A DNA stretch of 64,000 nt from Bacteroidia bacterium. GTDB taxonomy: Bacteria; Bacteroidota; Bacteroidia; UKL13-3. Position numbers and translations under genes: made by a program. The notes beneath the pieces are model-generated. The model worked only from the letters and a program-made list of their open reading frames with translations. It made no database searches and was not told the DNA's origin. Shown in pieces: positions 1 to 64,000 of this stretch. The stretch spans positions 644,409 through 708,408 of the forward strand of contig JAKLJI010000001.1 in assembly GCA_023151275.1 (NCBI GenBank), read 5' to 3'. Each line of letters begins with the position of its first letter. The first letter of the stretch is position 1.

Positions 1-318
1 CTCATTTCGGAGGTAATTACAAACCTTGAAACCGCAAATCTCCCTGCCAAAATGAAAGCGTTGCTAAAAATTGCAGCCAAAGTTCAGGAAAGCGGAAAAC
101 GAGTAAGTACAAATGAGGAAGAAATACACGATACTGTGCTTATTGCCGCAGCTTTTTGCATGTTCAACAGATATGTAGATGGCCTAGGGGCTTCATCTGC
201 CAGTCCGGAAGAATATGCCGAAATGAGCAATCGCATGTCGAAAGGCTACAAAATGCCCCCGCGTTTTTTAAAAAACCTGGTCTTGAAATTGATGCGAAAG
301 CGCCCAACCAATCCTTGA
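1..318 (+). CDS. AhpD-like / carboxymuconolactone decarboxylase family protein, 5' end missing
   Basis: The frame is open from the first base to a TGA stop, so the gene begins outside the window and only about 105 C-terminal residues are visible. The segment EEIHDTVLIAAAFCMFNRYVDGLG resembles the all-helical core of peroxidase-related AhpD/carboxymuconolactone decarboxylase proteins, where an acidic-Ile-His stretch precedes a helix ending in N-R-x-(V/A)-D-x-L-G. Members are small redox enzymes using a CxxC or lone cysteine, or are uncharacterised. The catalytic CxxC would lie upstream and cannot be checked; the only cysteine seen is in the AAAFCMF helix. It converges on the following minus-strand gene with a 23-base gap. 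The family call is from motif memory; the exact activity is unknown. Confidence 0.6.
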   Translation, partial: LISEVITNLETANLPAKMKALLKIAAKVQESGKRVSTNEEEIHDTVLIAAAFCMFNRYVDGLGASSASPEEYAEMSNRMSKGYKMPPRFLKNLVLKLMRKRPTNP

Positions 319-341
319 ACAACAAGGAATACCTGCTCAGT

Positions 342-1319
342 TTATTTACCCGGATAAATTAACTCATCCACCCGCTCAATGGTAAGCGGTTTTTCAATGC
401 AATCCACAACAAAAGGATAATCCTTGCAACGCAAATAATCTGAGTTGGTAATGGTTGTACACAATAAAATTACCCGTATTTCAGAATCAACCAACTTACT
501 CAATTCATCCAGGAAACGCCACCCATCAAACATGGGCATGGTTAAATCCAAAAACAGAATCTCCGGTGTATGCATTCCACTTTGTAGACGTACCAAAGCC
601 TCCTGAGCACTCAAATAATCTTCAACCTGAATATTTGGATCGAACTTATTAAACAGACGCTTATTGACGAAGTTGTTAATCGGATCATCATCTACCAGCA
701 TTACCAAGTTTGGCCGCTTACCGGGTGAATAAAACATTTTCCGCTCAGAAAACGACTTGAGTGAGTAAATCACATTGTTCAATTGATGCACAACTTCATT
801 CAATTGACTTGAAGATAGTTTCAAATTTGCTGTTAACTCTTTCAACTCCTTGGCATCTACTTGCTCATCATCCAATAAAGCAGATAATCCCATAATGTTA
901 GCTACAGGCAACCTCAATGCATGGGATGTCAAATACCCAAAATCACTAAGGCGTTTCTGCAATTCAATCAATTGATTCTGGATGCTCATCCGATGACTTA
1001 CATCGTAAACAAACATTAAAAATCCAGATTCCTGACCATCTACAAAGCGGTTTACATGAATTTCAACCCATTTGGCATCCGCACCTTTGCAAGTCAATTG
1101 AACCTCCTGAAATAGGCGACTCTTTTCGCCCAACAAAAGTAATTCTTGAAATAATTCGCGTGGATAATGAATTAAAAAGGTAATCGACTTATTCAACAAT
1201 TCAAGCCTATGAAATCCCAAAAGCTCACTCAATGCCTGATTGCAATCTTTAATTACTCCGGCTGCCGAAACAAAAACAATAGGCTGAGCAGAATTTTGAA
1301 AAGGTGCTGGAATTAACAT
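342..1319 (-). CDS. PAS domain - HisKA-like helix pair - receiver domain protein without an ATPase domain
   Basis: A 325-residue soluble signalling protein. Residues 10-115 form a PAS domain (VSAAGVIKDCNQALSELLGF). Residues 117-190 resemble a HisKA dimerisation hairpin with the phosphoacceptor-like sequence SHALRLPVANIMGL (His133). Residues 204-322 form a receiver domain with acidic pocket D210-D212, phosphoacceptor D258 in FLDLTMP, and Lys310 in EKP. A normal hybrid kinase has a HATPase_c domain of about 110 residues between HisKA and receiver; here the two are joined by about 12 residues. It cannot phosphorylate itself as a standard kinase, so it may accept phosphate from another kinase or act as a scaffold. 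No DNA-binding output domain is present. It appears to be a single-gene unit with no partner kinase next to it. Confidence 0.8.
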   Translation of the reverse strand: MLIPAPFQNSAQPIVFVSAAGVIKDCNQALSELLGFHRLELLNKSITFLIHYPRELFQELLLLGEKSRLFQEVQLTCKGADAKWVEIHVNRFVDGQESGFLMFVYDVSHRMSIQNQLIELQKRLSDFGYLTSHALRLPVANIMGLSALLDDEQVDAKELKELTANLKLSSSQLNEVVHQLNNVIYSLKSFSERKMFYSPGKRPNLVMLVDDDPINNFVNKRLFNKFDPNIQVEDYLSAQEALVRLQSGMHTPEILFLDLTMPMFDGWRFLDELSKLVDSEIRVILLCTTITNSDYLRCKDYPFVVDCIEKPLTIERVDELIYPGK

Positions 1320-1427
1320 CGAAACAATCAGTATTTATTGGCAATATAGACGGAATTCCCGCTCTTTTCTTTTAGATTTTTCTGATTTTAATAGCAAAAA
1401 TAAGAGGTCATTTTACCCCAAATTCAT

Positions 1428-1464
1428 AAAAAAAGAGGTTGCTTGTATTAAGCAACCTCTTTTT
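1428..1464 (-). terminator. Rho-independent terminator of the TPR gene
   Basis: A 13-bp stem (AAAGAGGTTGCTT / AAGCAACCTCTTT) with a short loop lies 20 bases past the stop of the minus-strand TPR gene. On that strand it is followed by a T tract. A-rich sequence on the other side means it could also work in the opposite direction. Confidence 0.8.
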
Positions 1465-1484
1465 AGGTTAAAGCTCTACTTGAA

Positions 1485-3125
1485 TTAGCGAATAGCTGCT
1501 TCAAACAATGGGTTTTTGAAGAAACGGAAGAATTCCATATCGTCTTTTGCCATGTTACGCACTTTTCCATTCATAGATACCGCACGAGCTAAGTTTGTGG
1601 TTAACACATCTTGGTTATTCATGCGAGCACCGGCAATGGCGCGCAAGTAGTAGTGCTCCCAGCTCAAATTATCTGGATTCATATTGTCAATAGCCACTTT
1701 TGCACCATTGGCATCTCCATTCAACAAACTGGCAAGCGCCGTGTTGAAATCGGTTTTGTTTGATTTTTGGAACAAGCTTACAGCTAATGCATAATTGCCT
1801 TTTTTCACCGCAAATACACCCAAATTGTAATAAGTATTTTCACCTGCACTAAGTGCTTCGTTGTACAAACGCTCAGCTGCTGCCAAATCGCCGTTTGCAC
1901 GAGCAACTGCGCCTTGGTTAGCAAGAACTTTACCGTTTTTAGGACTGATAGCTGCTGCTGAATTCAACAATTGACCAGCATCTGCCAATTTACCTTGTTT
2001 AATTTTCAAAGCAGCAAGTTCATTTAAACCTTTCCACTCTGATGCATTACGTGAATTGTATGCAACCAAAGCTTCTTCTTTTTTGGTTTCGTCGCTTGAA
2101 ATGATGGCCAAGTGATACAACTCATCGTTGCTTAACTGGTCATATTTTCCATAGAAATTCATCAAATCAGCTTCGGTTTTGAAAGGTTTTGAACCCAAAA
2201 CAACTAGCTCAGAACGACGCAATTTAGGGAGGATAGTTTCAGTAGCCTTTTTCCAAGAAGCTTGGTAATCAGCACGCAATTTAGCTTCACGCTCATCGTC
2301 GCTTAATGATTTGTCATTAATTACAGCAATCATGGCGTCTTTATCAGCCAAATTGCTGTTAGAAAGTTCAGTTGCAAAACCAGCCCAATCTTCAGCAAGC
2401 ATATAGCCCATTGCAAAGTTTGAATCGTTTGCTTGTGAGAAACCTAGTTTTTTCAATTCTTTTTTGAAGAATGCAAAAGTAGATTCTGAACGACCTTTTG
2501 AAAGGTTGTTATTGCGGTCCAATTCTCCATCAGGTGAAGCAGTAGCATTGATAGAAATTCCTTTGATAATCCAGTTTGGATCTTTTTTCAAGGTGTTTTT
2601 CAACTCAGCAATTTGCTTTTTGTTGTCAACCAATTTACCTTGTTTGAATGCCGGATTGAATTTAGCAACATCCATTGGGAAATAGATGGATACTGATTTT
2701 GAAGTCAATTCTGGCTTGTAGTTATCACCCATCATATACACTTCATCTTTGAATTGAACCAAAGAAGCAGTTGTGATAGTACCCTCAACCATGATGGTAT
2801 CCGAAACCGGAATATTGTTACCGTTGTAAGTGAAACGAGGAAACAATTTCACTCGTTTCATGTCGGCTGTGTAAGGAATTTTATCCGAATAAGACAATTT
2901 ACCACCCAATTTGGCATCTAAAGTTGCATCGGCATCAACTGTAGCTTTATTGCCTTTAATGGTGATTGATTTCAAGGCTATTTCTTTTCCTTCAGCAGTT
3001 TTGAGGTAGGGCTGAAATGTAACAACCGACTTGGCTTTAATTGATTTTGGAGGAACGGTACCGCTGATAACAACCGATACAGAATCACCTCTCATCTCAA
3101 GTGGGTCTGGAGTTACTGAGTACAT
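1485..3125 (-). CDS. TPR / OmpA-like envelope protein lacking its expected signal peptide
   Basis: A 546-residue protein. It opens with MYSVTPDPLEMRGDSVSV, a beta-rich N-terminal region that in Bacteroidota relatives normally follows a lipoprotein signal peptide and a V-T-Y segment. Around residues 180-245 it has an OmpA-like stretch (IKGISINATASPDGE, then NNLSKGRSE), and from about residue 350 tetratricopeptide-like repeats (AVARANGDLAAAERLYNEAL, YYNLGVFAVKKGNYALAVSLF). The expected role is peptidoglycan-associated or scaffold-like in the periplasm. No signal peptide is encoded at this start. The frame stays open upstream but reads non-hydrophobic residues, and no signal sequence appears in the other frames nearby. 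The gene is therefore either 5'-truncated or has diverged, and export of the product is doubtful. A divergent small gene starts only about 75 bases away. Confidence 0.65.
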   Translation of the reverse strand: MYSVTPDPLEMRGDSVSVVISGTVPPKSIKAKSVVTFQPYLKTAEGKEIALKSITIKGNKATVDADATLDAKLGGKLSYSDKIPYTADMKRVKLFPRFTYNGNNIPVSDTIMVEGTITTASLVQFKDEVYMMGDNYKPELTSKSVSIYFPMDVAKFNPAFKQGKLVDNKKQIAELKNTLKKDPNWIIKGISINATASPDGELDRNNNLSKGRSESTFAFFKKELKKLGFSQANDSNFAMGYMLAEDWAGFATELSNSNLADKDAMIAVINDKSLSDDEREAKLRADYQASWKKATETILPKLRRSELVVLGSKPFKTEADLMNFYGKYDQLSNDELYHLAIISSDETKKEEALVAYNSRNASEWKGLNELAALKIKQGKLADAGQLLNSAAAISPKNGKVLANQGAVARANGDLAAAERLYNEALSAGENTYYNLGVFAVKKGNYALAVSLFQKSNKTDFNTALASLLNGDANGAKVAIDNMNPDNLSWEHYYLRAIAGARMNNQDVLTTNLARAVSMNGKVRNMAKDDMEFFRFFKNPLFEAAIR

Positions 3126-3199
3126 GTTGCGGGAGAAATTGTTAAATTTTGTGGTGCAATTATAGTTTATTTGACATTTGCAACCTAAAAAAATTCGCT

Positions 3200-3406
3200 T
3201 TGTACATCATCAAAATCAAAGGAAAAGCTAAGATTCCTGACTATTTACAGGTTAGAGACGATAACTTCACATTAATCTGTTACACCAGAACCGACCGCCC
3301 TGAAAAAGCCTTGGAAAAATGCGGCTTAGCTGCTCATGTTGAGTACATTAAATCGGTAATGAACGAAATTCCGTTCGGCAAGATGACTAAAATTAATCTG
3401 CAATGA
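3200..3406 (+). CDS. Small conserved protein coupled to ftsE
   Basis: I place the start at a TTG (3200), giving a 68-residue protein beginning MYIIKIKGKAKIPDYLQVRD and ending GKMTKINLQ. The frame extends upstream to 3149, but those codons read like non-coding sequence. The product is small, basic and soluble, with no signal peptide or membrane helix. The stop codon overlaps the ATG of ftsE by four bases (ATGA), so the two are translationally coupled. From memory, similar small proteins sit directly before ftsE in other Bacteroidota, sometimes with unreliable enzyme annotations. The function is unknown; the coupling suggests a role beside the FtsE ATPase. Confidence 0.6.
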   Translation: MYIIKIKGKAKIPDYLQVRDDNFTLICYTRTDRPEKALEKCGLAAHVEYIKSVMNEIPFGKMTKINLQ

Positions 3407-4077
3407 GTAACAACCAAACCATTATTCGTTTGGAAGGAGTTAGTATCTTCCAACAAGACAATTTGGTTCTTTCTGAAGTAAACCTTCAAATTGCTCCTGC
3501 CGAGTTTGTTTACCTTACAGGAAGCACTGGTAGCGGAAAAAGTAGCTTACTGAAAACCCTTTACGGCGAATTGAAGCTTGAACGCGGACTTGGCGAGGTT
3601 GCTGGCTACCACTTAGATACTTTAAAAAAGAAAGATATTCCCTTTCTGAGAAGAAAGTTGGGAATCATATTCCAGGATTTCCAATTGCTTTTTGATCGCA
3701 ATGTGGCCGAAAACCTGTTCTTCGTGCTTAAAGCAACCGGATGGACAAACCCCGACGAAATGGCCGCTCGAACTGAAGAAGTGCTCAACTTGGTTGGACT
3801 TGGTTCCAAACTACATAAAATGCCTTTTGAACTGAGTGGCGGAGAGCAACAACGTTTGGCAATTGCTCGTGCATTGATAAACAAGCCGGCACTCATTCTT
3901 GCAGATGAACCAACGGGTAATCTCGACCCTCAAACCAGCGAAGACATTCTGCAACTTTTGCATTCACTTATCCATCAAGGAACTTCGGTACTCATGGCCA
4001 CTCATGATTTCCGTGTGATGGACCGTTTTCCGGCACGAACCATTCGCTGCCAGGAAGGAAAAGTAATTGAGATGTAA
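3403..4077 (+). CDS. ftsE: FtsE-type ABC transporter ATP-binding protein
   Basis: A 224-residue ABC ATPase. Walker A is GSTGSGKS (residues 40-47), the Q-loop is Gln91, the signature is [15 protein letters not shown] (144-158), Walker B is ILADEP (165-170), and the H-loop is His201. Size and motifs match FtsE/LolD-type ATPases that work with FtsX or similar membrane subunits. With FtsX, FtsE controls cell-wall hydrolases at the division site. No ftsX gene follows; a terminator comes 18 bases after the stop. The FtsE identity rests on length and the preceding small gene, so another small exporter ATPase (LolD-like) is not excluded. Confidence 0.8.
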
Positions 4078-4094
4078 TCTCCCCAACAATGCAT

Positions 4095-4127
4095 AAAAAA
4101 TGCCGGCACAAGTTGTGCCGGCATTTT
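4095..4127. terminator. Bidirectional terminator between ftsE and korB
   Basis: A hairpin AAAAATGCCGGCACA / TGTGCCGGCATTTTT with a 3-base loop sits between the convergent genes ftsE (+) and korB (-). A tracts on the left and T tracts on the right let it serve both strands. Confidence 0.9.
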
Positions 4128-4146
4128 TGTTTGTGGTTATTTTGGC

Positions 4147-5172
4147 TTAGTTTACTACCCAGGTTTCATTTCCTGCAATTAATTTATCCAAATTAGGCGC
4201 GCCTTTCAGCTCCTTGATGTGGTTAATTTGATCGTTGAACAAATGATCATAGGAAGCCTTATCCGGATTCACATAGAACACGCCGAATGGACGTGGGAAA
4301 TGTCCTTCCACTTCCGGATCATCATAAAAACGACTAAGCAAAGTGGCTTTCACCAAATCATATTCATCGTGAATCCATAGGTCATTTGCTGAAACATCAC
4401 TTAAGTTAACAATAACCGGTTTGAATCCATCCAGCTTGATACCTTTATCATTGTTCTCGCCAAAAACAAGTGGTTTTCCATGCTCCATAAACAAGGTTTC
4501 CAATTTCTTGGTTCCTTTCTCTGTAAACACTTCAAATGCGCCATCGTTAAATACCGAGCAGTTTTGGTAAATCTCTACCAAAGATGTTCCGGTATGTTCA
4601 TAGGCTCTGCGAATCATTGCTTGTTGATGCTTAGGGTCACGGTCCATGGTACGAGCCACAAAAGTTGCATCTGCACCCAAACTCAAAGCCACTGGATTAA
4701 ACGAATAATCCACGCTACCATAAGGTGAAGATTTGGTAACTTTTCCTTTTTCAGATGTTGGTGAATACTGACCTTTTGTCAAACCGTAAATTTGGTTATT
4801 GAACAACAGTACATTCAGGTCGATATTCCTTCTCAGCATGTGAATGAAGTGATTGCCACCAATCGACATGGAATCTCCGTCGCCGGTTACCATCCAAACG
4901 CTTAGTTCAGGGCGCGATGCCTTTAAACCAGTTGCAATTGCTGCAGCACGTCCGTGGATGGAATGCATTCCATAGGTATCCATGTAATAAGGAAAGCGCG
5001 ATGAGCAACCAATTCCTGATATGAATACAAATTCTTCTTTGGGTCTTCCCAAATCAGGCAAAACCGTTTGAACCTGCTTCAGAATAGAATAATCGCCACA
5101 ACCCGGACACCATCTTACTTCCTGGTCAGAAACGAAATCTTTTGAGGTTAATTTATTATCTACAACGTCCAT
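4147..5172 (-). CDS. korB: 2-oxoacid:ferredoxin oxidoreductase beta subunit (2-oxoglutarate synthase type)
   Basis: The 341-residue thiamine-diphosphate-binding subunit. [10 protein letters not shown] near the N-terminus (Cys22, Cys25), [19 protein letters not shown] (about 58-75), and the TPP/Mg loop [10 protein letters not shown] (97-106) followed by [16 protein letters not shown] are typical of KorB/OforB. With the alpha subunit it oxidatively decarboxylates a 2-oxoacid (probably 2-oxoglutarate) to acyl-CoA, passing electrons to ferredoxin. It lies 23 bases downstream of korA in the same operon. Substrate specificity cannot be read with certainty. In aerobic Bacteroidota this pair commonly serves the TCA cycle. 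Confidence 0.93.
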
Positions 5173-5195
5173 TTGATTTTTTGTTTAAGGGTTGA

Positions 5196-7046
5196 TCAGG
5201 CAAGTATTTCTTTGATTTTGGCTACCACTTCATTGGCCATAAAAGGTTGGCCCTGAATTTTGTTGTATGGAATTGCATCAACATAGTATTTATCACGAAT
5301 GATTTTTACCAATTGACCATTGTTCAATTCGGGTACAACCACAGTTTTGTATTTCGACAGCAATTCGCCCAGGTTTTTAGGGAACGGACTCAAGTAGCGC
5401 ACATGGGCATGTGCAACACTGTAACCTTCACGCTGAAGCATTCCGGCTGCAGTTTTCAATGCACCATAAGTTCCACCCCATCCCAACATCAATAAATCAC
5501 CTTGTTCAGGACCGCTATCAATGGTTTGCTCTGGAATGTAATTGGCTACCAAATCCACTTTCTCTTGGCGCAAATGAACCATTTGTTCGTGGTTCACCGG
5601 ATCATACGAAATGTTTCCTGTAATGTTTTGCTTCTCAATACCACCAATGCGGTGTTCAAGTCCTTTGGTACCTGGAATAGCCCATGGTCTACCTAATTTC
5701 TCATTGCGCTCGTAAGGCATGAATTTTGGTTCATCCGCTTTACGTTCTGAAGCGAAACTTACCGGAATTTTAGGCAAATCGGCTTGTTTTGGGAAACGCC
5801 AAGGTTCTGCACCATTGGCAATGTAACCATCACTCAGGAAGAAAACCGGGATCATGTGATTGAGTGCAATGCGACAAGCTTCAAATGCCATTTCAAAGCA
5901 ATCCGCCGGAGACTGAGCCGCAACAATCACAACCGGACATTCACCGTTTCTGCCATAATAGGATTGCAGCAAATCAGCTTGCTCGGTTTTGGTTGGCATA
6001 CCTGTACTTGGTCCGGCACGCTGAATATTCACTACTACCAATGGCAATTCCAACATGGTTGCAAGGCCAATTGCTTCGGTTTTCAAAGCAATACCCGGAC
6101 CTGAAGAACCTGTAATGGCGAGGTTACCACCAAATGCAGCACCTATTGCCGAACAAATACCGGCAATCTCATCTTCGGCCTGGAAGGTTTTTACATCAAA
6201 ATGCTTGTATTTAGACAGCTCATGCAAGATATCAGATGCCGGAGTAATTGGATATGTTCCATAAAACAAAGGCAATCCGCATTGCTGTGAAGCAGCTACC
6301 AAACCCAATGCAGCAGCTTCGTTACCCATTACGCTCCGGTAAACACCTGGAGCCATTTTAGCTGGTGCAACCTTAAAGCGATTGGCAAACATTTCGGTGG
6401 TTTCGCCATAATTCCAACCTGCTTGTAGCACTTTCAAGTTGGCATTCATTACCGCTTCTTTCTTGCGGAATTTATCCTTGATGAAGTTAATGGAACTATC
6501 CATCGACCTATTGTACATCCAGTAAATCAAACCCAATACAAACATGTTTTTGCAACGGTCGATTTCCTTTACCCCTAGTCCACTATCGGCCAAGGCTGAA
6601 CGTGTTATTTTAGTTACATCAATGGTTTTAAGGTCGTATTTAGCTAAAGAACCATCGGTTAATGGATTCTGATTTTCAGGAACATTGGCAAGACGCATGT
6701 TTTTGGCATCAAACCCGTCCGAATTTGCAATAATTACGCCTCCTGTTTTCAGGTGTCTGATATTGGCTTTCAAGGCTGCCACATTCATCGCAACAAGCAC
6801 ATCGCATTGGTCGCCTGGTGTGTGAATAGCGGTTGAGCCAAAGTGAATCTGAAATCCTGAAACACCGGCTAGTGTACCTTGTGGGGCGCGGATTTCCGCC
6901 GGGAAATCCGGGAAGGTAGCCAGGTCGTTCCCAAACAATGCAGCTGCATTGGTAAACTGCGTGCCGGTTAATTGCATACCGTCACCACTGTCACCTGCAA
7001 AGCGGATAACCACCGACTCCAATTCTTTTTCTATTATCTGGTTCAT
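5196..7046 (-). CDS. korA: 2-oxoacid:ferredoxin oxidoreductase alpha subunit with fused gamma domain
   Basis: A 616-residue protein. Residues 1-190 are the gamma domain (RFAGDSGDGMQLTGTQF), followed by the pyrimidine-binding alpha domain containing YGTYPITPASDILHEL and the ITGSSGPGIALKTEAIGLA stretch, and a C-terminal transketolase-like domain (LLMLGWGGTYGALKTAA). This fused gamma-alpha layout is the usual form in Bacteroidota. It is the first gene of the korA-korB operon. The 5' region contains a small inverted repeat CTCAGG/CCTGAG at about 7058-7073, just upstream of the start, which may affect translation; this is inference only. Confidence 0.93.
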   Translation of the reverse strand: MNQIIEKELESVVIRFAGDSGDGMQLTGTQFTNAAALFGNDLATFPDFPAEIRAPQGTLAGVSGFQIHFGSTAIHTPGDQCDVLVAMNVAALKANIRHLKTGGVIIANSDGFDAKNMRLANVPENQNPLTDGSLAKYDLKTIDVTKITRSALADSGLGVKEIDRCKNMFVLGLIYWMYNRSMDSSINFIKDKFRKKEAVMNANLKVLQAGWNYGETTEMFANRFKVAPAKMAPGVYRSVMGNEAAALGLVAASQQCGLPLFYGTYPITPASDILHELSKYKHFDVKTFQAEDEIAGICSAIGAAFGGNLAITGSSGPGIALKTEAIGLATMLELPLVVVNIQRAGPSTGMPTKTEQADLLQSYYGRNGECPVVIVAAQSPADCFEMAFEACRIALNHMIPVFFLSDGYIANGAEPWRFPKQADLPKIPVSFASERKADEPKFMPYERNEKLGRPWAIPGTKGLEHRIGGIEKQNITGNISYDPVNHEQMVHLRQEKVDLVANYIPEQTIDSGPEQGDLLMLGWGGTYGALKTAAGMLQREGYSVAHAHVRYLSPFPKNLGELLSKYKTVVVPELNNGQLVKIIRDKYYVDAIPYNKIQGQPFMANEVVAKIKEILA

Positions 7047-7205
7047 ACTTCTTGATTAACTCAGGCCTTCCTGAGGGTATACGAATTTAGACCTGTAAAG
7101 CAGATTTCACCGCTGATTTATGTCATTTAAAACACAAACTGAAATCAACTTACACAAGTCTAACACTTATTAGAAAAATCAGTTTCACATTTTTTCAACG
7201 AAAAA

Positions 7206-7240
7206 AAATCCGGACCTCCTTATTCAGGAAATCCGGATTT
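7206..7240 (-). terminator. Terminator after the TonB receptor / DUF4249 operon
   Basis: An inverted repeat AAATCCGGA / TCCGGATTT with additional inner pairing lies 19 bases beyond the stop of the minus-strand DUF4249 gene. Read on the minus strand it ends in a run of T. Confidence 0.75.
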
Positions 7241-7259
7241 CAAAAACTTAGGCTTCAAC

Positions 7260-8096
7260 CTATTGCAAACTTACTAATTTGAAAGATTTACGAAAAGAGG
7301 CCACAACTCCCAATCCTCCTTCAACATTGGAATACTGAGGAAAGGGTTCTGAAAAAGGATCATCTCCGTAATAATTCTCCCTGCGCCGATGGTACTCGTA
7401 ATAGGCCTTATCGCAGGTCAATAGGTAGGCTCCTATCCATGTTTTTGTGCTTCCCTGCCAGGAGTTATCATACGACTCGCAGGTATTTACCAATGTTTCG
7501 CCTTCCTTGCCGGTATTTTGAAGATACTTTCCGCATAATTCATAGGCCGTTGTATCGCCGCTGAAATCCGATATGAATGTAAATTCATTGTAGGTACGGT
7601 AATAATAAACTTCATTTCCTGGATCCTTCCATTCCGATTTTATGCGAATTCGGGTTCCGGAATTGGGATCATACACGCGTTGGTAATCCACCAAACTTAA
7701 TGGAATAGGGTTAACTGGAATCGTTGTTGAGCCTTTTACCTGAACAGCTCCTTTTTTTGCACTTACAGTGTAGGTGACACCTGGTTTAATCAAAGAACCT
7801 TTAGATGAATAGTAATACTGCTTGATTTCATCAAACACTAGGGTATCAACTAAACCTTCTGAACTGGAAAGTACAACCTCTGCGCCAGGTTCATAAACAA
7901 TATCCGAACTACTCCCTGAGCCAAAAACCGGTCTCGACCAAGATAAATCAACTCTTATTTTTTCCTCAGGACTCAAAAATGTAAAAAGCACCAATTTCTT
8001 TTCGGTCTTGGGTGGGTCGATATTCGTCACTAGCTTTTCGCAAGAACTCAAGCCAATCCAGGCAAAAAGTGCCAATGTATATAATTTGATTTTCAT
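7260..8096 (-). CDS. DUF4249 family outer-membrane lipoprotein
   Basis: A 278-residue protein with a lipoprotein signal (MKIKLYTLALFAWIGLSSC, lipid-modified Cys19). The mature part matches the DUF4249 pattern: VTNIDPPKTEKKLVLFTFLSP, an Ig-like beta region (GVTYTVSAKKGAVQVKGSTTIP), and the C-terminal YYEYHRRRENYYGDDPFSEP followed by NVEGGLGVVASFR. DUF4249 lipoproteins usually accompany a TonB-dependent receptor and are thought to sit on or cap it. Here the gene follows the receptor by three bases, so the two are cotranscribed. The substrate is unknown. Confidence 0.85.
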   Translation of the reverse strand: MKIKLYTLALFAWIGLSSCEKLVTNIDPPKTEKKLVLFTFLSPEEKIRVDLSWSRPVFGSGSSSDIVYEPGAEVVLSSSEGLVDTLVFDEIKQYYYSSKGSLIKPGVTYTVSAKKGAVQVKGSTTIPVNPIPLSLVDYQRVYDPNSGTRIRIKSEWKDPGNEVYYYRTYNEFTFISDFSGDTTAYELCGKYLQNTGKEGETLVNTCESYDNSWQGSTKTWIGAYLLTCDKAYYEYHRRRENYYGDDPFSEPFPQYSNVEGGLGVVASFRKSFKLVSLQ

Positions 8097-8099
8097 GAC

Positions 8100-10484
8100 T
8101 TAGAATTTAATGTGGTAAGAAACGGATGGAATAAGTGGAAATAAGGAAACTTGCTTCAACACACGAGTCGAATTACCGGAAAACGAGTTTGAATAAGCGA
8201 TATAATAAAAGAATGGATTCATCCGGTTATACAGATTGTACACGCTGAATTCAAATGTGCGTTGGTACTTTTCAAATTGCTTGGTTACCTGCAAACCAAT
8301 ATCCATTCGGTGATAGGCTGCCATTCGGAATGCTCCCCGATCTGTGTATTGGGATACCAGGTTGTAGTTGTAAAACTGCTCGGCTGCATTTCTACCCGGA
8401 TTGTGGGTTGGTGCATTGTAATCAGAAATGGGCAAGGTGATTGCATTGCCGGTGCCATACACCCAGGTTCCGCTCAATGTAACGCCGTTTTGTTCCTTTT
8501 TCATTTCTTGAATTTTCCAGATTCCAACCAATGAAATATCATGGCGGCGGTCGTATTTAGCATAAAATTTTCGACCAAAGTTTAATTCATCAAACTGCAA
8601 CTGAGTCCAGGATAGCGTATAGCCTATCCAACCCGAAAATTTGCCGCTTTTCTTTTGAATCAAAAATTCAGCTCCATAGCTCCAACCGCGACCTGAAGTA
8701 ATGTTCTCCTCCCAATTGTAATTGTCTTGAAGATTTCCGGAGCCATCAAACTCAAGCTCAACAAAACTTGCACCCTCTTTGTAGGCGATTACATTTTTGG
8801 ATTCTTTATAATATCCTTCAACACTAATCAGCAACTCTTTTTCTACCAAATCCTTAGCCAAACCACCCGCAATTTGCCAACTGTTTTGCGGCTTTAATAC
8901 ATCGGATGAAGGCACCCAAAGGTCGGTTGGTAATCCAATGCCCGTATTTGAAATCATGTGAATGTATTGGTTCATGGTTGCAAATGAACCTTTGGCTGCC
9001 AAATCCGACTTTAATTGATAAAGGACACTTAAGCGCGGTTCTGCACGGAAATAATTTTTGGTTTGTGCCTTGAAATGAGAAAGACGAAGACCTCCGTTCA
9101 TCTTCCAACGGGTTCCCAATTTCAAATCATCCTCCACATAAACTGCATTTTCAAAGGAGCTGATTTGATTCTTTTTCTGCTGATCAAGTCCTGAAAAATC
9201 ATCTTTTAGAACAATTGCAGAAGGAGTAAAAACGTGATTGATTAAATGCACACCTGAACGAATGGTATGCCTGGGATTGGGCCTATAATCCAAATCATAC
9301 TTGATGGAGATATCACGAATTCCTGAAGAATAACTCAATAGGAATTTACTGTTATCAATTTCAGATTCGGCAGAAATTCCAAAATCGTAATTACTAAAAA
9401 CAAGGGAAGTGTTTGCGAACAATCTGGGATTAAACAAATGGTTCCACCTTAAAGTTCCTGTTGCATTTCCCCATGAAATTCCGGCATTATTTGAATTTCC
9501 TGCTCCATCTTTCGATTTCAGGTAAAAACGGTCACGACCTAAATAACCACTCAGAAAAAATCGATTCTTTTCGTCTAATTCATAATTGGCTTTGGCATTC
9601 AAATCGTAAAAGTAATAGCCAACTGTTCCCTCTGCGGGCATCAAGGGCCTCGTTAGAATGTCAAAATAGGTGCGCCTACCAGATACCAAAAATGAGGATT
9701 TCTTTTTTATGATTGGACCTTCCAAAACAAGCCTTGAACTCAGAATACCAATGCCTGCCTCGCCGTGAATTTCCTCCTTATCGCCATCTTTCATTTGCAT
9801 TTCTAATACAGAGGATAATCGTCCTCCATAGCGTGCCGGAAAACCACCTTTTGTTAATTCAACCGATTTTAATGCATCTCCATTAAACAAAGAAAAGAAT
9901 CCAAACAAGTGAAATGCATTGTAAACTGTGGCATCATCAAGGATGATTAAATTTTGATCCGGCCCTCCTCCACGCACATACAATCCCGAGTTACCTTCTC
10001 CTCCTTTTTGTACCCCTGGCAACAATTGAATCACCTTCAATACATCCTTTTCACCCAACAAGGCCGGTATCTCTTTGATTTGATGAACAGGAATTTCAAT
10101 TGTACTCATCCGGGTTTGTTCACTTATCTTCTGATAACTTTTTTGGGCGCTGATTACAACTTCCTGCAATTGCTTATTGTCTTCCAACTCAACATCCAAG
10201 GTTTTATCAGTCGTCAGTAAAAACCTGAATGCCCTGGGTGCATAGCCAACATAAGAAACCAACAGTTCAATACTGTCTGACGGAACCGTTAAACTAAAAA
10301 AACCATAATTGTTGGTTACAGTTCCTGTTTTGAGAGCGGGAATGGCAATGCTTGCACCGGGAAGCAATTCTCCACTCCCCTTTTCGGTAACATAGCCGCT
10401 GATGGTAAACTTGGGCTTTTGCTGAGCATTTGCATGCAAAGTCAACAGAAGTAACCAGAGAAAATAACTAATTTTTCTGTACAT
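8100..10484 (-). CDS. TonB-dependent receptor with carboxypeptidase-regulatory-like N-terminal domain
   Basis: An outer-membrane active transporter of about 794 residues. I chose the internal Met that starts MYRKISYFLWLLLLTLHANA, a clean signal peptide; an ATG five codons upstream is the alternative. After cleavage comes a CarboxypepD_reg-like domain (FTISGYVTEKGSGELLPGAS), then a plug domain (LLPGVQKGGEGNSGLYVRGG, GGFPARYGGRLSSVLEM), then a long beta-barrel ending in aromatic-rich strands and SVSYHIKF. It is the first gene of a two-gene operon with the DUF4249 lipoprotein. The absence of a SusD gene argues against a polysaccharide locus; the ligand is unknown. Confidence 0.93.
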   Translation of the reverse strand: MYRKISYFLWLLLLTLHANAQQKPKFTISGYVTEKGSGELLPGASIAIPALKTGTVTNNYGFFSLTVPSDSIELLVSYVGYAPRAFRFLLTTDKTLDVELEDNKQLQEVVISAQKSYQKISEQTRMSTIEIPVHQIKEIPALLGEKDVLKVIQLLPGVQKGGEGNSGLYVRGGGPDQNLIILDDATVYNAFHLFGFFSLFNGDALKSVELTKGGFPARYGGRLSSVLEMQMKDGDKEEIHGEAGIGILSSRLVLEGPIIKKKSSFLVSGRRTYFDILTRPLMPAEGTVGYYFYDLNAKANYELDEKNRFFLSGYLGRDRFYLKSKDGAGNSNNAGISWGNATGTLRWNHLFNPRLFANTSLVFSNYDFGISAESEIDNSKFLLSYSSGIRDISIKYDLDYRPNPRHTIRSGVHLINHVFTPSAIVLKDDFSGLDQQKKNQISSFENAVYVEDDLKLGTRWKMNGGLRLSHFKAQTKNYFRAEPRLSVLYQLKSDLAAKGSFATMNQYIHMISNTGIGLPTDLWVPSSDVLKPQNSWQIAGGLAKDLVEKELLISVEGYYKESKNVIAYKEGASFVELEFDGSGNLQDNYNWEENITSGRGWSYGAEFLIQKKSGKFSGWIGYTLSWTQLQFDELNFGRKFYAKYDRRHDISLVGIWKIQEMKKEQNGVTLSGTWVYGTGNAITLPISDYNAPTHNPGRNAAEQFYNYNLVSQYTDRGAFRMAAYHRMDIGLQVTKQFEKYQRTFEFSVYNLYNRMNPFFYYIAYSNSFSGNSTRVLKQVSLFPLIPSVSYHIKF

Positions 10485-10637
10485 AGAATTTGGGTTCATT
10501 GGGTATATGATCCCTGAAAAACGAAATACCCCTATCTCTCTTCTTCAAAAAGAAGAAAAATAACTTTTTCGCTTTCAGCGGCTTACAAATAAATAAAACG
10601 TTTCGAGGTTTTACTAATCGAATAAAAAGGTGAAGTG

Positions 10638-11174
10638 TTAAAATTTATTCTTCCACATCATACTCTCCACAGGCTTCACTCCTCGCTTGTTGTACTTAGC
10701 GTTCTTCTTGGTATTGTACATGGTTTCGATATCGCCTTCAACAACAAAATAAATCAATTGGCCAATGGGCATGCCGGCATAAATCCGCACAGGTTGCGCA
10801 CAGCTAATTTCTAAAGTCCAGGTATTGCAAAAACCAACATCTCCCTTACCGGCTGTGGCATGAATATCAATTCCTAGGCGCCCTGTGCTTGATTTTCCCT
10901 CTAAAAAAGGAACATGCTTATGCGTTTCTGTGTATTCTGCGGTAACGCCTAAATACAGGGTATTGGGTTGAAGTACAAAACCTTCCTGTGGAATCTCAAA
11001 GGTTTCAATTTTATTGTGCTCACGAGCATCCAACACACGATCCTTATAAGTAGCAAGGTAACGACCCAAATGAACGTCGTAACTGTTAGTCCCCAAACAT
11101 TCAGGACGAAAGGGTTCAATCAAAATGGTTCCTGCTTCAATTTCTTCAAGGATGCGCTTGTCGGATAAAATCAT
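10638..11174 (-). CDS. dcd: dCTP deaminase
   Basis: A 178-residue enzyme starting MILSDKRILEEIEAGTILIEPF; an ATG six codons upstream is possible but adds an unconserved MLKIEI. The trimeric dCTP deaminase/dUTPase fold is shown by LGTNSYDVHLGRYLATY, the active-site segment EGKSSTGRLGIDIHATAGKG, the catalytic-glutamate region TWTLEI, and the C-terminal GMPIGQLIYFVVEG. It converts dCTP to dUTP for thymidylate synthesis. A deoxynucleoside kinase lies 1.1 kb away, so two deoxynucleotide genes are near one another though not in one operon. Confidence 0.93.
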   Translation of the reverse strand: MILSDKRILEEIEAGTILIEPFRPECLGTNSYDVHLGRYLATYKDRVLDAREHNKIETFEIPQEGFVLQPNTLYLGVTAEYTETHKHVPFLEGKSSTGRLGIDIHATAGKGDVGFCNTWTLEISCAQPVRIYAGMPIGQLIYFVVEGDIETMYNTKKNAKYNKRGVKPVESMMWKNKF

Positions 11175-11243
11175 GATTTCGATTTTTAGCAAATAAAAAG
11201 TTTTTTCACTTTATTTTAGGCCAATAATTTCACCAATTCAATC

Positions 11244-11789
11244 ATGGAAGCATCAAACCTTGGAATAGGAAGCAGAGTTCGTCACGCCCAATTTGGCGAT
11301 GGCGTTATTACCAATGTAAAATCAGAAACCTATAAAATTACCTTCATTCAGGAAGGTCCCAAAGAAATCTCACGCTTCCAACATAGCATGGAAATTATTG
11401 ATGGAGTTGATGCTCCGGAAGATTTGATTAGCAGTGCCGAAATGGAAAAAACTCTGATTGGCATTCTTAGAAGATGGACCGAAGTTCCAGAGCATGTAAG
11501 CTTACACGGAAAATGGACCGGCGGGAAAATGATTCTTCAACCTGGCGACAGAAACATGGCTGGAAAGGAAATTCCAATTGATACCTTTTTTCATAAAATT
11601 GTAATGCTGCGTGACCGACTTCGCGTTATGGAACAGCGCATCAACGCGCACGATAAACTAAGCGATGAAGACAAAGTAAACTTGCAGCAATACCTCACAA
11701 GAATCTACGGTACATTAACAACCTTCAATGTGTTGTTCAAATTTCCACACGATAATTTTGTAGGCGAAAAAGGCGGGAAAGAAGATTAA
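11244..11789 (+). CDS. Conserved protein with an N-terminal tudor-like beta barrel
   Basis: A 181-residue soluble protein. The N-terminal GIGSRVRHAQFGDGVITNV, followed by YKITFIQEG, follows the G-x-R-V-x-H-x-x-F-G-x-G pattern of the small tudor-like domain at the C-terminus of UvrD/PcrA helicases, which contacts RNA polymerase. The rest is charged and helical (KIVMLRDRLRVMEQRINAHD) and I do not recognise it. Its ATG diverges from dcd with a 69-base gap. The family appears conserved in Bacteroidota from memory, but no function is known to me. Interaction with RNA polymerase or nucleic acid would be a guess from the N-terminal motif alone. Confidence 0.7.
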   Translation: MEASNLGIGSRVRHAQFGDGVITNVKSETYKITFIQEGPKEISRFQHSMEIIDGVDAPEDLISSAEMEKTLIGILRRWTEVPEHVSLHGKWTGGKMILQPGDRNMAGKEIPIDTFFHKIVMLRDRLRVMEQRINAHDKLSDEDKVNLQQYLTRIYGTLTTFNVLFKFPHDNFVGEKGGKED

Positions 11790-11800
11790 CTCCCGCTTTT
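11773..11800 (+). terminator. Probable terminator overlapping the end of the tudor-like gene
   Basis: GCGGGA (11773) pairs with TCCCGC (11791), followed by TTTT. The left arm is inside the coding sequence and the 12-base loop spans the stop codon. The stem is short, so this is a moderate call. Confidence 0.5.
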
Positions 11801-11812
11801 GCCAAGTTCTGA

Positions 11813-12265
11813 TTATTCAAGTATTTTCTGAAAGCACACACTGCTCTCCACTCCTTCGTATTGCCCATAATTGGGAATTTTGAAATAGGACGCCTTTTCG
11901 TAGGCTCTTATGGCTTCCTTCTGCAGGTGACCTGTTTCGAGAATGCAGGAATTTGCACCTAAACTTTTTGCCCAGTTTTCAAGAGCCTCAACTACAATTC
12001 CCGCATAGCCATTGCCACGAAACGCGGGCCTTACAAACATTCTTTTGATTTCAAATACGCCTTCTTGGTAAGGTTTTATTGCCCCACATGCTACGGCTAC
12101 TCCATCAATTCTTCCGAGAATAACATAGGGAATTGAATCAACCTGATTAAACTGTGCAAAAAACGAATGCTCTTCTCCATCCAATACGCGAAGGTGAGCA
12201 TCAAGCAAGGTCACCAGATTTAAAAAATCAGGATTAGATGAAGTTGTTTTTTCGAGAACCAACAA
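11813..12265 (-). CDS. GNAT family N-acetyltransferase
   Basis: A 150-residue single-domain acetyltransferase. The acetyl-CoA pyrophosphate-binding motif is VRPAFRGNGYAGIVVEALE, preceded by the beta-4 strand EIKRMFV. The downstream ILETGHLQKEAIRAYEKASY segment is typical of GNAT motif B. Substrate is unknown. It follows the deoxynucleoside kinase gene by 11 bases on the same strand and is probably cotranscribed with it. Confidence 0.85.
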   Translation of the reverse strand: MLVLEKTTSSNPDFLNLVTLLDAHLRVLDGEEHSFFAQFNQVDSIPYVILGRIDGVAVACGAIKPYQEGVFEIKRMFVRPAFRGNGYAGIVVEALENWAKSLGANSCILETGHLQKEAIRAYEKASYFKIPNYGQYEGVESSVCFQKILE

Positions 12266-12276
12266 CGGAAAAACGA

Positions 12277-12888
12277 TTAGAATAAGCCGTTGGTTTCGGC
12301 TTCAATTTTTGAAATGATTGAACCCAAATGCTCGGAGTTTTCCGCAAAGTTCAAATCATCCACTTCAATAATAATATGCTTTCCACGGTAGGAAGTAATC
12401 CAAGCTTCGTAACGCTCATTCAAACGACGCAGATAATCAAGACGAATACTGTCTTCATACTCCCTGCCACGTTTTTGAATATTGTTAACCAAACTTGGAA
12501 TGCTGGCACGCAAATAAATCAACAAATCAGGCGCTTTTACGGTTTGAACCATCGACTCAAACAAGCGTTGGTAGGTTTCAAAATCGCGTGAACTCATTAA
12601 GCCCATGCTATGAAGATTGGGTGCGAAAATATTCGCATCTTCATAAATGGTCCTATCTTGTATAACGTTTTTCTTTCCTTTTTGAATCTGAAGAATGGAA
12701 TTGTAGCGGGTGTTTAGGAAATAAATCTGCATGTTAAAACTCCAACGCTGCATATCTTCATAAAAGTCGCTGATGTAGGGATTATCTTCTACATTTTCGT
12801 AGTGCGGCTCGTATTTATAATGCTTCGCCAGTAAAGTGGTTAATGTGGTTTTACCTGACCCAATGTTTCCTGCAATCGCTAAATGCAT
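12277..12888 (-). CDS. Deoxynucleoside kinase (deoxyadenosine/deoxycytidine kinase family)
   Basis: A 203-residue salvage kinase. P-loop GNIGSGKTTL lies at residues 7-16; the DRTIYEDANIFA segment carries the family Asp-Arg motif; RGREYEDSIRLDYLRRLNERYEAWI contains the arginine-rich lid. It phosphorylates deoxynucleosides with ATP. The family covers deoxyadenosine, deoxyguanosine and deoxycytidine kinases, and the nucleoside preferred here cannot be told from sequence. First gene of a likely two-gene operon with the GNAT gene. Confidence 0.9.
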   Translation of the reverse strand: MHLAIAGNIGSGKTTLTTLLAKHYKYEPHYENVEDNPYISDFYEDMQRWSFNMQIYFLNTRYNSILQIQKGKKNVIQDRTIYEDANIFAPNLHSMGLMSSRDFETYQRLFESMVQTVKAPDLLIYLRASIPSLVNNIQKRGREYEDSIRLDYLRRLNERYEAWITSYRGKHIIIEVDDLNFAENSEHLGSIISKIEAETNGLF

Positions 12889-13065
12889 AATCTCTTCTCC
12901 AATACAAACAACAATAATACAGGAATCAAAGCAAATCAGAAAAGGAAAATTAAGGATATCACTGTGCTTCAGGCACCAATTATTGCATTTGATTATTGAA
13001 TGGGTTGGTTTGAACCAAAATCCAAAATCTTTTTTGTTTCCAAGCCCTGTGGCTTATTTTGCAGA

Positions 13066-14472
13066 ATGAAACTTCAGTTTTTTGGCGCTGCACGCATGGT
13101 TACCGGCAGCAAACATTTGCTTACCCTTAACGATGGAACCAAAATTTTGTTGGATTGCGGTCTGGTTCAAGGCAAATTAGAAAACCGGGAGGATTTGAAT
13201 CGAAAATTCGGGTTTAATCCTGCAGAGGTAGATTACCTGATTTTATCGCATGCCCATATTGACCATTCAGGATTGATACCAAGACTGGTGCGAGAAGGCT
13301 TCAATGGAATCATTTTCTGTACAGCGGCAACGCATGATTTGTGTAAACTGATGCTAATGGATTCATCGCGCATTCAAGAAGATGACATCAAATACCTGAA
13401 CAAAAGACGAATCAAAAAAGGCCTTCCTCCGGTAGAACCTCTCTATGAAGAAGAGGATGTATCAAAGGCATTAAGCCTGATTCAGGAATTGGAGTACGAC
13501 CAGGTTTTGCGCATCAATGCAAACCTAAGTATCCATTTCACAGATGCCGGTCATCTGCTTGGCTCTGCATGTGTGCACCTCAAAATCAGAACAGCGCCAC
13601 GCAAGTTTGTTCAGCTTTCTTTTACCGGAGATATTGGTAAATATGGGGATTCCATACTCAGAGATCCTCAACCATTTTCAGCTCCGGATTATTTGATTTG
13701 TGAGTCGACTTATGGGAATAAACTGCATCCAACAGTTGGAGATGCGCGCGAAGAATTACTGTCCATTATTAAGCATACCTGCATTGATAAAAAGGGAAAA
13801 CTAATTATTCCGGCATTTAGCGTTGATAGAACCCAGGAGATTATCTATTTACTTGATCAAGCTTGGAATGAAGGACTTCTTCCGAATATTCCGGTATATG
13901 TTGATTCGCCACTTTCTGTTAAAGCTACCGACGTAATGCGAGAGCACAACGAATGTTACCGCGATGAATTTTTAGATTACATAGCCAAAGATTCAGATCC
14001 TTTTGGATTCAAGAATTTGAAATTTATAACAGATGTTGAGGAATCAAAAACACTCAATGCGAAAAAAGAACCTTGTATAATTATCTCGGCAAGCGGAATG
14101 GCAGAAGCGGGAAGAATTAAACATCATATTGCAAACAACATTCAAAAGCCATCTACTACTATTTTGCTTGTTGGTTACTGTACTCCAGAAAGCTTAGGAG
14201 GTCGATTAAAATCAGGTGCCTCCTCTGTCAGAATTTTTGGTGATGAATACCCGGTTAAAGCTGAAGTTCGCTCCCTTGATTATTATTCAGCACATGCTGA
14301 TTATGTAGAAATGCTCAAGTTTTTGGGAGAGATGAAACCAAAAAAAGTTCGAAAACTATTTTTGGTTCATGGAGAATACGACAATCAATTGGCGTTTAAA
14401 GAAAGGCTACTTGATGCAGGTTTCAGACATATCTTCATTCCCGGACATGGCGAGAGTTTTGATTTGAATTAA
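13066..14472 (+). CDS. Metallo-beta-lactamase / beta-CASP RNA nuclease (YSH1-type)
   Basis: About 468 residues from the Met of MKLQFFGAARMVTGSKHLL; the frame is open 22 codons further upstream, but that part lacks family character. The zinc site is SHAHIDHSG (His62, His64, Asp66, His67). The beta-CASP insertion follows from roughly residue 190 (YVDSPLSVKATDVM) and the chain ends with the RMMBL motif block YYSAHADYVEM, then LFLVHGEYDNQLAF and GHGESF. Enzymes of this type cleave RNA as endo- or exonucleases and resemble the cleavage factor CPSF73. It is expected to be cytoplasmic. It converges with a glycosyltransferase gene after 5 bases. Confidence 0.9.
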   Translation: MKLQFFGAARMVTGSKHLLTLNDGTKILLDCGLVQGKLENREDLNRKFGFNPAEVDYLILSHAHIDHSGLIPRLVREGFNGIIFCTAATHDLCKLMLMDSSRIQEDDIKYLNKRRIKKGLPPVEPLYEEEDVSKALSLIQELEYDQVLRINANLSIHFTDAGHLLGSACVHLKIRTAPRKFVQLSFTGDIGKYGDSILRDPQPFSAPDYLICESTYGNKLHPTVGDAREELLSIIKHTCIDKKGKLIIPAFSVDRTQEIIYLLDQAWNEGLLPNIPVYVDSPLSVKATDVMREHNECYRDEFLDYIAKDSDPFGFKNLKFITDVEESKTLNAKKEPCIIISASGMAEAGRIKHHIANNIQKPSTTILLVGYCTPESLGGRLKSGASSVRIFGDEYPVKAEVRSLDYYSAHADYVEMLKFLGEMKPKKVRKLFLVHGEYDNQLAFKERLLDAGFRHIFIPGHGESFDLN

Positions 14473-14477
14473 GTGTG

Positions 14478-15614
14478 TCAGACATCAAACGCGCTGTGAG
14501 CATCTTCACTTATCTCAGGTGATAGAATCAAACTTGAATACACCATTCCGTTAAAGGATGGTGTGAACCTAAGGGCCAAAAGCGCATACCTGCGTTCTAA
14601 TTCCGCATCCGATAATGGCTCAGACATGAGTTTTTGAACCAATGCCTGAGCCTGAAGTGCTGATTGGAAACTATGCACCTTTATTTCAGAAATAAGTTTT
14701 GATGCACAAGCTTGGGTTGCTAAAAGATGGCCTCCACAATACATAGTGCAATGCCTTATGAATTGATCTTCCCCGTTGAGAACCGAAATTCCGGATTTCT
14801 CTAAATGTGTGGCCAATTGCTCAGGGTTATCAAATCTTCTGAGCGACACATTGTAATGATAGGAAGACTCTTTGATTAAGACCTTCGGAAAAGGCCTGTT
14901 GCTTGCCAAAATTAAATTAAAAGGAATTTGTGCAAATACCTCCCTGATTAAAAACAGGGCAAAATCAACTTGCCTTCTGCGCGTAAAATCACCGGCAAAT
15001 AAGATATATAAACCTTTCCGGCTTGAAACTTTTCGTTCCAAATCAAAAAATGACGGAAGAAACCAAACTGAATTACCGAATCTACTTATCAGTCGCTTAT
15101 AAGCTTCAGATTGGTTGGTTAAAATTAGTTGGGCATCCCTTAATACCGAACTGAACCGATTCAATCGCATTGTTTCCAATCGCCATTCAATTGGACTAAT
15201 TCTAGCTCGCAATTGAAAAGGAACTTGCATGCCATCTCCCGAAAGTCGGACAATTTTCTGCCGGAATTTCAACAAGGGTTCCTTAAGAAAAAACGCAGAC
15301 TCAAGCCCCCAAAATAAAAGCGGTGCTGATTCAGAAAGTAAGTTTTTCAGCAAAAGTGGATGCGCACTCTCAGCAATTAAATCAGGCACATCAAATTGCC
15401 TGCAAAAAGTTTTCCTTGGCACATAAAACCGGATGCTTTTACACAATTCATTTAGCTCGGAAGGAACTTTTTGTTTCCTACGAGAAGGCAAATGCAGGTA
15501 AACATCTATTCCATGCGCTGCCAATTCGCTTATTTCGTTAAAAAAAGCCAACTCCTCAAGTGTACTCCTTGTTGATGGAAACACCAGACTTACAACGTGT
15601 AACGGTTTTCTCAA
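14478..15614 (-). CDS. Putative glycosyltransferase (GT-B fold)
   Basis: A 378-residue cytoplasmic protein. It opens HVVSLVFPSTRSTLEELAFF, with a Rossmann-like start, and has a central LYILFAGDFTRRRQVDFALFL segment resembling the hinge of GT4-like enzymes. The usual C-terminal E-x(7)-E donor motif is not clear, so family membership is weaker than for its neighbour. It begins 4 bases after the upstream GT4 gene stops, on the same strand. The pair probably acts on a surface glycan or glycolipid; no polymerase or flippase gene is nearby, so the product cannot be named. Confidence 0.6.
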   Translation of the reverse strand: MRKPLHVVSLVFPSTRSTLEELAFFNEISELAAHGIDVYLHLPSRRKQKVPSELNELCKSIRFYVPRKTFCRQFDVPDLIAESAHPLLLKNLLSESAPLLFWGLESAFFLKEPLLKFRQKIVRLSGDGMQVPFQLRARISPIEWRLETMRLNRFSSVLRDAQLILTNQSEAYKRLISRFGNSVWFLPSFFDLERKVSSRKGLYILFAGDFTRRRQVDFALFLIREVFAQIPFNLILASNRPFPKVLIKESSYHYNVSLRRFDNPEQLATHLEKSGISVLNGEDQFIRHCTMYCGGHLLATQACASKLISEIKVHSFQSALQAQALVQKLMSEPLSDAELERRYALLALRFTPSFNGMVYSSLILSPEISEDAHSAFDV

Positions 15615-15618
15615 AGTC

Positions 15619-16719
15619 TTATGGAAACTTCGAAATCAAAGCTTCAAGTTGCTTTGATTCCGAACTCCAATTTAAATCTTCCTTCGCTTTTTTGCAATTT
15701 TTAATCAAACCGGATAATAAGTCGGAATTGGACAATGCAAATTGAATGGCCAACTTTATTGAGTTTGAATCAGGTTTGCATAGTAATGCCACCTGGTACT
15801 TTTCATTTAGCGCGGAGTATTCTTCAAAATCGGAGCATAGCTGCGGTAATCCGGCATGGATATAATCAAAGAACTTATTGGCCAATGAATACCTGTAACT
15901 CAAACCCAATGGTTCCAACACATTAAATCCCAATTGGCATTGGGGTGTGATTCGTTTTAACTCATCCGGTTTTACGTAACCAAGAAATTCAACTTGTTGA
16001 TTCAATTTATTCTCTTCAACCCGTGAACGTAGGCTTTTACTCAAATCACCTTCTCCGGCAATCCAAACTTTCACAGGCAATCCTTCAACCGCTTCAATCA
16101 ATTGCTCCAAACATCTTCCGGTGTTTAGTGCGCCTTGATAGAGAATTGTAAACTCTTTTTGAATTTCGACTTCCGAGTTCATTTCCGGTTTCAGCTCCGG
16201 AACATTACGAATAGTGTAAAAGTGCAAACCAAACTTTTTGCTAAACAAATCGGCTAACAAAGGACCCACTGTCATTCTCACATCCGTTAGTGGTACAAAG
16301 GCCTCTTCTACCTGATTCCAGATTGCCCGAATAATGGGTTTATTCAACAATTCCGGCACTTCGGTAAAATACTCATGCGAGTCAAATAACAATTTTCGTT
16401 GCCCCAGAATTTTAGCCAATCCTGCTCCCATTAAAGTATCTGTATCTGCAGCGCCTATCCATTCGGATTGATTTTTCATCAGAAACAAAAACAAGCGAAC
16501 CTGAAATTCAAGATAGAACAAGACTCCCTGATTAAACCTGCATACCAATCGGACTTGCTTGAATTTTTCATTTCCAAGTGGCTTGGAGTTTGGCAACAAG
16601 CGGCCAACAAGTACCACTTCGAACTCCTTGGAAAAGGAGCTACAAATCCGCCTCATACGTTGGTCGTAGTTAAGATCGGTAGTAACGCAGAATATGATTC
16701 GGCTGGCTTTCAATTGCAA
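15619..16719 (-). CDS. Glycosyltransferase family 4 protein
   Basis: A 366-residue GT-B enzyme. The N-terminal domain starts IIFCVTTDLNYDQRMRRICSS and contains FDSHEYFTEVPEL. The C-terminal domain has FTILYQGALNTGRCLEQLIEA, VKVWIAGEGDLSKSL and the donor-binding region GLSYRYSLANKFFDYIHAGLP, all usual for GT4. It transfers a sugar from a nucleotide-sugar donor; donor and acceptor are unknown. It forms an operon with the downstream putative glycosyltransferase. It is preceded by the terminator of the large T9SS cargo gene. Confidence 0.87.
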   Translation of the reverse strand: MQLKASRIIFCVTTDLNYDQRMRRICSSFSKEFEVVLVGRLLPNSKPLGNEKFKQVRLVCRFNQGVLFYLEFQVRLFLFLMKNQSEWIGAADTDTLMGAGLAKILGQRKLLFDSHEYFTEVPELLNKPIIRAIWNQVEEAFVPLTDVRMTVGPLLADLFSKKFGLHFYTIRNVPELKPEMNSEVEIQKEFTILYQGALNTGRCLEQLIEAVEGLPVKVWIAGEGDLSKSLRSRVEENKLNQQVEFLGYVKPDELKRITPQCQLGFNVLEPLGLSYRYSLANKFFDYIHAGLPQLCSDFEEYSALNEKYQVALLCKPDSNSIKLAIQFALSNSDLLSGLIKNCKKAKEDLNWSSESKQLEALISKFP

Positions 16720-16778
16720 AAAAATCGCTGCAAGTTAAACCTAATCAAAACAAGTCCAAATCTTGCCGCTCCACACAA

Positions 16779-16813
16779 AAAAAGAGCTGCCTGAAACTCA
16801 GACAGCTCTTTTT
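16779..16813 (-). terminator. Terminator after the 1418-residue T9SS cargo gene
   Basis: Stem AAAAAGAGCTG-CTGA / TCAG-CAGCTCTTTTT with one mismatched pair and a three-base loop, 18 bases past the stop of the minus-strand gene, with T tract on the minus strand. Confidence 0.85.
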
Positions 16814-16831
16814 ATTATTTCCAGAAAAGGC

Positions 16832-19800
16832 TTATTGCACTTGAATTTTCCGCGTGAAAATCTGATTTCCACTTTCCAATTGCAGAATATAAATTCCTTT
16901 GGATTGGTTTGATAAATCCAATTGTTGCTCCAAGGTTGTGCTGCGTTCCAGCTCTTTTTGAAGAATACGTTTTCCGGTAATATCAATTACTGAAACCCGA
17001 ACTTCATTTTCAGGAACACGAAGCATTTGCAAATTGAAAATACCGGAACTTGGATTTGGATACACCTGCAAAATGTTTTCAAACACCACAGAGGCATCAA
17101 TTCCGGTGATACATGCATCTGGCAAAACGCGAACATAACGAATAGCAGTTGTACTTGTATTTCCCGACAAATCAGTTACTCTATAATTCACACTGTACAA
17201 TCCCGGCACGTCTCCAAAATACCGATTGCTGGTTTGAGGAATTGGAGGAAGGTTGGTGGTTACCACAAGCCTACTGCGCATTTCAAAATCAGAATTGTAA
17301 TTGTCAACCAACTCAACTCCTGGATCTACAAATTCACACCACCTATTGATATTCATGGTAGTTCCACCAAGTATTTTTATCTCAGGTGCTTGTCTATCAA
17401 CTACACGAATTTCACGCATAACAGAGTCTCTGTTACCGGAAGGATCTGTTGCAATAATCCAACGATTGATGGTCTTAAGTGAATTTACGGGAACAACTGC
17501 TGGCTGGTAGGAAATGGCAATGGTATTGCGTGGCCAAACATTATCACTTACCGTAAATCCAGGATCGATATAAGACTGGTAAACATCCCAAACAATTGGG
17601 TTATCGCCTTGCAATTGAATTACCGGAGCAATATTATCGGTTACGCGAATTTCAACCATAACTTCATGGGCAATATTGCCGCTTCCGTCTGTTACATTGT
17701 AAGGAATAAAATAGGTGCCAACATTGTTCACATCAACTGTTCCTGACCAAGTTGGAGTGAGTTGCTTCCAGAAATTGTCTTGAATAGTTACCACCTGTTG
17801 TAAATCAATTGCTGTATTTACCTGATGCAGGTAATAATTTTTACCCGGTGCATAATTAGGTTTAATAACAGGTCTGGTTGAATCCCCTACAGTTACAAGC
17901 CTGTTCACTGAAGCAGTTTTTCCAAAGGCGTCAATTATCAGGTAATTCACATTGTAAATGCCAAGCTTGCTGGTATCTACATTCGAGTTAATGATTACAT
18001 GATTTGCTGGTAAAATATTGTCTTGATTATCCCTTGCTACAGCACCATTTTCCTGGTATTTATTGAATACTTCAACATACTGTTGAGCAGGTCCATTTAA
18101 GGTAATGCTTGGTCCTGTTCTGTTTAAAATTACAAATACAGTCCGATACAATGTATCAGATACATTGCCATAATAATCTGTAACAATGTACTTCAGGTAA
18201 TTTGGTCCAACCTTGGTAATATCAACATTCCCAATCCGCTGAAACCTCGAACTGATGATGCCTTCAATATTGTCATTTGCTGTAATACCCGGATCTATGA
18301 ATGGTTTGTTAATCTCTGTTTCCATTACCGCATTACCGTTTAACAAAGCTGTCGGACGGACAGTATCCATTGGATAGTTAACAACAAAATCCTTGAACAC
18401 ACCCATGAAGCTAATGCTCGGATTTAATGTTGTTGGTGAATAGGTAACACCAATGCGCATACGGGTTGATCCCAAACGCTGGTCAATTGGAACCAGAATT
18501 TTCTCTGTTTTACTCAAATTCAAAGATCCGTTTTCTGACATAACCAATTCATCGTTGCCAAACATACCATCCATATTCATGTCAATCCAAACCTTGCGGT
18601 CTATTGGACTTACGGCTGTTCCAACCGGACGAACCAATGTTAGATTTTTGCCCTGACCTCTGTATAAATTTGCGGTTTGATTGCCCTGAATATTCTGATA
18701 ACAAGGACTTGTAGCATTGGTGAGGAAGGTAGTATCAATGCCACCTTCAAGAATAACACGACTAAGCCCAATACTTCCATCTGACAAAATAATATCATTC
18801 AAGCATTGTGGTTCATCGTAAGCTCCAATGTTGATGTAATCGGTTTGAGTAATTGAATCTTTACCAAAGGAGTTGGTCACAACCAATTTCACGGTATACT
18901 TGGTGCGCAAGGTCAATCTTACAATTGGATTGCGGCTGGTTGGATTTGTACCTAATAAATACTGTGCAGCAGGTGTAAATGTCCAACGCCAGCTATTCGG
19001 ACCGTTCAAACTTTTATCGAACAAACGGAAGGTATCTGTATTAAATCCATTCAATTTATCCGCTTCAAATCGTGCAGTTGGATTGGTAACAACTGGCATA
19101 AACAATACCGATTTACATACTGTATCACTACCGATACAATTGTAAGCTACGTGGCAAAGTGTGCGGTATTGTGTGGTGTTTACCAGGAATGTTCGGGTTG
19201 GATTTGCAGTTGCAGAATCATAAACAAAATCGCCATCTGTATCCCAAGCATAGTTGAAATTCACTCCTGTAGATTGACTTTGAAATTGAATAGGCTGCAT
19301 ACTGTAAATGGTATCCGGAATATTCATTTTGGCAGTAGGCTTTGGATAGGTTGGCGTTTTTATTTCCCAACGAATGGTGAATCCTGCTGAATCATAAGGA
19401 ACAGGTGGCGGTTGTGTACCCAATTTGTACCGAACAAAAACTTGTTTTCCTCCCCGAACACCATTGATTCTTACACTTGCAGGAATATTTACTAACCCAT
19501 TTCCTCCAACAGTGGCCAGAACCGGGGCACTAGCATTGGTACCATTGTGAAATACCATCGAATCTGTAGGTAGCATTTTAATACGCTCAAACCAAAAGAT
19601 TATGCTATCAGCACAAGGTTTAATAAGTATACCCTGACAAGCACCAATACCGCCGCGAGTATAGCTAAAACCTGGTCCGCCTGCACCGAATAAAAAGCCT
19701 TCTTCATCGGTTACAACGCTTGAGCCTGTGCCGCTACAAACGGAATAACTGTTTAAAACCTCAAGGTAGTCTTTAATACATGTAGTATCCCAACCTCTTG

Positions 19801-21088
19801 TATTCCAGGTTTGCAAACAAACACTCCATTTGCCCGGATCACCACCAAAAAACAATGGGTTTTGAGCATAGGGGTTTGAAAAGAAGTTTGGAAAGAAGGG
19901 TGGATTATTACACTTATTGCAAGAACTGCTGTCTTCCGAACGGTAAAACCACCAATACCATTGATTAGGTCCTTTGTCTGACAAATCTACAAATGGTGCG
20001 TACTCGGCAAATCCAATCTTACGACGTGCAGTGAAAAAGTTTGAAATTGGAACAGTGCCCGGTGTATCGACATAAATATAACGGGTAACGCTATCCCGGT
20101 TGGTAAGGGGATCTACAGGTCCTACAGATAAAATGCGAACCGGCCAGTAACCAGGTCTATTGAAATTGTAGGTAAAGGTTTGACTGTATTTTGCTGTATC
20201 AATATACGTTTGCGACGTAAATGGAACATTTGTGCGAGAATATCCCGGATTCAACACCACTTCATCGGGTAAATCCCAATAACTTCTGGCTGTATTGGTG
20301 CTAATGCTTACCAATTTTTGTGGACTTCCCAAATACACGGTGTCCATTCCCGGGTAATATTGTGGGTCTGGAACAGATGGATAAAATCCTGCAATAGGGG
20401 GCAAAATTGGCCCGTTCGACAAAATTGAAACCGCAAAAACACCTAAGTAACCGGCACCTGAAGTCTTGTTCACGGTAATGGATACAATATTGGTATTTTG
20501 GTTGGCAGCATTCAAAACCAAACGGGCTTGGTAAAGCATGGGGCCGGTTGGCGTGCAGGGATCAACATTACCAGTTCCCACGTTACATCTTCCAATATTG
20601 TTCACGGCTGGACCAGAACCGAACCAATCGGCAACTGCATTTCCTGTAAAGGTTTGCGAGGTTGAATTGGCAAAATTTACGGTTACGTCTGCTACACAAG
20701 TTCCCTGGCCTGAGCTCCAAAGCACAAAAACTTCTTTCGCGGTGGTTGGGGTACTCAAGGCAAGAACCGAAGAACCTGTAGCTGCCGTTACGTGAAAACA
20801 GTTATTTCCAGTATAATTTGCCATCTTGAAGGACAAACCTGGCGTAATTAAACTTGAAACAATTCCTGAATTGGGCAAAAAACAACTTGTTACACCCGGA
20901 TAATCTTGGGCAACAAATGCAAAATTTGATGCATCAAATGCAACTGCAGAGGCAGAAGCTGCTCCGGTACCATTAACAATAACGTCTTTGTTAAATCCAC
21001 TCGAAATGGTAACTGGCAGGTACTGAGCCCATAAGTCAGAACCTAGCAGAATTAGCAAAAACAACAGGGATAGTATTCGTTTGGTCAT
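16832..21088 (-). CDS. Large secreted protein with PKD, GEVED and DUF5011-type domains and a T9SS sorting domain
   Basis: 1418 residues. A signal peptide (MTKRILSLLFLLILLGSDLWAQ) is followed by an Ig/PKD-rich N-terminal half with cysteine pairs, a PKD-like module (YAWDTDGDFVYDSATANPTR), a GEVED-type module (DRKVWIDMNMDGMFGNDEL), then about five DUF5011-like Ig repeats with the signature I-x-P-G-(I/F/V)-x-x-x-D-N (for example FIDPGITANDNIEG, YIDPGFTVSDNVWP). The last 80 residues are a type A C-terminal sorting domain (VYPNPSSGIFNL, KGIYILQLESG). It should be exported by Sec, cross the outer membrane through the T9SS and be attached to the surface. No enzymatic domain is recognised; an adhesive or matrix role is inferred. 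It is a single-gene unit. Confidence 0.85.
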   Translation of the reverse strand: MTKRILSLLFLLILLGSDLWAQYLPVTISSGFNKDVIVNGTGAASASAVAFDASNFAFVAQDYPGVTSCFLPNSGIVSSLITPGLSFKMANYTGNNCFHVTAATGSSVLALSTPTTAKEVFVLWSSGQGTCVADVTVNFANSTSQTFTGNAVADWFGSGPAVNNIGRCNVGTGNVDPCTPTGPMLYQARLVLNAANQNTNIVSITVNKTSGAGYLGVFAVSILSNGPILPPIAGFYPSVPDPQYYPGMDTVYLGSPQKLVSISTNTARSYWDLPDEVVLNPGYSRTNVPFTSQTYIDTAKYSQTFTYNFNRPGYWPVRILSVGPVDPLTNRDSVTRYIYVDTPGTVPISNFFTARRKIGFAEYAPFVDLSDKGPNQWYWWFYRSEDSSSCNKCNNPPFFPNFFSNPYAQNPLFFGGDPGKWSVCLQTWNTRGWDTTCIKDYLEVLNSYSVCSGTGSSVVTDEEGFLFGAGGPGFSYTRGGIGACQGILIKPCADSIIFWFERIKMLPTDSMVFHNGTNASAPVLATVGGNGLVNIPASVRINGVRGGKQVFVRYKLGTQPPPVPYDSAGFTIRWEIKTPTYPKPTAKMNIPDTIYSMQPIQFQSQSTGVNFNYAWDTDGDFVYDSATANPTRTFLVNTTQYRTLCHVAYNCIGSDTVCKSVLFMPVVTNPTARFEADKLNGFNTDTFRLFDKSLNGPNSWRWTFTPAAQYLLGTNPTSRNPIVRLTLRTKYTVKLVVTNSFGKDSITQTDYINIGAYDEPQCLNDIILSDGSIGLSRVILEGGIDTTFLTNATSPCYQNIQGNQTANLYRGQGKNLTLVRPVGTAVSPIDRKVWIDMNMDGMFGNDELVMSENGSLNLSKTEKILVPIDQRLGSTRMRIGVTYSPTTLNPSISFMGVFKDFVVNYPMDTVRPTALLNGNAVMETEINKPFIDPGITANDNIEGIISSRFQRIGNVDITKVGPNYLKYIVTDYYGNVSDTLYRTVFVILNRTGPSITLNGPAQQYVEVFNKYQENGAVARDNQDNILPANHVIINSNVDTSKLGIYNVNYLIIDAFGKTASVNRLVTVGDSTRPVIKPNYAPGKNYYLHQVNTAIDLQQVVTIQDNFWKQLTPTWSGTVDVNNVGTYFIPYNVTDGSGNIAHEVMVEIRVTDNIAPVIQLQGDNPIVWDVYQSYIDPGFTVSDNVWPRNTIAISYQPAVVPVNSLKTINRWIIATDPSGNRDSVMREIRVVDRQAPEIKILGGTTMNINRWCEFVDPGVELVDNYNSDFEMRSRLVVTTNLPPIPQTSNRYFGDVPGLYSVNYRVTDLSGNTSTTAIRYVRVLPDACITGIDASVVFENILQVYPNPSSGIFNLQMLRVPENEVRVSVIDITGKRILQKELERSTTLEQQLDLSNQSKGIYILQLESGNQIFTRKIQVQ

Positions 21089-21328
21089 TTAATTTTATTT
21101 AGCACGTTAAAATAATGCTAAGAAATTTCCCGACAGATTAATTATTTCTTAAATGAATTCGAACAATTTGCAGGCAACTCCCCTATTCCGACTTAACAAA
21201 AAACAAACCCTCCACACTACCTAATTTAGCCTCGCACACTAGCTAATGGCCAATAATTCCGAACAAATTAATGTGGCCCCACAATGCGCATAAGTTCCAA
21301 TAGGGTTATCAACTCCTATTGAATTAAA

Positions 21329-21495
21329 CCCGGATTACGCATTTGAACTTCGTCATGAGGGCCAAAAGGCCAAAGAAATTGGCAGTTTCACGAGCAAGGC
21401 ATAATTAATCTTTATGACGAGTGAGGGAAACTGAGTTTACGCCCAATTTCAAAGGCATTTTGGGCAGTAATAGATGGTCAAATGCGTATTCCGGG
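21329..21495. mobile_element. MITE-like element, copy A, with terminal inverted repeats and 5-bp duplication
   Basis: A 167-bp non-coding element. The left end CCCGGATTACGCATTTGA and right end TCAAATGCGTATTCCGGG are inverted repeats matching at 17 of 18 positions. The element is flanked on both sides by the direct repeat TTAAA (21324-21328 and 21496-21500), as expected of a target-site duplication. Inside are further complementary segments: GGCCAAAAGGCC, CGTCAT with ATGACG, and GAAATTGG with CCAATTTC, so a transcript could fold strongly. A second copy lies at 50954-51115. No transposase is encoded, so any movement would rely on an enzyme elsewhere. Confidence 0.65.
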
Positions 21496-21650
21496 TTAAA
21501 ACTCCACTACTCAGACTTTCTTTACAAGTTCTAAATGAACCAAATTGAGCCATTAAAAATCTCACCTTATTTTGACAAATCCCTTCTAAAAAATGAAAAA
21601 GAACGTCTCAATTTTCCAAATCAAAAGTCTAAAAAAGACATCCTTGTCTA

Positions 21651-21785
21651 AAGGTATTAACTTCATCATAATGGCCAAAAAACTGGCCTTTCACAAATAC
21701 GGCATATTGCACTTGTTTGAAACTAGGTGGAAACTGAATTTTACCGGCACATTGAGCTTTACTTGATGGGAGTTTGCACAATCCT
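21651..21785. repeat. Diverged partial copy C of the MITE-like family
   Basis: It shares with copies A and B the ordered blocks ACTTC-TCAT, GGCCAAAA, a GGC-TTTCAC segment, GGCATATTGCAC (B has GGCAATATGCAC) and GGAAACTGA-TTT. Terminal inverted repeats are not recognisable, so it is an old or truncated copy. Boundaries are approximate. Confidence 0.45.
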
Positions 21786-21882
21786 AGGTAAAATCGACTT
21801 TAAAAGTGGCAAATGGAAATCAAACTTCCATTCGCAAAGTCAACAATAAGCCACCTAATTGGAAACTTTGCAATTCAAGGAA

Positions 21883-22929
21883 CTACCCTACTGCCTTCTG
21901 CAAGGTAATCCCGAAGGTAGTGCCTTGTCCTAGCGTACTTCTTACATTAACCGTTTGACGGTGCGCCTCCATAATATGTTTTACAATGGCCAATCCCAAT
22001 CCGGTTCCGCCACTTTCCGATTCTCTGGTTCTGCTTTTCTCAACCCGGTAAAAACGCTCAAAAATGCGAGGCAGATGGTCTTGCGCAATACCCGGACCAT
22101 TGTCTGCAATTTCAACGAGAATGTTTTCATCCATATCGTAATAAGAAGCAACGGTAAATCCCCCTGGCTTGCCGTACTTGATGGCATTAGTAACCAAATT
22201 CAATAATACCTGCCTAATTCGATACCTATCTGCAAATACATAAAATGGCTTATTGCAACCCTCTTTAATTTCCAAATGTATACCCCTGTTTTTAGCCTTC
22301 TCTTCCACCTGCTCGTACACATCTTTCACCAACAAATTAACATCAAAGCGCTCCATCTCCATTTCCAATTCACCGCTTTCAAGTTGTGAAATCGACAACA
22401 AATCAGCCACCAAATCGCTTAATCGGTCTGCACTTTTGGCGGCGCGCATCAAAAAGCGCTTATTCACCTCCGGGTCGTCCATGGCCCCATCAATAAGGGT
22501 ATGAATATAGCCTTGAATATTAAAAATGGGAGTCTTCAATTCATGAGAAACATTGCCCAGAAATTCTTTTCTGAAATCAGCCAAGCGCTTCAATTGGTCA
22601 ATTTCCATCCGATTGTCACGTGCCCATTTGATTACCTCCTTGCTCATTTCAGTAATCGGGTCTTTGTCCCAATCAAAATTGCTTAATACCGCATTGTACT
22701 TCTGCGTTTTAAGGCTGTGTATCGTTTTATAAATAAGCTTGATTTTTCTGTAAATAAAATACTCAAGCGTGTAGAAGAACAAGAAAAACGACAACCCAAA
22801 GGTTAGCGTAGCAATAATTACCGTATTGATGATGGTAAAATCGGTAAGAAAAAAAGAAACCGTTCCCAATACCAATGCCAAAATCACTGATATTAATGTT
22901 GCTACTGTTATGGGTTTCGGATTCCGCAT
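21883..22929 (-). CDS. PhoR-type sensor histidine kinase
   Basis: A 348-residue membrane kinase. Two transmembrane helices lie at about residues 8-28 and 32-56 with almost no periplasmic loop, so stimulus sensing through a periplasmic domain is unlikely. HisKA follows with FLGNVSHELKTPIFNIQGY (phosphoacceptor His129), then HATPase_c with LVTNAIKYGKPGG (N box), EIADNGPGIAQDHLPRIFERF (G1/F box) and GGTGLGLAIVKHIMEAH (G2). Its ATG overlaps the stop of the response-regulator gene by one base (TAATG), so the two are coupled. The pair resembles PhoR/PhoB, but no phosphate genes are nearby, so the signal is not established. Confidence 0.88.
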   Translation of the reverse strand: MRNPKPITVATLISVILALVLGTVSFFLTDFTIINTVIIATLTFGLSFFLFFYTLEYFIYRKIKLIYKTIHSLKTQKYNAVLSNFDWDKDPITEMSKEVIKWARDNRMEIDQLKRLADFRKEFLGNVSHELKTPIFNIQGYIHTLIDGAMDDPEVNKRFLMRAAKSADRLSDLVADLLSISQLESGELEMEMERFDVNLLVKDVYEQVEEKAKNRGIHLEIKEGCNKPFYVFADRYRIRQVLLNLVTNAIKYGKPGGFTVASYYDMDENILVEIADNGPGIAQDHLPRIFERFYRVEKSRTRESESGGTGLGLAIVKHIMEAHRQTVNVRSTLGQGTTFGITLQKAVG

Positions 22930-23606
22930 TAAGCCTCAAACTTATAGCCAACTCCTTTTACGGTTCCTATATAATCGTTTCCTAGTTTCTCCCTGATTTT
23001 ACGGATATGTACATCAATGGTTCTGTCAACTACAAGCACTTCATCACCCCAAACTTTCTCTAGGATATATTCTCTGGTGAATACCTTTCCGGGTTTTCCG
23101 GCCAACAAAAAAAGCAACTCAAATTCTTTCCTTGCCAACTGAATTTTTTCTCCACCTCTGAAAACCAAAAATGCATCGCGATCAATCACCAAATCAGCAG
23201 CTTTAATACTGGTTGAAACCTGCTCTTTTTCCTTCCTCCTCAAAATGGCATTGATGCGAGTCATCAACACTTTGGGTTTGATGGGTTTGGCAATGTAGTC
23301 ATCCGCCCCAGAGTTCAAGCCTTCAATTTCAGAATACTCCTCGGCCCGTGCTGTAAGAAACACCACAAATGTTTTTGCAAACATTGGATCTGCCTTCAAA
23401 CGCTTGCAGGTTTCAAAGCCATCCAAAACCGGCATCATCACATCCAATAAAATCAAATCCGGCTTAAAAACAGTTGCAACCTCCAAAGCTTGCATACCAT
23501 TCATAGCAGTGGCAACTTGATAGCCTTCTTTTTTCAGGTTGTAATCAATAAACTCAATAATATCCGACTCATCGTCTACTACCAATATTTTATAGGTATT
23601 TTCCAT
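22929..23606 (-). CDS. OmpR/PhoB-family response regulator
   Basis: 225 residues. The receiver domain has the acidic pair DD (11-12), phosphoacceptor Asp55 in LILLDVMMP, Thr85 and Lys107 in IAKPI. The C-terminal winged helix (about 125-225) contains LARKEFELLFLLAGKPGKVFTREY-type sequence and the recognition helix VDRTIDVHIRKIREKLG. It binds DNA as a dimer when phosphorylated by the overlapping kinase gene product. It is the first gene of the two-gene operon; the gap to the upstream TlpA-like gene is 81 bases. Confidence 0.92.
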   Translation of the reverse strand: MENTYKILVVDDESDIIEFIDYNLKKEGYQVATAMNGMQALEVATVFKPDLILLDVMMPVLDGFETCKRLKADPMFAKTFVVFLTARAEEYSEIEGLNSGADDYIAKPIKPKVLMTRINAILRRKEKEQVSTSIKAADLVIDRDAFLVFRGGEKIQLARKEFELLFLLAGKPGKVFTREYILEKVWGDEVLVVDRTIDVHIRKIREKLGNDYIGTVKGVGYKFEA

Positions 23607-23687
23607 GGTTAATTTTGGTGTAAGATTCGACGGATAATTTCACCTGTCCGTGAACAAATCATTAAGTAATTGTTACCTCCCAAACTA

Positions 23688-24809
23688 TCAATAGCCAAAA
23701 ATCTCTTTCAACTTGGCTTCCAAGGCCGAACCTCGCAAGCGAGTCGCAATAATTTTACCTTCTTTGTCAACTAATACGGTGTACGGAATCGACTCTATAC
23801 TGTACAATTTCACCACTGGCGAATTCCATTTCATCAAATCCGATGCATGATTCCAAAGCAATTTGTCTTTGTTAATGGCTGCTAACCAACTTTCACGGTT
23901 ATCGTCCAAACTCACTCCCAACACATCAAACCCACTGTTTTTGTACTTGTTATAAATGCGAACCACTTCCGGATTTGCATCCCGGCAAGGTTTGCACCAA
24001 CTGGCCCAAAAATCAACCAATACAACTTTACCACGCAAACTCGATAAGGAAATTTTGTTGCCAAAGGGATCATTCATCACAATATCTGGAGCTACACTTC
24101 CATCGGCTGTTTTGCGCAACTCTTCTACTTTTTGATGCAATTGCAAGGCATACTTAGATTGAGAAAACTCTTTGAAGCATTGCTTATCTATCAAATCAAA
24201 AAAAGCAAAATCCGCTTCAGGCATCAAAAAACTGGTAGCAAAATAGGGCACAATGCTATGCCTTAACCCGGAAACATAATCTTTCACTGCTTTCAAATTC
24301 TGTTGACGAATGCTATCGTACTCTACCCGAATTTTGTTTTGGATAGCCAAGGGAGGAAGTTCCTCGTTATACTGAGCATATTTAAGCGAAAGCTGATTGT
24401 AAGCCGAAAGAAAGCTATTGTTGATGGTGTAAAGCGTTTTTAACTCATCGTTTTCCTTCGAGCCTTTTACGGTATAATTCTGAATTGAGTCAATCTCAAA
24501 CTCCAAATCAATTCGGGCATTTGTATCAACAACTAAAACCAAATCACCTGCATTCGACCGAATCACACAAAAGGTTTTTTCCTTCAATGTCCCGCTCAAT
24601 TCAAAGGTTCCATCGTTCCGCACAAAGCCGGTATCCAACATAATCAATCCAGATGAGGTTAATTCCTGAAGTGCCATCACCTGGTTACCTCGGTTATTTT
24701 TTACCTTTCCGCGAATCAAGTATCCGCTTTGCTCGCCACTTTTCGATTCCCCACAAGAAATCAAAACAAGTAGCACAAACAATCCTGATATCAGTTTTTT
24801 TAGTTCCAT
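23688..24809 (-). CDS. TlpA-like thiol-disulfide lipoprotein with DUF4369-type N-terminal domain
   Basis: 373 residues. Lipoprotein signal MELKKLISGLFVLLVLISCG places it in the periplasm anchored by lipid. An N-terminal beta domain (YLIRGKVKNNRGNQV, GTFELSGTL) is the DUF4369 type, then a helical linker, and from about residue 240 a thioredoxin fold with WASWCKPC (Cys272, Cys275) and cis-proline Pro342 in SIPYT. It should reduce periplasmic disulfides, for example in cytochrome c assembly or stress. Its ATG overlaps the gatB stop by one base (TAATG), so it is translated with gatB although the functions are unrelated. Confidence 0.9.
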   Translation of the reverse strand: MELKKLISGLFVLLVLISCGESKSGEQSGYLIRGKVKNNRGNQVMALQELTSSGLIMLDTGFVRNDGTFELSGTLKEKTFCVIRSNAGDLVLVVDTNARIDLEFEIDSIQNYTVKGSKENDELKTLYTINNSFLSAYNQLSLKYAQYNEELPPLAIQNKIRVEYDSIRQQNLKAVKDYVSGLRHSIVPYFATSFLMPEADFAFFDLIDKQCFKEFSQSKYALQLHQKVEELRKTADGSVAPDIVMNDPFGNKISLSSLRGKVVLVDFWASWCKPCRDANPEVVRIYNKYKNSGFDVLGVSLDDNRESWLAAINKDKLLWNHASDLMKWNSPVVKLYSIESIPYTVLVDKEGKIIATRLRGSALEAKLKEIFGY

Positions 24810-26266
24810 TAGATTTTTTCTAGTGTTTCTGTCAATAATTTACTCGCCATTTTAGGGTCGGCTTTTCCCTTGCTAAATTTCATCACTTCACCCATGAATA
24901 AACCTGTGAGACTCTTCTTTCCGGCCTTGTATTCCTGAACTTTTTCCGGATACTTGGCCAGGGCTTGATCTATCCAGGTCTGCAATTCATCTGCATTGCT
25001 TTCCTGAATTAAATTCATTTTTTCCGCCAATTGCAATGGACTCAAATGATGTTCCTCCAACATGGCCGGGAAAATACGCTGAGAGGCCACCGAATGCGAA
25101 ATACGTCCTTCATCAATCAGGTTAATCAAATCGGCAATACGCGCAGGTTGCAACACAAAATCGCGAATATCCAAAGCTTGCTCATTCAAGTATCCTTTAA
25201 TGTTTACCATTACCCAGTTTGCAGCTGCTTTGGTATTGGAAGTATGCTTCAAAATAAGCTCATAATATTCAGCAATCTCTCGGGTTTCGGTTAATACTGC
25301 CGCATCGTACTCACTCAAATGATAGAGCTTGGTAAATCGCTCCATCAACACACTTGGTAAGTCTGGCATTTGCGCCCTAACTTCTTCAATAAACTGAGGC
25401 GTTACATGCAAAGGTGGTAAATCGGGTTCCGGAAAATACCTGTAATCGCTTGCCCCTTCCTTGGTACGCATGCTAGCAGTAGTTCCTTTCAATGCATCAA
25501 AACTGCGGGTTTCTTGTACTAATTTTCCTCCGGTCTCCAGGCTTTCAATCTGACGTTTGATCTCATAATCAATGGCCCTTTGCACATTGCGCATCGAGTT
25601 CATGTTCTTCACCTCCACCTTGGTACCAAAGGCTGTAGTCCCTTTCAAACGCACAGAAATATTGGCATCGCAACGCAGGCTACCTTCCTCCATATTGCCA
25701 TCACAAATACCTAAATAACGAACCAGTTTTCTAACTTCACTCAGGTATTGGTAAGCCTCTTCCCCACTGGCAATTTCAGGTTCCGATACAATTTCTATCA
25801 AAGGAACGCCAGCCCGGTTCAAGTCAATCAACGAATCAAATACATCCTGGTCGTGCATGCTTTTTCCGGCATCCTCTTCCATGTGAATGCGGGTAAGACC
25901 TATTTTCTTGCTCTCGCCAGATTTCAAGCGGATTTCAATAAATCCTCCGGTGCATATAGGCGTTTTATCCTGGGTAATTTGATACCCTTTTGGCAAGTCT
26001 GCGTAAAAGTAGTTTTTGCGCGCATAATACTGATGGTCAGCTATGGTACATTGGCAAGCCAATCCCATTTTAACCGCATTCTTCACCACCTGAATATTGT
26101 GCTTAGGCAAGGTTCCCGGATGTCCCAACGAAACCGGACTAACCATGGTATTCGGTTCGGCTCCATAATCATAAGGATCAACACAATAAGCCTTGCTCCG
26201 CGTAAGCATTTGTGCATGTACCTCCAACCCTATAACAGGTTCATATTTATCGTAATCAATATCCAT
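24809..26266 (-). CDS. gatB: Aspartyl/glutamyl-tRNA amidotransferase subunit B
   Basis: A 485-residue subunit of the GatCAB enzyme that converts Glu-tRNA(Gln) (or Asp-tRNA(Asn)) to the amidated form. Characteristic segments are YEPVIGLEVHAQM, ADLPKGYQITQ, RIHMEEDAGKSMHD, DLNRAGVPLIEIVSEPE, EGSLRCDANISVR, KVEVKNMNSMRNVQRAI and the C-terminal YqeY-like helical domain ending MGEVMKFSKGKADPKMA. It acts in the cytoplasm with GatA and GatC, which are not in the window. It is the upstream gene of the gatB-tlpA-like pair. Confidence 0.97.
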   Translation of the reverse strand: MDIDYDKYEPVIGLEVHAQMLTRSKAYCVDPYDYGAEPNTMVSPVSLGHPGTLPKHNIQVVKNAVKMGLACQCTIADHQYYARKNYFYADLPKGYQITQDKTPICTGGFIEIRLKSGESKKIGLTRIHMEEDAGKSMHDQDVFDSLIDLNRAGVPLIEIVSEPEIASGEEAYQYLSEVRKLVRYLGICDGNMEEGSLRCDANISVRLKGTTAFGTKVEVKNMNSMRNVQRAIDYEIKRQIESLETGGKLVQETRSFDALKGTTASMRTKEGASDYRYFPEPDLPPLHVTPQFIEEVRAQMPDLPSVLMERFTKLYHLSEYDAAVLTETREIAEYYELILKHTSNTKAAANWVMVNIKGYLNEQALDIRDFVLQPARIADLINLIDEGRISHSVASQRIFPAMLEEHHLSPLQLAEKMNLIQESNADELQTWIDQALAKYPEKVQEYKAGKKSLTGLFMGEVMKFSKGKADPKMASKLLTETLEKI

Positions 26267-26344
26267 TGTCGTTCAAAAGTTGGCAAAAATAGGCATTTCC
26301 ACCCACTAGAACCAGCACTCATTTTGAGGTAATAATTGGTTTGG

Positions 26345-26540
26345 GGCTTGCCGTACGGGCAATTTCTTTCAATACAAAACCTGCAATCATTACGCCCGTT
26401 ACGGCCAGGCCATCCGCTTGTACTCCGCGCCGGCAATCTTTGCGTTTTTACTGCCGTTCATGGCTTTCTGCCGGCAGCCCTGCCCGTCAGTAAAACGCTA
26501 AAGCTGCCGCCTTGCGGGGTACCGCTGCTGTCCCTAAGCT
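26345..26540. repeat. GC-rich intergenic repeat, copy 1
   Basis: About 196 bases, much richer in GC than the surroundings, between the divergent starts of gatB and a T9SS cargo gene. It shares ordered blocks with 50661-50860: TTGGG--TGCC near the left end, CATCCGCT--TACTCCGCG, TGCCGG--GCCCTGCC, and TGCGGGGTA--C-CT-CTG-CCCT at the right end. Short frames crossing it show no protein family. From memory, similar GC-rich blocks occur between genes in other Bacteroidota; no name is known to me. Confidence 0.65.
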
Positions 26541-26665
26541 AAATGTGAAATTCCTAAACATGAAAGCGCATAGTTTAAACATCCATAAAATGAATAAATT
26601 ATTAAAATCACAGCCTCCCATGAAAAACTAGTTACATTCTCACTACATTGGGCCTTTATTCAATT

Positions 26666-28909
26666 ATGAAAAAAATTCTCCCCATTCTAGTACTCCAATT
26701 ATTCTTGCTTTTTGGAAATTCTAGCTTCGCCTCCCACATCGTTGGCTCCGAAATCATGCTCAACATGACCACCGCAACTACCGGAACCGTAACTGTAAAA
26801 ATTTACAGAGATTGCACTGGAATTCCTTTGTGTAATTGCCCGCCAGGACCTCTCGGTGCAAACTGTACCATTAACCTGGTTTTGATGGGGGCATCTGGTT
26901 CTTGCAATGCCACCTCGTTTGGCACCTTTCCGTTAACAGTTGTAACATCTGCGGGTGTAAAAGATGCCTTATCCTATTGCTCACAAGCAACTTCTCATTC
27001 TATTTGTAACAATTGCGGCACACGCACTGCCGGCTCCTATTCACCTGGTGCAGAAGTTTTCACTTTTTCGGGTCCAATTAACCTGGGCGCAGTTCCTGCA
27101 AATTGCGACAAAATGCGTTTGACATTTGAAAGTTGCTGTAGGAATAACGCAATCACCAACTTGGCAAATCCAAGTTCCTTATCTTTTTATACATTTCTTG
27201 AATTTAAAAGGGGACTAATTAATTCAACCCCTGTTTTTAATGCGCCTCCATTGGTAATTGCTCCTTCTGGCGTAGATCAATTGTACAATCCCGGCGCATC
27301 AGATGCAGATGGCGACTCATTATCCTACCGCTTTGGAACTGCCATGGTAGCAGGTGCAGCTAATGCTCCTTATATGGCTCCTTACAGTGCCACTGTACCT
27401 TTTCCTTACCTAGGCGCGCCTCAACAAAGTCCACCAGCACTTCCACCTTTAGGCATATCCTTAAATCCAACAAACGGTGATATCCGTTTTCGCCCAATGG
27501 GGAATTTTGTTGCCCCTCTCATTATAGAAGTTTTGGAATGGAGAAAAATAAATGGGGTAATGACCAATATTGGTATTAGCAGACGTGAATTACAAATGTA
27601 CAGCACACTTGTAAGCGCATTTCCAAATCCAAGCATAAACACCTACGACCTCAATATTCAATCCTTTGCCACCCAACCTTTCCAATCCTATCAAGTGCGC
27701 GAAGGGCAGCAACTTTGTTTTGTTTCGGTTGCAAGTACAAGCGTTTCAGTAGATACCACCACCTTTACCGCACAAATTCCAAGCATTATGTCGGCTTCTG
27801 GTGCAACAGTGACGCCGCTTTACGATACTGCCACTCGCAAAATCAATGGTCCGCGCATGGATTCGGTGCGCTTCTGCTGGACTCCGCCTGTTGGTTTCCG
27901 TCGCTCCTATCCCTATGTTTTCCACCTTACTGCCACCAATTCCAATTGCCCCGTTGTTGGTAGAACAATGCGCGGTTTCTCCATCTGGGTCGATTCTACA
28001 AATGGAATCCTAACCCCTCCTACTCCTCCAAGCAGTTTGGCAGTTACAAATAATCTGGGCAATAGCATCAACCTAAGCTGGACCAAAGGAACCGGTTCCG
28101 GTAGTTTGGTTTTGGCAAGAGCGAACAATGCCAATTTCACACATCCTACCCAAGGTGTAGCCTATTCAGCAAACAGCCAATTCGGAATGGGTTCACAAGT
28201 CATGCTCAAATCCGCCGGAACCTATGCTGTTTACAGTGGAACAGGAAACAGTGTGCTCATTACTGGTCTTGCATACAATACCACTTATTTCTTCCGAGTT
28301 TATACCTACAATGGGACCGGAAGCACCACCAGCTACAACCTGGTTAATTTTGCAAGCACCAATACCCAAACGCTTCCTGTTGAATTCCGCGAGTTCAGTG
28401 TGCGTTTGAACGAAAATGGCAAACCCGAAGTAACCTGGAGCACCGCAACCGAAATCAATAACGAACGTTTTGAAGTAGAACGCAGCGAAGGAAACTTGGA
28501 GCAATTTGAAAAAATTGGTGAGAAAAAAGGCGCTGGTAACTCCCAATCCCTAATGCATTACAACTTGGTTGATGATAAACCATTCAACGGTGCTTCGGGT
28601 CAGTTGCTTTACCGCATCAAGCAAATCGACTTCGATGGAAGTTTCGACTATTCGCCTATTCGTATTTTAAACCTGAATCCGGATGCAGGTTTGGAAATCA
28701 ATCCAAATCCCTTCTTGGATAAAGTAGTCATCAGCAACCTGAAAGGCAGCAAAGCATACCGCTTGCTCAATCAGGAAGGAAAAGCTGTACAGGAAGGAAA
28801 ACTAAGTGCAGACTCTCAAGGCCAATGTAGCCTCGATTTAAGCAACCTCAAAACCGGAGTTTACCTCTTGGAAGTGGATGGCAAAACAAGCAAGTTGATT
28901 AAACAATAA
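26666..28909 (+). CDS. Secreted T9SS cargo protein with a fibronectin-like domain
   Basis: About 747 residues from MKKILPILVLQLFLLFGNSSFA, a signal peptide; the frame also allows a start six codons earlier. The mature N-terminus SHIVGSEIMLNM and TVKIYRDCTG match a cysteine-rich module common at the start of Bacteroidota surface proteins. The middle has a cadherin-like NPGASDADGDSLSYRF. A fibronectin type III-like region follows (SLAVTNNLGNSINLSWTKG, LAYNTTYFFRVYTYNG), then LPVEFREFSVRLNENGKPEVTW with the EINNERFEVERS linker, and a type A sorting domain (LEINPNPFLDKVVIS, LKTGVYLLEVDG). Exported through Sec and T9SS. A single-gene unit ending at a strong terminator. Confidence 0.85.
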   Translation: MKKILPILVLQLFLLFGNSSFASHIVGSEIMLNMTTATTGTVTVKIYRDCTGIPLCNCPPGPLGANCTINLVLMGASGSCNATSFGTFPLTVVTSAGVKDALSYCSQATSHSICNNCGTRTAGSYSPGAEVFTFSGPINLGAVPANCDKMRLTFESCCRNNAITNLANPSSLSFYTFLEFKRGLINSTPVFNAPPLVIAPSGVDQLYNPGASDADGDSLSYRFGTAMVAGAANAPYMAPYSATVPFPYLGAPQQSPPALPPLGISLNPTNGDIRFRPMGNFVAPLIIEVLEWRKINGVMTNIGISRRELQMYSTLVSAFPNPSINTYDLNIQSFATQPFQSYQVREGQQLCFVSVASTSVSVDTTTFTAQIPSIMSASGATVTPLYDTATRKINGPRMDSVRFCWTPPVGFRRSYPYVFHLTATNSNCPVVGRTMRGFSIWVDSTNGILTPPTPPSSLAVTNNLGNSINLSWTKGTGSGSLVLARANNANFTHPTQGVAYSANSQFGMGSQVMLKSAGTYAVYSGTGNSVLITGLAYNTTYFFRVYTYNGTGSTTSYNLVNFASTNTQTLPVEFREFSVRLNENGKPEVTWSTATEINNERFEVERSEGNLEQFEKIGEKKGAGNSQSLMHYNLVDDKPFNGASGQLLYRIKQIDFDGSFDYSPIRILNLNPDAGLEINPNPFLDKVVISNLKGSKAYRLLNQEGKAVQEGKLSADSQGQCSLDLSNLKTGVYLLEVDGKTSKLIKQ

Positions 28910-28929
28910 ATCCCTCAATTATCCCATTC

Positions 28930-28966
28930 AAAAGCCAATAACCTGTAATAGGTTGTTGGCTTTTTT
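28930..28966 (+). terminator. Terminator after the T9SS cargo gene
   Basis: Stem AAAAGCCAATAACCT / AGGTTGTTGGCTTTT (one T-G pair) with a five-base loop, followed by T residues, 21 bases after the stop. Confidence 0.9.
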
Positions 28967-29027
28967 GTTAAGGGTTGAACAAAAAGAACTTGGCTTTCGC
29001 CCAGAAAACAAGCCACAAGCAGAAACC

Positions 29028-29090
29028 TTTTAAAGTTTTAAATTTTGCAATAATTAGTGTCTTATTAAATTTTAAAGTTGATTTTGCAAA
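29028..29090 (+). promoter_or_regulatory. Direct repeats at the start of the toxin-antitoxin operon, possible operator
   Basis: Two similar blocks, TTTTAAAGTT-TTAAA-TTTTGCAA (29028-29050) and TTTTAAAGTT-GA-TTTTGCAA (29070-29089), flank the likely promoter and run into the first codons of the toxin gene. Toxin-antitoxin operons are usually repressed by their antitoxin, and this one carries a helix-turn-helix, so these repeats are candidate binding sites. The AT-rich sequence makes chance similarity possible. Confidence 0.4.
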
Positions 29091-29476
29091 TCAAGAATAT
29101 TACTTTGCATATCACTTCCTACCCCACCAGGAACCAATTTGATACCGTAGAGCAATTTTTGGTTGATTTTAAGTCCAAAATGAAAATCTGGGATGTACTT
29201 TTTCGTGACGATAGAGGAAAGAATTTGAATACGCTTTTGGAACTTGAACTTAGACCAATCGACCGAAAAGTAATACTAGAATCACTAGAGGCAACGGATT
29301 ATTCAGAAGGCCCCATTCCTGAAAAACTCTATGGGACATCGGCCATGTGGGTCTTTGGAAAACAGGTGAAGAAAAAGGAAGTGTACATAAAAATCACAAT
29401 GGGAGCCAGTGGAACAAGTGTCATTTGCATTTCGTTTCATTTGGCTGAACACAAAATGAAGTATCCTTTAAAGTAA
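29078..29476 (+). CDS. MqsR-like type II toxin
   Basis: Up to 132 residues, with a TTG start assumed at 29078; a later start is possible, since no ATG occurs before Met35. The C-terminal half follows the MqsR/RelE-like pattern: a helix with ILESLEATDYSEGP, then WVFGKQVKKKEVYIKITMG and ICISFHLAEHKMKYP. In MqsR the matching strands carry the ribonuclease site that cuts mRNA. It lies six bases before a two-domain antitoxin gene on the same strand, the normal order for mqsRA. Activity is inferred from family resemblance recalled from memory and from context; catalytic residues were not verified. Confidence 0.7.
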   Translation: MILQIKNITLHITSYPTRNQFDTVEQFLVDFKSKMKIWDVLFRDDRGKNLNTLLELELRPIDRKVILESLEATDYSEGPIPEKLYGTSAMWVFGKQVKKKEVYIKITMGASGTSVICISFHLAEHKMKYPLK

Positions 29477-29482
29477 AAATCC

Positions 29483-30487
29483 ATGAAAAGTCCAATTACA
29501 GGAAAAGAAATGATGCTCCTGAAAGAGCCCAGAGAAATGGAGTTCAGAAAAGAAAGGGTAGAAATTATTTACCACTTTTTCCTTTGTGAAGAAAGTGGCG
29601 AACAATTTACCACTACCAGTCTGGATGAACTAAATATGAATCAAGTGTACAACCAATACCGCGATTTATTGAACATTCCATTTCCCGAGGAGATAATACG
29701 CATTAGAGAAAAATATGGAGCCTCTGCCGGAAAAATGTCGGAAATACTTGGATTTGGAATTAATGGATATAGGCAGTACGAGGCTGGAGAAATGCCAAGT
29801 AGTTCAAATGCCAAACTGATTCAACTTGCCGCAAACCCCAAAAACTTTCTTGAAATGGTTTCACTATGTGATTCATTGGAAGTGAAATACAAAAAAAAGT
29901 ATATTGAAAAAGCAGAACAACTTATAGAGGAAAACTCAAAAAACAAGTTCAACCTCAACCTGGAAGAGTATTTTCTTGGAAATCCCTTAGCCGATATTTA
30001 TTCAGGCTACAAAACTCCCAATTTCGACAAATTTTCGGAAATGGTCATATTTTTCGCTGAACGCATGGAACCCTTTAAAACCAAGCTGAATAAGCTTTTA
30101 TTTTTTGCCGATTTCCTGATGTTTAAGCAAAGCTGCTTTTCAATAAGCGGAGTTCGTTATAAGGCCATACAGCTTGGCCCAGTTCCAAGCAATTTCAATA
30201 GCATTTACGAGTATTTAGCCAACAACCAGATAATCGATATCAATTACACCAACTATCCCAATGGGTATTCAGGCGAACAGTTCAAAGCTAAAAAAGAAAG
30301 GCCTTTCGACGAAACCAAATTCACAGAAGCAGAACTTCAATTGCTAGAGGAAGTAAGCCAGCGGTTCAAAGAGGTATCCACAACCGAAATCATTGAAATT
30401 AGCCACTTGGAAGAGGCCTGGAAACAAAATCAGAACGACAAAAAAGTAATTAGCTATCGCTTTGCCTTTGAATTGACGCAGATTTAG
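29483..30487 (+). CDS. Antitoxin with MqsA-like N-terminus, HTH and Panacea (DUF4065) domain
   Basis: 334 residues in three parts. Residues 1-60 align in layout with the MqsA zinc-finger domain, but where MqsA has two Cys pairs this protein has MKSPITGKEM and FLCEESGEQ, leaving one cysteine (Cys35), so zinc binding is probably lost. Residues 66-125 form an HTH (REKYGASAGKMSEILGFG, YEAGEMPSSSNAKLI). Residues 180-300 form a Panacea/SocA-like domain (MEPFKTKLNKLLFFADFLMF, AIQLGPVPSNF). Panacea domains neutralise many unrelated toxins directly, so the toxin is probably inhibited by this domain while the HTH represses the operon. No partner beyond the upstream toxin is seen. Confidence 0.8.
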   Translation: MKSPITGKEMMLLKEPREMEFRKERVEIIYHFFLCEESGEQFTTTSLDELNMNQVYNQYRDLLNIPFPEEIIRIREKYGASAGKMSEILGFGINGYRQYEAGEMPSSSNAKLIQLAANPKNFLEMVSLCDSLEVKYKKKYIEKAEQLIEENSKNKFNLNLEEYFLGNPLADIYSGYKTPNFDKFSEMVIFFAERMEPFKTKLNKLLFFADFLMFKQSCFSISGVRYKAIQLGPVPSNFNSIYEYLANNQIIDINYTNYPNGYSGEQFKAKKERPFDETKFTEAELQLLEEVSQRFKEVSTTEIIEISHLEEAWKQNQNDKKVISYRFAFELTQI

Positions 30488-30623
30488 GAAGGATCTGAAC
30501 AGTTTATGTTTTGTTGTCCTGGCATCGAGAATCATTTTCAATCGTTTTGCAGATAACCTTCATTTTCCAAAACTCCAATCCCCCCTCCTTTGAATTCCAA
30601 TATTCTTTCCTCAACTTCACAGC

Positions 30624-31109
30624 ATGGTTCCTCGAATTGAATGTCTTGCTGAAAAGAAATTGCTTGGATTCCGGATGAATATGAGTTTATCCAATTACAA
30701 GATTGCAGAACTATGGAAGAATTTCGCTTCCTGCCGGAGTTCTATTCCAAACCAAGTTGGCTCCGATTTGTATTCGTTGGCAATTTATCCGGCTGATTAT
30801 TTCAGCGCCTTTAATCCAACAAGGGAATTTGAACGCTGGGCTTTGGTGGAGGTTTCAAGGGCTGGGATTGATCTCTTGCATGGCTTGGAATTTTTTGAGT
30901 TTACCGGAGGCTTGTATGCCATTTTCACCTACAAGGGACCAAGTAGCGACAACTCCATTTTTACCTACATATACACGAGCTGGTTACCCAATTCCGATTA
31001 CGAGCTGGATGATCGTCCCCATGTTGAAGTGCTTGGGCCAGGCTACAAAAACAATCATCCGGATTCGGAAGAAGATATTTGGATTCCTATACGACCCAGA
31101 ACCCGCTAA
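30624..31109 (+). CDS. GyrI-like / AraC effector-binding domain protein
   Basis: 161 residues. PRIECLAEKKLLGFRMNMSL is the usual start of GyrI-like effector-binding domains, followed by a helix (KIAELWKNF), SDLYSLAIYP, and the second-half repeat with LEFFEFTGGLYAIFTYKG and the C-terminal DDRPHVEVLG. There is no DNA-binding domain. Stand-alone members bind small hydrophobic or cationic molecules or act as hydrolases of such compounds; the ligand is unknown. The next gene follows after 51 bases on the same strand. Confidence 0.8.
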   Translation: MVPRIECLAEKKLLGFRMNMSLSNYKIAELWKNFASCRSSIPNQVGSDLYSLAIYPADYFSAFNPTREFERWALVEVSRAGIDLLHGLEFFEFTGGLYAIFTYKGPSSDNSIFTYIYTSWLPNSDYELDDRPHVEVLGPGYKNNHPDSEEDIWIPIRPRTR

Positions 31110-31160
31110 CAGCGCAATTTTTCAACCAATGCGCAGCTACATTAGACAACGAATTTACCC

Positions 31161-31613
31161 ATGAAAAAAAATCTCTTTCGGTTATTTCAAGGAATTGGCT
31201 TTTTAATCGCTTTGGCAATTCTTGTTTTTTTGATTCGCATGCCCCAGTTGGAGGGAAGAGCACAACACTTAGATTTATTGGCCATTTACAGCGACCCATT
31301 TATTTGGTATGGCTATGGAATTGCTGGCCTCTTTTTCGCAGCTTACTACCAGGGAATAGGTTTACTGGGCTTAATTGGAGAAAATCAGTTGTATTCAAAA
31401 TCGGGAATCAAGCTCCTTGTCCGACTTCGCAACTGGACAATCGCCTTTGGTTTTTCTGTTTTGTTTGCGGGAATTTTCATTTATACATTTCATGCCCAAG
31501 AGGATGATCCTGCGGGGTTTCTGGCTTTGTGTTTGATTGCGGTATTGGCTTCGACAATTGTCATTGGAGTTTCTCTCAAAATGAAAAAGCGAATTCGTTT
31601 GCAATATGAATAG
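31161..31613 (+). CDS. Small four-helix membrane protein, unknown function
   Basis: 150 residues with four hydrophobic helices at about residues 8-26, 48-72, 93-111 and 120-140, and a basic C-terminus (KMKKRIRLQYE). The first helix follows MKKNLFRLFQG, giving an inside-positive N-terminus. I do not recognise the family. It is downstream of the GyrI-like gene and might be cotranscribed with it. Placement in the inner membrane is inferred from the helices. Confidence 0.7.
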   Translation: MKKNLFRLFQGIGFLIALAILVFLIRMPQLEGRAQHLDLLAIYSDPFIWYGYGIAGLFFAAYYQGIGLLGLIGENQLYSKSGIKLLVRLRNWTIAFGFSVLFAGIFIYTFHAQEDDPAGFLALCLIAVLASTIVIGVSLKMKKRIRLQYE

Positions 31614-31708
31614 AGAATTGATAAATCACCCTTGAACCCAATCCATTTAAATTGAAAACGAATTGACCAAATGGAACGCCCCTCGCCTTAGCGATTGGAC
31701 CGGAAATC

Positions 31709-31806
31709 GTAGGGCCTTGAACGAGTTTAAAATTCGGAAATGAATTATATTGGCCCTACATTGGAGGGGAAAGCGCGACCCCAATTGGGCTTTAGCCCAA
31801 TTGGGG
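31709..31806. repeat. Two strong inverted repeats upstream of the PH-domain gene
   Basis: GTAGGGCC (31709-31716) pairs with GGCCCTAC (31752-31759), and CCCCAATTGGGC (31779-31790) pairs perfectly with GCCCAATTGGGG (31795-31806) over a TTTA loop. The second lies 24 bases before the ATG of the next gene and has no T tract, so it is unlikely to be a simple terminator. The region from about 31675 to 31815 is GC-richer than the genes around it. Confidence 0.55.
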
Positions 31807-31830
31807 GAAGGCCCAGAAAAAGAATTAACC

Positions 31831-32247
31831 ATGGAAAACAAATTTCAATCTGCTGTATCTAAACCCTTATTTGCCTTTTTAAGCATTTTCATTCTTGGAT
31901 TAACGCTGCTAGTTGCTCAGGTTGATAATTATTTTCTCCTTTCTGTTCCAATTACTTTGGCGGTTTTTGTGTATTCTTTTTTGAAAGAAACCTATTATCA
32001 AATATCCGAAAATACACTCGAAATTAAATCAGGAATTCTATACAAAATCAGCATTCCTTATGCTGAAATCCAAAAAATAAAACCGAGTAATTCCATAGAG
32101 AGCGCCCCTGCTAATTCCTTTAATAGGCTTGAAATTAAGTATAGTAAGTTTAAGCGGGTACTTATTTCTCCCCAGAACCAACAAGAATTCTTGAGGCAAT
32201 TGCTAAAAAAAGCCCCGCAGGTAGAAATTTCGGGAATAGAAATTTGA
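31831..32247 (+). CDS. PH-domain-like small membrane protein
   Basis: About 138 residues from MENKFQSAVSKPLFAF. Two adjacent hydrophobic helices occur at about 11-30 and 35-52, followed by a bacterial PH-like beta domain: TYYQISENTLEIKSGILY, KISIPYAEIQKIKPSN, RVLISPQNQQEFLRQL. This layout fits the bPH2 / DUF304 kind of protein. Function unknown. I chose the ATG at 31831 because translation upstream crosses the GC-rich hairpins. It ends at a shared terminator facing htpG. Confidence 0.7.
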   Translation: MENKFQSAVSKPLFAFLSIFILGLTLLVAQVDNYFLLSVPITLAVFVYSFLKETYYQISENTLEIKSGILYKISIPYAEIQKIKPSNSIESAPANSFNRLEIKYSKFKRVLISPQNQQEFLRQLLKKAPQVEISGIEI

Positions 32248-32260
32248 ACAATCATTCAAT

Positions 32261-32295
32261 AAAGAGCCCGTCTTGCATGGCAAGACGGGCTCTTT
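32261..32295. terminator. Bidirectional terminator between the PH-domain gene and htpG
   Basis: A perfect 16-bp stem AAAGAGCCCGTCTTGC / GCAAGACGGGCTCTTT with a three-base loop lies between convergent genes. A and T tracts on either side suit both strands. Confidence 0.92.
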
Positions 32296-32314
32296 AAATT
32301 GTTGAATTTTAAAA

Positions 32315-34123
32315 TTAAACCAATTTCTGAGTATTTCTTGAAATGAAGGCCGTTAATTCTTCGCCATGCAATAAATTCTGCGAAAGACGAGCCAAATCAA
32401 AGGCTTCCTGAAGTACAGGCTCTTTTTCTTCTTCTTTCAATTTTACCAGTTTACGCGACAATTCGTGGTTTGAATTTACCACCACATTCCAGCTTTCAGG
32501 AAATGCTCCAAACATGCTCATACCTTGCATGCGCTGCATATCCATCATGCGGCGCTCCCATTCAGGTTTAATGAGGGTTAGGAATTGGTCGTCCGGTGCA
32601 AGCGCTTCAGTCTCGAAACGGAATTTGCCTATGCCGCCAAATTGCTTTTCAAAAGCTTCCTTCAAGGATTTTTGCTCATCCTCACTCAATACACTTTCTT
32701 TCTTGATGTCCTTGTCGATAAGCTTATCAATGCTTTCACTATCAACCCGCTTCCACTGCGTATTTTCAATTTTATGTTCGATGTTTGAAATGAAGTGGTT
32801 GTCGATTTGACCATCCATTAGCAATACATCATATCCGCGTTTTTCGGCAGTTCTGCAGAAGCTATCGTGTGCAATTGGATCGTTGGTGTACAGGAATACA
32901 ACCTTATTGTCTTTATCAGTTTGCGTAGTTGCTACCTTCTCCTTGTATTCTTCAATGGTGAAGAACTCTTTGGCTTTGTTTTGAAGCAAGCAGAATTTGG
33001 ATGCACGGTCGTAGAATTTCTCATCGGTAATCATTCCATACTTCACAAACAAGCCAACGTTTTCCCATTTGGTTTGGAAGCTTGCGCGATCTGTCTTGAA
33101 AATTTCTTCCAACTTATCAGCCACTTTCTTGGTGATATGCGAATTGATTTTCTTCACATTGGAGTCGCTTTGCAGGTAACTGCGGCTTACGTTAAGCGGA
33201 ATATCCGGCGAATCAATTACACCGTGCAAGAGCATCAAAAATTCAGGTACAATATCCTGAACCGAATCGGTAACAAATACCTGGTTTGAATAGAGTTGAA
33301 TTTTGTTTTTCTGCAGTTCAAAATCGTTCTTGATTTTTGGGAAATACAGAATACCTGTAAGCTTAAATGGATAATCTACATTGAGGTGAATCCAGAACAA
33401 AGGAGTTTCGCCAAATGGATAAAGTTCTTTGTAGAATTTCTCGTAATCTTCTGTACTGCAATCGGCCGGAGCTTTTGTCCAGAGCGGACTTGGATTATTG
33501 ATTACCTTCTCTTCAAATTCAATTTCAACAGGGAGGAATTTGCAGTATTTTTCTAAGATACCTTTGATGCGAAAGTTATCGTTGAACTCCATCGAATCTT
33601 CTGCAAAATGCAGGATAATTTCGGTTCCTCTGTCTTCTTTGTCTATCGGAGCCAATTCAAAACTAGTGCTACCATCGCAAGACCAATGCACAGCCTGGGA
33701 GTTTTCCTTCCAAGAACGGGTTTTGATTTCAACCTTATGGGCTACCATAAATGCCGAGTAAAAACCAAGTCCAAAGTGACCAATAACTTGCGCCCCTTTG
33801 TCTTTGTATTTCTCAAGGAATTCCTCTGCAGAGGAGAAGGCAAGCTGATTGATATACTTGTTGACCTCTTCTTCGGTCATCCCCAAACCACGGTCGATGA
33901 TGTGAAGGGTTTTGTTGTCCTTATCCAGCTTAACCTGAATTTTGAGGTCGCCTAATTCACCTTTCATTTCTCCGGTTGAAGAAAGGGTTTTCAGCTTTTG
34001 AGTGGCATCTACTGCGTTAGAAACCAGCTCGCGCAAGAAGATTTCGTGATCGGAATAAAGAAACTTCTTAATGATTGGGAAAATGTTCTCGGTGTGAACA
34101 CTAATTGTACCTTTTGTTGCCAT
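32315..34123 (-). CDS. htpG: Molecular chaperone HtpG (Hsp90)
   Basis: About 602 residues starting MATKGTISVHTENIFPIIKK; the frame is open 14 codons further but that part is not conserved. The GHKL ATPase domain has EIFLRELVSNAVDATQKL, the DRGLGMTEEE motif and GHFGLGFYSAFMVA. The middle domain contains GVIDSPDIPLNVSRSYLQSD, with the Hsp90 arginine. The C-terminal dimerisation domain ends ELTAFISRNTQKLV, with no MEEVD tail, as normal for bacteria. It folds client proteins in the cytoplasm. It is a single-gene unit. Confidence 0.97.
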   Translation of the reverse strand: MATKGTISVHTENIFPIIKKFLYSDHEIFLRELVSNAVDATQKLKTLSSTGEMKGELGDLKIQVKLDKDNKTLHIIDRGLGMTEEEVNKYINQLAFSSAEEFLEKYKDKGAQVIGHFGLGFYSAFMVAHKVEIKTRSWKENSQAVHWSCDGSTSFELAPIDKEDRGTEIILHFAEDSMEFNDNFRIKGILEKYCKFLPVEIEFEEKVINNPSPLWTKAPADCSTEDYEKFYKELYPFGETPLFWIHLNVDYPFKLTGILYFPKIKNDFELQKNKIQLYSNQVFVTDSVQDIVPEFLMLLHGVIDSPDIPLNVSRSYLQSDSNVKKINSHITKKVADKLEEIFKTDRASFQTKWENVGLFVKYGMITDEKFYDRASKFCLLQNKAKEFFTIEEYKEKVATTQTDKDNKVVFLYTNDPIAHDSFCRTAEKRGYDVLLMDGQIDNHFISNIEHKIENTQWKRVDSESIDKLIDKDIKKESVLSEDEQKSLKEAFEKQFGGIGKFRFETEALAPDDQFLTLIKPEWERRMMDMQRMQGMSMFGAFPESWNVVVNSNHELSRKLVKLKEEEKEPVLQEAFDLARLSQNLLHGEELTAFISRNTQKLV

Positions 34124-34163
34124 AGGGAGTTTAGTTTTCTCCTGAAATATCAATTGGTGTTCC

Positions 34164-34171
34164 AAAATTAT
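34164..34171 (-). promoter_or_regulatory. htpG: Candidate -7 box of the htpG promoter
   Basis: On the minus strand, TAATTTTG matches the Bacteroidota primary-sigma -7 consensus TAnnTTTG, 40 bases before the chosen ATG. The matching -33 TTTG is not at the ideal distance. The neighbouring TGTCATTTTGTCC may be part of a stress-related element, which is a guess. Confidence 0.3.
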
Positions 34172-34295
34172 TTTAAGGACAAAATGACAGCAGAATGAGC
34201 CTTGTTCTGACTTTTTGAAACCTTAAAAGTGAATGGTTATACAACCGAAGACCTTGAATCAACTGACATTGCTTTGAAAACAAAACCCCTCAGCT

Positions 34296-36953
34296 ATGAA
34301 AAAACAAGCCCTGTTTATACTACTTGCCCTAATTTCAGTTTTACCCGTAAAAAGCCAAACGCTGTATGAAGGAATCCGCTTTCCTGATACCAGTTCATTG
34401 AAAGACCTGCGTCCAAGAAACTTCATTGCTAAAGGAAATGACGGCAACATCTACCTTGGATTTGGAGGCATGAACCTTGGCAATACCCGACTACAATCCA
34501 AGTATGGGTTAGGAATACTGAATGGAAAAACAATCACGCTCCTCAGCAAGGAGAACAGTCCGATTCCATCTGTAGATGTTACGGATATTGCCTTTCAGGA
34601 TTCAGCCAATTGGATAAGCAGTAATGAGGGGTTAATGCGCTATAAAGCAGGTTCATTTTCACACTTTACACAGGCATCCGGACAATTAGCAACGGATAAA
34701 ATAAAACGCATTTCCTGCACCCCTTTGCGGGTTTGGGCCATTGGCGACACCTTTCTTACCATCCTAAGCTCAACAGGTAGTATCCATGTAAATCTTGGGA
34801 GGTTTGGTAAGCTGTGGGATATTGAATCCGGCACACATGAAGAAGCCTGGCTGGCAAGTGATGAAGGTGTTTTGAGGATAAACGGTTCAGGCGAAATTGT
34901 TCAGGTGCTCGATACCCTGACAAGCGGATTGTATCCAAACCGTGTTGAAGAAATTGTGAAAGCAGGAGACGGGACCCTCTGGTTTTTCAGCGCCCAACAC
35001 GTTAATGGAAGCGAAGTAAAGGGAGGCATTTTCTACCTGGAAAGCGGCCAAATCAAAAACTGGAGAAATGCACATCCTCAGTTATCAGGCTGCCAGCAAA
35101 GACTACCAGCAAGGTTTAGGGGACTTTCATCGGATGAAACCGGAAGACTATACCTGCTGCTTCCTCCTGAAAATTCGAATACTGAAGGTTTAACTTTAAT
35201 GCGGTTTTCACGCCATGAGGCTTCTTATTTTCAGTTCCAAAAAGGTAATCCTGATTTAATGACCAATGAGGGGCATGTACTCCCCCTTGCTGATGGAAAA
35301 GTAATTGTATTTTCAGGAAGCAAAAACCAGGATTTTAAATCGCTTTGGGTGTATGATTTGAATGTATCCCCGGGACCAACAGCCCCCGGAATCCGGTATC
35401 TCGACATCAACCAGGTAAGGGCACCCTTTTCAAATGAGCTCCAAGTGATGCATTGGGATTTGGTCAACAAAAAGCACTATGAAGTTCCAGCGGGGAGCTG
35501 TAAAAACACGCAATTTGCCAGTTCCATTTGGGTAGGAGGACTTGTGAATAAACAACTGCGCATTGCAGCTGAAACTTACAGACAATCTGGTCGCGACTAT
35601 TACCCGGGCCCCATACAGGTAAGCAATCCGCAAGCAGGAGATAGTCTTGCACGAGCTCAGTTATCCGGCATCTGGAAGATCAGCGGACAGGATATTGCCA
35701 ACATGAAATACCATACACAAAATGGGGATCTTGCGGCAGGCAGATGGTTGCCACCGGCTGATATATTAAGCTGGCCGGCACAGGGAAAAGGAAGCTATTC
35801 AAACAACTATGCCCCATTTGTAGATAGCAACCAAAATGGAATCTATGAACCCTTGTTGGGGGATTATCCGGTATTAAAAGGCGACCAAATGGTATTTTGG
35901 ATAAGCAATGATGCAAATGGCATTCATTCTGAAAGTAGCTCCGAACCCCTTCAACTTGAAATGTACACCTTTGCCTATGCCTTCAATTGTCCGGAGCTGA
36001 ATGACAACGACCCCAACTCCTTATTAAACTATACCACCTGGTATGAGATTCAGCTAGTCAATAAAAATACAGTAACTCTGGATTCGATGGTATGTGGAAT
36101 TTGGCAGGATCAGGACATTGGCTATTTCATGGATGACTACATTGGTTGCAATCCCAAAGGAGGATATTGTTTTGCATACAACAGCAAGGCTATCGACAAT
36201 CCACTGACAGGCTTTGGTAATAATCCACCCGCCCAATCCACCCTTTTGCTAAGTGCACCGGGGGATAGCAATTCAGGATCTTCACTGAAAGGGTTTCATT
36301 ACTATGAGAATGATTTTAGTGTATCAGGAAATCCAAGCAGACCAGAACATTATTGGAATTACCTGAACGGTCGATGGAAAGATGGAACCCCGGTAAGTTA
36401 TGGTGGAAATGGATATGGGGGCCAGGACACAGCCAGCTTTATGTATTGCGGATCAGATGACCCAGCAGGCCGCCCCCATTGGTCGGAAGCAGGAGAACAA
36501 CGAGCTGGAGGAGATAGAAGAAGCTTGTTAACAACGCGCCATTTCAGCTTAAAGCCCGGCGAAAAAAAGGAATTAAAATTTGCCATGTTCACCAGTCGCG
36601 CCCCATATTCAGGCTTATTGAATCAGGTTCAGGCAGACGCGTCGTTGTTAAGAAATTGGTTTGCAACAAATACCTATCCGGCCTGCATGCCCTGGACAAC
36701 CCGAGTGCTGGAAACAAGACCTGATGACCTTGAGCTGCTTGTTTATCCAAATCCAGGAAAGCTGATTCAGGTGAAATGGAATAAGCAGGCCAACATGCAG
36801 ATACAGGTATTTGATATTTCAGGGAAACGAGTGCTTGAAACTGAAGGTCAATCCGGTCTGGAACTTGATCTGAGCAAGTTTCAAACAGGAATTTATCTCC
36901 TTCGTTTGTCAGAGGGAAACAGAACAATGAGTAAACGCATTTTAGTTGACTGA
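34296..36953 (+). CDS. Secreted T9SS cargo with propeller-like N-terminal half
   Basis: 885 residues. A signal peptide (MKKQALFILLALISVLPVKSQ) is followed by an N-terminal region (to about 350) with blades resembling two-component regulator propellers (VDVTDIAFQDSANWISSNEGL, EEAWLASDEGVLRINGSGE, RVEEIVKAGDGTLWFFSA). The central part holds a module with DSNQNGIYEPLLGDYPVLKG and YEIQLVNKNTVTLDSMVCG, seen in other Bacteroidota surface proteins. The last 80 residues are a type A sorting domain (LLVYPNPGKLIQVKW, FDISGKRVLE, TGIYLLRLSEG). It is predicted to be surface-attached via T9SS. Function is unknown. It converges on the NarL regulator gene with a single base between them. Confidence 0.85.
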   Translation: MKKQALFILLALISVLPVKSQTLYEGIRFPDTSSLKDLRPRNFIAKGNDGNIYLGFGGMNLGNTRLQSKYGLGILNGKTITLLSKENSPIPSVDVTDIAFQDSANWISSNEGLMRYKAGSFSHFTQASGQLATDKIKRISCTPLRVWAIGDTFLTILSSTGSIHVNLGRFGKLWDIESGTHEEAWLASDEGVLRINGSGEIVQVLDTLTSGLYPNRVEEIVKAGDGTLWFFSAQHVNGSEVKGGIFYLESGQIKNWRNAHPQLSGCQQRLPARFRGLSSDETGRLYLLLPPENSNTEGLTLMRFSRHEASYFQFQKGNPDLMTNEGHVLPLADGKVIVFSGSKNQDFKSLWVYDLNVSPGPTAPGIRYLDINQVRAPFSNELQVMHWDLVNKKHYEVPAGSCKNTQFASSIWVGGLVNKQLRIAAETYRQSGRDYYPGPIQVSNPQAGDSLARAQLSGIWKISGQDIANMKYHTQNGDLAAGRWLPPADILSWPAQGKGSYSNNYAPFVDSNQNGIYEPLLGDYPVLKGDQMVFWISNDANGIHSESSSEPLQLEMYTFAYAFNCPELNDNDPNSLLNYTTWYEIQLVNKNTVTLDSMVCGIWQDQDIGYFMDDYIGCNPKGGYCFAYNSKAIDNPLTGFGNNPPAQSTLLLSAPGDSNSGSSLKGFHYYENDFSVSGNPSRPEHYWNYLNGRWKDGTPVSYGGNGYGGQDTASFMYCGSDDPAGRPHWSEAGEQRAGGDRRSLLTTRHFSLKPGEKKELKFAMFTSRAPYSGLLNQVQADASLLRNWFATNTYPACMPWTTRVLETRPDDLELLVYPNPGKLIQVKWNKQANMQIQVFDISGKRVLETEGQSGLELDLSKFQTGIYLLRLSEGNRTMSKRILVD

Positions 36954-36954
36954 G

Positions 36955-37608
36955 TCAATCGGGTAAAAGCCTGTTCTTACGCGCTTTGTTCAAGGCCTCT
37001 GTTTTGCTGCTAACCTGCATTTTGCGGTACATATTTTCGATATGTTTTCGAATGGTACCGTAACTGATGTTTAAGTTATCTGCAATTTGCTCATAGCTTA
37101 ACCCTTTGGAAAGATGCAGCAAAACCTCTTGCTCGCGCGGGGTTAAGTCGAATCCATCCAGCACCTTTTCCTCTTCCAATTGCCCACCTGATTTGAGCAA
37201 TTTAAGGGTTTTCAAGGCTATGGCAGGACTCATAGGAGCGCCACCTTCCAGAATTTCATAGATGGCTTTGTGAATGCGTTCCGGACGTTCATCTTTAAGT
37301 AAATACCCTCCAGCTCCGGCAAAAATGGCTTTCATCAAGTGCGCATCATCGTCAAAAACCGTACTCATGATGATACGAATTTGTGGCCAACGCTCGGTAA
37401 TTTTCCCGGTGGCTTCTATGCCATCCATTATTGGCATTTGAATGTCCATTAACAACACATCTAACTGAGCATCCTTTTGCAACATCCGAATGGCCTCAGC
37501 CCCATTGGGCACAAGAAACTTCACTTGAAAATCGGGCGATAATTCAAGCTTGGTTTTCAAGGCCAATGCCAGCCTTTCAATGTCTTCTGCAATACCAATT
37601 CTAATCAT
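36955..37608 (-). CDS. NarL/LuxR-type response regulator
   Basis: About 217 residues starting MIRIGIAEDIERLALALK. The receiver has phosphoacceptor Asp55 (VLLMDIQMP) and the FAGAGGYLLKDERPE segment with its lysine. The C-terminal LuxR HTH (about 145-205) contains LTPREQEVLLHLSKGLSYEQ, IADNLNISYGTIRKHIENMY and RKMQV. The likely partner is the TPR sensor kinase 1.8 kb away on the same strand, which has the HisKA_3 type phosphoacceptor that pairs with NarL regulators. Two plus-strand envelope genes lie between them, so the regulator and kinase are not in one operon. Confidence 0.9.
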   Translation of the reverse strand: MIRIGIAEDIERLALALKTKLELSPDFQVKFLVPNGAEAIRMLQKDAQLDVLLMDIQMPIMDGIEATGKITERWPQIRIIMSTVFDDDAHLMKAIFAGAGGYLLKDERPERIHKAIYEILEGGAPMSPAIALKTLKLLKSGGQLEEEKVLDGFDLTPREQEVLLHLSKGLSYEQIADNLNISYGTIRKHIENMYRKMQVSSKTEALNKARKNRLLPD

Positions 37609-37722
37609 GAGGATTCCGGTTTCAAAGCTAAACCAGTGTATGCAAATAAAAATACGAAGTTCTGCGTATGGGACCAAAGCCCGGCGAAAAACAACTTTGC
37701 CAACACCAACAAATCAACCCTT

Positions 37723-38655
37723 ATGAAAAACCAACTTCTTATGCTGAGTGCCCTGTGTTGCTCGGTTCTGGCTAATGCCCAACAAGTTTCGTACAAACTA
37801 CTTGGAAACAATCCTCAGGACTATCATCCCAAGCTGAGTGTCAATTTGAATATTGCAGGCATCGAAACCTCCTCAAATTCGGTTGAGGCCACCAATTTTT
37901 ATGCTTCGGTTTTTGGACATTACATGCTACAAGATAAACTTGGCATTCAATTCAATGTTCAACGTGCCTGGTTAACTTTAGCCAAAATGGGCAATAAGGA
38001 TATGCCCACCGCATCTTCTTACGAAGCAGGCGCAGTTTTATTCTTCAACAAAGCCGAGCGAAAAAGAAATGAACGCATTGTCCTAAAATCGAATGAAAGC
38101 TCTTACAACAATAAAAGAGTTACAACAACCACCTTTATTACTGTGCCTGCCAAGGTTATCAAATACACAGGCATCCGCGGTGGCTTATCAAACAGAACCA
38201 CAGCCTTTGCATTGGACCAGGATGATTACTTTTCAAAAGAAGGATTAAACATGAGTTCACTCAATACCACCGGATTGTATGCCGGCTTAATCAATCGCAG
38301 ATTAACGCATATTGTGGTAGATGCAAGCGGGTATGGAAAACGGTTTAAGTCGATTGGTTTTGATTGGTATGCCGATGCAATGGTTCAATTTGCCAACAAA
38401 TTTACGTTACGAGATGATCCATTTGCGACAAGTAGTTTAAGCATGCGTTCTGGAGCAGATATTACCGAAGATGTTAAGAAAGTTTTTGGCAGCAATGCAC
38501 TTGGATTTCGCATTGGTATGAGTGGATTTCAAATTGCACCCAAATCAGAAACCAATAAGAAATTTGGCATGTGCTACAATTTTGAATTGGGCATGATGCC
38601 TTATGTGGGCTACTACATCAAGGGTGGTGTTGGACTAACGCTGGTAAAAAAATAA
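37723..38655 (+). CDS. Secreted/outer-membrane protein of unknown function
   Basis: About 310 residues with signal peptide MKNQLLMLSALCCSVLANAQ; the frame continues upstream without family character, so I start here. The mature protein is rich in alternating-hydrophobic strands (VEATNFYASVFGHYMLQDKL, GIQFNVQRAWLTLAK, KFGMCYNFELGMMPYVGYYI), suggesting an outer-membrane beta barrel. I do not recognise a family. The next gene begins two bases after the stop, so the two are probably one operon, and both sit between a NarL-type regulator and its likely kinase. Confidence 0.65.
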   Translation: MKNQLLMLSALCCSVLANAQQVSYKLLGNNPQDYHPKLSVNLNIAGIETSSNSVEATNFYASVFGHYMLQDKLGIQFNVQRAWLTLAKMGNKDMPTASSYEAGAVLFFNKAERKRNERIVLKSNESSYNNKRVTTTTFITVPAKVIKYTGIRGGLSNRTTAFALDQDDYFSKEGLNMSSLNTTGLYAGLINRRLTHIVVDASGYGKRFKSIGFDWYADAMVQFANKFTLRDDPFATSSLSMRSGADITEDVKKVFGSNALGFRIGMSGFQIAPKSETNKKFGMCYNFELGMMPYVGYYIKGGVGLTLVKK

Positions 38656-38657
38656 GC

Positions 38658-39449
38658 ATGAAAAAACTGCTGTTTCTACTGCTGAGCATGAGCGGAATAA
38701 TCAGCCAATTACAGGGGCAGAACTTACCCGATTTCAAATACCTTGGAGATACCTACCAAAAAGAATCCTACCTAAACTTTTCAGGAATGTATGTCCAATT
38801 GCTGAATCCTGCCGCTCCTGATGATCCCGCCTTGCATGCCAAAGGAATCTTCTTTGTTGATTTGTACTACTTGAGACCATCCTTTGAAAAGGGTGGTCTC
38901 AACAGGCGGGTTGATTATAAGCTTATCCCAGATTTATTCTGGCTTATGAAAACCATAACCGAAAAGGACCCCAGGCAAATGTATGCCAACATTGGAAGCA
39001 CCATCAGTGGTGGACTTATAGGCTGGCACAGCTGGAAATGGAACCTGGTTGCGAAACCCAAAACTTGCATTTCACTTGGGTTTGCGGTAAACGATTATTT
39101 TATAGGTGCCATCTACAAGGATTCAAGTGCAGGCATACGGCTCCATGAACCGCAAGGCTGGCAAATTGGCGCTGGTCCGGCCATGGGTTTTAGTAAGGCA
39201 TTGAGTAAAAATTTTGTTTTGATGGGTTCCGGCGCTTATGTTATCAATCTTTTCAAACCCGTTGATATTAGCTATGCCAAATCGGATGATGCTTATCCCA
39301 AGCCGCATATGGCACATCTTGAATTGACCCTAATGAGTAAAACAGGCTTGTTTTTGGAAACCCAATTTGTTGGCTTAATCAACCAAGGTAACTTACCCAA
39401 TTCAAGCATGAGAACCGATTTTAAACTGGGCTTTGCATTTGTTTTGTAA
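38658..39449 (+). CDS. Secreted/outer-membrane protein of unknown function, second of pair
   Basis: 263 residues with signal peptide MKKLLFLLLSMSGIISQLQGQ. Strand-rich mature region with a terminal strand FKLGFAFVL ending in a hydrophobic residue, typical of outer-membrane barrels (KTGLFLETQFVGLI, NWNLVA-like strands such as SWKWNLVAKPKTCISLGFAV). No family recognised. It follows its partner by two bases. Its last 29 bases overlap the 3' end of the convergent sensor-kinase gene. Confidence 0.65.
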   Translation: MKKLLFLLLSMSGIISQLQGQNLPDFKYLGDTYQKESYLNFSGMYVQLLNPAAPDDPALHAKGIFFVDLYYLRPSFEKGGLNRRVDYKLIPDLFWLMKTITEKDPRQMYANIGSTISGGLIGWHSWKWNLVAKPKTCISLGFAVNDYFIGAIYKDSSAGIRLHEPQGWQIGAGPAMGFSKALSKNFVLMGSGAYVINLFKPVDISYAKSDDAYPKPHMAHLELTLMSKTGLFLETQFVGLINQGNLPNSSMRTDFKLGFAFVL

Positions 39450-41319
39450 GCACCAACTGAACTCCTCCTTCCGGTAAATTGGACCATTTAAATTCAAATC
39501 CGGCTTCTTCGGCTCTCGTTTTAATATTCGTCAACCCATACCCTTCCAAACCAGAATTGTCCGAAATACCCCTTCCATTATCCTGGTAAGTTATTCGAAA
39601 TACTTCTTGCTGCTTCAATGCTTTCATGTGAATTCGCGTCGCACCGGAATGCTTGATGGTATTGTTGATAAGCTCTTTTAAGATGCGATAAAGATGCAGT
39701 GAAACAGTAGGCGAAAGTTCGATGGGCGTTTCAGGAATATCAGCATCAAACCCAATACCCGCCTGTTGCAAGGCCATATTGGATTGATTTTGTAAGCGAG
39801 AAACCAATTCATTCAAATTCCCTTCGTTACGATAAATGGCCCAAAGGGTATCGCGTAAACTGCGCCCGGCTTCACGCATTTTATCGGCCATAGCTTCATA
39901 CCTCAATCGATGGGAAGGATTATTTTCGGCATAGGCATGAACATCCAATTCGCTCGTTATCCACGACAAATCAGCACCCAGATTATCGTGCAAATCCCGG
40001 GCAATTCGCAAGCGCTCTTCGTTCAATTGGTTCTTGGCTTCTTCCTCCCATTTCAACCTACGAAACAATTGCTCTCTTCTAAAAAAAATCAAAGCAGAAA
40101 TGCCCAATACCAAAACGGAGAAGGCAATAATTAACCACAAATTTCGGCGCTTGATATCCAATTGAGCGCGCAACAATTCCTTTTCCCTAAGTAACAAATC
40201 GGAACGGTGTTTTTCCAATTCAAACCTTGCACTATATTCAGTAGCGAGCTCCCGGGTTTGATAGGAATAAACGCTATCTGAACTGGCTTTGTGTTTCTCC
40301 AACCAATGCAATGCGCGATTTGAATCGCCCAGTTTTTTCCAAGATTCGTACAAATCAAATTCAATCAATTGCAATTGATCTGCCAATCCCAATTCATTTG
40401 AAATAGACCAAGCCTTTTCAAAATAGGCAATTGCTTCTTTTACCTTGTTTTGATCTTGCAAACAATAACCCAAGTTGCGGTAACACATGGCTATACCTGG
40501 CTTTGAGCCCAGTTCCTCATTGGCTTGCAAAGCCCTTAAATAGGAAGCTTCGCCCAACTTTGAACGACCGGAACTTCGATACAAAACCCCAATAGATTCA
40601 AAAAAATGAGCCTGATCATCGGCATAAGCGTTCTGCTCAAAGAAGTCCCTACAGGATTCAAAAATAGACTCCGCTTTAACAAAGGCCCCAGCCCTCCTGG
40701 CCAATATTCCTTGATTCATTCTGGCGATATAATAATCGCGTTCCATGCCCATTTTCAAAGCCCATGATTCTGAACGCTTGTACCAAAATTCCGCCTGTTG
40801 GGTTTGACCAAATTTCTCAAACAATACTCCCAAGGCATTGGTGATATTTACCAATCTGCCTGTATCCTTTTGGGCGAGATACATGCGATAAGCTTGATTT
40901 TGAAAATAAAAGCTCTTTTTGTAATCAGCCTTCTCGTAAAAAGCTTGTGCAAGTTTGGCCAAATTGGCTCCGGCTTTGGCATAGTCGCGATGGCGCATGC
41001 GAATACCATAAGCCAATTCATTGTAATGAATCACACTATCAAAATCCCCTGTTACTAAAAAGGGTAAGCTAATGTCGTTGCAGGTTTGCGCATAAAGAAG
41101 AGAATCGGATTGATTGCTTGCAAGCACCAAAGCCTCCCTTCCATAAGCAATTGCCTCTATCGGCTTTTCATACATCAATTGGTACGCCAACTCGTTCAAG
41201 ACCAGAATCCGCTCCTTTCCCCGAACTTGATTTAATTGTCTGCTCAAGGAATCTACAACCGAAGCCTTTAGCAAAAAAGGAATCGCAACAAGGATAAAGA
41301 TGAGTGACTTTTTACGCAT
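39421..41319 (-). CDS. TPR-containing NarL-type sensor histidine kinase
   Basis: About 632 residues from MRKKSLIFILVAIPFLLKAS (signal sequence); a longer frame is open but unlikely. A periplasmic TPR region (about 20-350) includes AKLAQAFYEKADYKKSFYFQ and NLGYCLQDQNKVKEAIAYFE. A coiled segment leads to a transmembrane helix (about 394-413), then HisKA_3 with RIARDLHDNLGADLSWI (phosphoacceptor His444) and a HATPase_c domain (LYRILKELINNTIKHSGATR, YQDNGRGISDNSGLEGYGL, NIKTRAEEAGF). The kinase probably phosphorylates the NarL-type regulator at 36955. The 3' end overlaps the convergent gene by 29 bases. Confidence 0.9.
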   Translation of the reverse strand: MRKKSLIFILVAIPFLLKASVVDSLSRQLNQVRGKERILVLNELAYQLMYEKPIEAIAYGREALVLASNQSDSLLYAQTCNDISLPFLVTGDFDSVIHYNELAYGIRMRHRDYAKAGANLAKLAQAFYEKADYKKSFYFQNQAYRMYLAQKDTGRLVNITNALGVLFEKFGQTQQAEFWYKRSESWALKMGMERDYYIARMNQGILARRAGAFVKAESIFESCRDFFEQNAYADDQAHFFESIGVLYRSSGRSKLGEASYLRALQANEELGSKPGIAMCYRNLGYCLQDQNKVKEAIAYFEKAWSISNELGLADQLQLIEFDLYESWKKLGDSNRALHWLEKHKASSDSVYSYQTRELATEYSARFELEKHRSDLLLREKELLRAQLDIKRRNLWLIIAFSVLVLGISALIFFRREQLFRRLKWEEEAKNQLNEERLRIARDLHDNLGADLSWITSELDVHAYAENNPSHRLRYEAMADKMREAGRSLRDTLWAIYRNEGNLNELVSRLQNQSNMALQQAGIGFDADIPETPIELSPTVSLHLYRILKELINNTIKHSGATRIHMKALKQQEVFRITYQDNGRGISDNSGLEGYGLTNIKTRAEEAGFEFKWSNLPEGGVQLVLTKQMQSPV

Positions 41320-41387
41320 GTTAATGGTTGAATTGAACAAAAAACAATCTACAAAAATCACTCAACATTTATCATTAATTAAATAAA

Positions 41388-41415
41388 AAAAGCGGGAGCC
41401 CCTGCCCCCGCTTTT
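41388..41415 (-). terminator. Terminator after the giant PKD protein gene
   Basis: AAAAGCGGG / CCCGCTTTT with an inner loop, 23 bases past the stop of the minus-strand gene; T tract on the minus strand. Confidence 0.85.
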
Positions 41416-41438
41416 CACTTATGCGTATAAAAATTCAA

Positions 41439-44400
41439 TTAGTTACCTGTAACCGTAAATCTCAGGTAAGCTGTTTGTCCTTCTTGTTCATGCAAAATTA
41501 CCATGTACTGGCCCGGACTTAATTGATGGCTTGAAACCTCGATTAACTTATCAGTTGTATTCAAATTTACCTCGGCATCCATTACTCTTCCTAGTAAGTC
41601 AATAACCTGGATTCGGGTATTTTTAGTGAGGTATTTGCAGGCAATCTTAAAGCTACCGGTGGTTGGATTCGGGAACAACACGTATTCATTGGTTTCTTTC
41701 ACTCCTGCAACAGCAAGTCCGGTTGCTGCAGAACCCGGAGTTTTCATGCTCATATCTACCACATCTTTATGAGGGAAATAGGTAGCCACCGGGCGTGAGT
41801 AACTGAAACAAGTTCCACCAACTACTTGAATATTCATGCTGGCTGTATCGCGGCATCCATCTGCTGAAACAACAACCAAACGAACGGTATAGAATCCTGC
41901 ACTCAGGTATTTTTTATTGAAGATGTAGGAATGGGTTGAATCGATGGTACCATCACCCAAATCCCAATAAAACTTATTAATCCATCCACTACCTAAGAAA
42001 ATGCTGTTGTTGTAGAAATTGTAGGAATTTCCTGTTAAACACTGCACCGGATTATCAGTATTGAATGAGGCCGATGGGCCATGTGCCTGACCAGGAATAT
42101 ACACTTGGGTTGAAGAGGTGCTTGAGCAACCAGTGCTATCAAATACAGTAAGCATTACATTGAAGTAACCTGTGTCTGCATAACCTTTATTTGGATCTTT
42201 TTGAGTGGAAACGCTTCCATCTCCAAAGTTCCACAAATACGATGATGCTGAACCAGAGCTGATATTGAAGTATTGAATTTTGTTGTTACATGGACAGTTG
42301 CAATAGGTGGTGCGGTAGTAGAATCCGGCGTTTAGATTTCCTGTGCCCGCAGCAATTGTCACCGTATCTTTTACTTCAACCGAACAACCCGAAGTATTGC
42401 TTAAAGTGAGCGTTACAATATAATCACCATTGGCACTGTAGGTATGTGAAGTAACTTGTCCAATGGCAGAATCCATTGCCGAACCCGGATCTCCAAAATT
42501 CCAATGGTAACTAAATCCATTTGCTGCTTGAGCAGAGAATACCGCCGATTTTGAACAAGCCGTGGTATCCCAATAAATACTTCCACTTGGGATATCTTGA
42601 ATAATAACCACTTTAGAAAGTGAATCATAACAAGCGCCATTTCTAGCTACCAATGCAATTACATGCGATCCTGGCAATGCTCCACTAAATGAATAATTCA
42701 AGGCACCTGAAACAGGAACACCGTCCCAATACCAGCTGTACCAGGTTGAATTGGTTGACAAGTTTGACGTAATCACGGTATTTGAACAGCCAGTAACGTT
42801 TACATTGAAGGCTGCTTTTGGCAATAAGCCATTTATTCCCAATGGAGCTTTCACATATTGGGTATCTGCATCCCAACAAGAACCACCGTTTGATGCTATC
42901 AAAATCACCTGATAAATGCCAGCAGGATTGTATGCATGAGCAGGATTAACTGCATTGGATATTGGAGAACCATCACCAAAATACCAGGTATAGGTTCCAC
43001 TTCCTGTGCTCAGATTATTGAATTGGATGGCATTTGAGCAAGGAATGGTATCCCAGGTAAAATCGGCTACAGGACGTGTGCCACGGGTTGCCATTAAACC
43101 ACGGTAAATTTCAGCGCGACAACCATTGTTATGAACACCTTCTAGACGAATAAACTTCCATCCTTGTGTGGTATAACTGTGGTAAATGGTATCGGCATTA
43201 TTCTCTTCAAAGAAATTGTCTCCAAAATCCCAGAAATGGGTAAGCGAACCGGTTGAATGATTTACAATGGTAACGTCCATTCCGCAGGCTGCATCTGCTG
43301 TAAAATCAAGCATTGGCGATGGAAGTACATGAACCGTGCTGTAAGCGGTATCACGGCATCCATTGCTTCCAAATCCAATCAAACGAACCACATAGGTTCC
43401 TGCTGTATCATATTGCTTATTGAAAGCAAAGGTGTTCACCAAGTCCTGCGTTCCATCTCCAAAATCCCAATGGTAGTTCATGGTCCATCCATGTCCAACA
43501 AAGCTGGAATTGTTGATGAAATTAAAGCTATTGCCAAACAAACATTGCTCATCATCCAATGGAGCAAAGGTTACCAATGGTCCACCAGAACTGCTTCCAA
43601 TAGTTACCAATTGGGTGAGCGTATCGTAACAATTGGTGCTTGAACGGGCTACCAGTTTAACAGGATATACACCAGCAACAGGGTAAGATTTGCTTGCATC
43701 TTTCAATTGAACAACTGTGCCGTCGTGGAAAATCCACCAATAACAATTGTCATCGTGCGGTGTACCAGTTGAAGTATTCGTAAACTTCAAGCGGGTTACG
43801 CAATTGCCAGCCAAGGGAGCATAGGTAAAGTTGGCCGTTGGTTGAATTCCCAAAGACTGAACATGTACTACACGTGTAAAGGTGTCTGAACAAAGGTTTG
43901 AATCAGTAACATACATCTTCACGGTATAGGTTCCATCCATTGGATAAACAAAACTTGGATTGCTTGAAGTTGAACTATCTGTTGAAACGGCAGGCACGCC
44001 AAAATCCCAATAAACACTATCTGTTCCTAAAGTATGATTATTGAATTGAATCAATCGGGTACAACCCAATGAATCGTATCCAAAGGCTGCTTCCACTTTA
44101 GGTGCAACATGAATTGGCTTGGTTATAGTATCAAAACACATACCGTTGTTGCGAACAATCAAGGTTACATTATAATCGCCGGGACCAAATTCATGCGTGT
44201 AATCTGCAGTTGAATTGGTACAATAGAAGCCATTGCCAAACTGCCATTCAAAATCGTTGGCAAACTCAGAGTTATTATGGAAGGTTATTGTTCCATCGCA
44301 ATTGCGGGTGTAATTAAAATCAGCAACTGGAGGTCCTGCATAAACAGTTTTTGTTACAGAGTCTTTGCATCCATAAAAGTTGGTTCCAACCAATTTTACC

Positions 44401-47400
44401 GAATAAGAACCACTTGTTGGGTAATTGTGCGATGTACTTGAATCGGTACTTGTATTTCCATCGCCAAACGACCATAGGTAATTAATAGATGGAGCATTTG
44501 CGCTGCTGGTATTGGTAAAGCTGAACAGATTACCTGGCAAACACTGAACCGGGTTGTTGATGCTGAAGTCGATTGTTGGAGGTGTTCCTAATAAAGCAAC
44601 ATTCAAGGTATTTGAGTAGTTGGATGTACAGCCCCCTGAATCAGTAACGGTAACTTTATAGGCGCCAACTGCATTCGCAATATAGGTTGATGTTGTTGCC
44701 AACGGAATTGCTACACCATCTTTGTACCATTGGTAGGTATAATTAACTCCTGTTGTTGATGTCAAAATGGTTTGTCCTCCCGAACAGATACTTGTGTTTC
44801 CACTGATGCTTGTGGCGGCAACCGAACAACGGTATCCGGCATCCAAAGTTGGATTATGCCTGTTAACACCCGTATTTACAATAAGATTCATAGTGAAAAC
44901 CGGACTAAATCCGCTTGCCTGATTGGCATCGCTATTTCCATTTACGCCTGCCGAAACATTTTGAGTTGTTAAGGTTTTAGTTGAATAATTCAACGGAAAC
45001 TGAACCTGATATTGAGCGCTTTCATCGATAATGAAATTGTAATAACCCGGATTTCCTGAACCATCATTGGCTGTAAGGGTTGAATCAATCAACTCCATAC
45101 CGGAACCCATATTTCTCCACAAATAAACTTTCAATCCGTTAATGCCGGAAGATGGACCATCGTTTTGCAAGCCATCTTTGTTGGTATCAACCCAAAGGTA
45201 GTTTCCAATACTTCCCAAGGGGTAATAACCTGCATCTATAGTTGTGTTGTCTTTATCTACTCCAGTTCCTGAAGCATCAATGGTAACCAAACCGCTGGTG
45301 CCAGTTAAATCGGCATCGTTATTCCCATTGATTTGAGGCGCCTGATTGCTGGTAGTGGTAAGTAGGTAATTGTTGTAACCCGTTGGGAATTTCACATAGT
45401 ATTTTCCACTGGCCAATTCAATGAATTTATAATAGCCGGGATTTCCATAAAAATCATTCGCCGAAACAGTTGAATCAAGCAATACATCATCACCCCCACC
45501 AATCGCATTATCCGGACCTGCGCCATACAAATAAAGTTTCATGCCATTCAATCCAAGGCTTGCGGCTTCATCTTGCAGACCATTTTTGTTGGCATCAATC
45601 CAGACATAATTGCCCAATGAACCCAATACTGGCGTACAAGTAGTGCGCATTCCAACCATAATCGGTGTAGTTGGTAAGAGCTGTGAACTATTATCTGCCC
45701 TTGAAACCTGATACATAATACTGTTATTCATGAGCAGGTTAACCGGAGTTCCAACAGGAGCGCGCATAGGCCAACTCAATACAATACTGTCCAATGCAGG
45801 TAATACAGCAGAACGTGTTACTTTAATGGCTTTTACAGTTGTAATATCCAAGGGTGGTGTACTTGTCCATACCGGATTTGTACAACCCGGAGGATTGCTT
45901 GCCGGCGTAAAATCGGCAAAACATGGATTTGGCGTTGTTGTATAATAAACAGTCGAAGATGGATCGTTGATAGTAACAGGTCCTACCAAATTGGCAAACC
46001 ATTGGGAACCGCGGTAATCACCAATGAATGGAAACACATCCACCATTACCAAATCTTTAGCAGCCACGTTACCCAGGTTTTTCAAGGTAATTTTATAATT
46101 CACCGGACCTGCTTCCTGAGCAATGGCAGTGGTTGGATAATACACATATTCTGGATCGCAACCGGTTTGTCCTTTGTAAGCGCGCAAAGCCACTGCACTA
46201 ATTACAGACACATTTGCATTGTCGGTACCACCATTGAATAAACCATTATCGCTTTCCAACCAAGCTTTATTGGTAATTGAAGCCGGTGGTGTTCCAGGTG
46301 TGATAACGGCATTGAAGCGAATTTTGTAGGTTTTTCCAGTTAGCAAAGTACCCAAGATATAGGTCAATACCTGACGATTGGAAGGGCTCAGCGTAGTAAT
46401 TGTTGGCGTAATAACCGAACCGGTATTGTCGATAAGGTAAAATGATGTTCCAGGCACATAAGTTAACCGTGCATCCAAGGTATCCGTAATTGTAACATTC
46501 GTTGAGTTTACATTACCGCCTAAATAGGTACTAAATTCATAATACACGGTATCACTTGCTCTTAAGCTGGAGCTTGAATTGCGAATGGACTTGCCCGTAA
46601 ATCCAAATACGGGTTGGGCAATCATGATTTCGGCCGAACCATTACAAGCACTGTAGGCAGTTTGAACATTGTTAAAGAAGAATGAACCTGTAGAATTGTT
46701 TGTAACTACCGTTCCATCGTCACCCACGTTTGAAGGATTGTAAGTGGTTCCTTCTACAATTGGACTTCCATCTTTAGCACCTAATGCTGCCGTGCGTGAA
46801 TCGCCGCAGTAACTCAAATCTTGTGAGCCACCAATTGGCAAGGGTCCATGAATTTTAAATTTAACTTGAGTTACGTATTCACCCGGAGGCAAACTTACCG
46901 GAATATTCAGAGTACCTCCACTCATTGCGGCTATTGCACTCGAAAGATAAGTCCCTGCACTTGTGAATCCATTTAAATTGGTTGCATAAAACACCTCAAT
47001 TGAAGCTTCAGCTATGGAATCAAATCCATCCACAACCGGACGAACCCGAATGGTAGAAAAATCGATGCTTTTATCTACAGTATAAATCAATTCCGCACTA
47101 TCCACTTCTGTATTGCCTGAATTGTACCAACCGTTGGAAAACCAGTTACAACTAGTGCCAGGAAGAATATGCTTGTTCATCCAATGGGCTGTTGCAGCAG
47201 TAATACCACCACCATAACAGGATACTCCTGGACTAGGTGATTGAATGGAAAAACAAGCTTGTGCTGATTTACCAAATGCTGCTCGTGAACCTATGGGCAG
47301 AGCCGGACTCTCACCAAATAAGTTTATCTTGTTACATACATTATCCGAAACAGCAAAGGTTGGCGAAGTATAACGCACACTAATATATGCCGATGAAGAA

Positions 47401-48191
47401 TAATTGGTTCGGAATGAATCTGCAAGCCAAGTCCAAGTTACGGTGCGCGTAAGTGCATTGTAAACCGGAGCTGTTGAACCCGAAAATCCTGTGGCTTCTA
47501 CAAATTCAACACCCAATGGTAATGTATCCACCAAAACAGGTTGATAGGTTATCAAGGATCCATTCGAAGGACTTGAACCGGATACATTAATGCGGTAAAT
47601 GGTTAGATTATCAATTGCACCGCCTGCTAGCTTTGTTTTTGAAATGTTATGCTGATTGGAAGCAGTTGCTGTTACATTTAAAATATTCGACAACACCGGA
47701 CCTGTTCCCCCTCCAGGATTTAAATTATTATCGGCATCAATTGAAGCAAACAAATCCGGGGCATACCCATTGGGGGTGCTACCATTCAGGTAACGAAAAC
47801 GGATTTGCAACTGACCTGTACTTCCGGCCGGAATTGGATTTACAAAAGTTACAGTAATTGCATTCTGGCCACTGTTGTAAGTTACGCCGCTAACTTGTGA
47901 TGGATCAAATTCAACTGAATTACTAAATGGACTTGTACTCGCCGGAACCAAATTCTCCGGAAGATTCAGGGTGGCAACTACATTCTGTCCATTCGTGGTA
48001 AAACTGGAAACCTGGTAATTCAAGGTATAAATAAACGTTGAACCTGTTGAAACAGTAGATGGCGAAACTGAAGCCGATAGACCAAGCTCAACTTGGGCAT
48101 TTAGGCCTCCGGCAATTACGCTTAGCAAAAAAGCCAGAGCTATTCTTGGGTTCACAAAAAATTTGCGAACACCGAAAAGTATACTTTTCAT
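41439..48191 (-). CDS. Giant secreted adhesin-like protein with DUF11, SdrD-B, Ig and many PKD domains and a T9SS sorting domain
   Basis: About 2250 residues from MKSILFGVRKFFVNPRIALA (long signal sequence ending in GGLNAQ); the frame allows five more codons. N-terminal third: DUF11-like repeats (STGSTFIYTLNYQVSSF; PVNYKITLKNLGNVAAKDLV). Then two SdrD B-like modules (GNYVWIDANKNGLQDEA; GNYLWVDTNKDGLQNDG), one Ig-like module (CSGGQTILTSTTGVNYTYQW), and about ten PKD modules with the F-G-D-G core (LWSFGDGNTSTDSSTSHNYP; YLWNFGDGSVSTQKDPNKGY). Many modules carry a paired cysteine. It ends with a type A sorting domain (YVLFPNPTTGSFKIACK, LSPGQYMVILHEQEG). Expected to be surface-exposed after Sec and T9SS export, probably in adhesion or gliding. 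A small secreted-protein gene lies just upstream. Confidence 0.88.
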   Translation of the reverse strand: MKSILFGVRKFFVNPRIALAFLLSVIAGGLNAQVELGLSASVSPSTVSTGSTFIYTLNYQVSSFTTNGQNVVATLNLPENLVPASTSPFSNSVEFDPSQVSGVTYNSGQNAITVTFVNPIPAGSTGQLQIRFRYLNGSTPNGYAPDLFASIDADNNLNPGGGTGPVLSNILNVTATASNQHNISKTKLAGGAIDNLTIYRINVSGSSPSNGSLITYQPVLVDTLPLGVEFVEATGFSGSTAPVYNALTRTVTWTWLADSFRTNYSSSAYISVRYTSPTFAVSDNVCNKINLFGESPALPIGSRAAFGKSAQACFSIQSPSPGVSCYGGGITAATAHWMNKHILPGTSCNWFSNGWYNSGNTEVDSAELIYTVDKSIDFSTIRVRPVVDGFDSIAEASIEVFYATNLNGFTSAGTYLSSAIAAMSGGTLNIPVSLPPGEYVTQVKFKIHGPLPIGGSQDLSYCGDSRTAALGAKDGSPIVEGTTYNPSNVGDDGTVVTNNSTGSFFFNNVQTAYSACNGSAEIMIAQPVFGFTGKSIRNSSSSLRASDTVYYEFSTYLGGNVNSTNVTITDTLDARLTYVPGTSFYLIDNTGSVITPTITTLSPSNRQVLTYILGTLLTGKTYKIRFNAVITPGTPPASITNKAWLESDNGLFNGGTDNANVSVISAVALRAYKGQTGCDPEYVYYPTTAIAQEAGPVNYKITLKNLGNVAAKDLVMVDVFPFIGDYRGSQWFANLVGPVTINDPSSTVYYTTTPNPCFADFTPASNPPGCTNPVWTSTPPLDITTVKAIKVTRSAVLPALDSIVLSWPMRAPVGTPVNLLMNNSIMYQVSRADNSSQLLPTTPIMVGMRTTCTPVLGSLGNYVWIDANKNGLQDEAASLGLNGMKLYLYGAGPDNAIGGGDDVLLDSTVSANDFYGNPGYYKFIELASGKYYVKFPTGYNNYLLTTTSNQAPQINGNNDADLTGTSGLVTIDASGTGVDKDNTTIDAGYYPLGSIGNYLWVDTNKDGLQNDGPSSGINGLKVYLWRNMGSGMELIDSTLTANDGSGNPGYYNFIIDESAQYQVQFPLNYSTKTLTTQNVSAGVNGNSDANQASGFSPVFTMNLIVNTGVNRHNPTLDAGYRCSVAATSISGNTSICSGGQTILTSTTGVNYTYQWYKDGVAIPLATTSTYIANAVGAYKVTVTDSGGCTSNYSNTLNVALLGTPPTIDFSINNPVQCLPGNLFSFTNTSSANAPSINYLWSFGDGNTSTDSSTSHNYPTSGSYSVKLVGTNFYGCKDSVTKTVYAGPPVADFNYTRNCDGTITFHNNSEFANDFEWQFGNGFYCTNSTADYTHEFGPGDYNVTLIVRNNGMCFDTITKPIHVAPKVEAAFGYDSLGCTRLIQFNNHTLGTDSVYWDFGVPAVSTDSSTSSNPSFVYPMDGTYTVKMYVTDSNLCSDTFTRVVHVQSLGIQPTANFTYAPLAGNCVTRLKFTNTSTGTPHDDNCYWWIFHDGTVVQLKDASKSYPVAGVYPVKLVARSSTNCYDTLTQLVTIGSSSGGPLVTFAPLDDEQCLFGNSFNFINNSSFVGHGWTMNYHWDFGDGTQDLVNTFAFNKQYDTAGTYVVRLIGFGSNGCRDTAYSTVHVLPSPMLDFTADAACGMDVTIVNHSTGSLTHFWDFGDNFFEENNADTIYHSYTTQGWKFIRLEGVHNNGCRAEIYRGLMATRGTRPVADFTWDTIPCSNAIQFNNLSTGSGTYTWYFGDGSPISNAVNPAHAYNPAGIYQVILIASNGGSCWDADTQYVKAPLGINGLLPKAAFNVNVTGCSNTVITSNLSTNSTWYSWYWDGVPVSGALNYSFSGALPGSHVIALVARNGACYDSLSKVVIIQDIPSGSIYWDTTACSKSAVFSAQAANGFSYHWNFGDPGSAMDSAIGQVTSHTYSANGDYIVTLTLSNTSGCSVEVKDTVTIAAGTGNLNAGFYYRTTYCNCPCNNKIQYFNISSGSASSYLWNFGDGSVSTQKDPNKGYADTGYFNVMLTVFDSTGCSSTSSTQVYIPGQAHGPSASFNTDNPVQCLTGNSYNFYNNSIFLGSGWINKFYWDLGDGTIDSTHSYIFNKKYLSAGFYTVRLVVVSADGCRDTASMNIQVVGGTCFSYSRPVATYFPHKDVVDMSMKTPGSAATGLAVAGVKETNEYVLFPNPTTGSFKIACKYLTKNTRIQVIDLLGRVMDAEVNLNTTDKLIEVSSHQLSPGQYMVILHEQEGQTAYLRFTVTGN

Positions 48192-48216
48192 GTAAAAATT
48201 AGTCAATAGGTAAAAA

Positions 48217-48642
48217 TTAACAGCCCGAAACGGATGAGAATGTAAGCTTGCCTTCCTTGTTGAAGCGTAGAATGGCCTTACAGCTACCAGTTGAATTCAG
48301 GTAATAGAAGCAATTGGCATCCTGCTGAATTTGGTCGGGTTCGCCTAAAAGGAACACACATTCTTCTTGAGTGGTAGTATGGGCACCAATAAAATCTCCC
48401 TCGATTGATAGTTCAGAAACACCGGGTTGGTGAACTTTAAAAAGGGTTTGCAAATGCCTGAACTCCACAAGCCTGTCTGCTCCAACCAAAGTTTTAAACC
48501 GGTCGGAAATTAGTTTGTCGGAATCTTTCAAGCGCGGCTCCAACACATAGGATGGTTCGGCCGGTTTAAAGGATAATCCGAGCAACACTACCATAAAAAG
48601 AAACATTCCTTTTATGGAATGAAATGCTGTTAATTGACGCAT
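48217..48642 (-). CDS. Small secreted protein of unknown function upstream of the giant adhesin
   Basis: About 141 residues from MRQLTAFHSIKGMFLFMVVL, a plausible signal peptide; the frame also reads 12 more codons upstream. The mature part has ECVFLLGEPDQIQQDANCFY and CKAILRFNKEGKLTFSSVSG, whose L-L-G-x-P-D and Y-Y-L core resembles the SmpA/BamE-like fold, though this is a weak match. Three cysteines may form disulfides. It is 25 bases upstream of the giant PKD gene on the same strand, so cotranscription is likely. Function unknown. Confidence 0.6.
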   Translation of the reverse strand: MRQLTAFHSIKGMFLFMVVLLGLSFKPAEPSYVLEPRLKDSDKLISDRFKTLVGADRLVEFRHLQTLFKVHQPGVSELSIEGDFIGAHTTTQEECVFLLGEPDQIQQDANCFYYLNSTGSCKAILRFNKEGKLTFSSVSGC

Positions 48643-48890
48643 AAGAACACAATAAAGGTTATCACGAAGATGTCGCATTAGCGCCTAATTATTAACATCT
48701 TCTGCCAAGTTTTTGACCAGCTGAGGAATTAATAGGACTATTGGCTGCCAATCTGGTGTAAATAATTTCCTTCTGAAGGTTAATTATTACCTATAGTTTA
48801 AAATAATTCCCATTTACCCCATCACATTTCTGCATTGTCTAACGATTTCCTACCTATCCTTTTCAGGCAGCAAAACGAAAAGTCCTGCAC

Positions 48891-48922
48891 TTTCGTTATT
48901 TCCGCTCCATCTGTTATATTTG
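48891..48922 (+). promoter_or_regulatory. Promoter of porQ-cmk (Bacteroidota type)
   Basis: TATATTTG (48915-48922) is an exact TAnnTTTG -7 box. TTTC (48891-48894), 20 bases upstream, is a one-mismatch -33 TTTG. The start point would be only a few bases before the ATG at 48931, so the leader is very short, which supports that ATG as the true start. Confidence 0.55.
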
Positions 48923-48930
48923 AAACGAAC

Positions 48931-49986
48931 ATGCGGAAATTCTTCCTTCCAATTTTTATTTTTTCGGCCCTTTCCTCCTTTGCACAGCTTGGTGGCTCAG
49001 GGGTTTACAATTTCCTTTACCTGCAACCCTCTGCGCGAATTGCCGCATTAGGAGGAAATGCAATCAACAATCCATCAACCGACTTGCATTTGGCAGCGGT
49101 CAATCCTTCCTTATTGAATAAGAATTTTCACAACCAGGCAGCCTTTTCTTACGTGGGCTATTTGGCGGATATTGGAGCTGGATATGCAGGTTTTACCCGC
49201 CATTCTGATTCACTCAACATGAGTTTTGCCGGCGGAATCCAATTTGTAAACTATGGTAATTTCAAACGCTGGGCGCCAGATGGCACCGATTTGGGCACCT
49301 TCTCAGCTGGAGAATATGCACTGCATGCCACAGCAGCAAGAACTTATAACCAATTTCAGGTTGGCGCATCAGTAAAACTCATTTATTCAAACCTCGAATC
49401 CTACAATTCACTCGGTATTGCAAGTGATTTGGCTGCAACCTGGTTTTCAAAAAACCGACTCATGGTGCTTACGGCAGTGGCATCAAATGTGGGAACCCAA
49501 ATAAAAACCTATACCAATGCCACCCGTGAAGAGGTGCCCATGAATCTGCAACTGGGCTTTTCACGTAAGTTTGAACACAATCCGCTTCGCATCGGAATCG
49601 TTGCACAACACCTTGAAAGTGCCGGAAAATTGCTCTACCAAATTCAAAACAGAAACAACAACAATATCGACCTCGAAACCGGTTTACCAATTCAAGAAGA
49701 CTTCGGTTTCCTGCAACATGTGATGAGCCACATGATTATCAATACAGAAATTGTACTTAGTAAGAACTTCAATATTCGTGTTGGTTATAATCAACTGCGT
49801 AGAAGAGAACTTGCACTAACCGATAGAAAAGGACTAAGCGGCTACAGCTGGGGATTCGGTATCAAAATCAGTAAATTCCAAATTCACTACGGTAGCGGTT
49901 CTTACCTCATTGGAAGAAATACCAACCATTTTAGCATCGTCACCAACCTGAACGATTTCAACAAAAAATCCAAACAAAAACAATGA
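48931..49986 (+). CDS. porQ: Type IX secretion system protein PorQ
   Basis: About 351 residues. I chose the Met of MRKFFLPIFIFSALSSFAQ, a signal peptide, over a longer frame because a promoter overlaps the upstream codons. The mature start LGGSGVYNFLYLQPSARIAA, then LGGNAINNPSTDLHLAAVNP and the barrel-like strand pattern ending GRNTNHFSIVTNLNDF match PorQ/PorV-like outer-membrane proteins. PorQ is a T9SS component linked to attachment of cargo at the surface, which fits the four sorting-domain proteins in this window. Its stop overlaps the cmk ATG (ATGA), so the two are translationally coupled. Confidence 0.88.
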   Translation: MRKFFLPIFIFSALSSFAQLGGSGVYNFLYLQPSARIAALGGNAINNPSTDLHLAAVNPSLLNKNFHNQAAFSYVGYLADIGAGYAGFTRHSDSLNMSFAGGIQFVNYGNFKRWAPDGTDLGTFSAGEYALHATAARTYNQFQVGASVKLIYSNLESYNSLGIASDLAATWFSKNRLMVLTAVASNVGTQIKTYTNATREEVPMNLQLGFSRKFEHNPLRIGIVAQHLESAGKLLYQIQNRNNNNIDLETGLPIQEDFGFLQHVMSHMIINTEIVLSKNFNIRVGYNQLRRRELALTDRKGLSGYSWGFGIKISKFQIHYGSGSYLIGRNTNHFSIVTNLNDFNKKSKQKQ

Positions 49987-50660
49987 TTATTGCCATCGAC
50001 GGATATTCATCCTGCGGAAAAAGTACATTAGCCAAACAGCTCGCCCGTGAACTGAATTACCGTTACGTGGACACCGGTGCCATGTACCGTTCGGTTACCT
50101 TGTACTTGCAACGAAATCAAATCGACATTCATCATCCCGACCAGGTTGAACGTGCACTTTCAGATATTTCTATTCGCTTTGATATTGCTTCGGATGGACA
50201 GCAAATTACCTTGCTCAACTCCGAAAACGTTGAAAATGAAATCCGCGTAAATCCGCGCGTGGCTGGCTCTGTGAGCGATGTTGCTGCAATACCGGCTGTT
50301 CGTCGTTTTCTTGTTAAACAACAGCAGGAAATGGGTAAAGATGGCATGATAATTATGGATGGAAGAGACATTGGCACGGTAGTTTTCCCCCATGCCGAAC
50401 TCAAACTTTTTGTAACCGCAAGCCCTGAAGTCCGCGCACAACGCCGCCTCGACGAATTGGTTGAAAAAGGCCAACATACCACCTTTGAAGAGGTATTGGC
50501 TAATCTTTCCAAACGCGACCATATTGATACCACCCGCGCAGATTCACCGCTGATGAAAGCGGAAGACGCCATCGAACTCGACAATTCCAACTTAACCCGC
50601 CAGGAGCAATTGGAGTTTGTTATGAAATTGGTTCGGGAACGCGCATCCGGAAAAGCCTAA
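49983..50660 (+). CDS. cmk: Cytidylate kinase
   Basis: 225 residues. P-loop MIIAIDGYSSCGKSTLAKQL (residues 1-20; the SSCGKST variant is common), ELNYRYVDTGAMYRSVTLY, IIMDGRDIGTVVFPHAELKL, FVTASPEVRAQRRLDEL and ANLSKRDHIDTTRADSPLM are all typical of CMP/dCMP kinases. It phosphorylates CMP and dCMP with ATP. Four-base overlap with porQ. The GC-rich repeat copy 2 begins at the stop codon, so any terminator would lie in that repeat. Confidence 0.95.
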   Translation: MIIAIDGYSSCGKSTLAKQLARELNYRYVDTGAMYRSVTLYLQRNQIDIHHPDQVERALSDISIRFDIASDGQQITLLNSENVENEIRVNPRVAGSVSDVAAIPAVRRFLVKQQQEMGKDGMIIMDGRDIGTVVFPHAELKLFVTASPEVRAQRRLDELVEKGQHTTFEEVLANLSKRDHIDTTRADSPLMKAEDAIELDNSNLTRQEQLEFVMKLVRERASGKA

Positions 50661-50860
50661 ATTGGGCGTGCCTTTTGCCTAGGTAAAATTCTCTCATCAT
50701 CACCATTCGTTCCGGCAAAAGTCCGGTCATCCGCTCCTACTCCGCGTGCCGGCTTTTTGCGGCTGGTAGCGCCATGCAGGGGCTTCCTGCCGGTCGCCCT
50801 GCCTGCCGCACAGCCGCTGCAATCCGCCACTGCGGGGTATCCACTCCTGCCCTCACGCAA
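50661..50860. repeat. GC-rich intergenic repeat, copy 2
   Basis: About 198 bases immediately after the cmk stop. It shares ordered blocks with 26345-26540 (CATCCGCT-TACTCCGCG, TGCCGG--GCCCTGCC, TGCGGGGTA, CTG-CCCT). Long runs of G and C contrast with neighbouring AT-rich DNA. A second element, the MITE-like copy B, follows about 95 bases later. No gene is present in 50661-51232, a 572-base interval. Confidence 0.65.
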
Positions 50861-50953
50861 GTTCTCTCCTCCCAATCAATTGCTTCACAAAGCAAATCTC
50901 AACACATTCAACCTTCATGCGGAGTACTAGTTTTTAGGCCTATCCAAAGTCCA

Positions 50954-51115
50954 ATTCAATTATGCATTTGAACTTCGTAATAAGGCCCAATAGGCCAAAG
51001 AAATTAGGCTTTCACATGTAAGGCAATATGCACCGGATGATTAAGAGAAACTGAGTTTAAGCCCAATTTCACAGGCATTTTGGAATGCAATAGATAATCA
51101 AATACATATTCCATG
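50954..51115. mobile_element. MITE-like element, copy B (decayed ends)
   Basis: A 162-base relative of the element at 21329. Shared blocks in order are GCATTTGAACTTCGT, AGGCCAAAGAAATT, GAAACTGAGTTTA, GCCCAATTTCA, AGGCATTTTGG and AATAGAT. The terminal repeats are degenerate here (left ATGCATTTGA, right complement ATGTATTTGA) and no duplication is seen, so this copy looks older. It encodes nothing. Confidence 0.65.
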
Positions 51116-51232
51116 TTCAACTCACCAGATATTACATTGCACTTGTCCAAGCGACAACCTTTCTCTCCAAATCACTTATTTTCCAAACAATATACTACAT
51201 TGAATCCACTTAATTTCTAAAACATATTGGCA

Positions 51233-51736
51233 ATGAAAACCCTATTTATACCCCTTCTTCTGCTGCTTTTGGTCTCAAAAAATCAGGTTTGTGGTCAGGT
51301 TCCCGACGATTGTTACAAGGAACGTGACTTTCTTATCCTGTTCTCCTCAAAATCTTATGCCAGTGCATTGCAAGCAGCAAAAGCTGCATCTGCTAAATCG
51401 GGATTAGCACTGGATTTAAGAGGACTAAACCCGGTAAAGGATACAAACCTTGGTCTTTCCTTCCACCCCGATAGTTGCAAGTTGTATTATCCGGAAAGTT
51501 TACATTCCAATACTGGCAATTGCTACCTCCCACGAGGGGAATGGGAAGACGAACGATACATTAGCATTGAATATTCAAGTGGCTATCTAAGCTTTAGAAA
51601 AGGATACTACATAGTAATGGCAGGCAGTGGCCCCAAAAACGATTTAAAACTAAAGGAATTACTTGACCGGGTAAAGCTTACAATTAAGGATGCCTATATC
51701 AAAACTAGCAAGGTCTTTATTTGCTGCATGGAATAA
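51233..51736 (+). CDS. Small secreted protein of unknown function
   Basis: 167 residues with a signal peptide (MKTLFIPLLLLLLVSKNQVCGQ). The mature part contains YKERDFLILFSSKSYASALQ, DLRGLNPVKDTNLGLSF and CYLPRGEWEDERYISIEYSS, then GYYIVMAGSG. The segment with SYASALQAAKAASAKSGLAL and the YIVMAGSG strand suggests a SPOR-like or similar small alpha-beta fold, but this is not certain. No family recognised. It is isolated, with repeats upstream and a convergent gene downstream after 23 bases. Confidence 0.6.
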   Translation: MKTLFIPLLLLLLVSKNQVCGQVPDDCYKERDFLILFSSKSYASALQAAKAASAKSGLALDLRGLNPVKDTNLGLSFHPDSCKLYYPESLHSNTGNCYLPRGEWEDERYISIEYSSGYLSFRKGYYIVMAGSGPKNDLKLKELLDRVKLTIKDAYIKTSKVFICCME

Positions 51737-51759
51737 CAATACCATGCAATAAATTTCCA

Positions 51760-52395
51760 TTATTCGTTTTCAGGAAATAGTTCAGGCGGCACAAAGCGAA
51801 TCGTTGACTGAATTCGAGGTGCAGGGCTTAAGGATTTCACCAAACCATATACCTCAGAATCCAATTGAAGTGTATCCAATTGGGTAGATAAAGGCTTTGC
51901 TTGATAATCTAACAAGGACAGAAAAAGACTATGCAGTTGAAGTAGCGACTCATTTGCATAAGGCGGAATATAAACAACCGACTTCTCTTCTCCACAAGCA
52001 TCCTTCCAGCTTAAGGAATACTGGAAACCACAATAAAGAGCAAATTCCTCATCGTTTTGAGGCCCTGTTTGGTTTGTCTTAAACACCATGGAATCTTGAA
52101 GCAATAGCTTCAAAACCTGCCAAAGGCTATCGTTTAATTCCAGTTGCTCATACTGCCGTGGAGCCAAATATTCCTGCCGTTTAACCCGAATGCAATTTCC
52201 AAACTCATTCCAGCGAATGGCAGATGACAAATAGAAACTTCTTCTCATGAACTCCTCCAAATTGAGGCTATCCTCCAATTCGGCGTTTTCATTGAGCCAA
52301 TGACTTGATGCTGCCCAAGTGACTTGCTGCGCCTGCCTATTCTGGCATGCAAAAAGAACAAGCAGCATGAGGATTAGATTGAACTTCAAAGACAT
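51760..52395 (-). CDS. Putative lipoprotein of unknown function
   Basis: About 211 residues from MSLKFNLILMLLVLFACQN, a lipoprotein signal with Cys17; the frame also allows five more N-terminal codons. The rest is soluble, with WAASSHWLNENAELEDSLN, EFALYCGFQYSLSWKDACGE and YIPPYANESLLQLHSLFLSL. No domain recognised. A single gene. Confidence 0.6.
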   Translation of the reverse strand: MSLKFNLILMLLVLFACQNRQAQQVTWAASSHWLNENAELEDSLNLEEFMRRSFYLSSAIRWNEFGNCIRVKRQEYLAPRQYEQLELNDSLWQVLKLLLQDSMVFKTNQTGPQNDEEFALYCGFQYSLSWKDACGEEKSVVYIPPYANESLLQLHSLFLSLLDYQAKPLSTQLDTLQLDSEVYGLVKSLSPAPRIQSTIRFVPPELFPENE

Positions 52396-52518
52396 TATCA
52401 ATATAAGCAAATTAACAACAAGGTGAAAAATTGGGCAACTCGTTAATGGGCTTGAATGAGCTTAATGGAGAGGTGTTTTTCAATTGTTGGGGCTTCTCCA
52501 AAATCTGATACTTGTGTA

Positions 52519-53262
52519 TTATGTCAAGCTCAATAGCCAATTAATCAGCATACCCACGACAATCGAAAACGCATAACTTATCATAGTTCCTACCAATACG
52601 TATTCACTGCGAAGTCCTTCTTCTTTTTGGGCAAAACGAATAATGCTTTTCCCGGTTATCAAAAAACCAATGGCCTCGTATTTATTCAGGTAAACAAAGC
52701 TTAGAATTATGATGCGTTCAAATATTCCTATAAGCTTCCCGCCTTGCTCTATTTTTTTATTGCTCGTGCCCTGAGTTGTTTTATCAATCCCCTTCAACAC
52801 AAATTTCATAGCATAAGCCAATGGCCATGTCACCAAAACATAACCCAATAACAATAGGCTTATTGAATAGCTCATAGTTACCTTTACTACCGCATTCAAT
52901 AAGTGAACCCAGATGCCTTCAAATGCAACCCAGATGAAAAGAACACTCAACAGGTGAACAAGTTGGTCACCGAAAAATAAGTATGTTTCTTTTCCTGATA
53001 TTTTTCCTTGCAGGCTACATTTCATGCTATCAATTATCCAATGAATAAAGGCTATTGATAACGCAATTTTCAAAGAAAAGCTAAGTAGGAATGAAACAAT
53101 GAATACAATACCAATATGCAGCAACATCTGTTTAGAGAACCACTTTTTGTTGGCCACCATGGAATTGGTTTGAAACACAAAATCAGCGAGCAAATGGGAA
53201 AGCAATAACCGAACGAACAGACTTCCTTGCTCCTGGGTAAAAAAGACCAATTCAGTTTTCAT
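52519..53262 (-). CDS. DUF3307 integral membrane protein, partner of SatD
   Basis: About 247 residues from MKTELVFFTQEQGSLFVRLL; a longer frame overlapping satD is less likely. There are around six hydrophobic helices. DUF3307 signatures are LLLSHLLADFVFQTN (His23, Asp27), FIHWIIDSMK (His74, Asp78), LFFGDQLVHLL (Asp99, His103), and the C-terminal GKLIGIFERIIILSFVYLNK and YEAIGFLITGKSIIRFA. The conserved His and Asp residues face helices, suggesting a metal site or ligand site in the membrane. It begins 11 bases after the satD stop on the same strand, so they form an operon. DUF3307 and SatD genes are neighbours in other genomes, from memory. Function unknown. Confidence 0.85.
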   Translation of the reverse strand: MKTELVFFTQEQGSLFVRLLLSHLLADFVFQTNSMVANKKWFSKQMLLHIGIVFIVSFLLSFSLKIALSIAFIHWIIDSMKCSLQGKISGKETYLFFGDQLVHLLSVLFIWVAFEGIWVHLLNAVVKVTMSYSISLLLLGYVLVTWPLAYAMKFVLKGIDKTTQGTSNKKIEQGGKLIGIFERIIILSFVYLNKYEAIGFLITGKSIIRFAQKEEGLRSEYVLVGTMISYAFSIVVGMLINWLLSLT

Positions 53263-53273
53263 CTTGACTGCAA

Positions 53274-53945
53274 CTAATCGTTGTAAATAGCTTCGAAGCG
53301 CTGAACCAGTGATTGTATCGCAATCCAACCTCCGTTATTCGACCTTTGATTCACAGCAGACTGGGCTATTCCAAGTTTTTTTGCTATCTCAATTTCTGTA
53401 TATCCAAGAAGTTTTAAATTAATCACCTCGCATTGCAATGCACTGTTTCTTGCAAGAATAAAATCAAGCAGAGTACACTCTGTTTCCAACTCAGAATTAT
53501 ACGCGTCGTTCACACTTATCCCAATACTCTGCTTACTAGCCTTTAACTGATCAAGTTTTCTACCGGATAATAGGAAGGCTTCCCCATTTGCCTTTCCAAG
53601 AGATTCTGTTTCATCTTCACCTTCCCCTATTCCAAGTGCTATGCGTGTATCAAATAGCCAAACCGGATATAACATAGCCGTTTTTTTTGCCAATTTAAGC
53701 TCATTTGCTTCATTCGAATAAAGGCTTTTAATAAACGTTTTAATTAAAAGTGTAACTCTTAATGCATGAAACGGGCTTTCCAACAAGCACTGAAAACTAT
53801 CTCCTCTGTATATTTCATAGTGCATGTTATAATCCGTACTCCAGATCTTCAAAGCAAAATCAACTTCTTCCATTAACTTCTTTCTTCGTAGAGCATCCAT
53901 TTTAGTTGATTGTACAATATCTCCGGTAATTACTGCTTTTTTCAT
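53274..53945 (-). CDS. SatD family protein with cyclase-like N-terminal half and C-terminal HTH
   Basis: 223 residues. The N-terminal part reads AVITGDIVQSTKMDALRRKK, then YEIYRGDSFQCLL, RIALGIGEGE, and GKANGEAFLLSGRKLDQL. The order and spacing (D-I-V-x-S/T, G-D-x-F, R-I-x-x-G-x-G-E, G-x-A-x-x-x-A..L) resembles the class III nucleotide cyclase core, with Asp9 and Asp49 at the metal-ligand positions. This is my own motif reading, not a known assignment. The C-terminus (about 171-205) is a sigma-70-region-4-like HTH (NLKLLGYTEIEIAKKLGIAQ, SAVNQRS). The name comes from the streptococcal sat operon. It is followed by the DUF3307 gene and preceded by palindromic repeats that the HTH may bind. Confidence 0.8.
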   Translation of the reverse strand: MKKAVITGDIVQSTKMDALRRKKLMEEVDFALKIWSTDYNMHYEIYRGDSFQCLLESPFHALRVTLLIKTFIKSLYSNEANELKLAKKTAMLYPVWLFDTRIALGIGEGEDETESLGKANGEAFLLSGRKLDQLKASKQSIGISVNDAYNSELETECTLLDFILARNSALQCEVINLKLLGYTEIEIAKKLGIAQSAVNQRSNNGGWIAIQSLVQRFEAIYND

Positions 53946-53977
53946 ACGTACTAATTAATTGCAATATAAGTTTATTA

Positions 53978-54105
53978 GCTATTAATAGCATTATAAGCTG
54001 TAAGACTTATACTAACATATTATAAGCCCTATGACTTATAATGACACATTATAAGGCCTACGACTTATAATAACACATTATAAGCCTTATGACTTATACT
54101 GTAAT
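53978..54105 (-). promoter_or_regulatory. Array of four 29-bp palindromic repeats upstream of satD, plus adjacent palindrome
   Basis: Four head-to-tail 29-bp units at 53990, 54019, 54048 and 54077. Each has ATTATAAG, 8 bases, CTTATAAT (or CTTATACT), then a 5-base linker. Arms are perfect inverted repeats in units 2 and 3. A 12-bp perfect palindrome GCTATTAATAGC (53978-53989) adjoins the satD-proximal end. The array ends 45 bases before the satD ATG, so binding would block or activate its promoter. Unit length gives nearly three helical turns, placing sites on a similar face. It is probably an operator for the SatD HTH or another regulator. Confidence 0.75.
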
Positions 54106-54448
54106 ACATGTAAAGTACCTGGGTTTTTGAGATGCCACTACAAGCGTTACACCTTATACCTCTTTGAGTTAGCCCACTACGCTCTGGTCCAAAGAAATGG
54201 TTCTTCTTTATTACTTTTTTGAAAAGTCAATCTAAAAAAACCTTATCAACTCCAGTACTTGTTGTTATAATCCATTCGGTTATTCCTGTTTTCTCCAACT
54301 TATTGAAACCAAAAAGGTCAAATCTCGTGCAGGTTAAAGGCATCTAAATTTCAGACAATCTATGCCATCCTTATCCTTAAGGGATTTTAGTTAACTACCA
54401 GGATCAGCAAAACCCAAAAACACTCCACAAGCCTTGCAAAGGCTCTAG
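54106..54448. other. 343-base non-coding interval
   Basis: No gene or clear terminator seen. It follows the operator array and separates it from the convergently oriented DUF2062 gene end. A short stretch at about 54166-54245 reads in the plus strand like a serine/lysine/phenylalanine-rich peptide without a start, probably chance. Confidence 0.5.
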
Positions 54449-54898
54449 TTAAACTGTTGCCCTATTTCTTCTCCTCAACAAAAATAAGCTTACAAAATAA
54501 ATCAAAACAGCTACAGGCAAACCCACAACCAACCAAGCTAAAACAGCTTGAAGATGAGCCTCTGCAAATGCTTTTAACGCCATGAATACGCCTTCATTCC
54601 AGCGACTTTTTAAATAGTCAAAACTCAAGGGCTGCCCATTTCCTCCAAACCAGATCTGACCATACTTGAAAAATGGCCAAAGCAAAACCAACTGCAAGGG
54701 AGAAATAAGCCAATGCACCAATTGGGCAAAAACCTGATTCACCCTAAAAATCCAAGCCACCAAGGCAACAAAAAGCGATGTTGTTCCCATCACCGGAAAA
54801 ACGCCACATACAACTCCAATGGAAATTCCCATGGCCAATGCCTGGGGATGAGTGCCCTGCATTAGAAAAAAACGGAGCTGCTGAAGCTTTCCTTTCAT
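54449..54898 (-). CDS. DUF2062 membrane protein
   Basis: About 149 residues from MKGKLQQLRFFLMQGTHPQA (a start four codons upstream is possible). The DUF2062 signature is QGTHPQALAMGISIGVVCGV, followed by FPVMGTTSLFVALVAWIFRV and NQVFAQLVHWLISPLQLVLL. There are three to four hydrophobic segments. Function unknown; proteins of this family are often found near lipid or glycan genes. Divergent from the GH92 gene with 83 bases between starts. Confidence 0.8.
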   Translation of the reverse strand: MKGKLQQLRFFLMQGTHPQALAMGISIGVVCGVFPVMGTTSLFVALVAWIFRVNQVFAQLVHWLISPLQLVLLWPFFKYGQIWFGGNGQPLSFDYLKSRWNEGVFMALKAFAEAHLQAVLAWLVVGLPVAVLIYFVSLFLLRRRNRATV

Positions 54899-54981
54899 TG
54901 CTGCAAACATAAACGAATTGCGAATGCTCCTTCTTAAACTTTCTCAAAAATTGCCTTACCTTGCCTTGCAAACCCTTATCC

Positions 54982-57882
54982 ATGAAAAAAACAGCTCTGA
55001 CTTGGGCAGCACTAGTGCTTGTTATATTTACTTCCTATGCTCAACAATCGCTATCGAGGCTCGTTAATCCGTTTATTGGAACCGGTGGACACGGACATAC
55101 CTTTCCGGGAGCCTGTGCTCCTTTTGGAATGGTTCAATTAAGTCCGGATACGCGCTTGGAAGGTTGGGACGGTTGCAGTGGATACCACTATTCAGACTCC
55201 TTAATCTACGGCTTTTCGCATACCCATTTGAGCGGAACCGGTTGCAGCGATTACGGGGATGTGATGGTGATGCCGCTCAAGTTAAAATCGAAAAACAAAA
55301 TGGATGTGTTTAAGCCCGAAGTGTATCGCTCGGCCTTTTCGCATGCTGAAGAAAAAGCCCATGCCGGATACTACGAAGTGCGTTTGAAAGACGATGATAT
55401 TCAAGCCCGATTAACCAGCACAGAGCGGGTTGGGTTGCACGAATACAGCTTTCCAGACAAAGGAAATTACTGGGTGGTTCTTGATTTACTTCACCGCGAC
55501 GAACTGCTTGAATCAAGCTTGAAACTCGTAAACAATCACACCATTGAAGGACTTCGTCGCAGCAAAGCTTGGGCAGAAGACCAATGGGTTTATTTCAGAA
55601 TTGAATTCAACAAGGATTTCAAGAAAACACTTGAAAACAATGATGCAGGAAGCCTGAAACCAAATCGATTGAAAGGAATGGCCTGGGAATTTGCCATGAA
55701 AAAGGGAGAGAAATTACTGGTAAAAGTGAGCTTAAGTGCAACTGGAACAGCGGGTGCGGCTTTGAATATGAGCAAAGAGCTTCCGGGTTGGGACTTCAAC
55801 CAAACCCTCCAAAAAACTGAAGCCGCCTGGAACAAAGAACTTGGGCTTATTCAGGTTGAGAGCACAAATCCCGATAAAAAAATCATCTTCTACACTGCCT
55901 TATACCATACCTGTATTCAACCCAATTTAGCATCGGATGTTGACGGAAAGTACCGCGGTCGCGATGGAAAAATCCATCAGGCAAATGGCTTCAACTACTA
56001 CTCTGTATTCTCGTTATGGGATACCTTTAGGGCAGCTCATCCGCTGTATAACCTCATTCAAAAACAACGCAGCCTCGATTTCATCAAAACCTTTTTGGCA
56101 CAATACCGGGATGGTGGCAGGCTACCTGTTTGGGAGCTTTGGGGCAATGAGACCGACTGCATGATTGGATACCACAGCGTTTCTGTTATTGCAGATGCAT
56201 GGGCCAAAGGCATTCGAGGCTTCAACAAACAAGAAGCCATTGAAGCCATGAAAGCTAGTGCGATGCGCGATGTATTGGGATTGAAAGCTTACAAGGAAAA
56301 GGGTTATATAGGCATTGAAGACGAACCGGAATCGGTTTCCAAAACATTGGAATACGCATACGACGATTGGTGCATTTCAACGCTTTTAGAACCCGGTGAG
56401 GATAAATCCTATTTTGAAAAACGCTCACAAAACTGGAAAAATGTCTTTGATGGCAAATTGGGCCATGTTCGCGCACGCCTAAATGGAGGCTGGTTTTCGC
56501 CTTTCGACCCAAGGGAAGTGAACAATCACTTTACCGAAGCAAATTCCTGGCAATATTCCTTCTTCGTTCCTCAAGATATTCCCGGAATGATTCAGGCTTA
56601 TGGAGGGGTGAAAAAGTTTGAAGATAAACTCGACCGTTTGTTCTTTGAAAACTCGGCAACAACCGGCCGCAACCAAGCCGACATTACCGGTTTAATTGGC
56701 CAATATGCACACGGAAATGAACCCAGTCACCACATGGCATGGCTTTACAATTACTTGGGCAGCGGCTGGAAAACCCAGGCACGTATTCGCAATATTCTAG
56801 AAACCCAATACCACAATGCTCCCGACGGTTTAAGTGGAAACGAAGATTGCGGCCAAATGAGCGCCTGGTTGGTTATGAGCTCCATGGGTTTGTACAGTGT
56901 TTGTCCGGGAAGTCCCGATTACAACATAAGCTCACCTTGGTTTGAGCGCATCAAAGTAAATACCGGAGATAACAACCAACTCGTCATCAATGCGAGCGGA
57001 GCTGAATCCAACATGTATATCAAATCCTTCCGAATCAATGGAAATCAGCGATTAGAAATGCAAGTGAATCATCAAGAATTGATGGGTACAAGCTCCCTGT
57101 TTTTTGAGTTAAGCAAAGAGCCCCTCAAATGGGGTTCAAAAGCCGATAGCACATTACATTCAAAATTATCAACCAGCATTTTACCATCACCACTTATTCA
57201 CTCCAATGGCATCTCATATCGCGACAGTCAACAGGTTGCATTGGAATGGCAATTGGTACCGGCACAACTCTCCTACCGCATCAATGGCGGCAATTGGATA
57301 AACTATACCAAAGCCTTCTATGTGAAGGAAAGCTGCACAATTGAAGCTAAAGCTAAAGATGCTAAAACCGGCATGGAATCATTTACTCAGGCAAGCTTTC
57401 ACCGCATTCCCAACAACTGGAGCATTCAAATCAAAGGCGATTACATCAAACAATACAGTGCTGGTGGCCCGGAAGCTTTGATTGATGGGCTAAAAGGCAA
57501 TGAAAATTGGCGCAAAGGCTACTGGCAAGGCTATTGGGGTGTCGACCCCGAAATTGTAATTGATTTAAAGGAAGAAAAGCTTCTGGAGGAATTTGGAGCT
57601 TCGTTTTTGCAAGACAGCAAAAGCTGGATTCTACATCCGTCTGCATTAGAATGGTATGTTTCTGAAGACGGAGTGAACTTTACACCCCTAGGCACATTAG
57701 CCAATGAGGTAGAAGCCTTAAACGAAGACATTACATTAAAAACAATTCGGTTACATAAAACGCAGGGCATCAAAGCGAAAAAACTCAAACTAATCATCAG
57801 ACAATACGGCAAGCTTCCAAAAGGCCATATCAGCGAAGGAGAACCTAGCTATATCTTTGTGGATGAAGTATGGGCGGAGTAA
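54982..57882 (+). CDS. GH92 family alpha-mannosidase, exported
   Basis: About 966 residues from MKKTALTWAALVLVIFTSYA; the upstream TTG extension is not used. After a signal peptide comes the GH92 N-terminal domain (VNPFIGTGGHGHTFPGACAP, FGMVQLSPDTRLEGWDGCSG, YHYSDSLIYGFSHTHLSGTG). The catalytic (alpha/alpha)6 domain contains YTALYHTCIQPNLASDVDGK, YSVFSLWDTFRAAHPLY, ELWGNETDCMIGYHSVSVIA, GGWFSPFDPREVNNHFTEAN, and GNEDCGQMSAWLVMSSMGLY. C-terminal FN3/CHB-like and F5/8 type C-like domains (about 830-966: GPEALIDGLKGNENWRKGYW) may bind glycans. GH92 enzymes are calcium-dependent exo-alpha-mannosidases, mostly alpha-1,2, acting on N-glycans or mannans. No SusCD genes are adjacent. Confidence 0.93.
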   Translation: MKKTALTWAALVLVIFTSYAQQSLSRLVNPFIGTGGHGHTFPGACAPFGMVQLSPDTRLEGWDGCSGYHYSDSLIYGFSHTHLSGTGCSDYGDVMVMPLKLKSKNKMDVFKPEVYRSAFSHAEEKAHAGYYEVRLKDDDIQARLTSTERVGLHEYSFPDKGNYWVVLDLLHRDELLESSLKLVNNHTIEGLRRSKAWAEDQWVYFRIEFNKDFKKTLENNDAGSLKPNRLKGMAWEFAMKKGEKLLVKVSLSATGTAGAALNMSKELPGWDFNQTLQKTEAAWNKELGLIQVESTNPDKKIIFYTALYHTCIQPNLASDVDGKYRGRDGKIHQANGFNYYSVFSLWDTFRAAHPLYNLIQKQRSLDFIKTFLAQYRDGGRLPVWELWGNETDCMIGYHSVSVIADAWAKGIRGFNKQEAIEAMKASAMRDVLGLKAYKEKGYIGIEDEPESVSKTLEYAYDDWCISTLLEPGEDKSYFEKRSQNWKNVFDGKLGHVRARLNGGWFSPFDPREVNNHFTEANSWQYSFFVPQDIPGMIQAYGGVKKFEDKLDRLFFENSATTGRNQADITGLIGQYAHGNEPSHHMAWLYNYLGSGWKTQARIRNILETQYHNAPDGLSGNEDCGQMSAWLVMSSMGLYSVCPGSPDYNISSPWFERIKVNTGDNNQLVINASGAESNMYIKSFRINGNQRLEMQVNHQELMGTSSLFFELSKEPLKWGSKADSTLHSKLSTSILPSPLIHSNGISYRDSQQVALEWQLVPAQLSYRINGGNWINYTKAFYVKESCTIEAKAKDAKTGMESFTQASFHRIPNNWSIQIKGDYIKQYSAGGPEALIDGLKGNENWRKGYWQGYWGVDPEIVIDLKEEKLLEEFGASFLQDSKSWILHPSALEWYVSEDGVNFTPLGTLANEVEALNEDITLKTIRLHKTQGIKAKKLKLIIRQYGKLPKGHISEGEPSYIFVDEVWAE

Positions 57883-57913
57883 TTACAAGTGAATAAGGAA
57901 TTACACCTTGCAA

Positions 57914-58648
57914 TCAAGCCAACAGGTGCTCTAATTTCATTTTCCACTTTTCCCAGTCCTTCATTTCCTTGTTCTGTAAATCGAAAAATTTCTGCGTATG
58001 GTCGTGATGGATTAAATGACAAAGTTCATGTATAATAACATACTCAATACAGCCCTTAGGAGCCTTTATCAACTCCGGATTTAAAATGATCTTGCCTTTG
58101 TCCGTACAACTGCCCCAGCGTGTCGGCATTTTTCTGAGTGAAAAATTAAAAGTGATAAGTGATAAGTTATTTTTTCTAATGAATTCATCAAAAAGGCTTT
58201 CAGCTAATGGTCTTATTTTTTCTTTTGCTTTTTCAAGATACCAACTTTCAACTAACTCCTGAACCCTCGAAGTATCTGATGTTAGAACTTCCAGAAATGC
58301 TCCCTTCAACTTTACAGTTTCATCCTTAACTTTTTGCTTTTCACTAATCACTTTTAGCCTGTATTGCCGGCCCAAATACAAATGGGTTTCACCACTTCGG
58401 TATTTACGTTTTGGTGTTTTGGGTTGAAAGTTTAGAAAAAAACTTTTTTGCTTAATTATCCAAGGTGCCTTTTTTCTGATTTTCTCTTTTACTTTTTCAA
58501 TGGATGCATTTATAGGTGCCTTTACCAATACTTCCATTTCAGGTGTTACCGTAATGCCAAGTGATTTTCTGTCTGAAAATTCCAGACGAAAGTCTATCTG
58601 CTTACTCCCAAATTGAATATAGTCTATTTCTGAAACAACCTCATTCAT
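57914..58648 (-). CDS. YgjP-type M48-like metallopeptidase (DUF45)
   Basis: 244 residues. The metal-binding motif is VIIHELCHLIHHDHTQKFF (His207, Glu208, His211, His217), preceded by the family segment KMPTRWGSCTDKGKIILNPE. A single zinc-dependent peptidase domain, cytoplasmic. Genes of this family are often placed beside type I restriction hsdR genes, as here, and may assist or regulate the restriction complex. The start codon lies in a 14-bp tandem repeat that separates it from the hsdR stop. Role in restriction is inferred from context. Confidence 0.85.
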   Translation of the reverse strand: MNEVVSEIDYIQFGSKQIDFRLEFSDRKSLGITVTPEMEVLVKAPINASIEKVKEKIRKKAPWIIKQKSFFLNFQPKTPKRKYRSGETHLYLGRQYRLKVISEKQKVKDETVKLKGAFLEVLTSDTSRVQELVESWYLEKAKEKIRPLAESLFDEFIRKNNLSLITFNFSLRKMPTRWGSCTDKGKIILNPELIKAPKGCIEYVIIHELCHLIHHDHTQKFFDLQNKEMKDWEKWKMKLEHLLA

Positions 58649-58703
58649 AACTCATCATTCATAACTCATCGTTCATAACTCATAACTCATCATTCATAAC
58701 TTA
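58641..58703. repeat. 14-bp tandem repeat at the hsdR/ygjP-like junction
   Basis: Units TCATTCATAACTCA, TCATTCATAACTCA, TCGTTCATAACTCA, a 7-base half unit TAACTCA, then TCATTCATAACTTA: about 4.5 copies. The hsdR stop (58694-58696) is inside the last unit and the metallopeptidase start (58646-58648) is inside the first. On the minus strand each unit contains an ATG and a TGA in different frames. Confidence 0.85.
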
Positions 58704-61700
58704 TATCTCAACTTCGCCACTTCAATACAATCTTCTGCAATCTTATCCATGTCTTTGAATGACAAGTCAACTTCGTATTTGTCTCGTACTTCATCAATCA
58801 GGTAATCCCCAATTTCAATAAGTAACTTACCTGTTATATTGGTTTTGTATTGCCAGTCAATAATGGGTTTACCATTATCTAAAACCGAAGATTGAATCAA
58901 TTCATCAATTTCTATTGCTGTTTGAATGGATACCTCCTTACGCAAACGATCATCCTTTATTTTTTCGCTTAAGGCCTCAATGGTCAATCCATAAAAAGCT
59001 TTTGCTATATCCTTATCTTTCAACTGCTCCGGAATATCCGTGTCTGTATGGGCCAAAACGCTGTCCATGATGTCTTGGACTCTGCTCAGATACTGGGCTT
59101 CGCTGATTCTTTTAGCTTCATAATCAGCAATGGTTTCCTTTAGCATTTGAGAAAACTTTTTGTAAAATGCCGGATCCTCATCCATTTTCTCCGTAATATG
59201 TTTAGCGGTTCTACTTGCTATTTTATCCGCTTTAGCCGCTTTACCTGTGGTATTTTCTACTTCTTGTTGAAATTTATCCTTATCGAAAATGTTTACCAAT
59301 GCTGTGATGGTTTCAATTTTCTCAGTAGTAATGTGGGTATCAATCAGCTTTTGAATTTGCCCTTCGTATTGTTTGTAGTCAATTTCATCGCTGTATCTTT
59401 CAACAACAGCCAAACGCAATTTCAAGAACATGGCCAAATCTTCTTTGTAACGATTGATTACCTTTTCTTCTACTTCCCTATGGAACTGGATAGAAGATAA
59501 TGCCAATTTCAAAGCTTTTGCAAAAGCTGCCAGTTTATCGTAAAACAAAACCCGTATTGCTTCATCTTTCAATACTTGCTGATAGGCTTCTGCATCTCGC
59601 TTATTGGATATGTTTTTAAAAATATCCCAAAGTTCAGCGTGCTTTTGGGGTAGCTTTTTAATTTCCTCCGACATGTTTACCAGGGTTCCTTCCAGATCCT
59701 CCTGATCAAAATCCTCAAATGAGGAATACATCTGCAATGCATCGTCCAGATTCTCTATTACACCATAATAGTCAATGATGTAGCCAAATTCTTTGTCAGG
59801 AAAAACCCGATTTACACGTGCAATGGCTTGAAGGAGTTTATGTCCCTGCAAGTTCCTGGTTAAGTATAAGACTGTATTCTTGGGTTCATCAAAGCCAGTG
59901 AGCAGTTTATCGACAACAATAATAATTTCAGGGTCTTTCTGATTTTTAAAACGACTAATGATGTTCTTTTCGTAGGTTTTTGAATTGCCGTGTTCGTCCA
60001 TCATTTTTTTCCAAAATCGATTTACGCTTAGGTTCGATTTTTCATAAACACTTTCTTCTCCTTCTCTTTCATCAATCGAAGAGATTAACACTTCACTGCT
60101 TACTATTCCAATTTCATCCAGGTACTCTTTATACTTGATTGCGTTAATTTTTTTATCACAAACCAATTGACCTTTAAAGGGTGTTTTTCCTTGCCAATTG
60201 CTTCGAAAATGATAACTAATATCCCAGGCAATCATCCGCATCTTTTGTTCCGCAGAATTCAAATGGTCGTAACGCGCAAACTTCTTTTTAATGTCGGCTT
60301 TTTGATATTCGGTTAACGGCTCAGCAACCATTCCGAAAAATGTATCAATGGGACTCGCATTTACTTGCTGAACTGCCAATCTGCCCTCATATAACAATGG
60401 AACAACTGCTTTATCTGCTACGGCATCTGTTACGGTGTAGGGATCTCCTATTAACCCACCAAACTTAGCAGCTGTGCTCTTATCCTTTTTAAACAAAGGA
60501 GTTCCCGTAAAGGCCACAAAGCAGGCATTGGGTAATGTTTTTTGCATGTCTATATTAAATATTCCATGCTGTGTCCTATGACCTTCATCTACCAGAACAA
60601 AGATGTCATGACTTTCTAAGGGTTGATTGATTTTTTTTACCGCCGCCACAAATTTGTTGATAATGGTAGTAACCACTGCATCGCTTTTGCTTTCCAGCAA
60701 ATCAACTAACCGTTGTCCGGTGCTTGCGTTTTCTACAAACTTGCCACACTTTCTGAATGTGCTGGTAATTTGATTATCCAAATCGGTTCTATCTGTTACC
60801 AACACTATTTTCGGATTGCGAATACTTGGTTCCATAGCAATCGCCTGAGCCAACATTACCATCGTTAAGGACTTTCCACTTCCTTGTGTATGCCAAATTA
60901 CGCCTCCCTTTCGTTTGCCGTTCTCCACTTTTCTTATGCGTTGCATGGATTTTTTAATGGCAAAAAATTGCTGGTATCGTGCTATTTTTTTATCTCCATT
61001 ATCAAACAAAATAAAATTGAAAACGATATCTAACAAGCGCTCGGGCTGACATAAACCAAACAAATAACGGTCTTGTTCGGTTGGCAGAATTTCATCTTGT
61101 TCGAGTGCTTCAAAATAATGTCGGACATAATTGAAGCGATCTGAAAACAATTGTTCTTTTACTGAATTTGAAAGTGCCGTGTTCTTCAGCTCTTTTAACT
61201 TTTCATTGTACGCTGTTAACTTGTCATTTCCATCAAATTTCTCCTGCCATTTAGCCCAAAACTTTTCCGGCGTGGCGTTGGTTGCATAAGCCGCTTCTTG
61301 TGTGGCAATGCTCAAATTGAGTTGCGAATACACATACAAACTTCTGATTCCGTCTTCTTGCTGGTTGCGTAAATGCTGACTGATCGCCTGTTTCAAGGGC
61401 TCTTTCATATCTGGTCGTTTGCACTCAATAATGCAAAGTGGAATACCATTGACAAATAAGACCAAATCGGGGCGGTAATGCTCTTTACTTGTACTTCGCA
61501 TTACACTGAATTCTTCGCTTACATGAAATACATTGTTACTGATGTTTTTCCAGTCGATGTATTGCAGGGTAAAGCTCTTTTTGTCGCCATCTACACTTTG
61601 CTCCAATGCCTGACCCAAGGTGAGCAGGTTATACGCCCTTTCACTGGCTGCAATATAGCCTTCATTCATGGGCAGGTTTTTCAAAGCCAAAATACCCCGT

Positions 61701-61927
61701 TCAATATTTTCGTCTGTGAAAATGCTGGTTTTAGTTGCACTTACCCGTATGCAGTTGATTTCCTTCAGTTGTTTACGCAACACATCTTCCAGCAAAACAT
61801 TGGTGGTTTTACCACCTCTTTGTCGGTCAGCTTCTGCCGGACTCAAATAGGTATAACCCAAATTCACCAACATTTGCAATGCCGGAATCTGGCTGATATG
61901 GTCTTCTTTAAAGCTAGGTGTTTCCAT
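58694..61927 (-). CDS. hsdR: Type I restriction enzyme R subunit (HsdR)
   Basis: 1077 residues. The N-terminal PD-(D/E)xK nuclease has Asp154 (YRPDLVLFVNG) and E168-x-K170 (LCIIECKRP). The superfamily 2 translocase has Walker A GGVIWHTQGSGKSLTMVMLA (GSGKS 349-353), motif II VDEGH (Asp447-Glu448), motif III AFTGTPL, motif V LLTGFDEPKNTVLYLTR and motif VI QAIARVNRVF. With HsdM and HsdS it translocates and cuts unmodified DNA. No hsdM or hsdS gene is seen here; they should lie past the right edge on the minus strand, upstream of the AlbA_2 gene. It is a complete, intact gene with no visible frameshift. Confidence 0.95.
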   Translation of the reverse strand: METPSFKEDHISQIPALQMLVNLGYTYLSPAEADRQRGGKTTNVLLEDVLRKQLKEINCIRVSATKTSIFTDENIERGILALKNLPMNEGYIAASERAYNLLTLGQALEQSVDGDKKSFTLQYIDWKNISNNVFHVSEEFSVMRSTSKEHYRPDLVLFVNGIPLCIIECKRPDMKEPLKQAISQHLRNQQEDGIRSLYVYSQLNLSIATQEAAYATNATPEKFWAKWQEKFDGNDKLTAYNEKLKELKNTALSNSVKEQLFSDRFNYVRHYFEALEQDEILPTEQDRYLFGLCQPERLLDIVFNFILFDNGDKKIARYQQFFAIKKSMQRIRKVENGKRKGGVIWHTQGSGKSLTMVMLAQAIAMEPSIRNPKIVLVTDRTDLDNQITSTFRKCGKFVENASTGQRLVDLLESKSDAVVTTIINKFVAAVKKINQPLESHDIFVLVDEGHRTQHGIFNIDMQKTLPNACFVAFTGTPLFKKDKSTAAKFGGLIGDPYTVTDAVADKAVVPLLYEGRLAVQQVNASPIDTFFGMVAEPLTEYQKADIKKKFARYDHLNSAEQKMRMIAWDISYHFRSNWQGKTPFKGQLVCDKKINAIKYKEYLDEIGIVSSEVLISSIDEREGEESVYEKSNLSVNRFWKKMMDEHGNSKTYEKNIISRFKNQKDPEIIIVVDKLLTGFDEPKNTVLYLTRNLQGHKLLQAIARVNRVFPDKEFGYIIDYYGVIENLDDALQMYSSFEDFDQEDLEGTLVNMSEEIKKLPQKHAELWDIFKNISNKRDAEAYQQVLKDEAIRVLFYDKLAAFAKALKLALSSIQFHREVEEKVINRYKEDLAMFLKLRLAVVERYSDEIDYKQYEGQIQKLIDTHITTEKIETITALVNIFDKDKFQQEVENTTGKAAKADKIASRTAKHITEKMDEDPAFYKKFSQMLKETIADYEAKRISEAQYLSRVQDIMDSVLAHTDTDIPEQLKDKDIAKAFYGLTIEALSEKIKDDRLRKEVSIQTAIEIDELIQSSVLDNGKPIIDWQYKTNITGKLLIEIGDYLIDEVRDKYEVDLSFKDMDKIAEDCIEVAKLRYKL

Positions 61928-62208
61928 TATTTTTCGTTTTTAGAGAACCGGATGCCCAATTCAGAGAATTGAAATTTATCGGTGCCGAAACCAATACAGA
62001 GAATCCAAAGCCCAATACAGAGAATTGAAACCCAGGCAAACAGGTTTTTAACACTTTGATATCCAGCACATTTAAGTGTTTACGCATTGCTAGCACTATC
62101 TCTAGCAGCTGCAATACAAAGAATAGCACCATCGCTTTCAGCATCTTCTTTAGCTCCTTTATCTTTAGCATACAGAGAATCATTAACGGCATATAGACAA
62201 TTAGCTGC
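61928..62208. repeat. 281-base spacer with imperfect 20-base repeats in the restriction locus
   Basis: Between the AlbA_2 gene and hsdR. Similar units occur at 61954-61974 (GCCCAATTCAGAGAATTGAA), 61990-62010 (ACCAATACAGAGAATCCAAA) and 62011-62031 (CCCAATACAGAGAATTGAAA), with weaker partial copies nearby. A 100-residue minus-strand frame across it reads as repeat-derived FSVLGFGFSVLV sequence with no recognised family, so I treat it as non-coding. A degenerate small gene in the spacer cannot be excluded. Confidence 0.55.
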
Positions 62209-63924
62209 TTATTCATATTTACCCCTTAGTTCTGCTATAACTGCACTTAGTAAAACATCACCTCTTAAATCCGCATACTTATCAGCAATAGAATATCGGG
62301 CACCCTTTATTTTTCCTTCTACTTTCAGTACTTTATCTTCCATCAGTTTCATCTTTAAATAGTTTATTTGATTTCTTGACAGGGATTCTTTCAGTAAATC
62401 TTCTAAATCGCCAATCTTCAAAGCATTTCCTTGCAATGCCAGCAGAATGAGTTCTATCTCTTTTACCAAATATCTTTTGCCAATTTTCAAGCCGTCATTT
62501 ACCAGTGCATGGTATTCTTGCGATAAAGTATAGCGATTGGTATGTCCTGAAATTTTTTCGATTAACCCTGATTTTTCTAACTGGCTTACAATTTCGGCTT
62601 TCAGGTTTTGGAATATGCCGTTCCGAATTTTGCAAAGCGTAATAATTTGTTCTACACCCAACTTGGGTTCTTTCTCGCTGTTTTGGTATTGGCTTACGAA
62701 AACATGAAATGCTTTGTCAATAATTTCAGTCCGTAGGGTAAGCGAAACCTGAAACATATCCGAATTTTTGTAGTCTGGTTCGGCTTTCCCTTCAGATAGG
62801 GTGATGGAAAATATCTTATCTACACCCTGTCCGCTGCGTTCTACTAAGCCAGTCTTTTCCAGAATTTCGGTCATTAAGCGGCTTCGGGGTGTACTGCTTA
62901 CTGTGAGTATATTTTCTATAGTTACGCCTTTAGGAAAACCTCCCGGGTTGGTTATTGTGATTTTGCTGGGATATTGCTTTACAACCGCTTCGCTGGTAAT
63001 GGTATAATCTCGGTGAGCAATGGCATTGAGTACGGCTTCACGAATTACTTCTTCATTAAAATCATACAAATCAAAAATATAAGCTCCCGACAGAATGGGA
63101 TATTTTCGGTTGAGTGTGGGTTGATTAATGAGTTTCCAAAGGCTGTCAATGGCTATAAATAAAGGTTCATCAATTACTTCACGGCTATCGTGGTGTATTT
63201 GTGCTTCGCTGTTGCGAAACTCCCAAATGGTTTTGCTTTGGGGAAGTTTAGCATGAATCACTTCTTTTTTAGCTAATAAAATTAAGGCAGCATAGGTGAG
63301 TTTACCGTTGTCGAGTAATTTCAAATCGGTTAAAACTTGTTCGGTACTGAGTTGCAAAAAGCCCGGATTTTTTTGTTTACGGGCATAGCTCTCTTTCATT
63401 TTCTTGATGGCTGCTTCATCTAAATCGGCTATGCTGATGCTTTCGCAAAATTTGGCCGAGAAATCGGGTTCTTGTTCTGAAAGTATGGCAAACATTTCTT
63501 CATCACTCATATTGCGTAGACTTTCACCAACCCTCATCAATGGTACTCCTTCAAACTTCATCATCTTACCAACGGGTCTTGGCGGAATATGAGCAATCAA
63601 AACCCGCAATCCATTTTCATAGAGTTCCTCCATGCGAACCCTGATGCCCAAACGACTATAGGTTTCATCTTCTAAAGCTCCAATCTTGCCTTGTGCAAAA
63701 TCACTGCCTACCACATCATGTGGGGCTTTATCGGCCATGCCTAAAACCAACATGCCGCCACCTTCATTAGCGAATGCCACTACATAACCCAAAAAGCACC
63801 TGCGTCTCTCTTCTTGTTCCTTATGTTCGCTGCCGGCATAAGAGAAGTTGTGCGTGGCTGCTTTAAACTCAACCTTGTCTTCACTTTCCTTGAGCTGTAT
63901 TAATTCTGTTATTGTCATAAGCAT
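62209..63924 (-). CDS. AlbA_2 (Schlafen-like) ATP-binding protein in the type I restriction locus
   Basis: 571 residues. The N-terminal AlbA_2 domain contains ESEDKVEFKAATHNFSYAGS, VVAFANEGGGMLVLGMADKA and RVLIAHIPPRPVGKMM. The middle has a GHKL-like ATPase segment (EEVIREAVLNAIAHRDYT; SRLMTEILEKTGLVERSGQG) and winged-helix regions toward the C-terminus (LVNDGLKIGKRYLVKEIELI). These proteins are often embedded in type I restriction operons between hsdS and hsdR, and are suggested to act as regulators or extra defence factors. The start is at 63924 or two codons later (63918). Upstream genes are cut by the window end. Confidence 0.85.
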   Translation of the reverse strand: MLMTITELIQLKESEDKVEFKAATHNFSYAGSEHKEQEERRRCFLGYVVAFANEGGGMLVLGMADKAPHDVVGSDFAQGKIGALEDETYSRLGIRVRMEELYENGLRVLIAHIPPRPVGKMMKFEGVPLMRVGESLRNMSDEEMFAILSEQEPDFSAKFCESISIADLDEAAIKKMKESYARKQKNPGFLQLSTEQVLTDLKLLDNGKLTYAALILLAKKEVIHAKLPQSKTIWEFRNSEAQIHHDSREVIDEPLFIAIDSLWKLINQPTLNRKYPILSGAYIFDLYDFNEEVIREAVLNAIAHRDYTITSEAVVKQYPSKITITNPGGFPKGVTIENILTVSSTPRSRLMTEILEKTGLVERSGQGVDKIFSITLSEGKAEPDYKNSDMFQVSLTLRTEIIDKAFHVFVSQYQNSEKEPKLGVEQIITLCKIRNGIFQNLKAEIVSQLEKSGLIEKISGHTNRYTLSQEYHALVNDGLKIGKRYLVKEIELILLALQGNALKIGDLEDLLKESLSRNQINYLKMKLMEDKVLKVEGKIKGARYSIADKYADLRGDVLLSAVIAELRGKYE

Positions 63925-64000
63925 TGTATTATTCGTTTTTGCATAATAAAGCTAGTCACTTTATTGTGCAGATTTTGGTTTATTATTCTGATTTTCATAT

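Follow-up and report, generated by a model that had tools for sequence, protein, structure and literature searches.

In mycobacteria, large multidomain cyclase-NTPase-LuxR HTH proteins carry a class III cyclase fold and an HTH in one chain. In Pycsar, a class III cyclase (PycC) is paired with a membrane effector (PycTM), and in Panoptes the mCpol protein OptS is paired with OptE, the synthase restraining the effector according to the excerpted text of PMC12657218. We studied a locus formed by satD, a gene for a DUF3307 membrane protein and a palindromic array, located in a 64,000-nucleotide stretch of a Bacteroidia bacterium genome (the window, i.e., the whole stretch that was analysed). The locus resembles Pycsar in being a two-gene unit with a class III-type palm and a membrane partner, and a Pycsar system physically adjoins one SatD-DUF3307 copy, on a Sphingomonas insulae plasmid. 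It differs in that SatD has an HTH and a putative operator array and no PADLOC match to PycC, and in that DUF3307 is polytopic with about 250-350 aa, whereas the PycTM beside it has 167 aa. With Panoptes it shares the combination of a small palm-domain protein and a membrane protein, and the Cas10 palm was among the VIA-align matches of SatD at tied Z (see below); however, OptS is Cas10-like and makes cyclic dinucleotides, whereas the best Foldseek rows of SatD were class III cyclases and SatD carries an HTH in addition. Pfam and PADLOC, libraries in which the presence of mCpol and S-2TM-beta models is uncertain, gave no match of either kind for the window proteins. The mycobacterial proteins have the union of cyclase fold and HTH in common with SatD, and we know of no paired DUF3307 or phased operator array in them. 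The SatD family itself (PF16264) is that of the S. mutans sat operon. The likeness to it lies in the relatives of the window SatD, 20 of 29 matching at E 0.5 or less and 6 of 10 tested passing the family cut-off, and the difference in the window protein, which remained below that cut-off (14.5 bits vs 29); it was assigned to the family because its relatives match PF16264. Among the literature matches listed, mostly other uses of 'SATD', no published mechanism for SatD, DUF3307 or their pairing was found.

The two genes are co-directional in the negative strand, with 11 nt between the SatD stop and the DUF3307 ATG. The two-gene operon, the position of both aspartates in SatD and the four-unit palindromic repeat upstream, all read from the sequence in the original prediction, were borne out (Table 1). 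The window DUF3307 cleared the PF11750 cut-off (60.7 bits vs 23) and had no Pfam matches other than DUF3307 and a weak DUF2061. Elsewhere in the window, a 2255-aa repeat-rich and probably secreted protein was noted by eye at 41439-48206.

Table 1 Features of the SatD-DUF3307 locus in the window
Feature	Position	Strand	Size and basis
DUF3307 membrane protein, His/Asp/Gln cluster	52519-53262	-	247 aa; PF11750, conservation, all-helical model
SatD gene, nucleotidyl-cyclase-fold palm and C-terminal HTH (predicted)	53274-53945	-	223 aa; predicted structure, profile matches, relatives matching PF16264
SatD palm domain, residues 1-148 (beta-alpha-beta-beta-alpha-beta-alpha-beta)	53502-53945	-	AlphaFold2 secondary structure; PDB profile and fold matches to class III cyclases
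Asp9 codon, near end of strand 1, putative metal ligand	53919-53921	-	conservation
Asp49 codon, hairpin of strands 2-3, putative metal ligand	53799-53801	-	conservation
SatD HTH helices, residues 184-204	53334-53396	-	model helices 184-191 and 195-204; weak Sigma70_r4/HTH profile matches; half-site covariation
SatD recognition helix, residues 195-204	53334-53363	-	AlphaFold2 model
Degenerate proximal unit near SatD start, 27 bp from unit 1	53965-53984		read from sequence
Array unit 1, TATAAG-N8-CTTATA, putative SatD operator	53992-54011		exact site
Array unit 2, TATAAG-N8-CTTATA	54021-54040		exact site
Array unit 3, TATAAG-N8-CTTATA	54050-54069		exact site
Array unit 4, TATAAG-N8-CTTATA	54079-54098		exact site
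Degenerate distal unit, one mismatch, 60 bp beyond unit 4	54139-54158		sequence scan

SatD is predicted with high confidence to consist of a nucleotidyl-cyclase palm and a C-terminal HTH. The AlphaFold2 model, built on a 66-sequence alignment, had a mean pLDDT of 93.1 and a pTM of 0.90, and its elements follow the order strand-helix-strand-strand-helix-(helix)-strand-helix-strand and then helices. A PDB sequence-profile search with 29 SatD relatives had Ma1120, a class III cyclase, as its top match (E 6e-4 to 1e-3), the alignment pairing DI..ST of SatD with DI..ST of Ma1120 and RGD with QGD; class III cyclases were also the best rows in Foldseek (E 3e-5). In VIA-align, cyclases, Cas10, GGDEF and GTP cyclohydrolase III were tied at Z scores of about 10-11, and GTP cyclohydrolase III superposed at 2.5 A over 115 residues with 19% identity. 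Comparison by hhalign with class III cyclases of the same phylum was modest, with a probability of 68% (P 5e-5) for 6 sequences and 50% (P 2e-4) for a larger set, and stops near residue 108. A fold unrelated to cyclases had been named as a refuting outcome, and the cyclase resemblance held to be perhaps coincidental, when only motifs were at hand; at the fold level AlphaFold2, the PDB profile, Foldseek and VIA-align agree that it is not a coincidence, the predicted fold being a nucleotidyl-cyclase palm.

In the model, strand 1 (residues 2-11) has Asp9 close to its end, and Asp49 sits in the turn from strand 2 (41-46) to strand 3 (50-55), a layout that matches the single-acid hairpin arrangement described for the active site of nucleotide cyclases in passages of PMC2904730. 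Both residues, whose conservation was proposed as a check on the cyclase idea, are kept throughout: Asp49 in 117 of 117 SatD sequences and Asp9 in all 112 aligned, the remaining 5 of the 117 having it upstream of the chosen start. Arg47 (115/117), Gln52 (116/117) and Gly128 (117/117) are likewise kept. From the fold and the two aspartates, SatD likely has a metal-nucleotide site.

The catalytic set of class III cyclases also comprises a base-specifying Lys/Glu and a transition-state Asn/Arg. The corresponding places in SatD were judged at positions 45, 125 and 129 by motif counting; the hhalign alignment has a gap beside the first catalytic place and is unreliable past residue 108. Counted from the GD motif, the base-binding Lys place holds Ile in 99 of 117 sequences, with uncertain residue equivalence. 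By motif match, and with the same uncertainty, Asn is outside the eight commonest residues (111/117) at the transition-state place when no gap is allowed and is found in 14/117 if the match is shifted by one, and the place for the catalytic Arg holds Arg in 47/117. Arg47 (115/117) might serve in place of such a residue. With no clear sign of the class III catalytic residues other than the aspartates, a classical cyclase reaction by SatD is not assured. These places, under their uncertain equivalences, weigh against the reading in which SatD is catalytically active, as a nucleotidyl cyclase or synthase, and its product directly gates DUF3307 in the manner of Pycsar or Panoptes, with the array setting dosage only. 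PADLOC gave no match for SatD or DUF3307 either, for the window proteins or those of three other loci (L193, L194 and L199). Such an enzyme would agree with the palm fold and its single hairpin Asp as in nucleotide cyclases (passages of PMC2904730), with the layout of synthase plus membrane protein known from Panoptes (excerpts of PMC12657218), and with the copy that adjoins a Pycsar system; on balance we consider it unlikely.

The pairing of SatD with DUF3307 is nearly obligate. DUF3307 was found directly behind SatD in 115 of 117 loci (34/34 from the genome search, 78/80 GTDB contigs and 3/3 viral contigs), where the genome-search and GTDB sets overlap in genomes and the 80 GTDB loci are the best 80 of at least 561 relatives; the genetic linkage on which the original prediction depended is thus real. 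One SatD locus (L058) has a tRNA-synthetase-like gene in the place of DUF3307, as judged by eye. Another (L051, 2966-4364) has SatD and a four-unit 28-bp array, and a lysophospholipid-acyltransferase-like gene, identified by eye, overlaps SatD and replaces DUF3307, a possible partner exchange. In 296 genomes of the phylum, SatD was present in 73, DUF3307 in 77 and both in 72, i.e., about a quarter of the sampled genomes carry the pair; SatD was alone in G073 and DUF3307 alone in G059, G099, G152, G173 and G296. Identities of the SatD palm and of DUF3307 correlated over 57 loci (Mantel r 0.55, p 0.001). The pair also occurs on enterobacterial and other plasmids: 17 distinct records of the plasmid collection matched, and all 12 that were fetched had it (Vibrio, Segatella, Enterobacter, Pseudomonas, E. 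coli, Klebsiella, two Salinivibrio, two Pseudoalteromonas, Sphingomonas and Fusobacterium). Copies were further seen in assemblies named Methanolobus and Methanomethylovorans (L085, L086), which would be archaeal.

The DUF3307 model is all-helical (pLDDT 92). The conserved His/Asp noted at the outset in the membrane protein proved to belong to a near-invariant His/Asp/Gln cluster, H23, D27, Q31, H49, H74, D78, D99, Q100 and H103 each being kept in 113-114 of 115 sequences, and this cluster is probably a metal site. Foldseek gave no PDB match for DUF3307 below E 2.7; a fold assignment from VIA-align was dropped because its rows, among them many channel or pore domains, did not exceed Z 5.8, which is chance level. 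Phages encode the DUF3307 N-terminal domain alone, with 119-131 aa (BFVD A0A1L7N193, A0A7G7WXF7 and A0A8S5PQC1), possibly as a decoy or counter-measure. A search of 50,697 phage records with the window SatD was empty at E 0.01, three IMG/VR contigs carried a relative, and a viral origin of the pair was not supported. In one of these contigs (L118, 6795-14103), inspected by eye, XRE- and IrrE-like genes precede SatD-DUF3307, and lysis- and terminase-like genes follow; it is a probable prophage copy and its array has a TGGCCG half-site with a 29-bp spacing.

In the original prediction the array served as context; of all parts of the mechanism, it now has the best support. In the window it comprises four perfect units with a strict 29-bp period (53992-54098). 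Of the 5 places at which the 3.9-Mb genome has the exact 20-bp site, 4 form this array, so that the clustering is not due to chance. In the 160-bp SatD upstream regions (107 distinct sequences), self-match was highest at lags 28 and 29: either lag 28 or lag 29 was the best of 48 lags in 75 of the 107, as compared with 28 of 490 control upstreams, taken from the other long ORFs of these loci, and identity of at least 0.65 at lag 28/29 was reached in 48/107 vs 2/490. The half-sites vary by lineage (TATAAG, TATCGT, TATTAG, TATAAC, ATCAAC, TGCAAC, TATTCC and others), so that across the phylum the geometry of 28/29-bp palindromic units is conserved and the sequence is not. Gammaproteobacterial arrays are of the same kind, with three perfect units at 28 bp in Vibrio and two at 29 bp in Enterobacter; weaker pairs in the E. 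coli plasmid pEC34A, Salinivibrio and Pseudoalteromonas each exceeded all 20 shuffles, and the signal in Fusobacterium was marginal. No array was found in the scan of three plasmid loci (L192, L194, L199), and the fixed 28/29 scan gave no convincing array before SatD in family f38 (L023, L031, L032, L034, L035) and in others with low scores. With a cut-off of 8.8 in that scan, chosen after the scores were known, 89 of 117 loci had confident arrays, 58 after removal of relatives more than 60% identical.

We compared SatD residues with half-site bases in these 58 loci (below 60% SatD identity). Of 1134 column-base pairs, the six with the strongest mutual information were all at residues 195-201, in the recognition helix region; among 189 SatD columns, 195, 200, 196 and 201 ranked first to fourth, column 32 fifth and 197 sixth. 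Shared descent inflates such scores, but it should act on all SatD columns. Gln195 accompanied A at half-site base 2 in 49 of 49 loci, against 0 of 9 with other residues; Gln196 went with C3 (7/7), Lys200 with C6 (14/16, vs 1/42 without Lys200), and Asp, Glu, Gly or Asn at 200 with C4 (13/14 vs 2/44). At less than 45% identity (n=34), columns 195, 201, 197, 194, 200, 196 and 193 were the first seven. The signal was thinner at n=22, with column 195 first and 103 second (Q195-A2 17/17 vs 0/5; K200-C6 3/5 vs 1/17). Outside the 58 loci, the five proteobacterial types with some array signal (L191, L193, L195, L197/L200 and L212) have, by eye, a Lys where the helix corresponds, and C is the last base of the consensus half-site in 4 of the 5, in L212 only if shifted by one base; their spacers differ from those of Bacteroidota and were left free in the scan, which makes this check support and not proof. 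Because half-sites covary with its recognition helix, SatD is very probably the protein that binds the phased array before its gene, following readable helix-to-half-site rules that come close to a code and make its DNA binding directly testable from sequence.

The array positions also bear on how SatD may act. In passages of PMC7366714, TAnnTTTG is the -7 element of Bacteroidetes promoters. This motif starts inside an array unit in 16 of the 58 arrays, 13 of these hits being at one offset where the outer arm gives the first four bases; the other 42 have no exact motif starting inside a unit. Anywhere in the upstream region it was found in 31/58, vs 12/58 when read backwards. Motifs beginning inside the units favour repression by promoter blocking, and SatD may thus repress the operon, as suggested by this operator/promoter overlap alone. 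A genome-wide SatD regulon was not supported, as isolated exact sites in seven scanned genomes were no commoner than the reversed control. The window genome had 12 one-mismatch hits per strand (reversed pattern 23) in addition to its single exact site outside the array. Of the other six, G017 had one exact site outside the SatD locus, G054 two (the isolated site on contig 2 overlapping an ORF end) and G166 one, together with a duplicated four-unit array; G216 and G158 had none and G281 no exact site at all. The seven genomes together thus held five single sites and one duplicated array outside SatD loci, and the reversed control over the six others gave 13 per strand; one genome scan used the 29-bp spacing, by which 28-bp arrays are missed. 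Since no wider regulon appeared in these genomes, the main target of SatD seems to be its own operon, with DUF3307 as the output.

The best explanation, which we hold to be rather probable, is that SatD is a nucleotide-responsive autoregulator controlling a membrane output, DUF3307. The C-terminal HTH would bind the half-sites of the array before its own gene, each palindromic unit taking one symmetric SatD dimer and neighbouring units placing further dimers at steps of 28/29 bp; the symmetric dimers in which class III palms act suit one unit per dimer, and the row of units would suit cooperative binding. Array-bound SatD would repress the satD-DUF3307 operon, and the palm, holding a metal-nucleotide through Asp9/Asp49, would set DNA binding by its nucleotide state. 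As the output, DUF3307 would be a membrane protein that carries a His/Asp/Gln site, probably a metal site, and is so potent that it must be tightly controlled. The module would travel as a cassette and most likely help cells or plasmids resist phages or other stress. This proposal draws on the computed fold, aspartates, gene pairing, array geometry, helix/half-site covariation and mobility, to which it would add repression by SatD, nucleotide control of SatD, an effector role of DUF3307 and a part in defence. If the palm gates DNA binding, nucleotide signalling and transcription would be joined in one small protein.

SatD-DUF3307 is a widespread mobile pair. The E. coli plasmid pEC34A (3,770 bp), typed as mobilizable, lists Rop, MobA, one small hypothetical ORF and SatD-DUF3307 in its gene table, which is incomplete; in that table the pair is the only annotated cargo, the small ORF apart. 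The 1.78-kb DNA of pEC34A was found in five 3,770-bp Klebsiella plasmids (99.7-100% identical where aligned) and, at 91% identity, in a 4,424-bp plasmid. For three of these five plasmids, the best match takes in 51-93% of the query and runs up to the record end, probably because it crosses the record start. There was no match to the pEC34A or Enterobacter stretch in 5,426 E. coli genomes. Such carriage, as almost sole cargo of a 3.8-kb plasmid with an incomplete gene table, would also be expected of a toxin-antitoxin-like addiction cassette stabilising plasmids or islands, with SatD as antidote and autorepressor and DUF3307 as membrane toxin. The overlap of the array with its own promoter in some loci agrees with it, as does satD of S. 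pyogenes, accessory (178/249) yet essential in transposon data according to excerpts of PMC11323703. Against it, L058 has SatD without DUF3307 behind, and phages encode the N-domain alone with no match to the window SatD in phage records, so that this domain is not obviously lethal. We regard an addiction cassette as a tentative possibility, below even odds.

For the autoregulator that we favour, a defence role is plausible, judging from some of its neighbours. The original prediction of a defence module found agreement in plasmid contexts: the Enterobacter plasmid has GajA and GajB (Gabija) upstream of the pair with an IS3 transposase between, and in that of Sphingomonas insulae the pair lies between GajA/GajB/ThsB and the PycTM/PycC system. 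Salinivibrio and other plasmid-collection copies sit among ordinary genes, and chromosomal contexts gave little. In the window, the type I HsdR gene (58694-61927) is 4.6 kb from the array. HSDR_N was within 10 kb of SatD in 3 of 76 genomes (G000, G138, G166), compared by eye among the matches listed, where about 0.8-0.9 were expected (P 0.051 for 165 matches to about 0.06 for 176); within 50 kb there was no excess (5 vs 4.1 expected). HsdR proximity is not above chance at conventional significance, and chromosomal defence-island enrichment was not clearly supported. Scans of 122 of the 151 genes picked around 38 loci found 132 Pfam families, none in more than 4 genes, and the PADLOC tally was topped by type I restriction genes (4/122). 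Separately, the HsdR gene of the window belongs to a cluster (57914-63924) that also has a YgjP-like metallopeptidase and a 571-aa protein partially matching PADLOC.

Such varied chromosomal neighbours would suit a housekeeping homeostasis unit for metal, pH or lipid, in which SatD senses the nucleotide energy state and tunes DUF3307 as a transporter or membrane metalloenzyme. Excerpts of PMC11323703 and PMC10326533 link the S. mutans sat genes to acid tolerance, in the same direction. A housekeeping function is nonetheless hard to reconcile with patchy presence (3 of 35 genomes of the bacterium's own family), with plasmid carriage and a viral contig with phage-like neighbours, or with two plasmid copies beside known defence genes, and we find it doubtful.

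Within the autoregulator model, an accessory-yet-essential satD, as excerpts on S. pyogenes report it, fits a gene restraining a harmful partner, and that riddle would become testable as restraint of the partner. A more specific version, improbable in our estimate, would make SatD sensor, antidote and transcription factor at once: nucleotide-loaded SatD would coat the array and keep DUF3307 low, and a phage that drains or sequesters the nucleotide would cause SatD to release, DUF3307 to rise and the membrane of the infected cell to break. If this were true, the pair would amount to a guard system that has an operator array for its readout, and drifting operator specificity would prevent cross-talk between co-resident copies.

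As to the duplicated array of G166 (L209, 6217-17388), the SatD array and leader are repeated about 11 kb apart, and between the two copies lie a type I HsdR (PF04313 match) and genes that look, by eye, HsdS/HsdM-like and AbiE-like.
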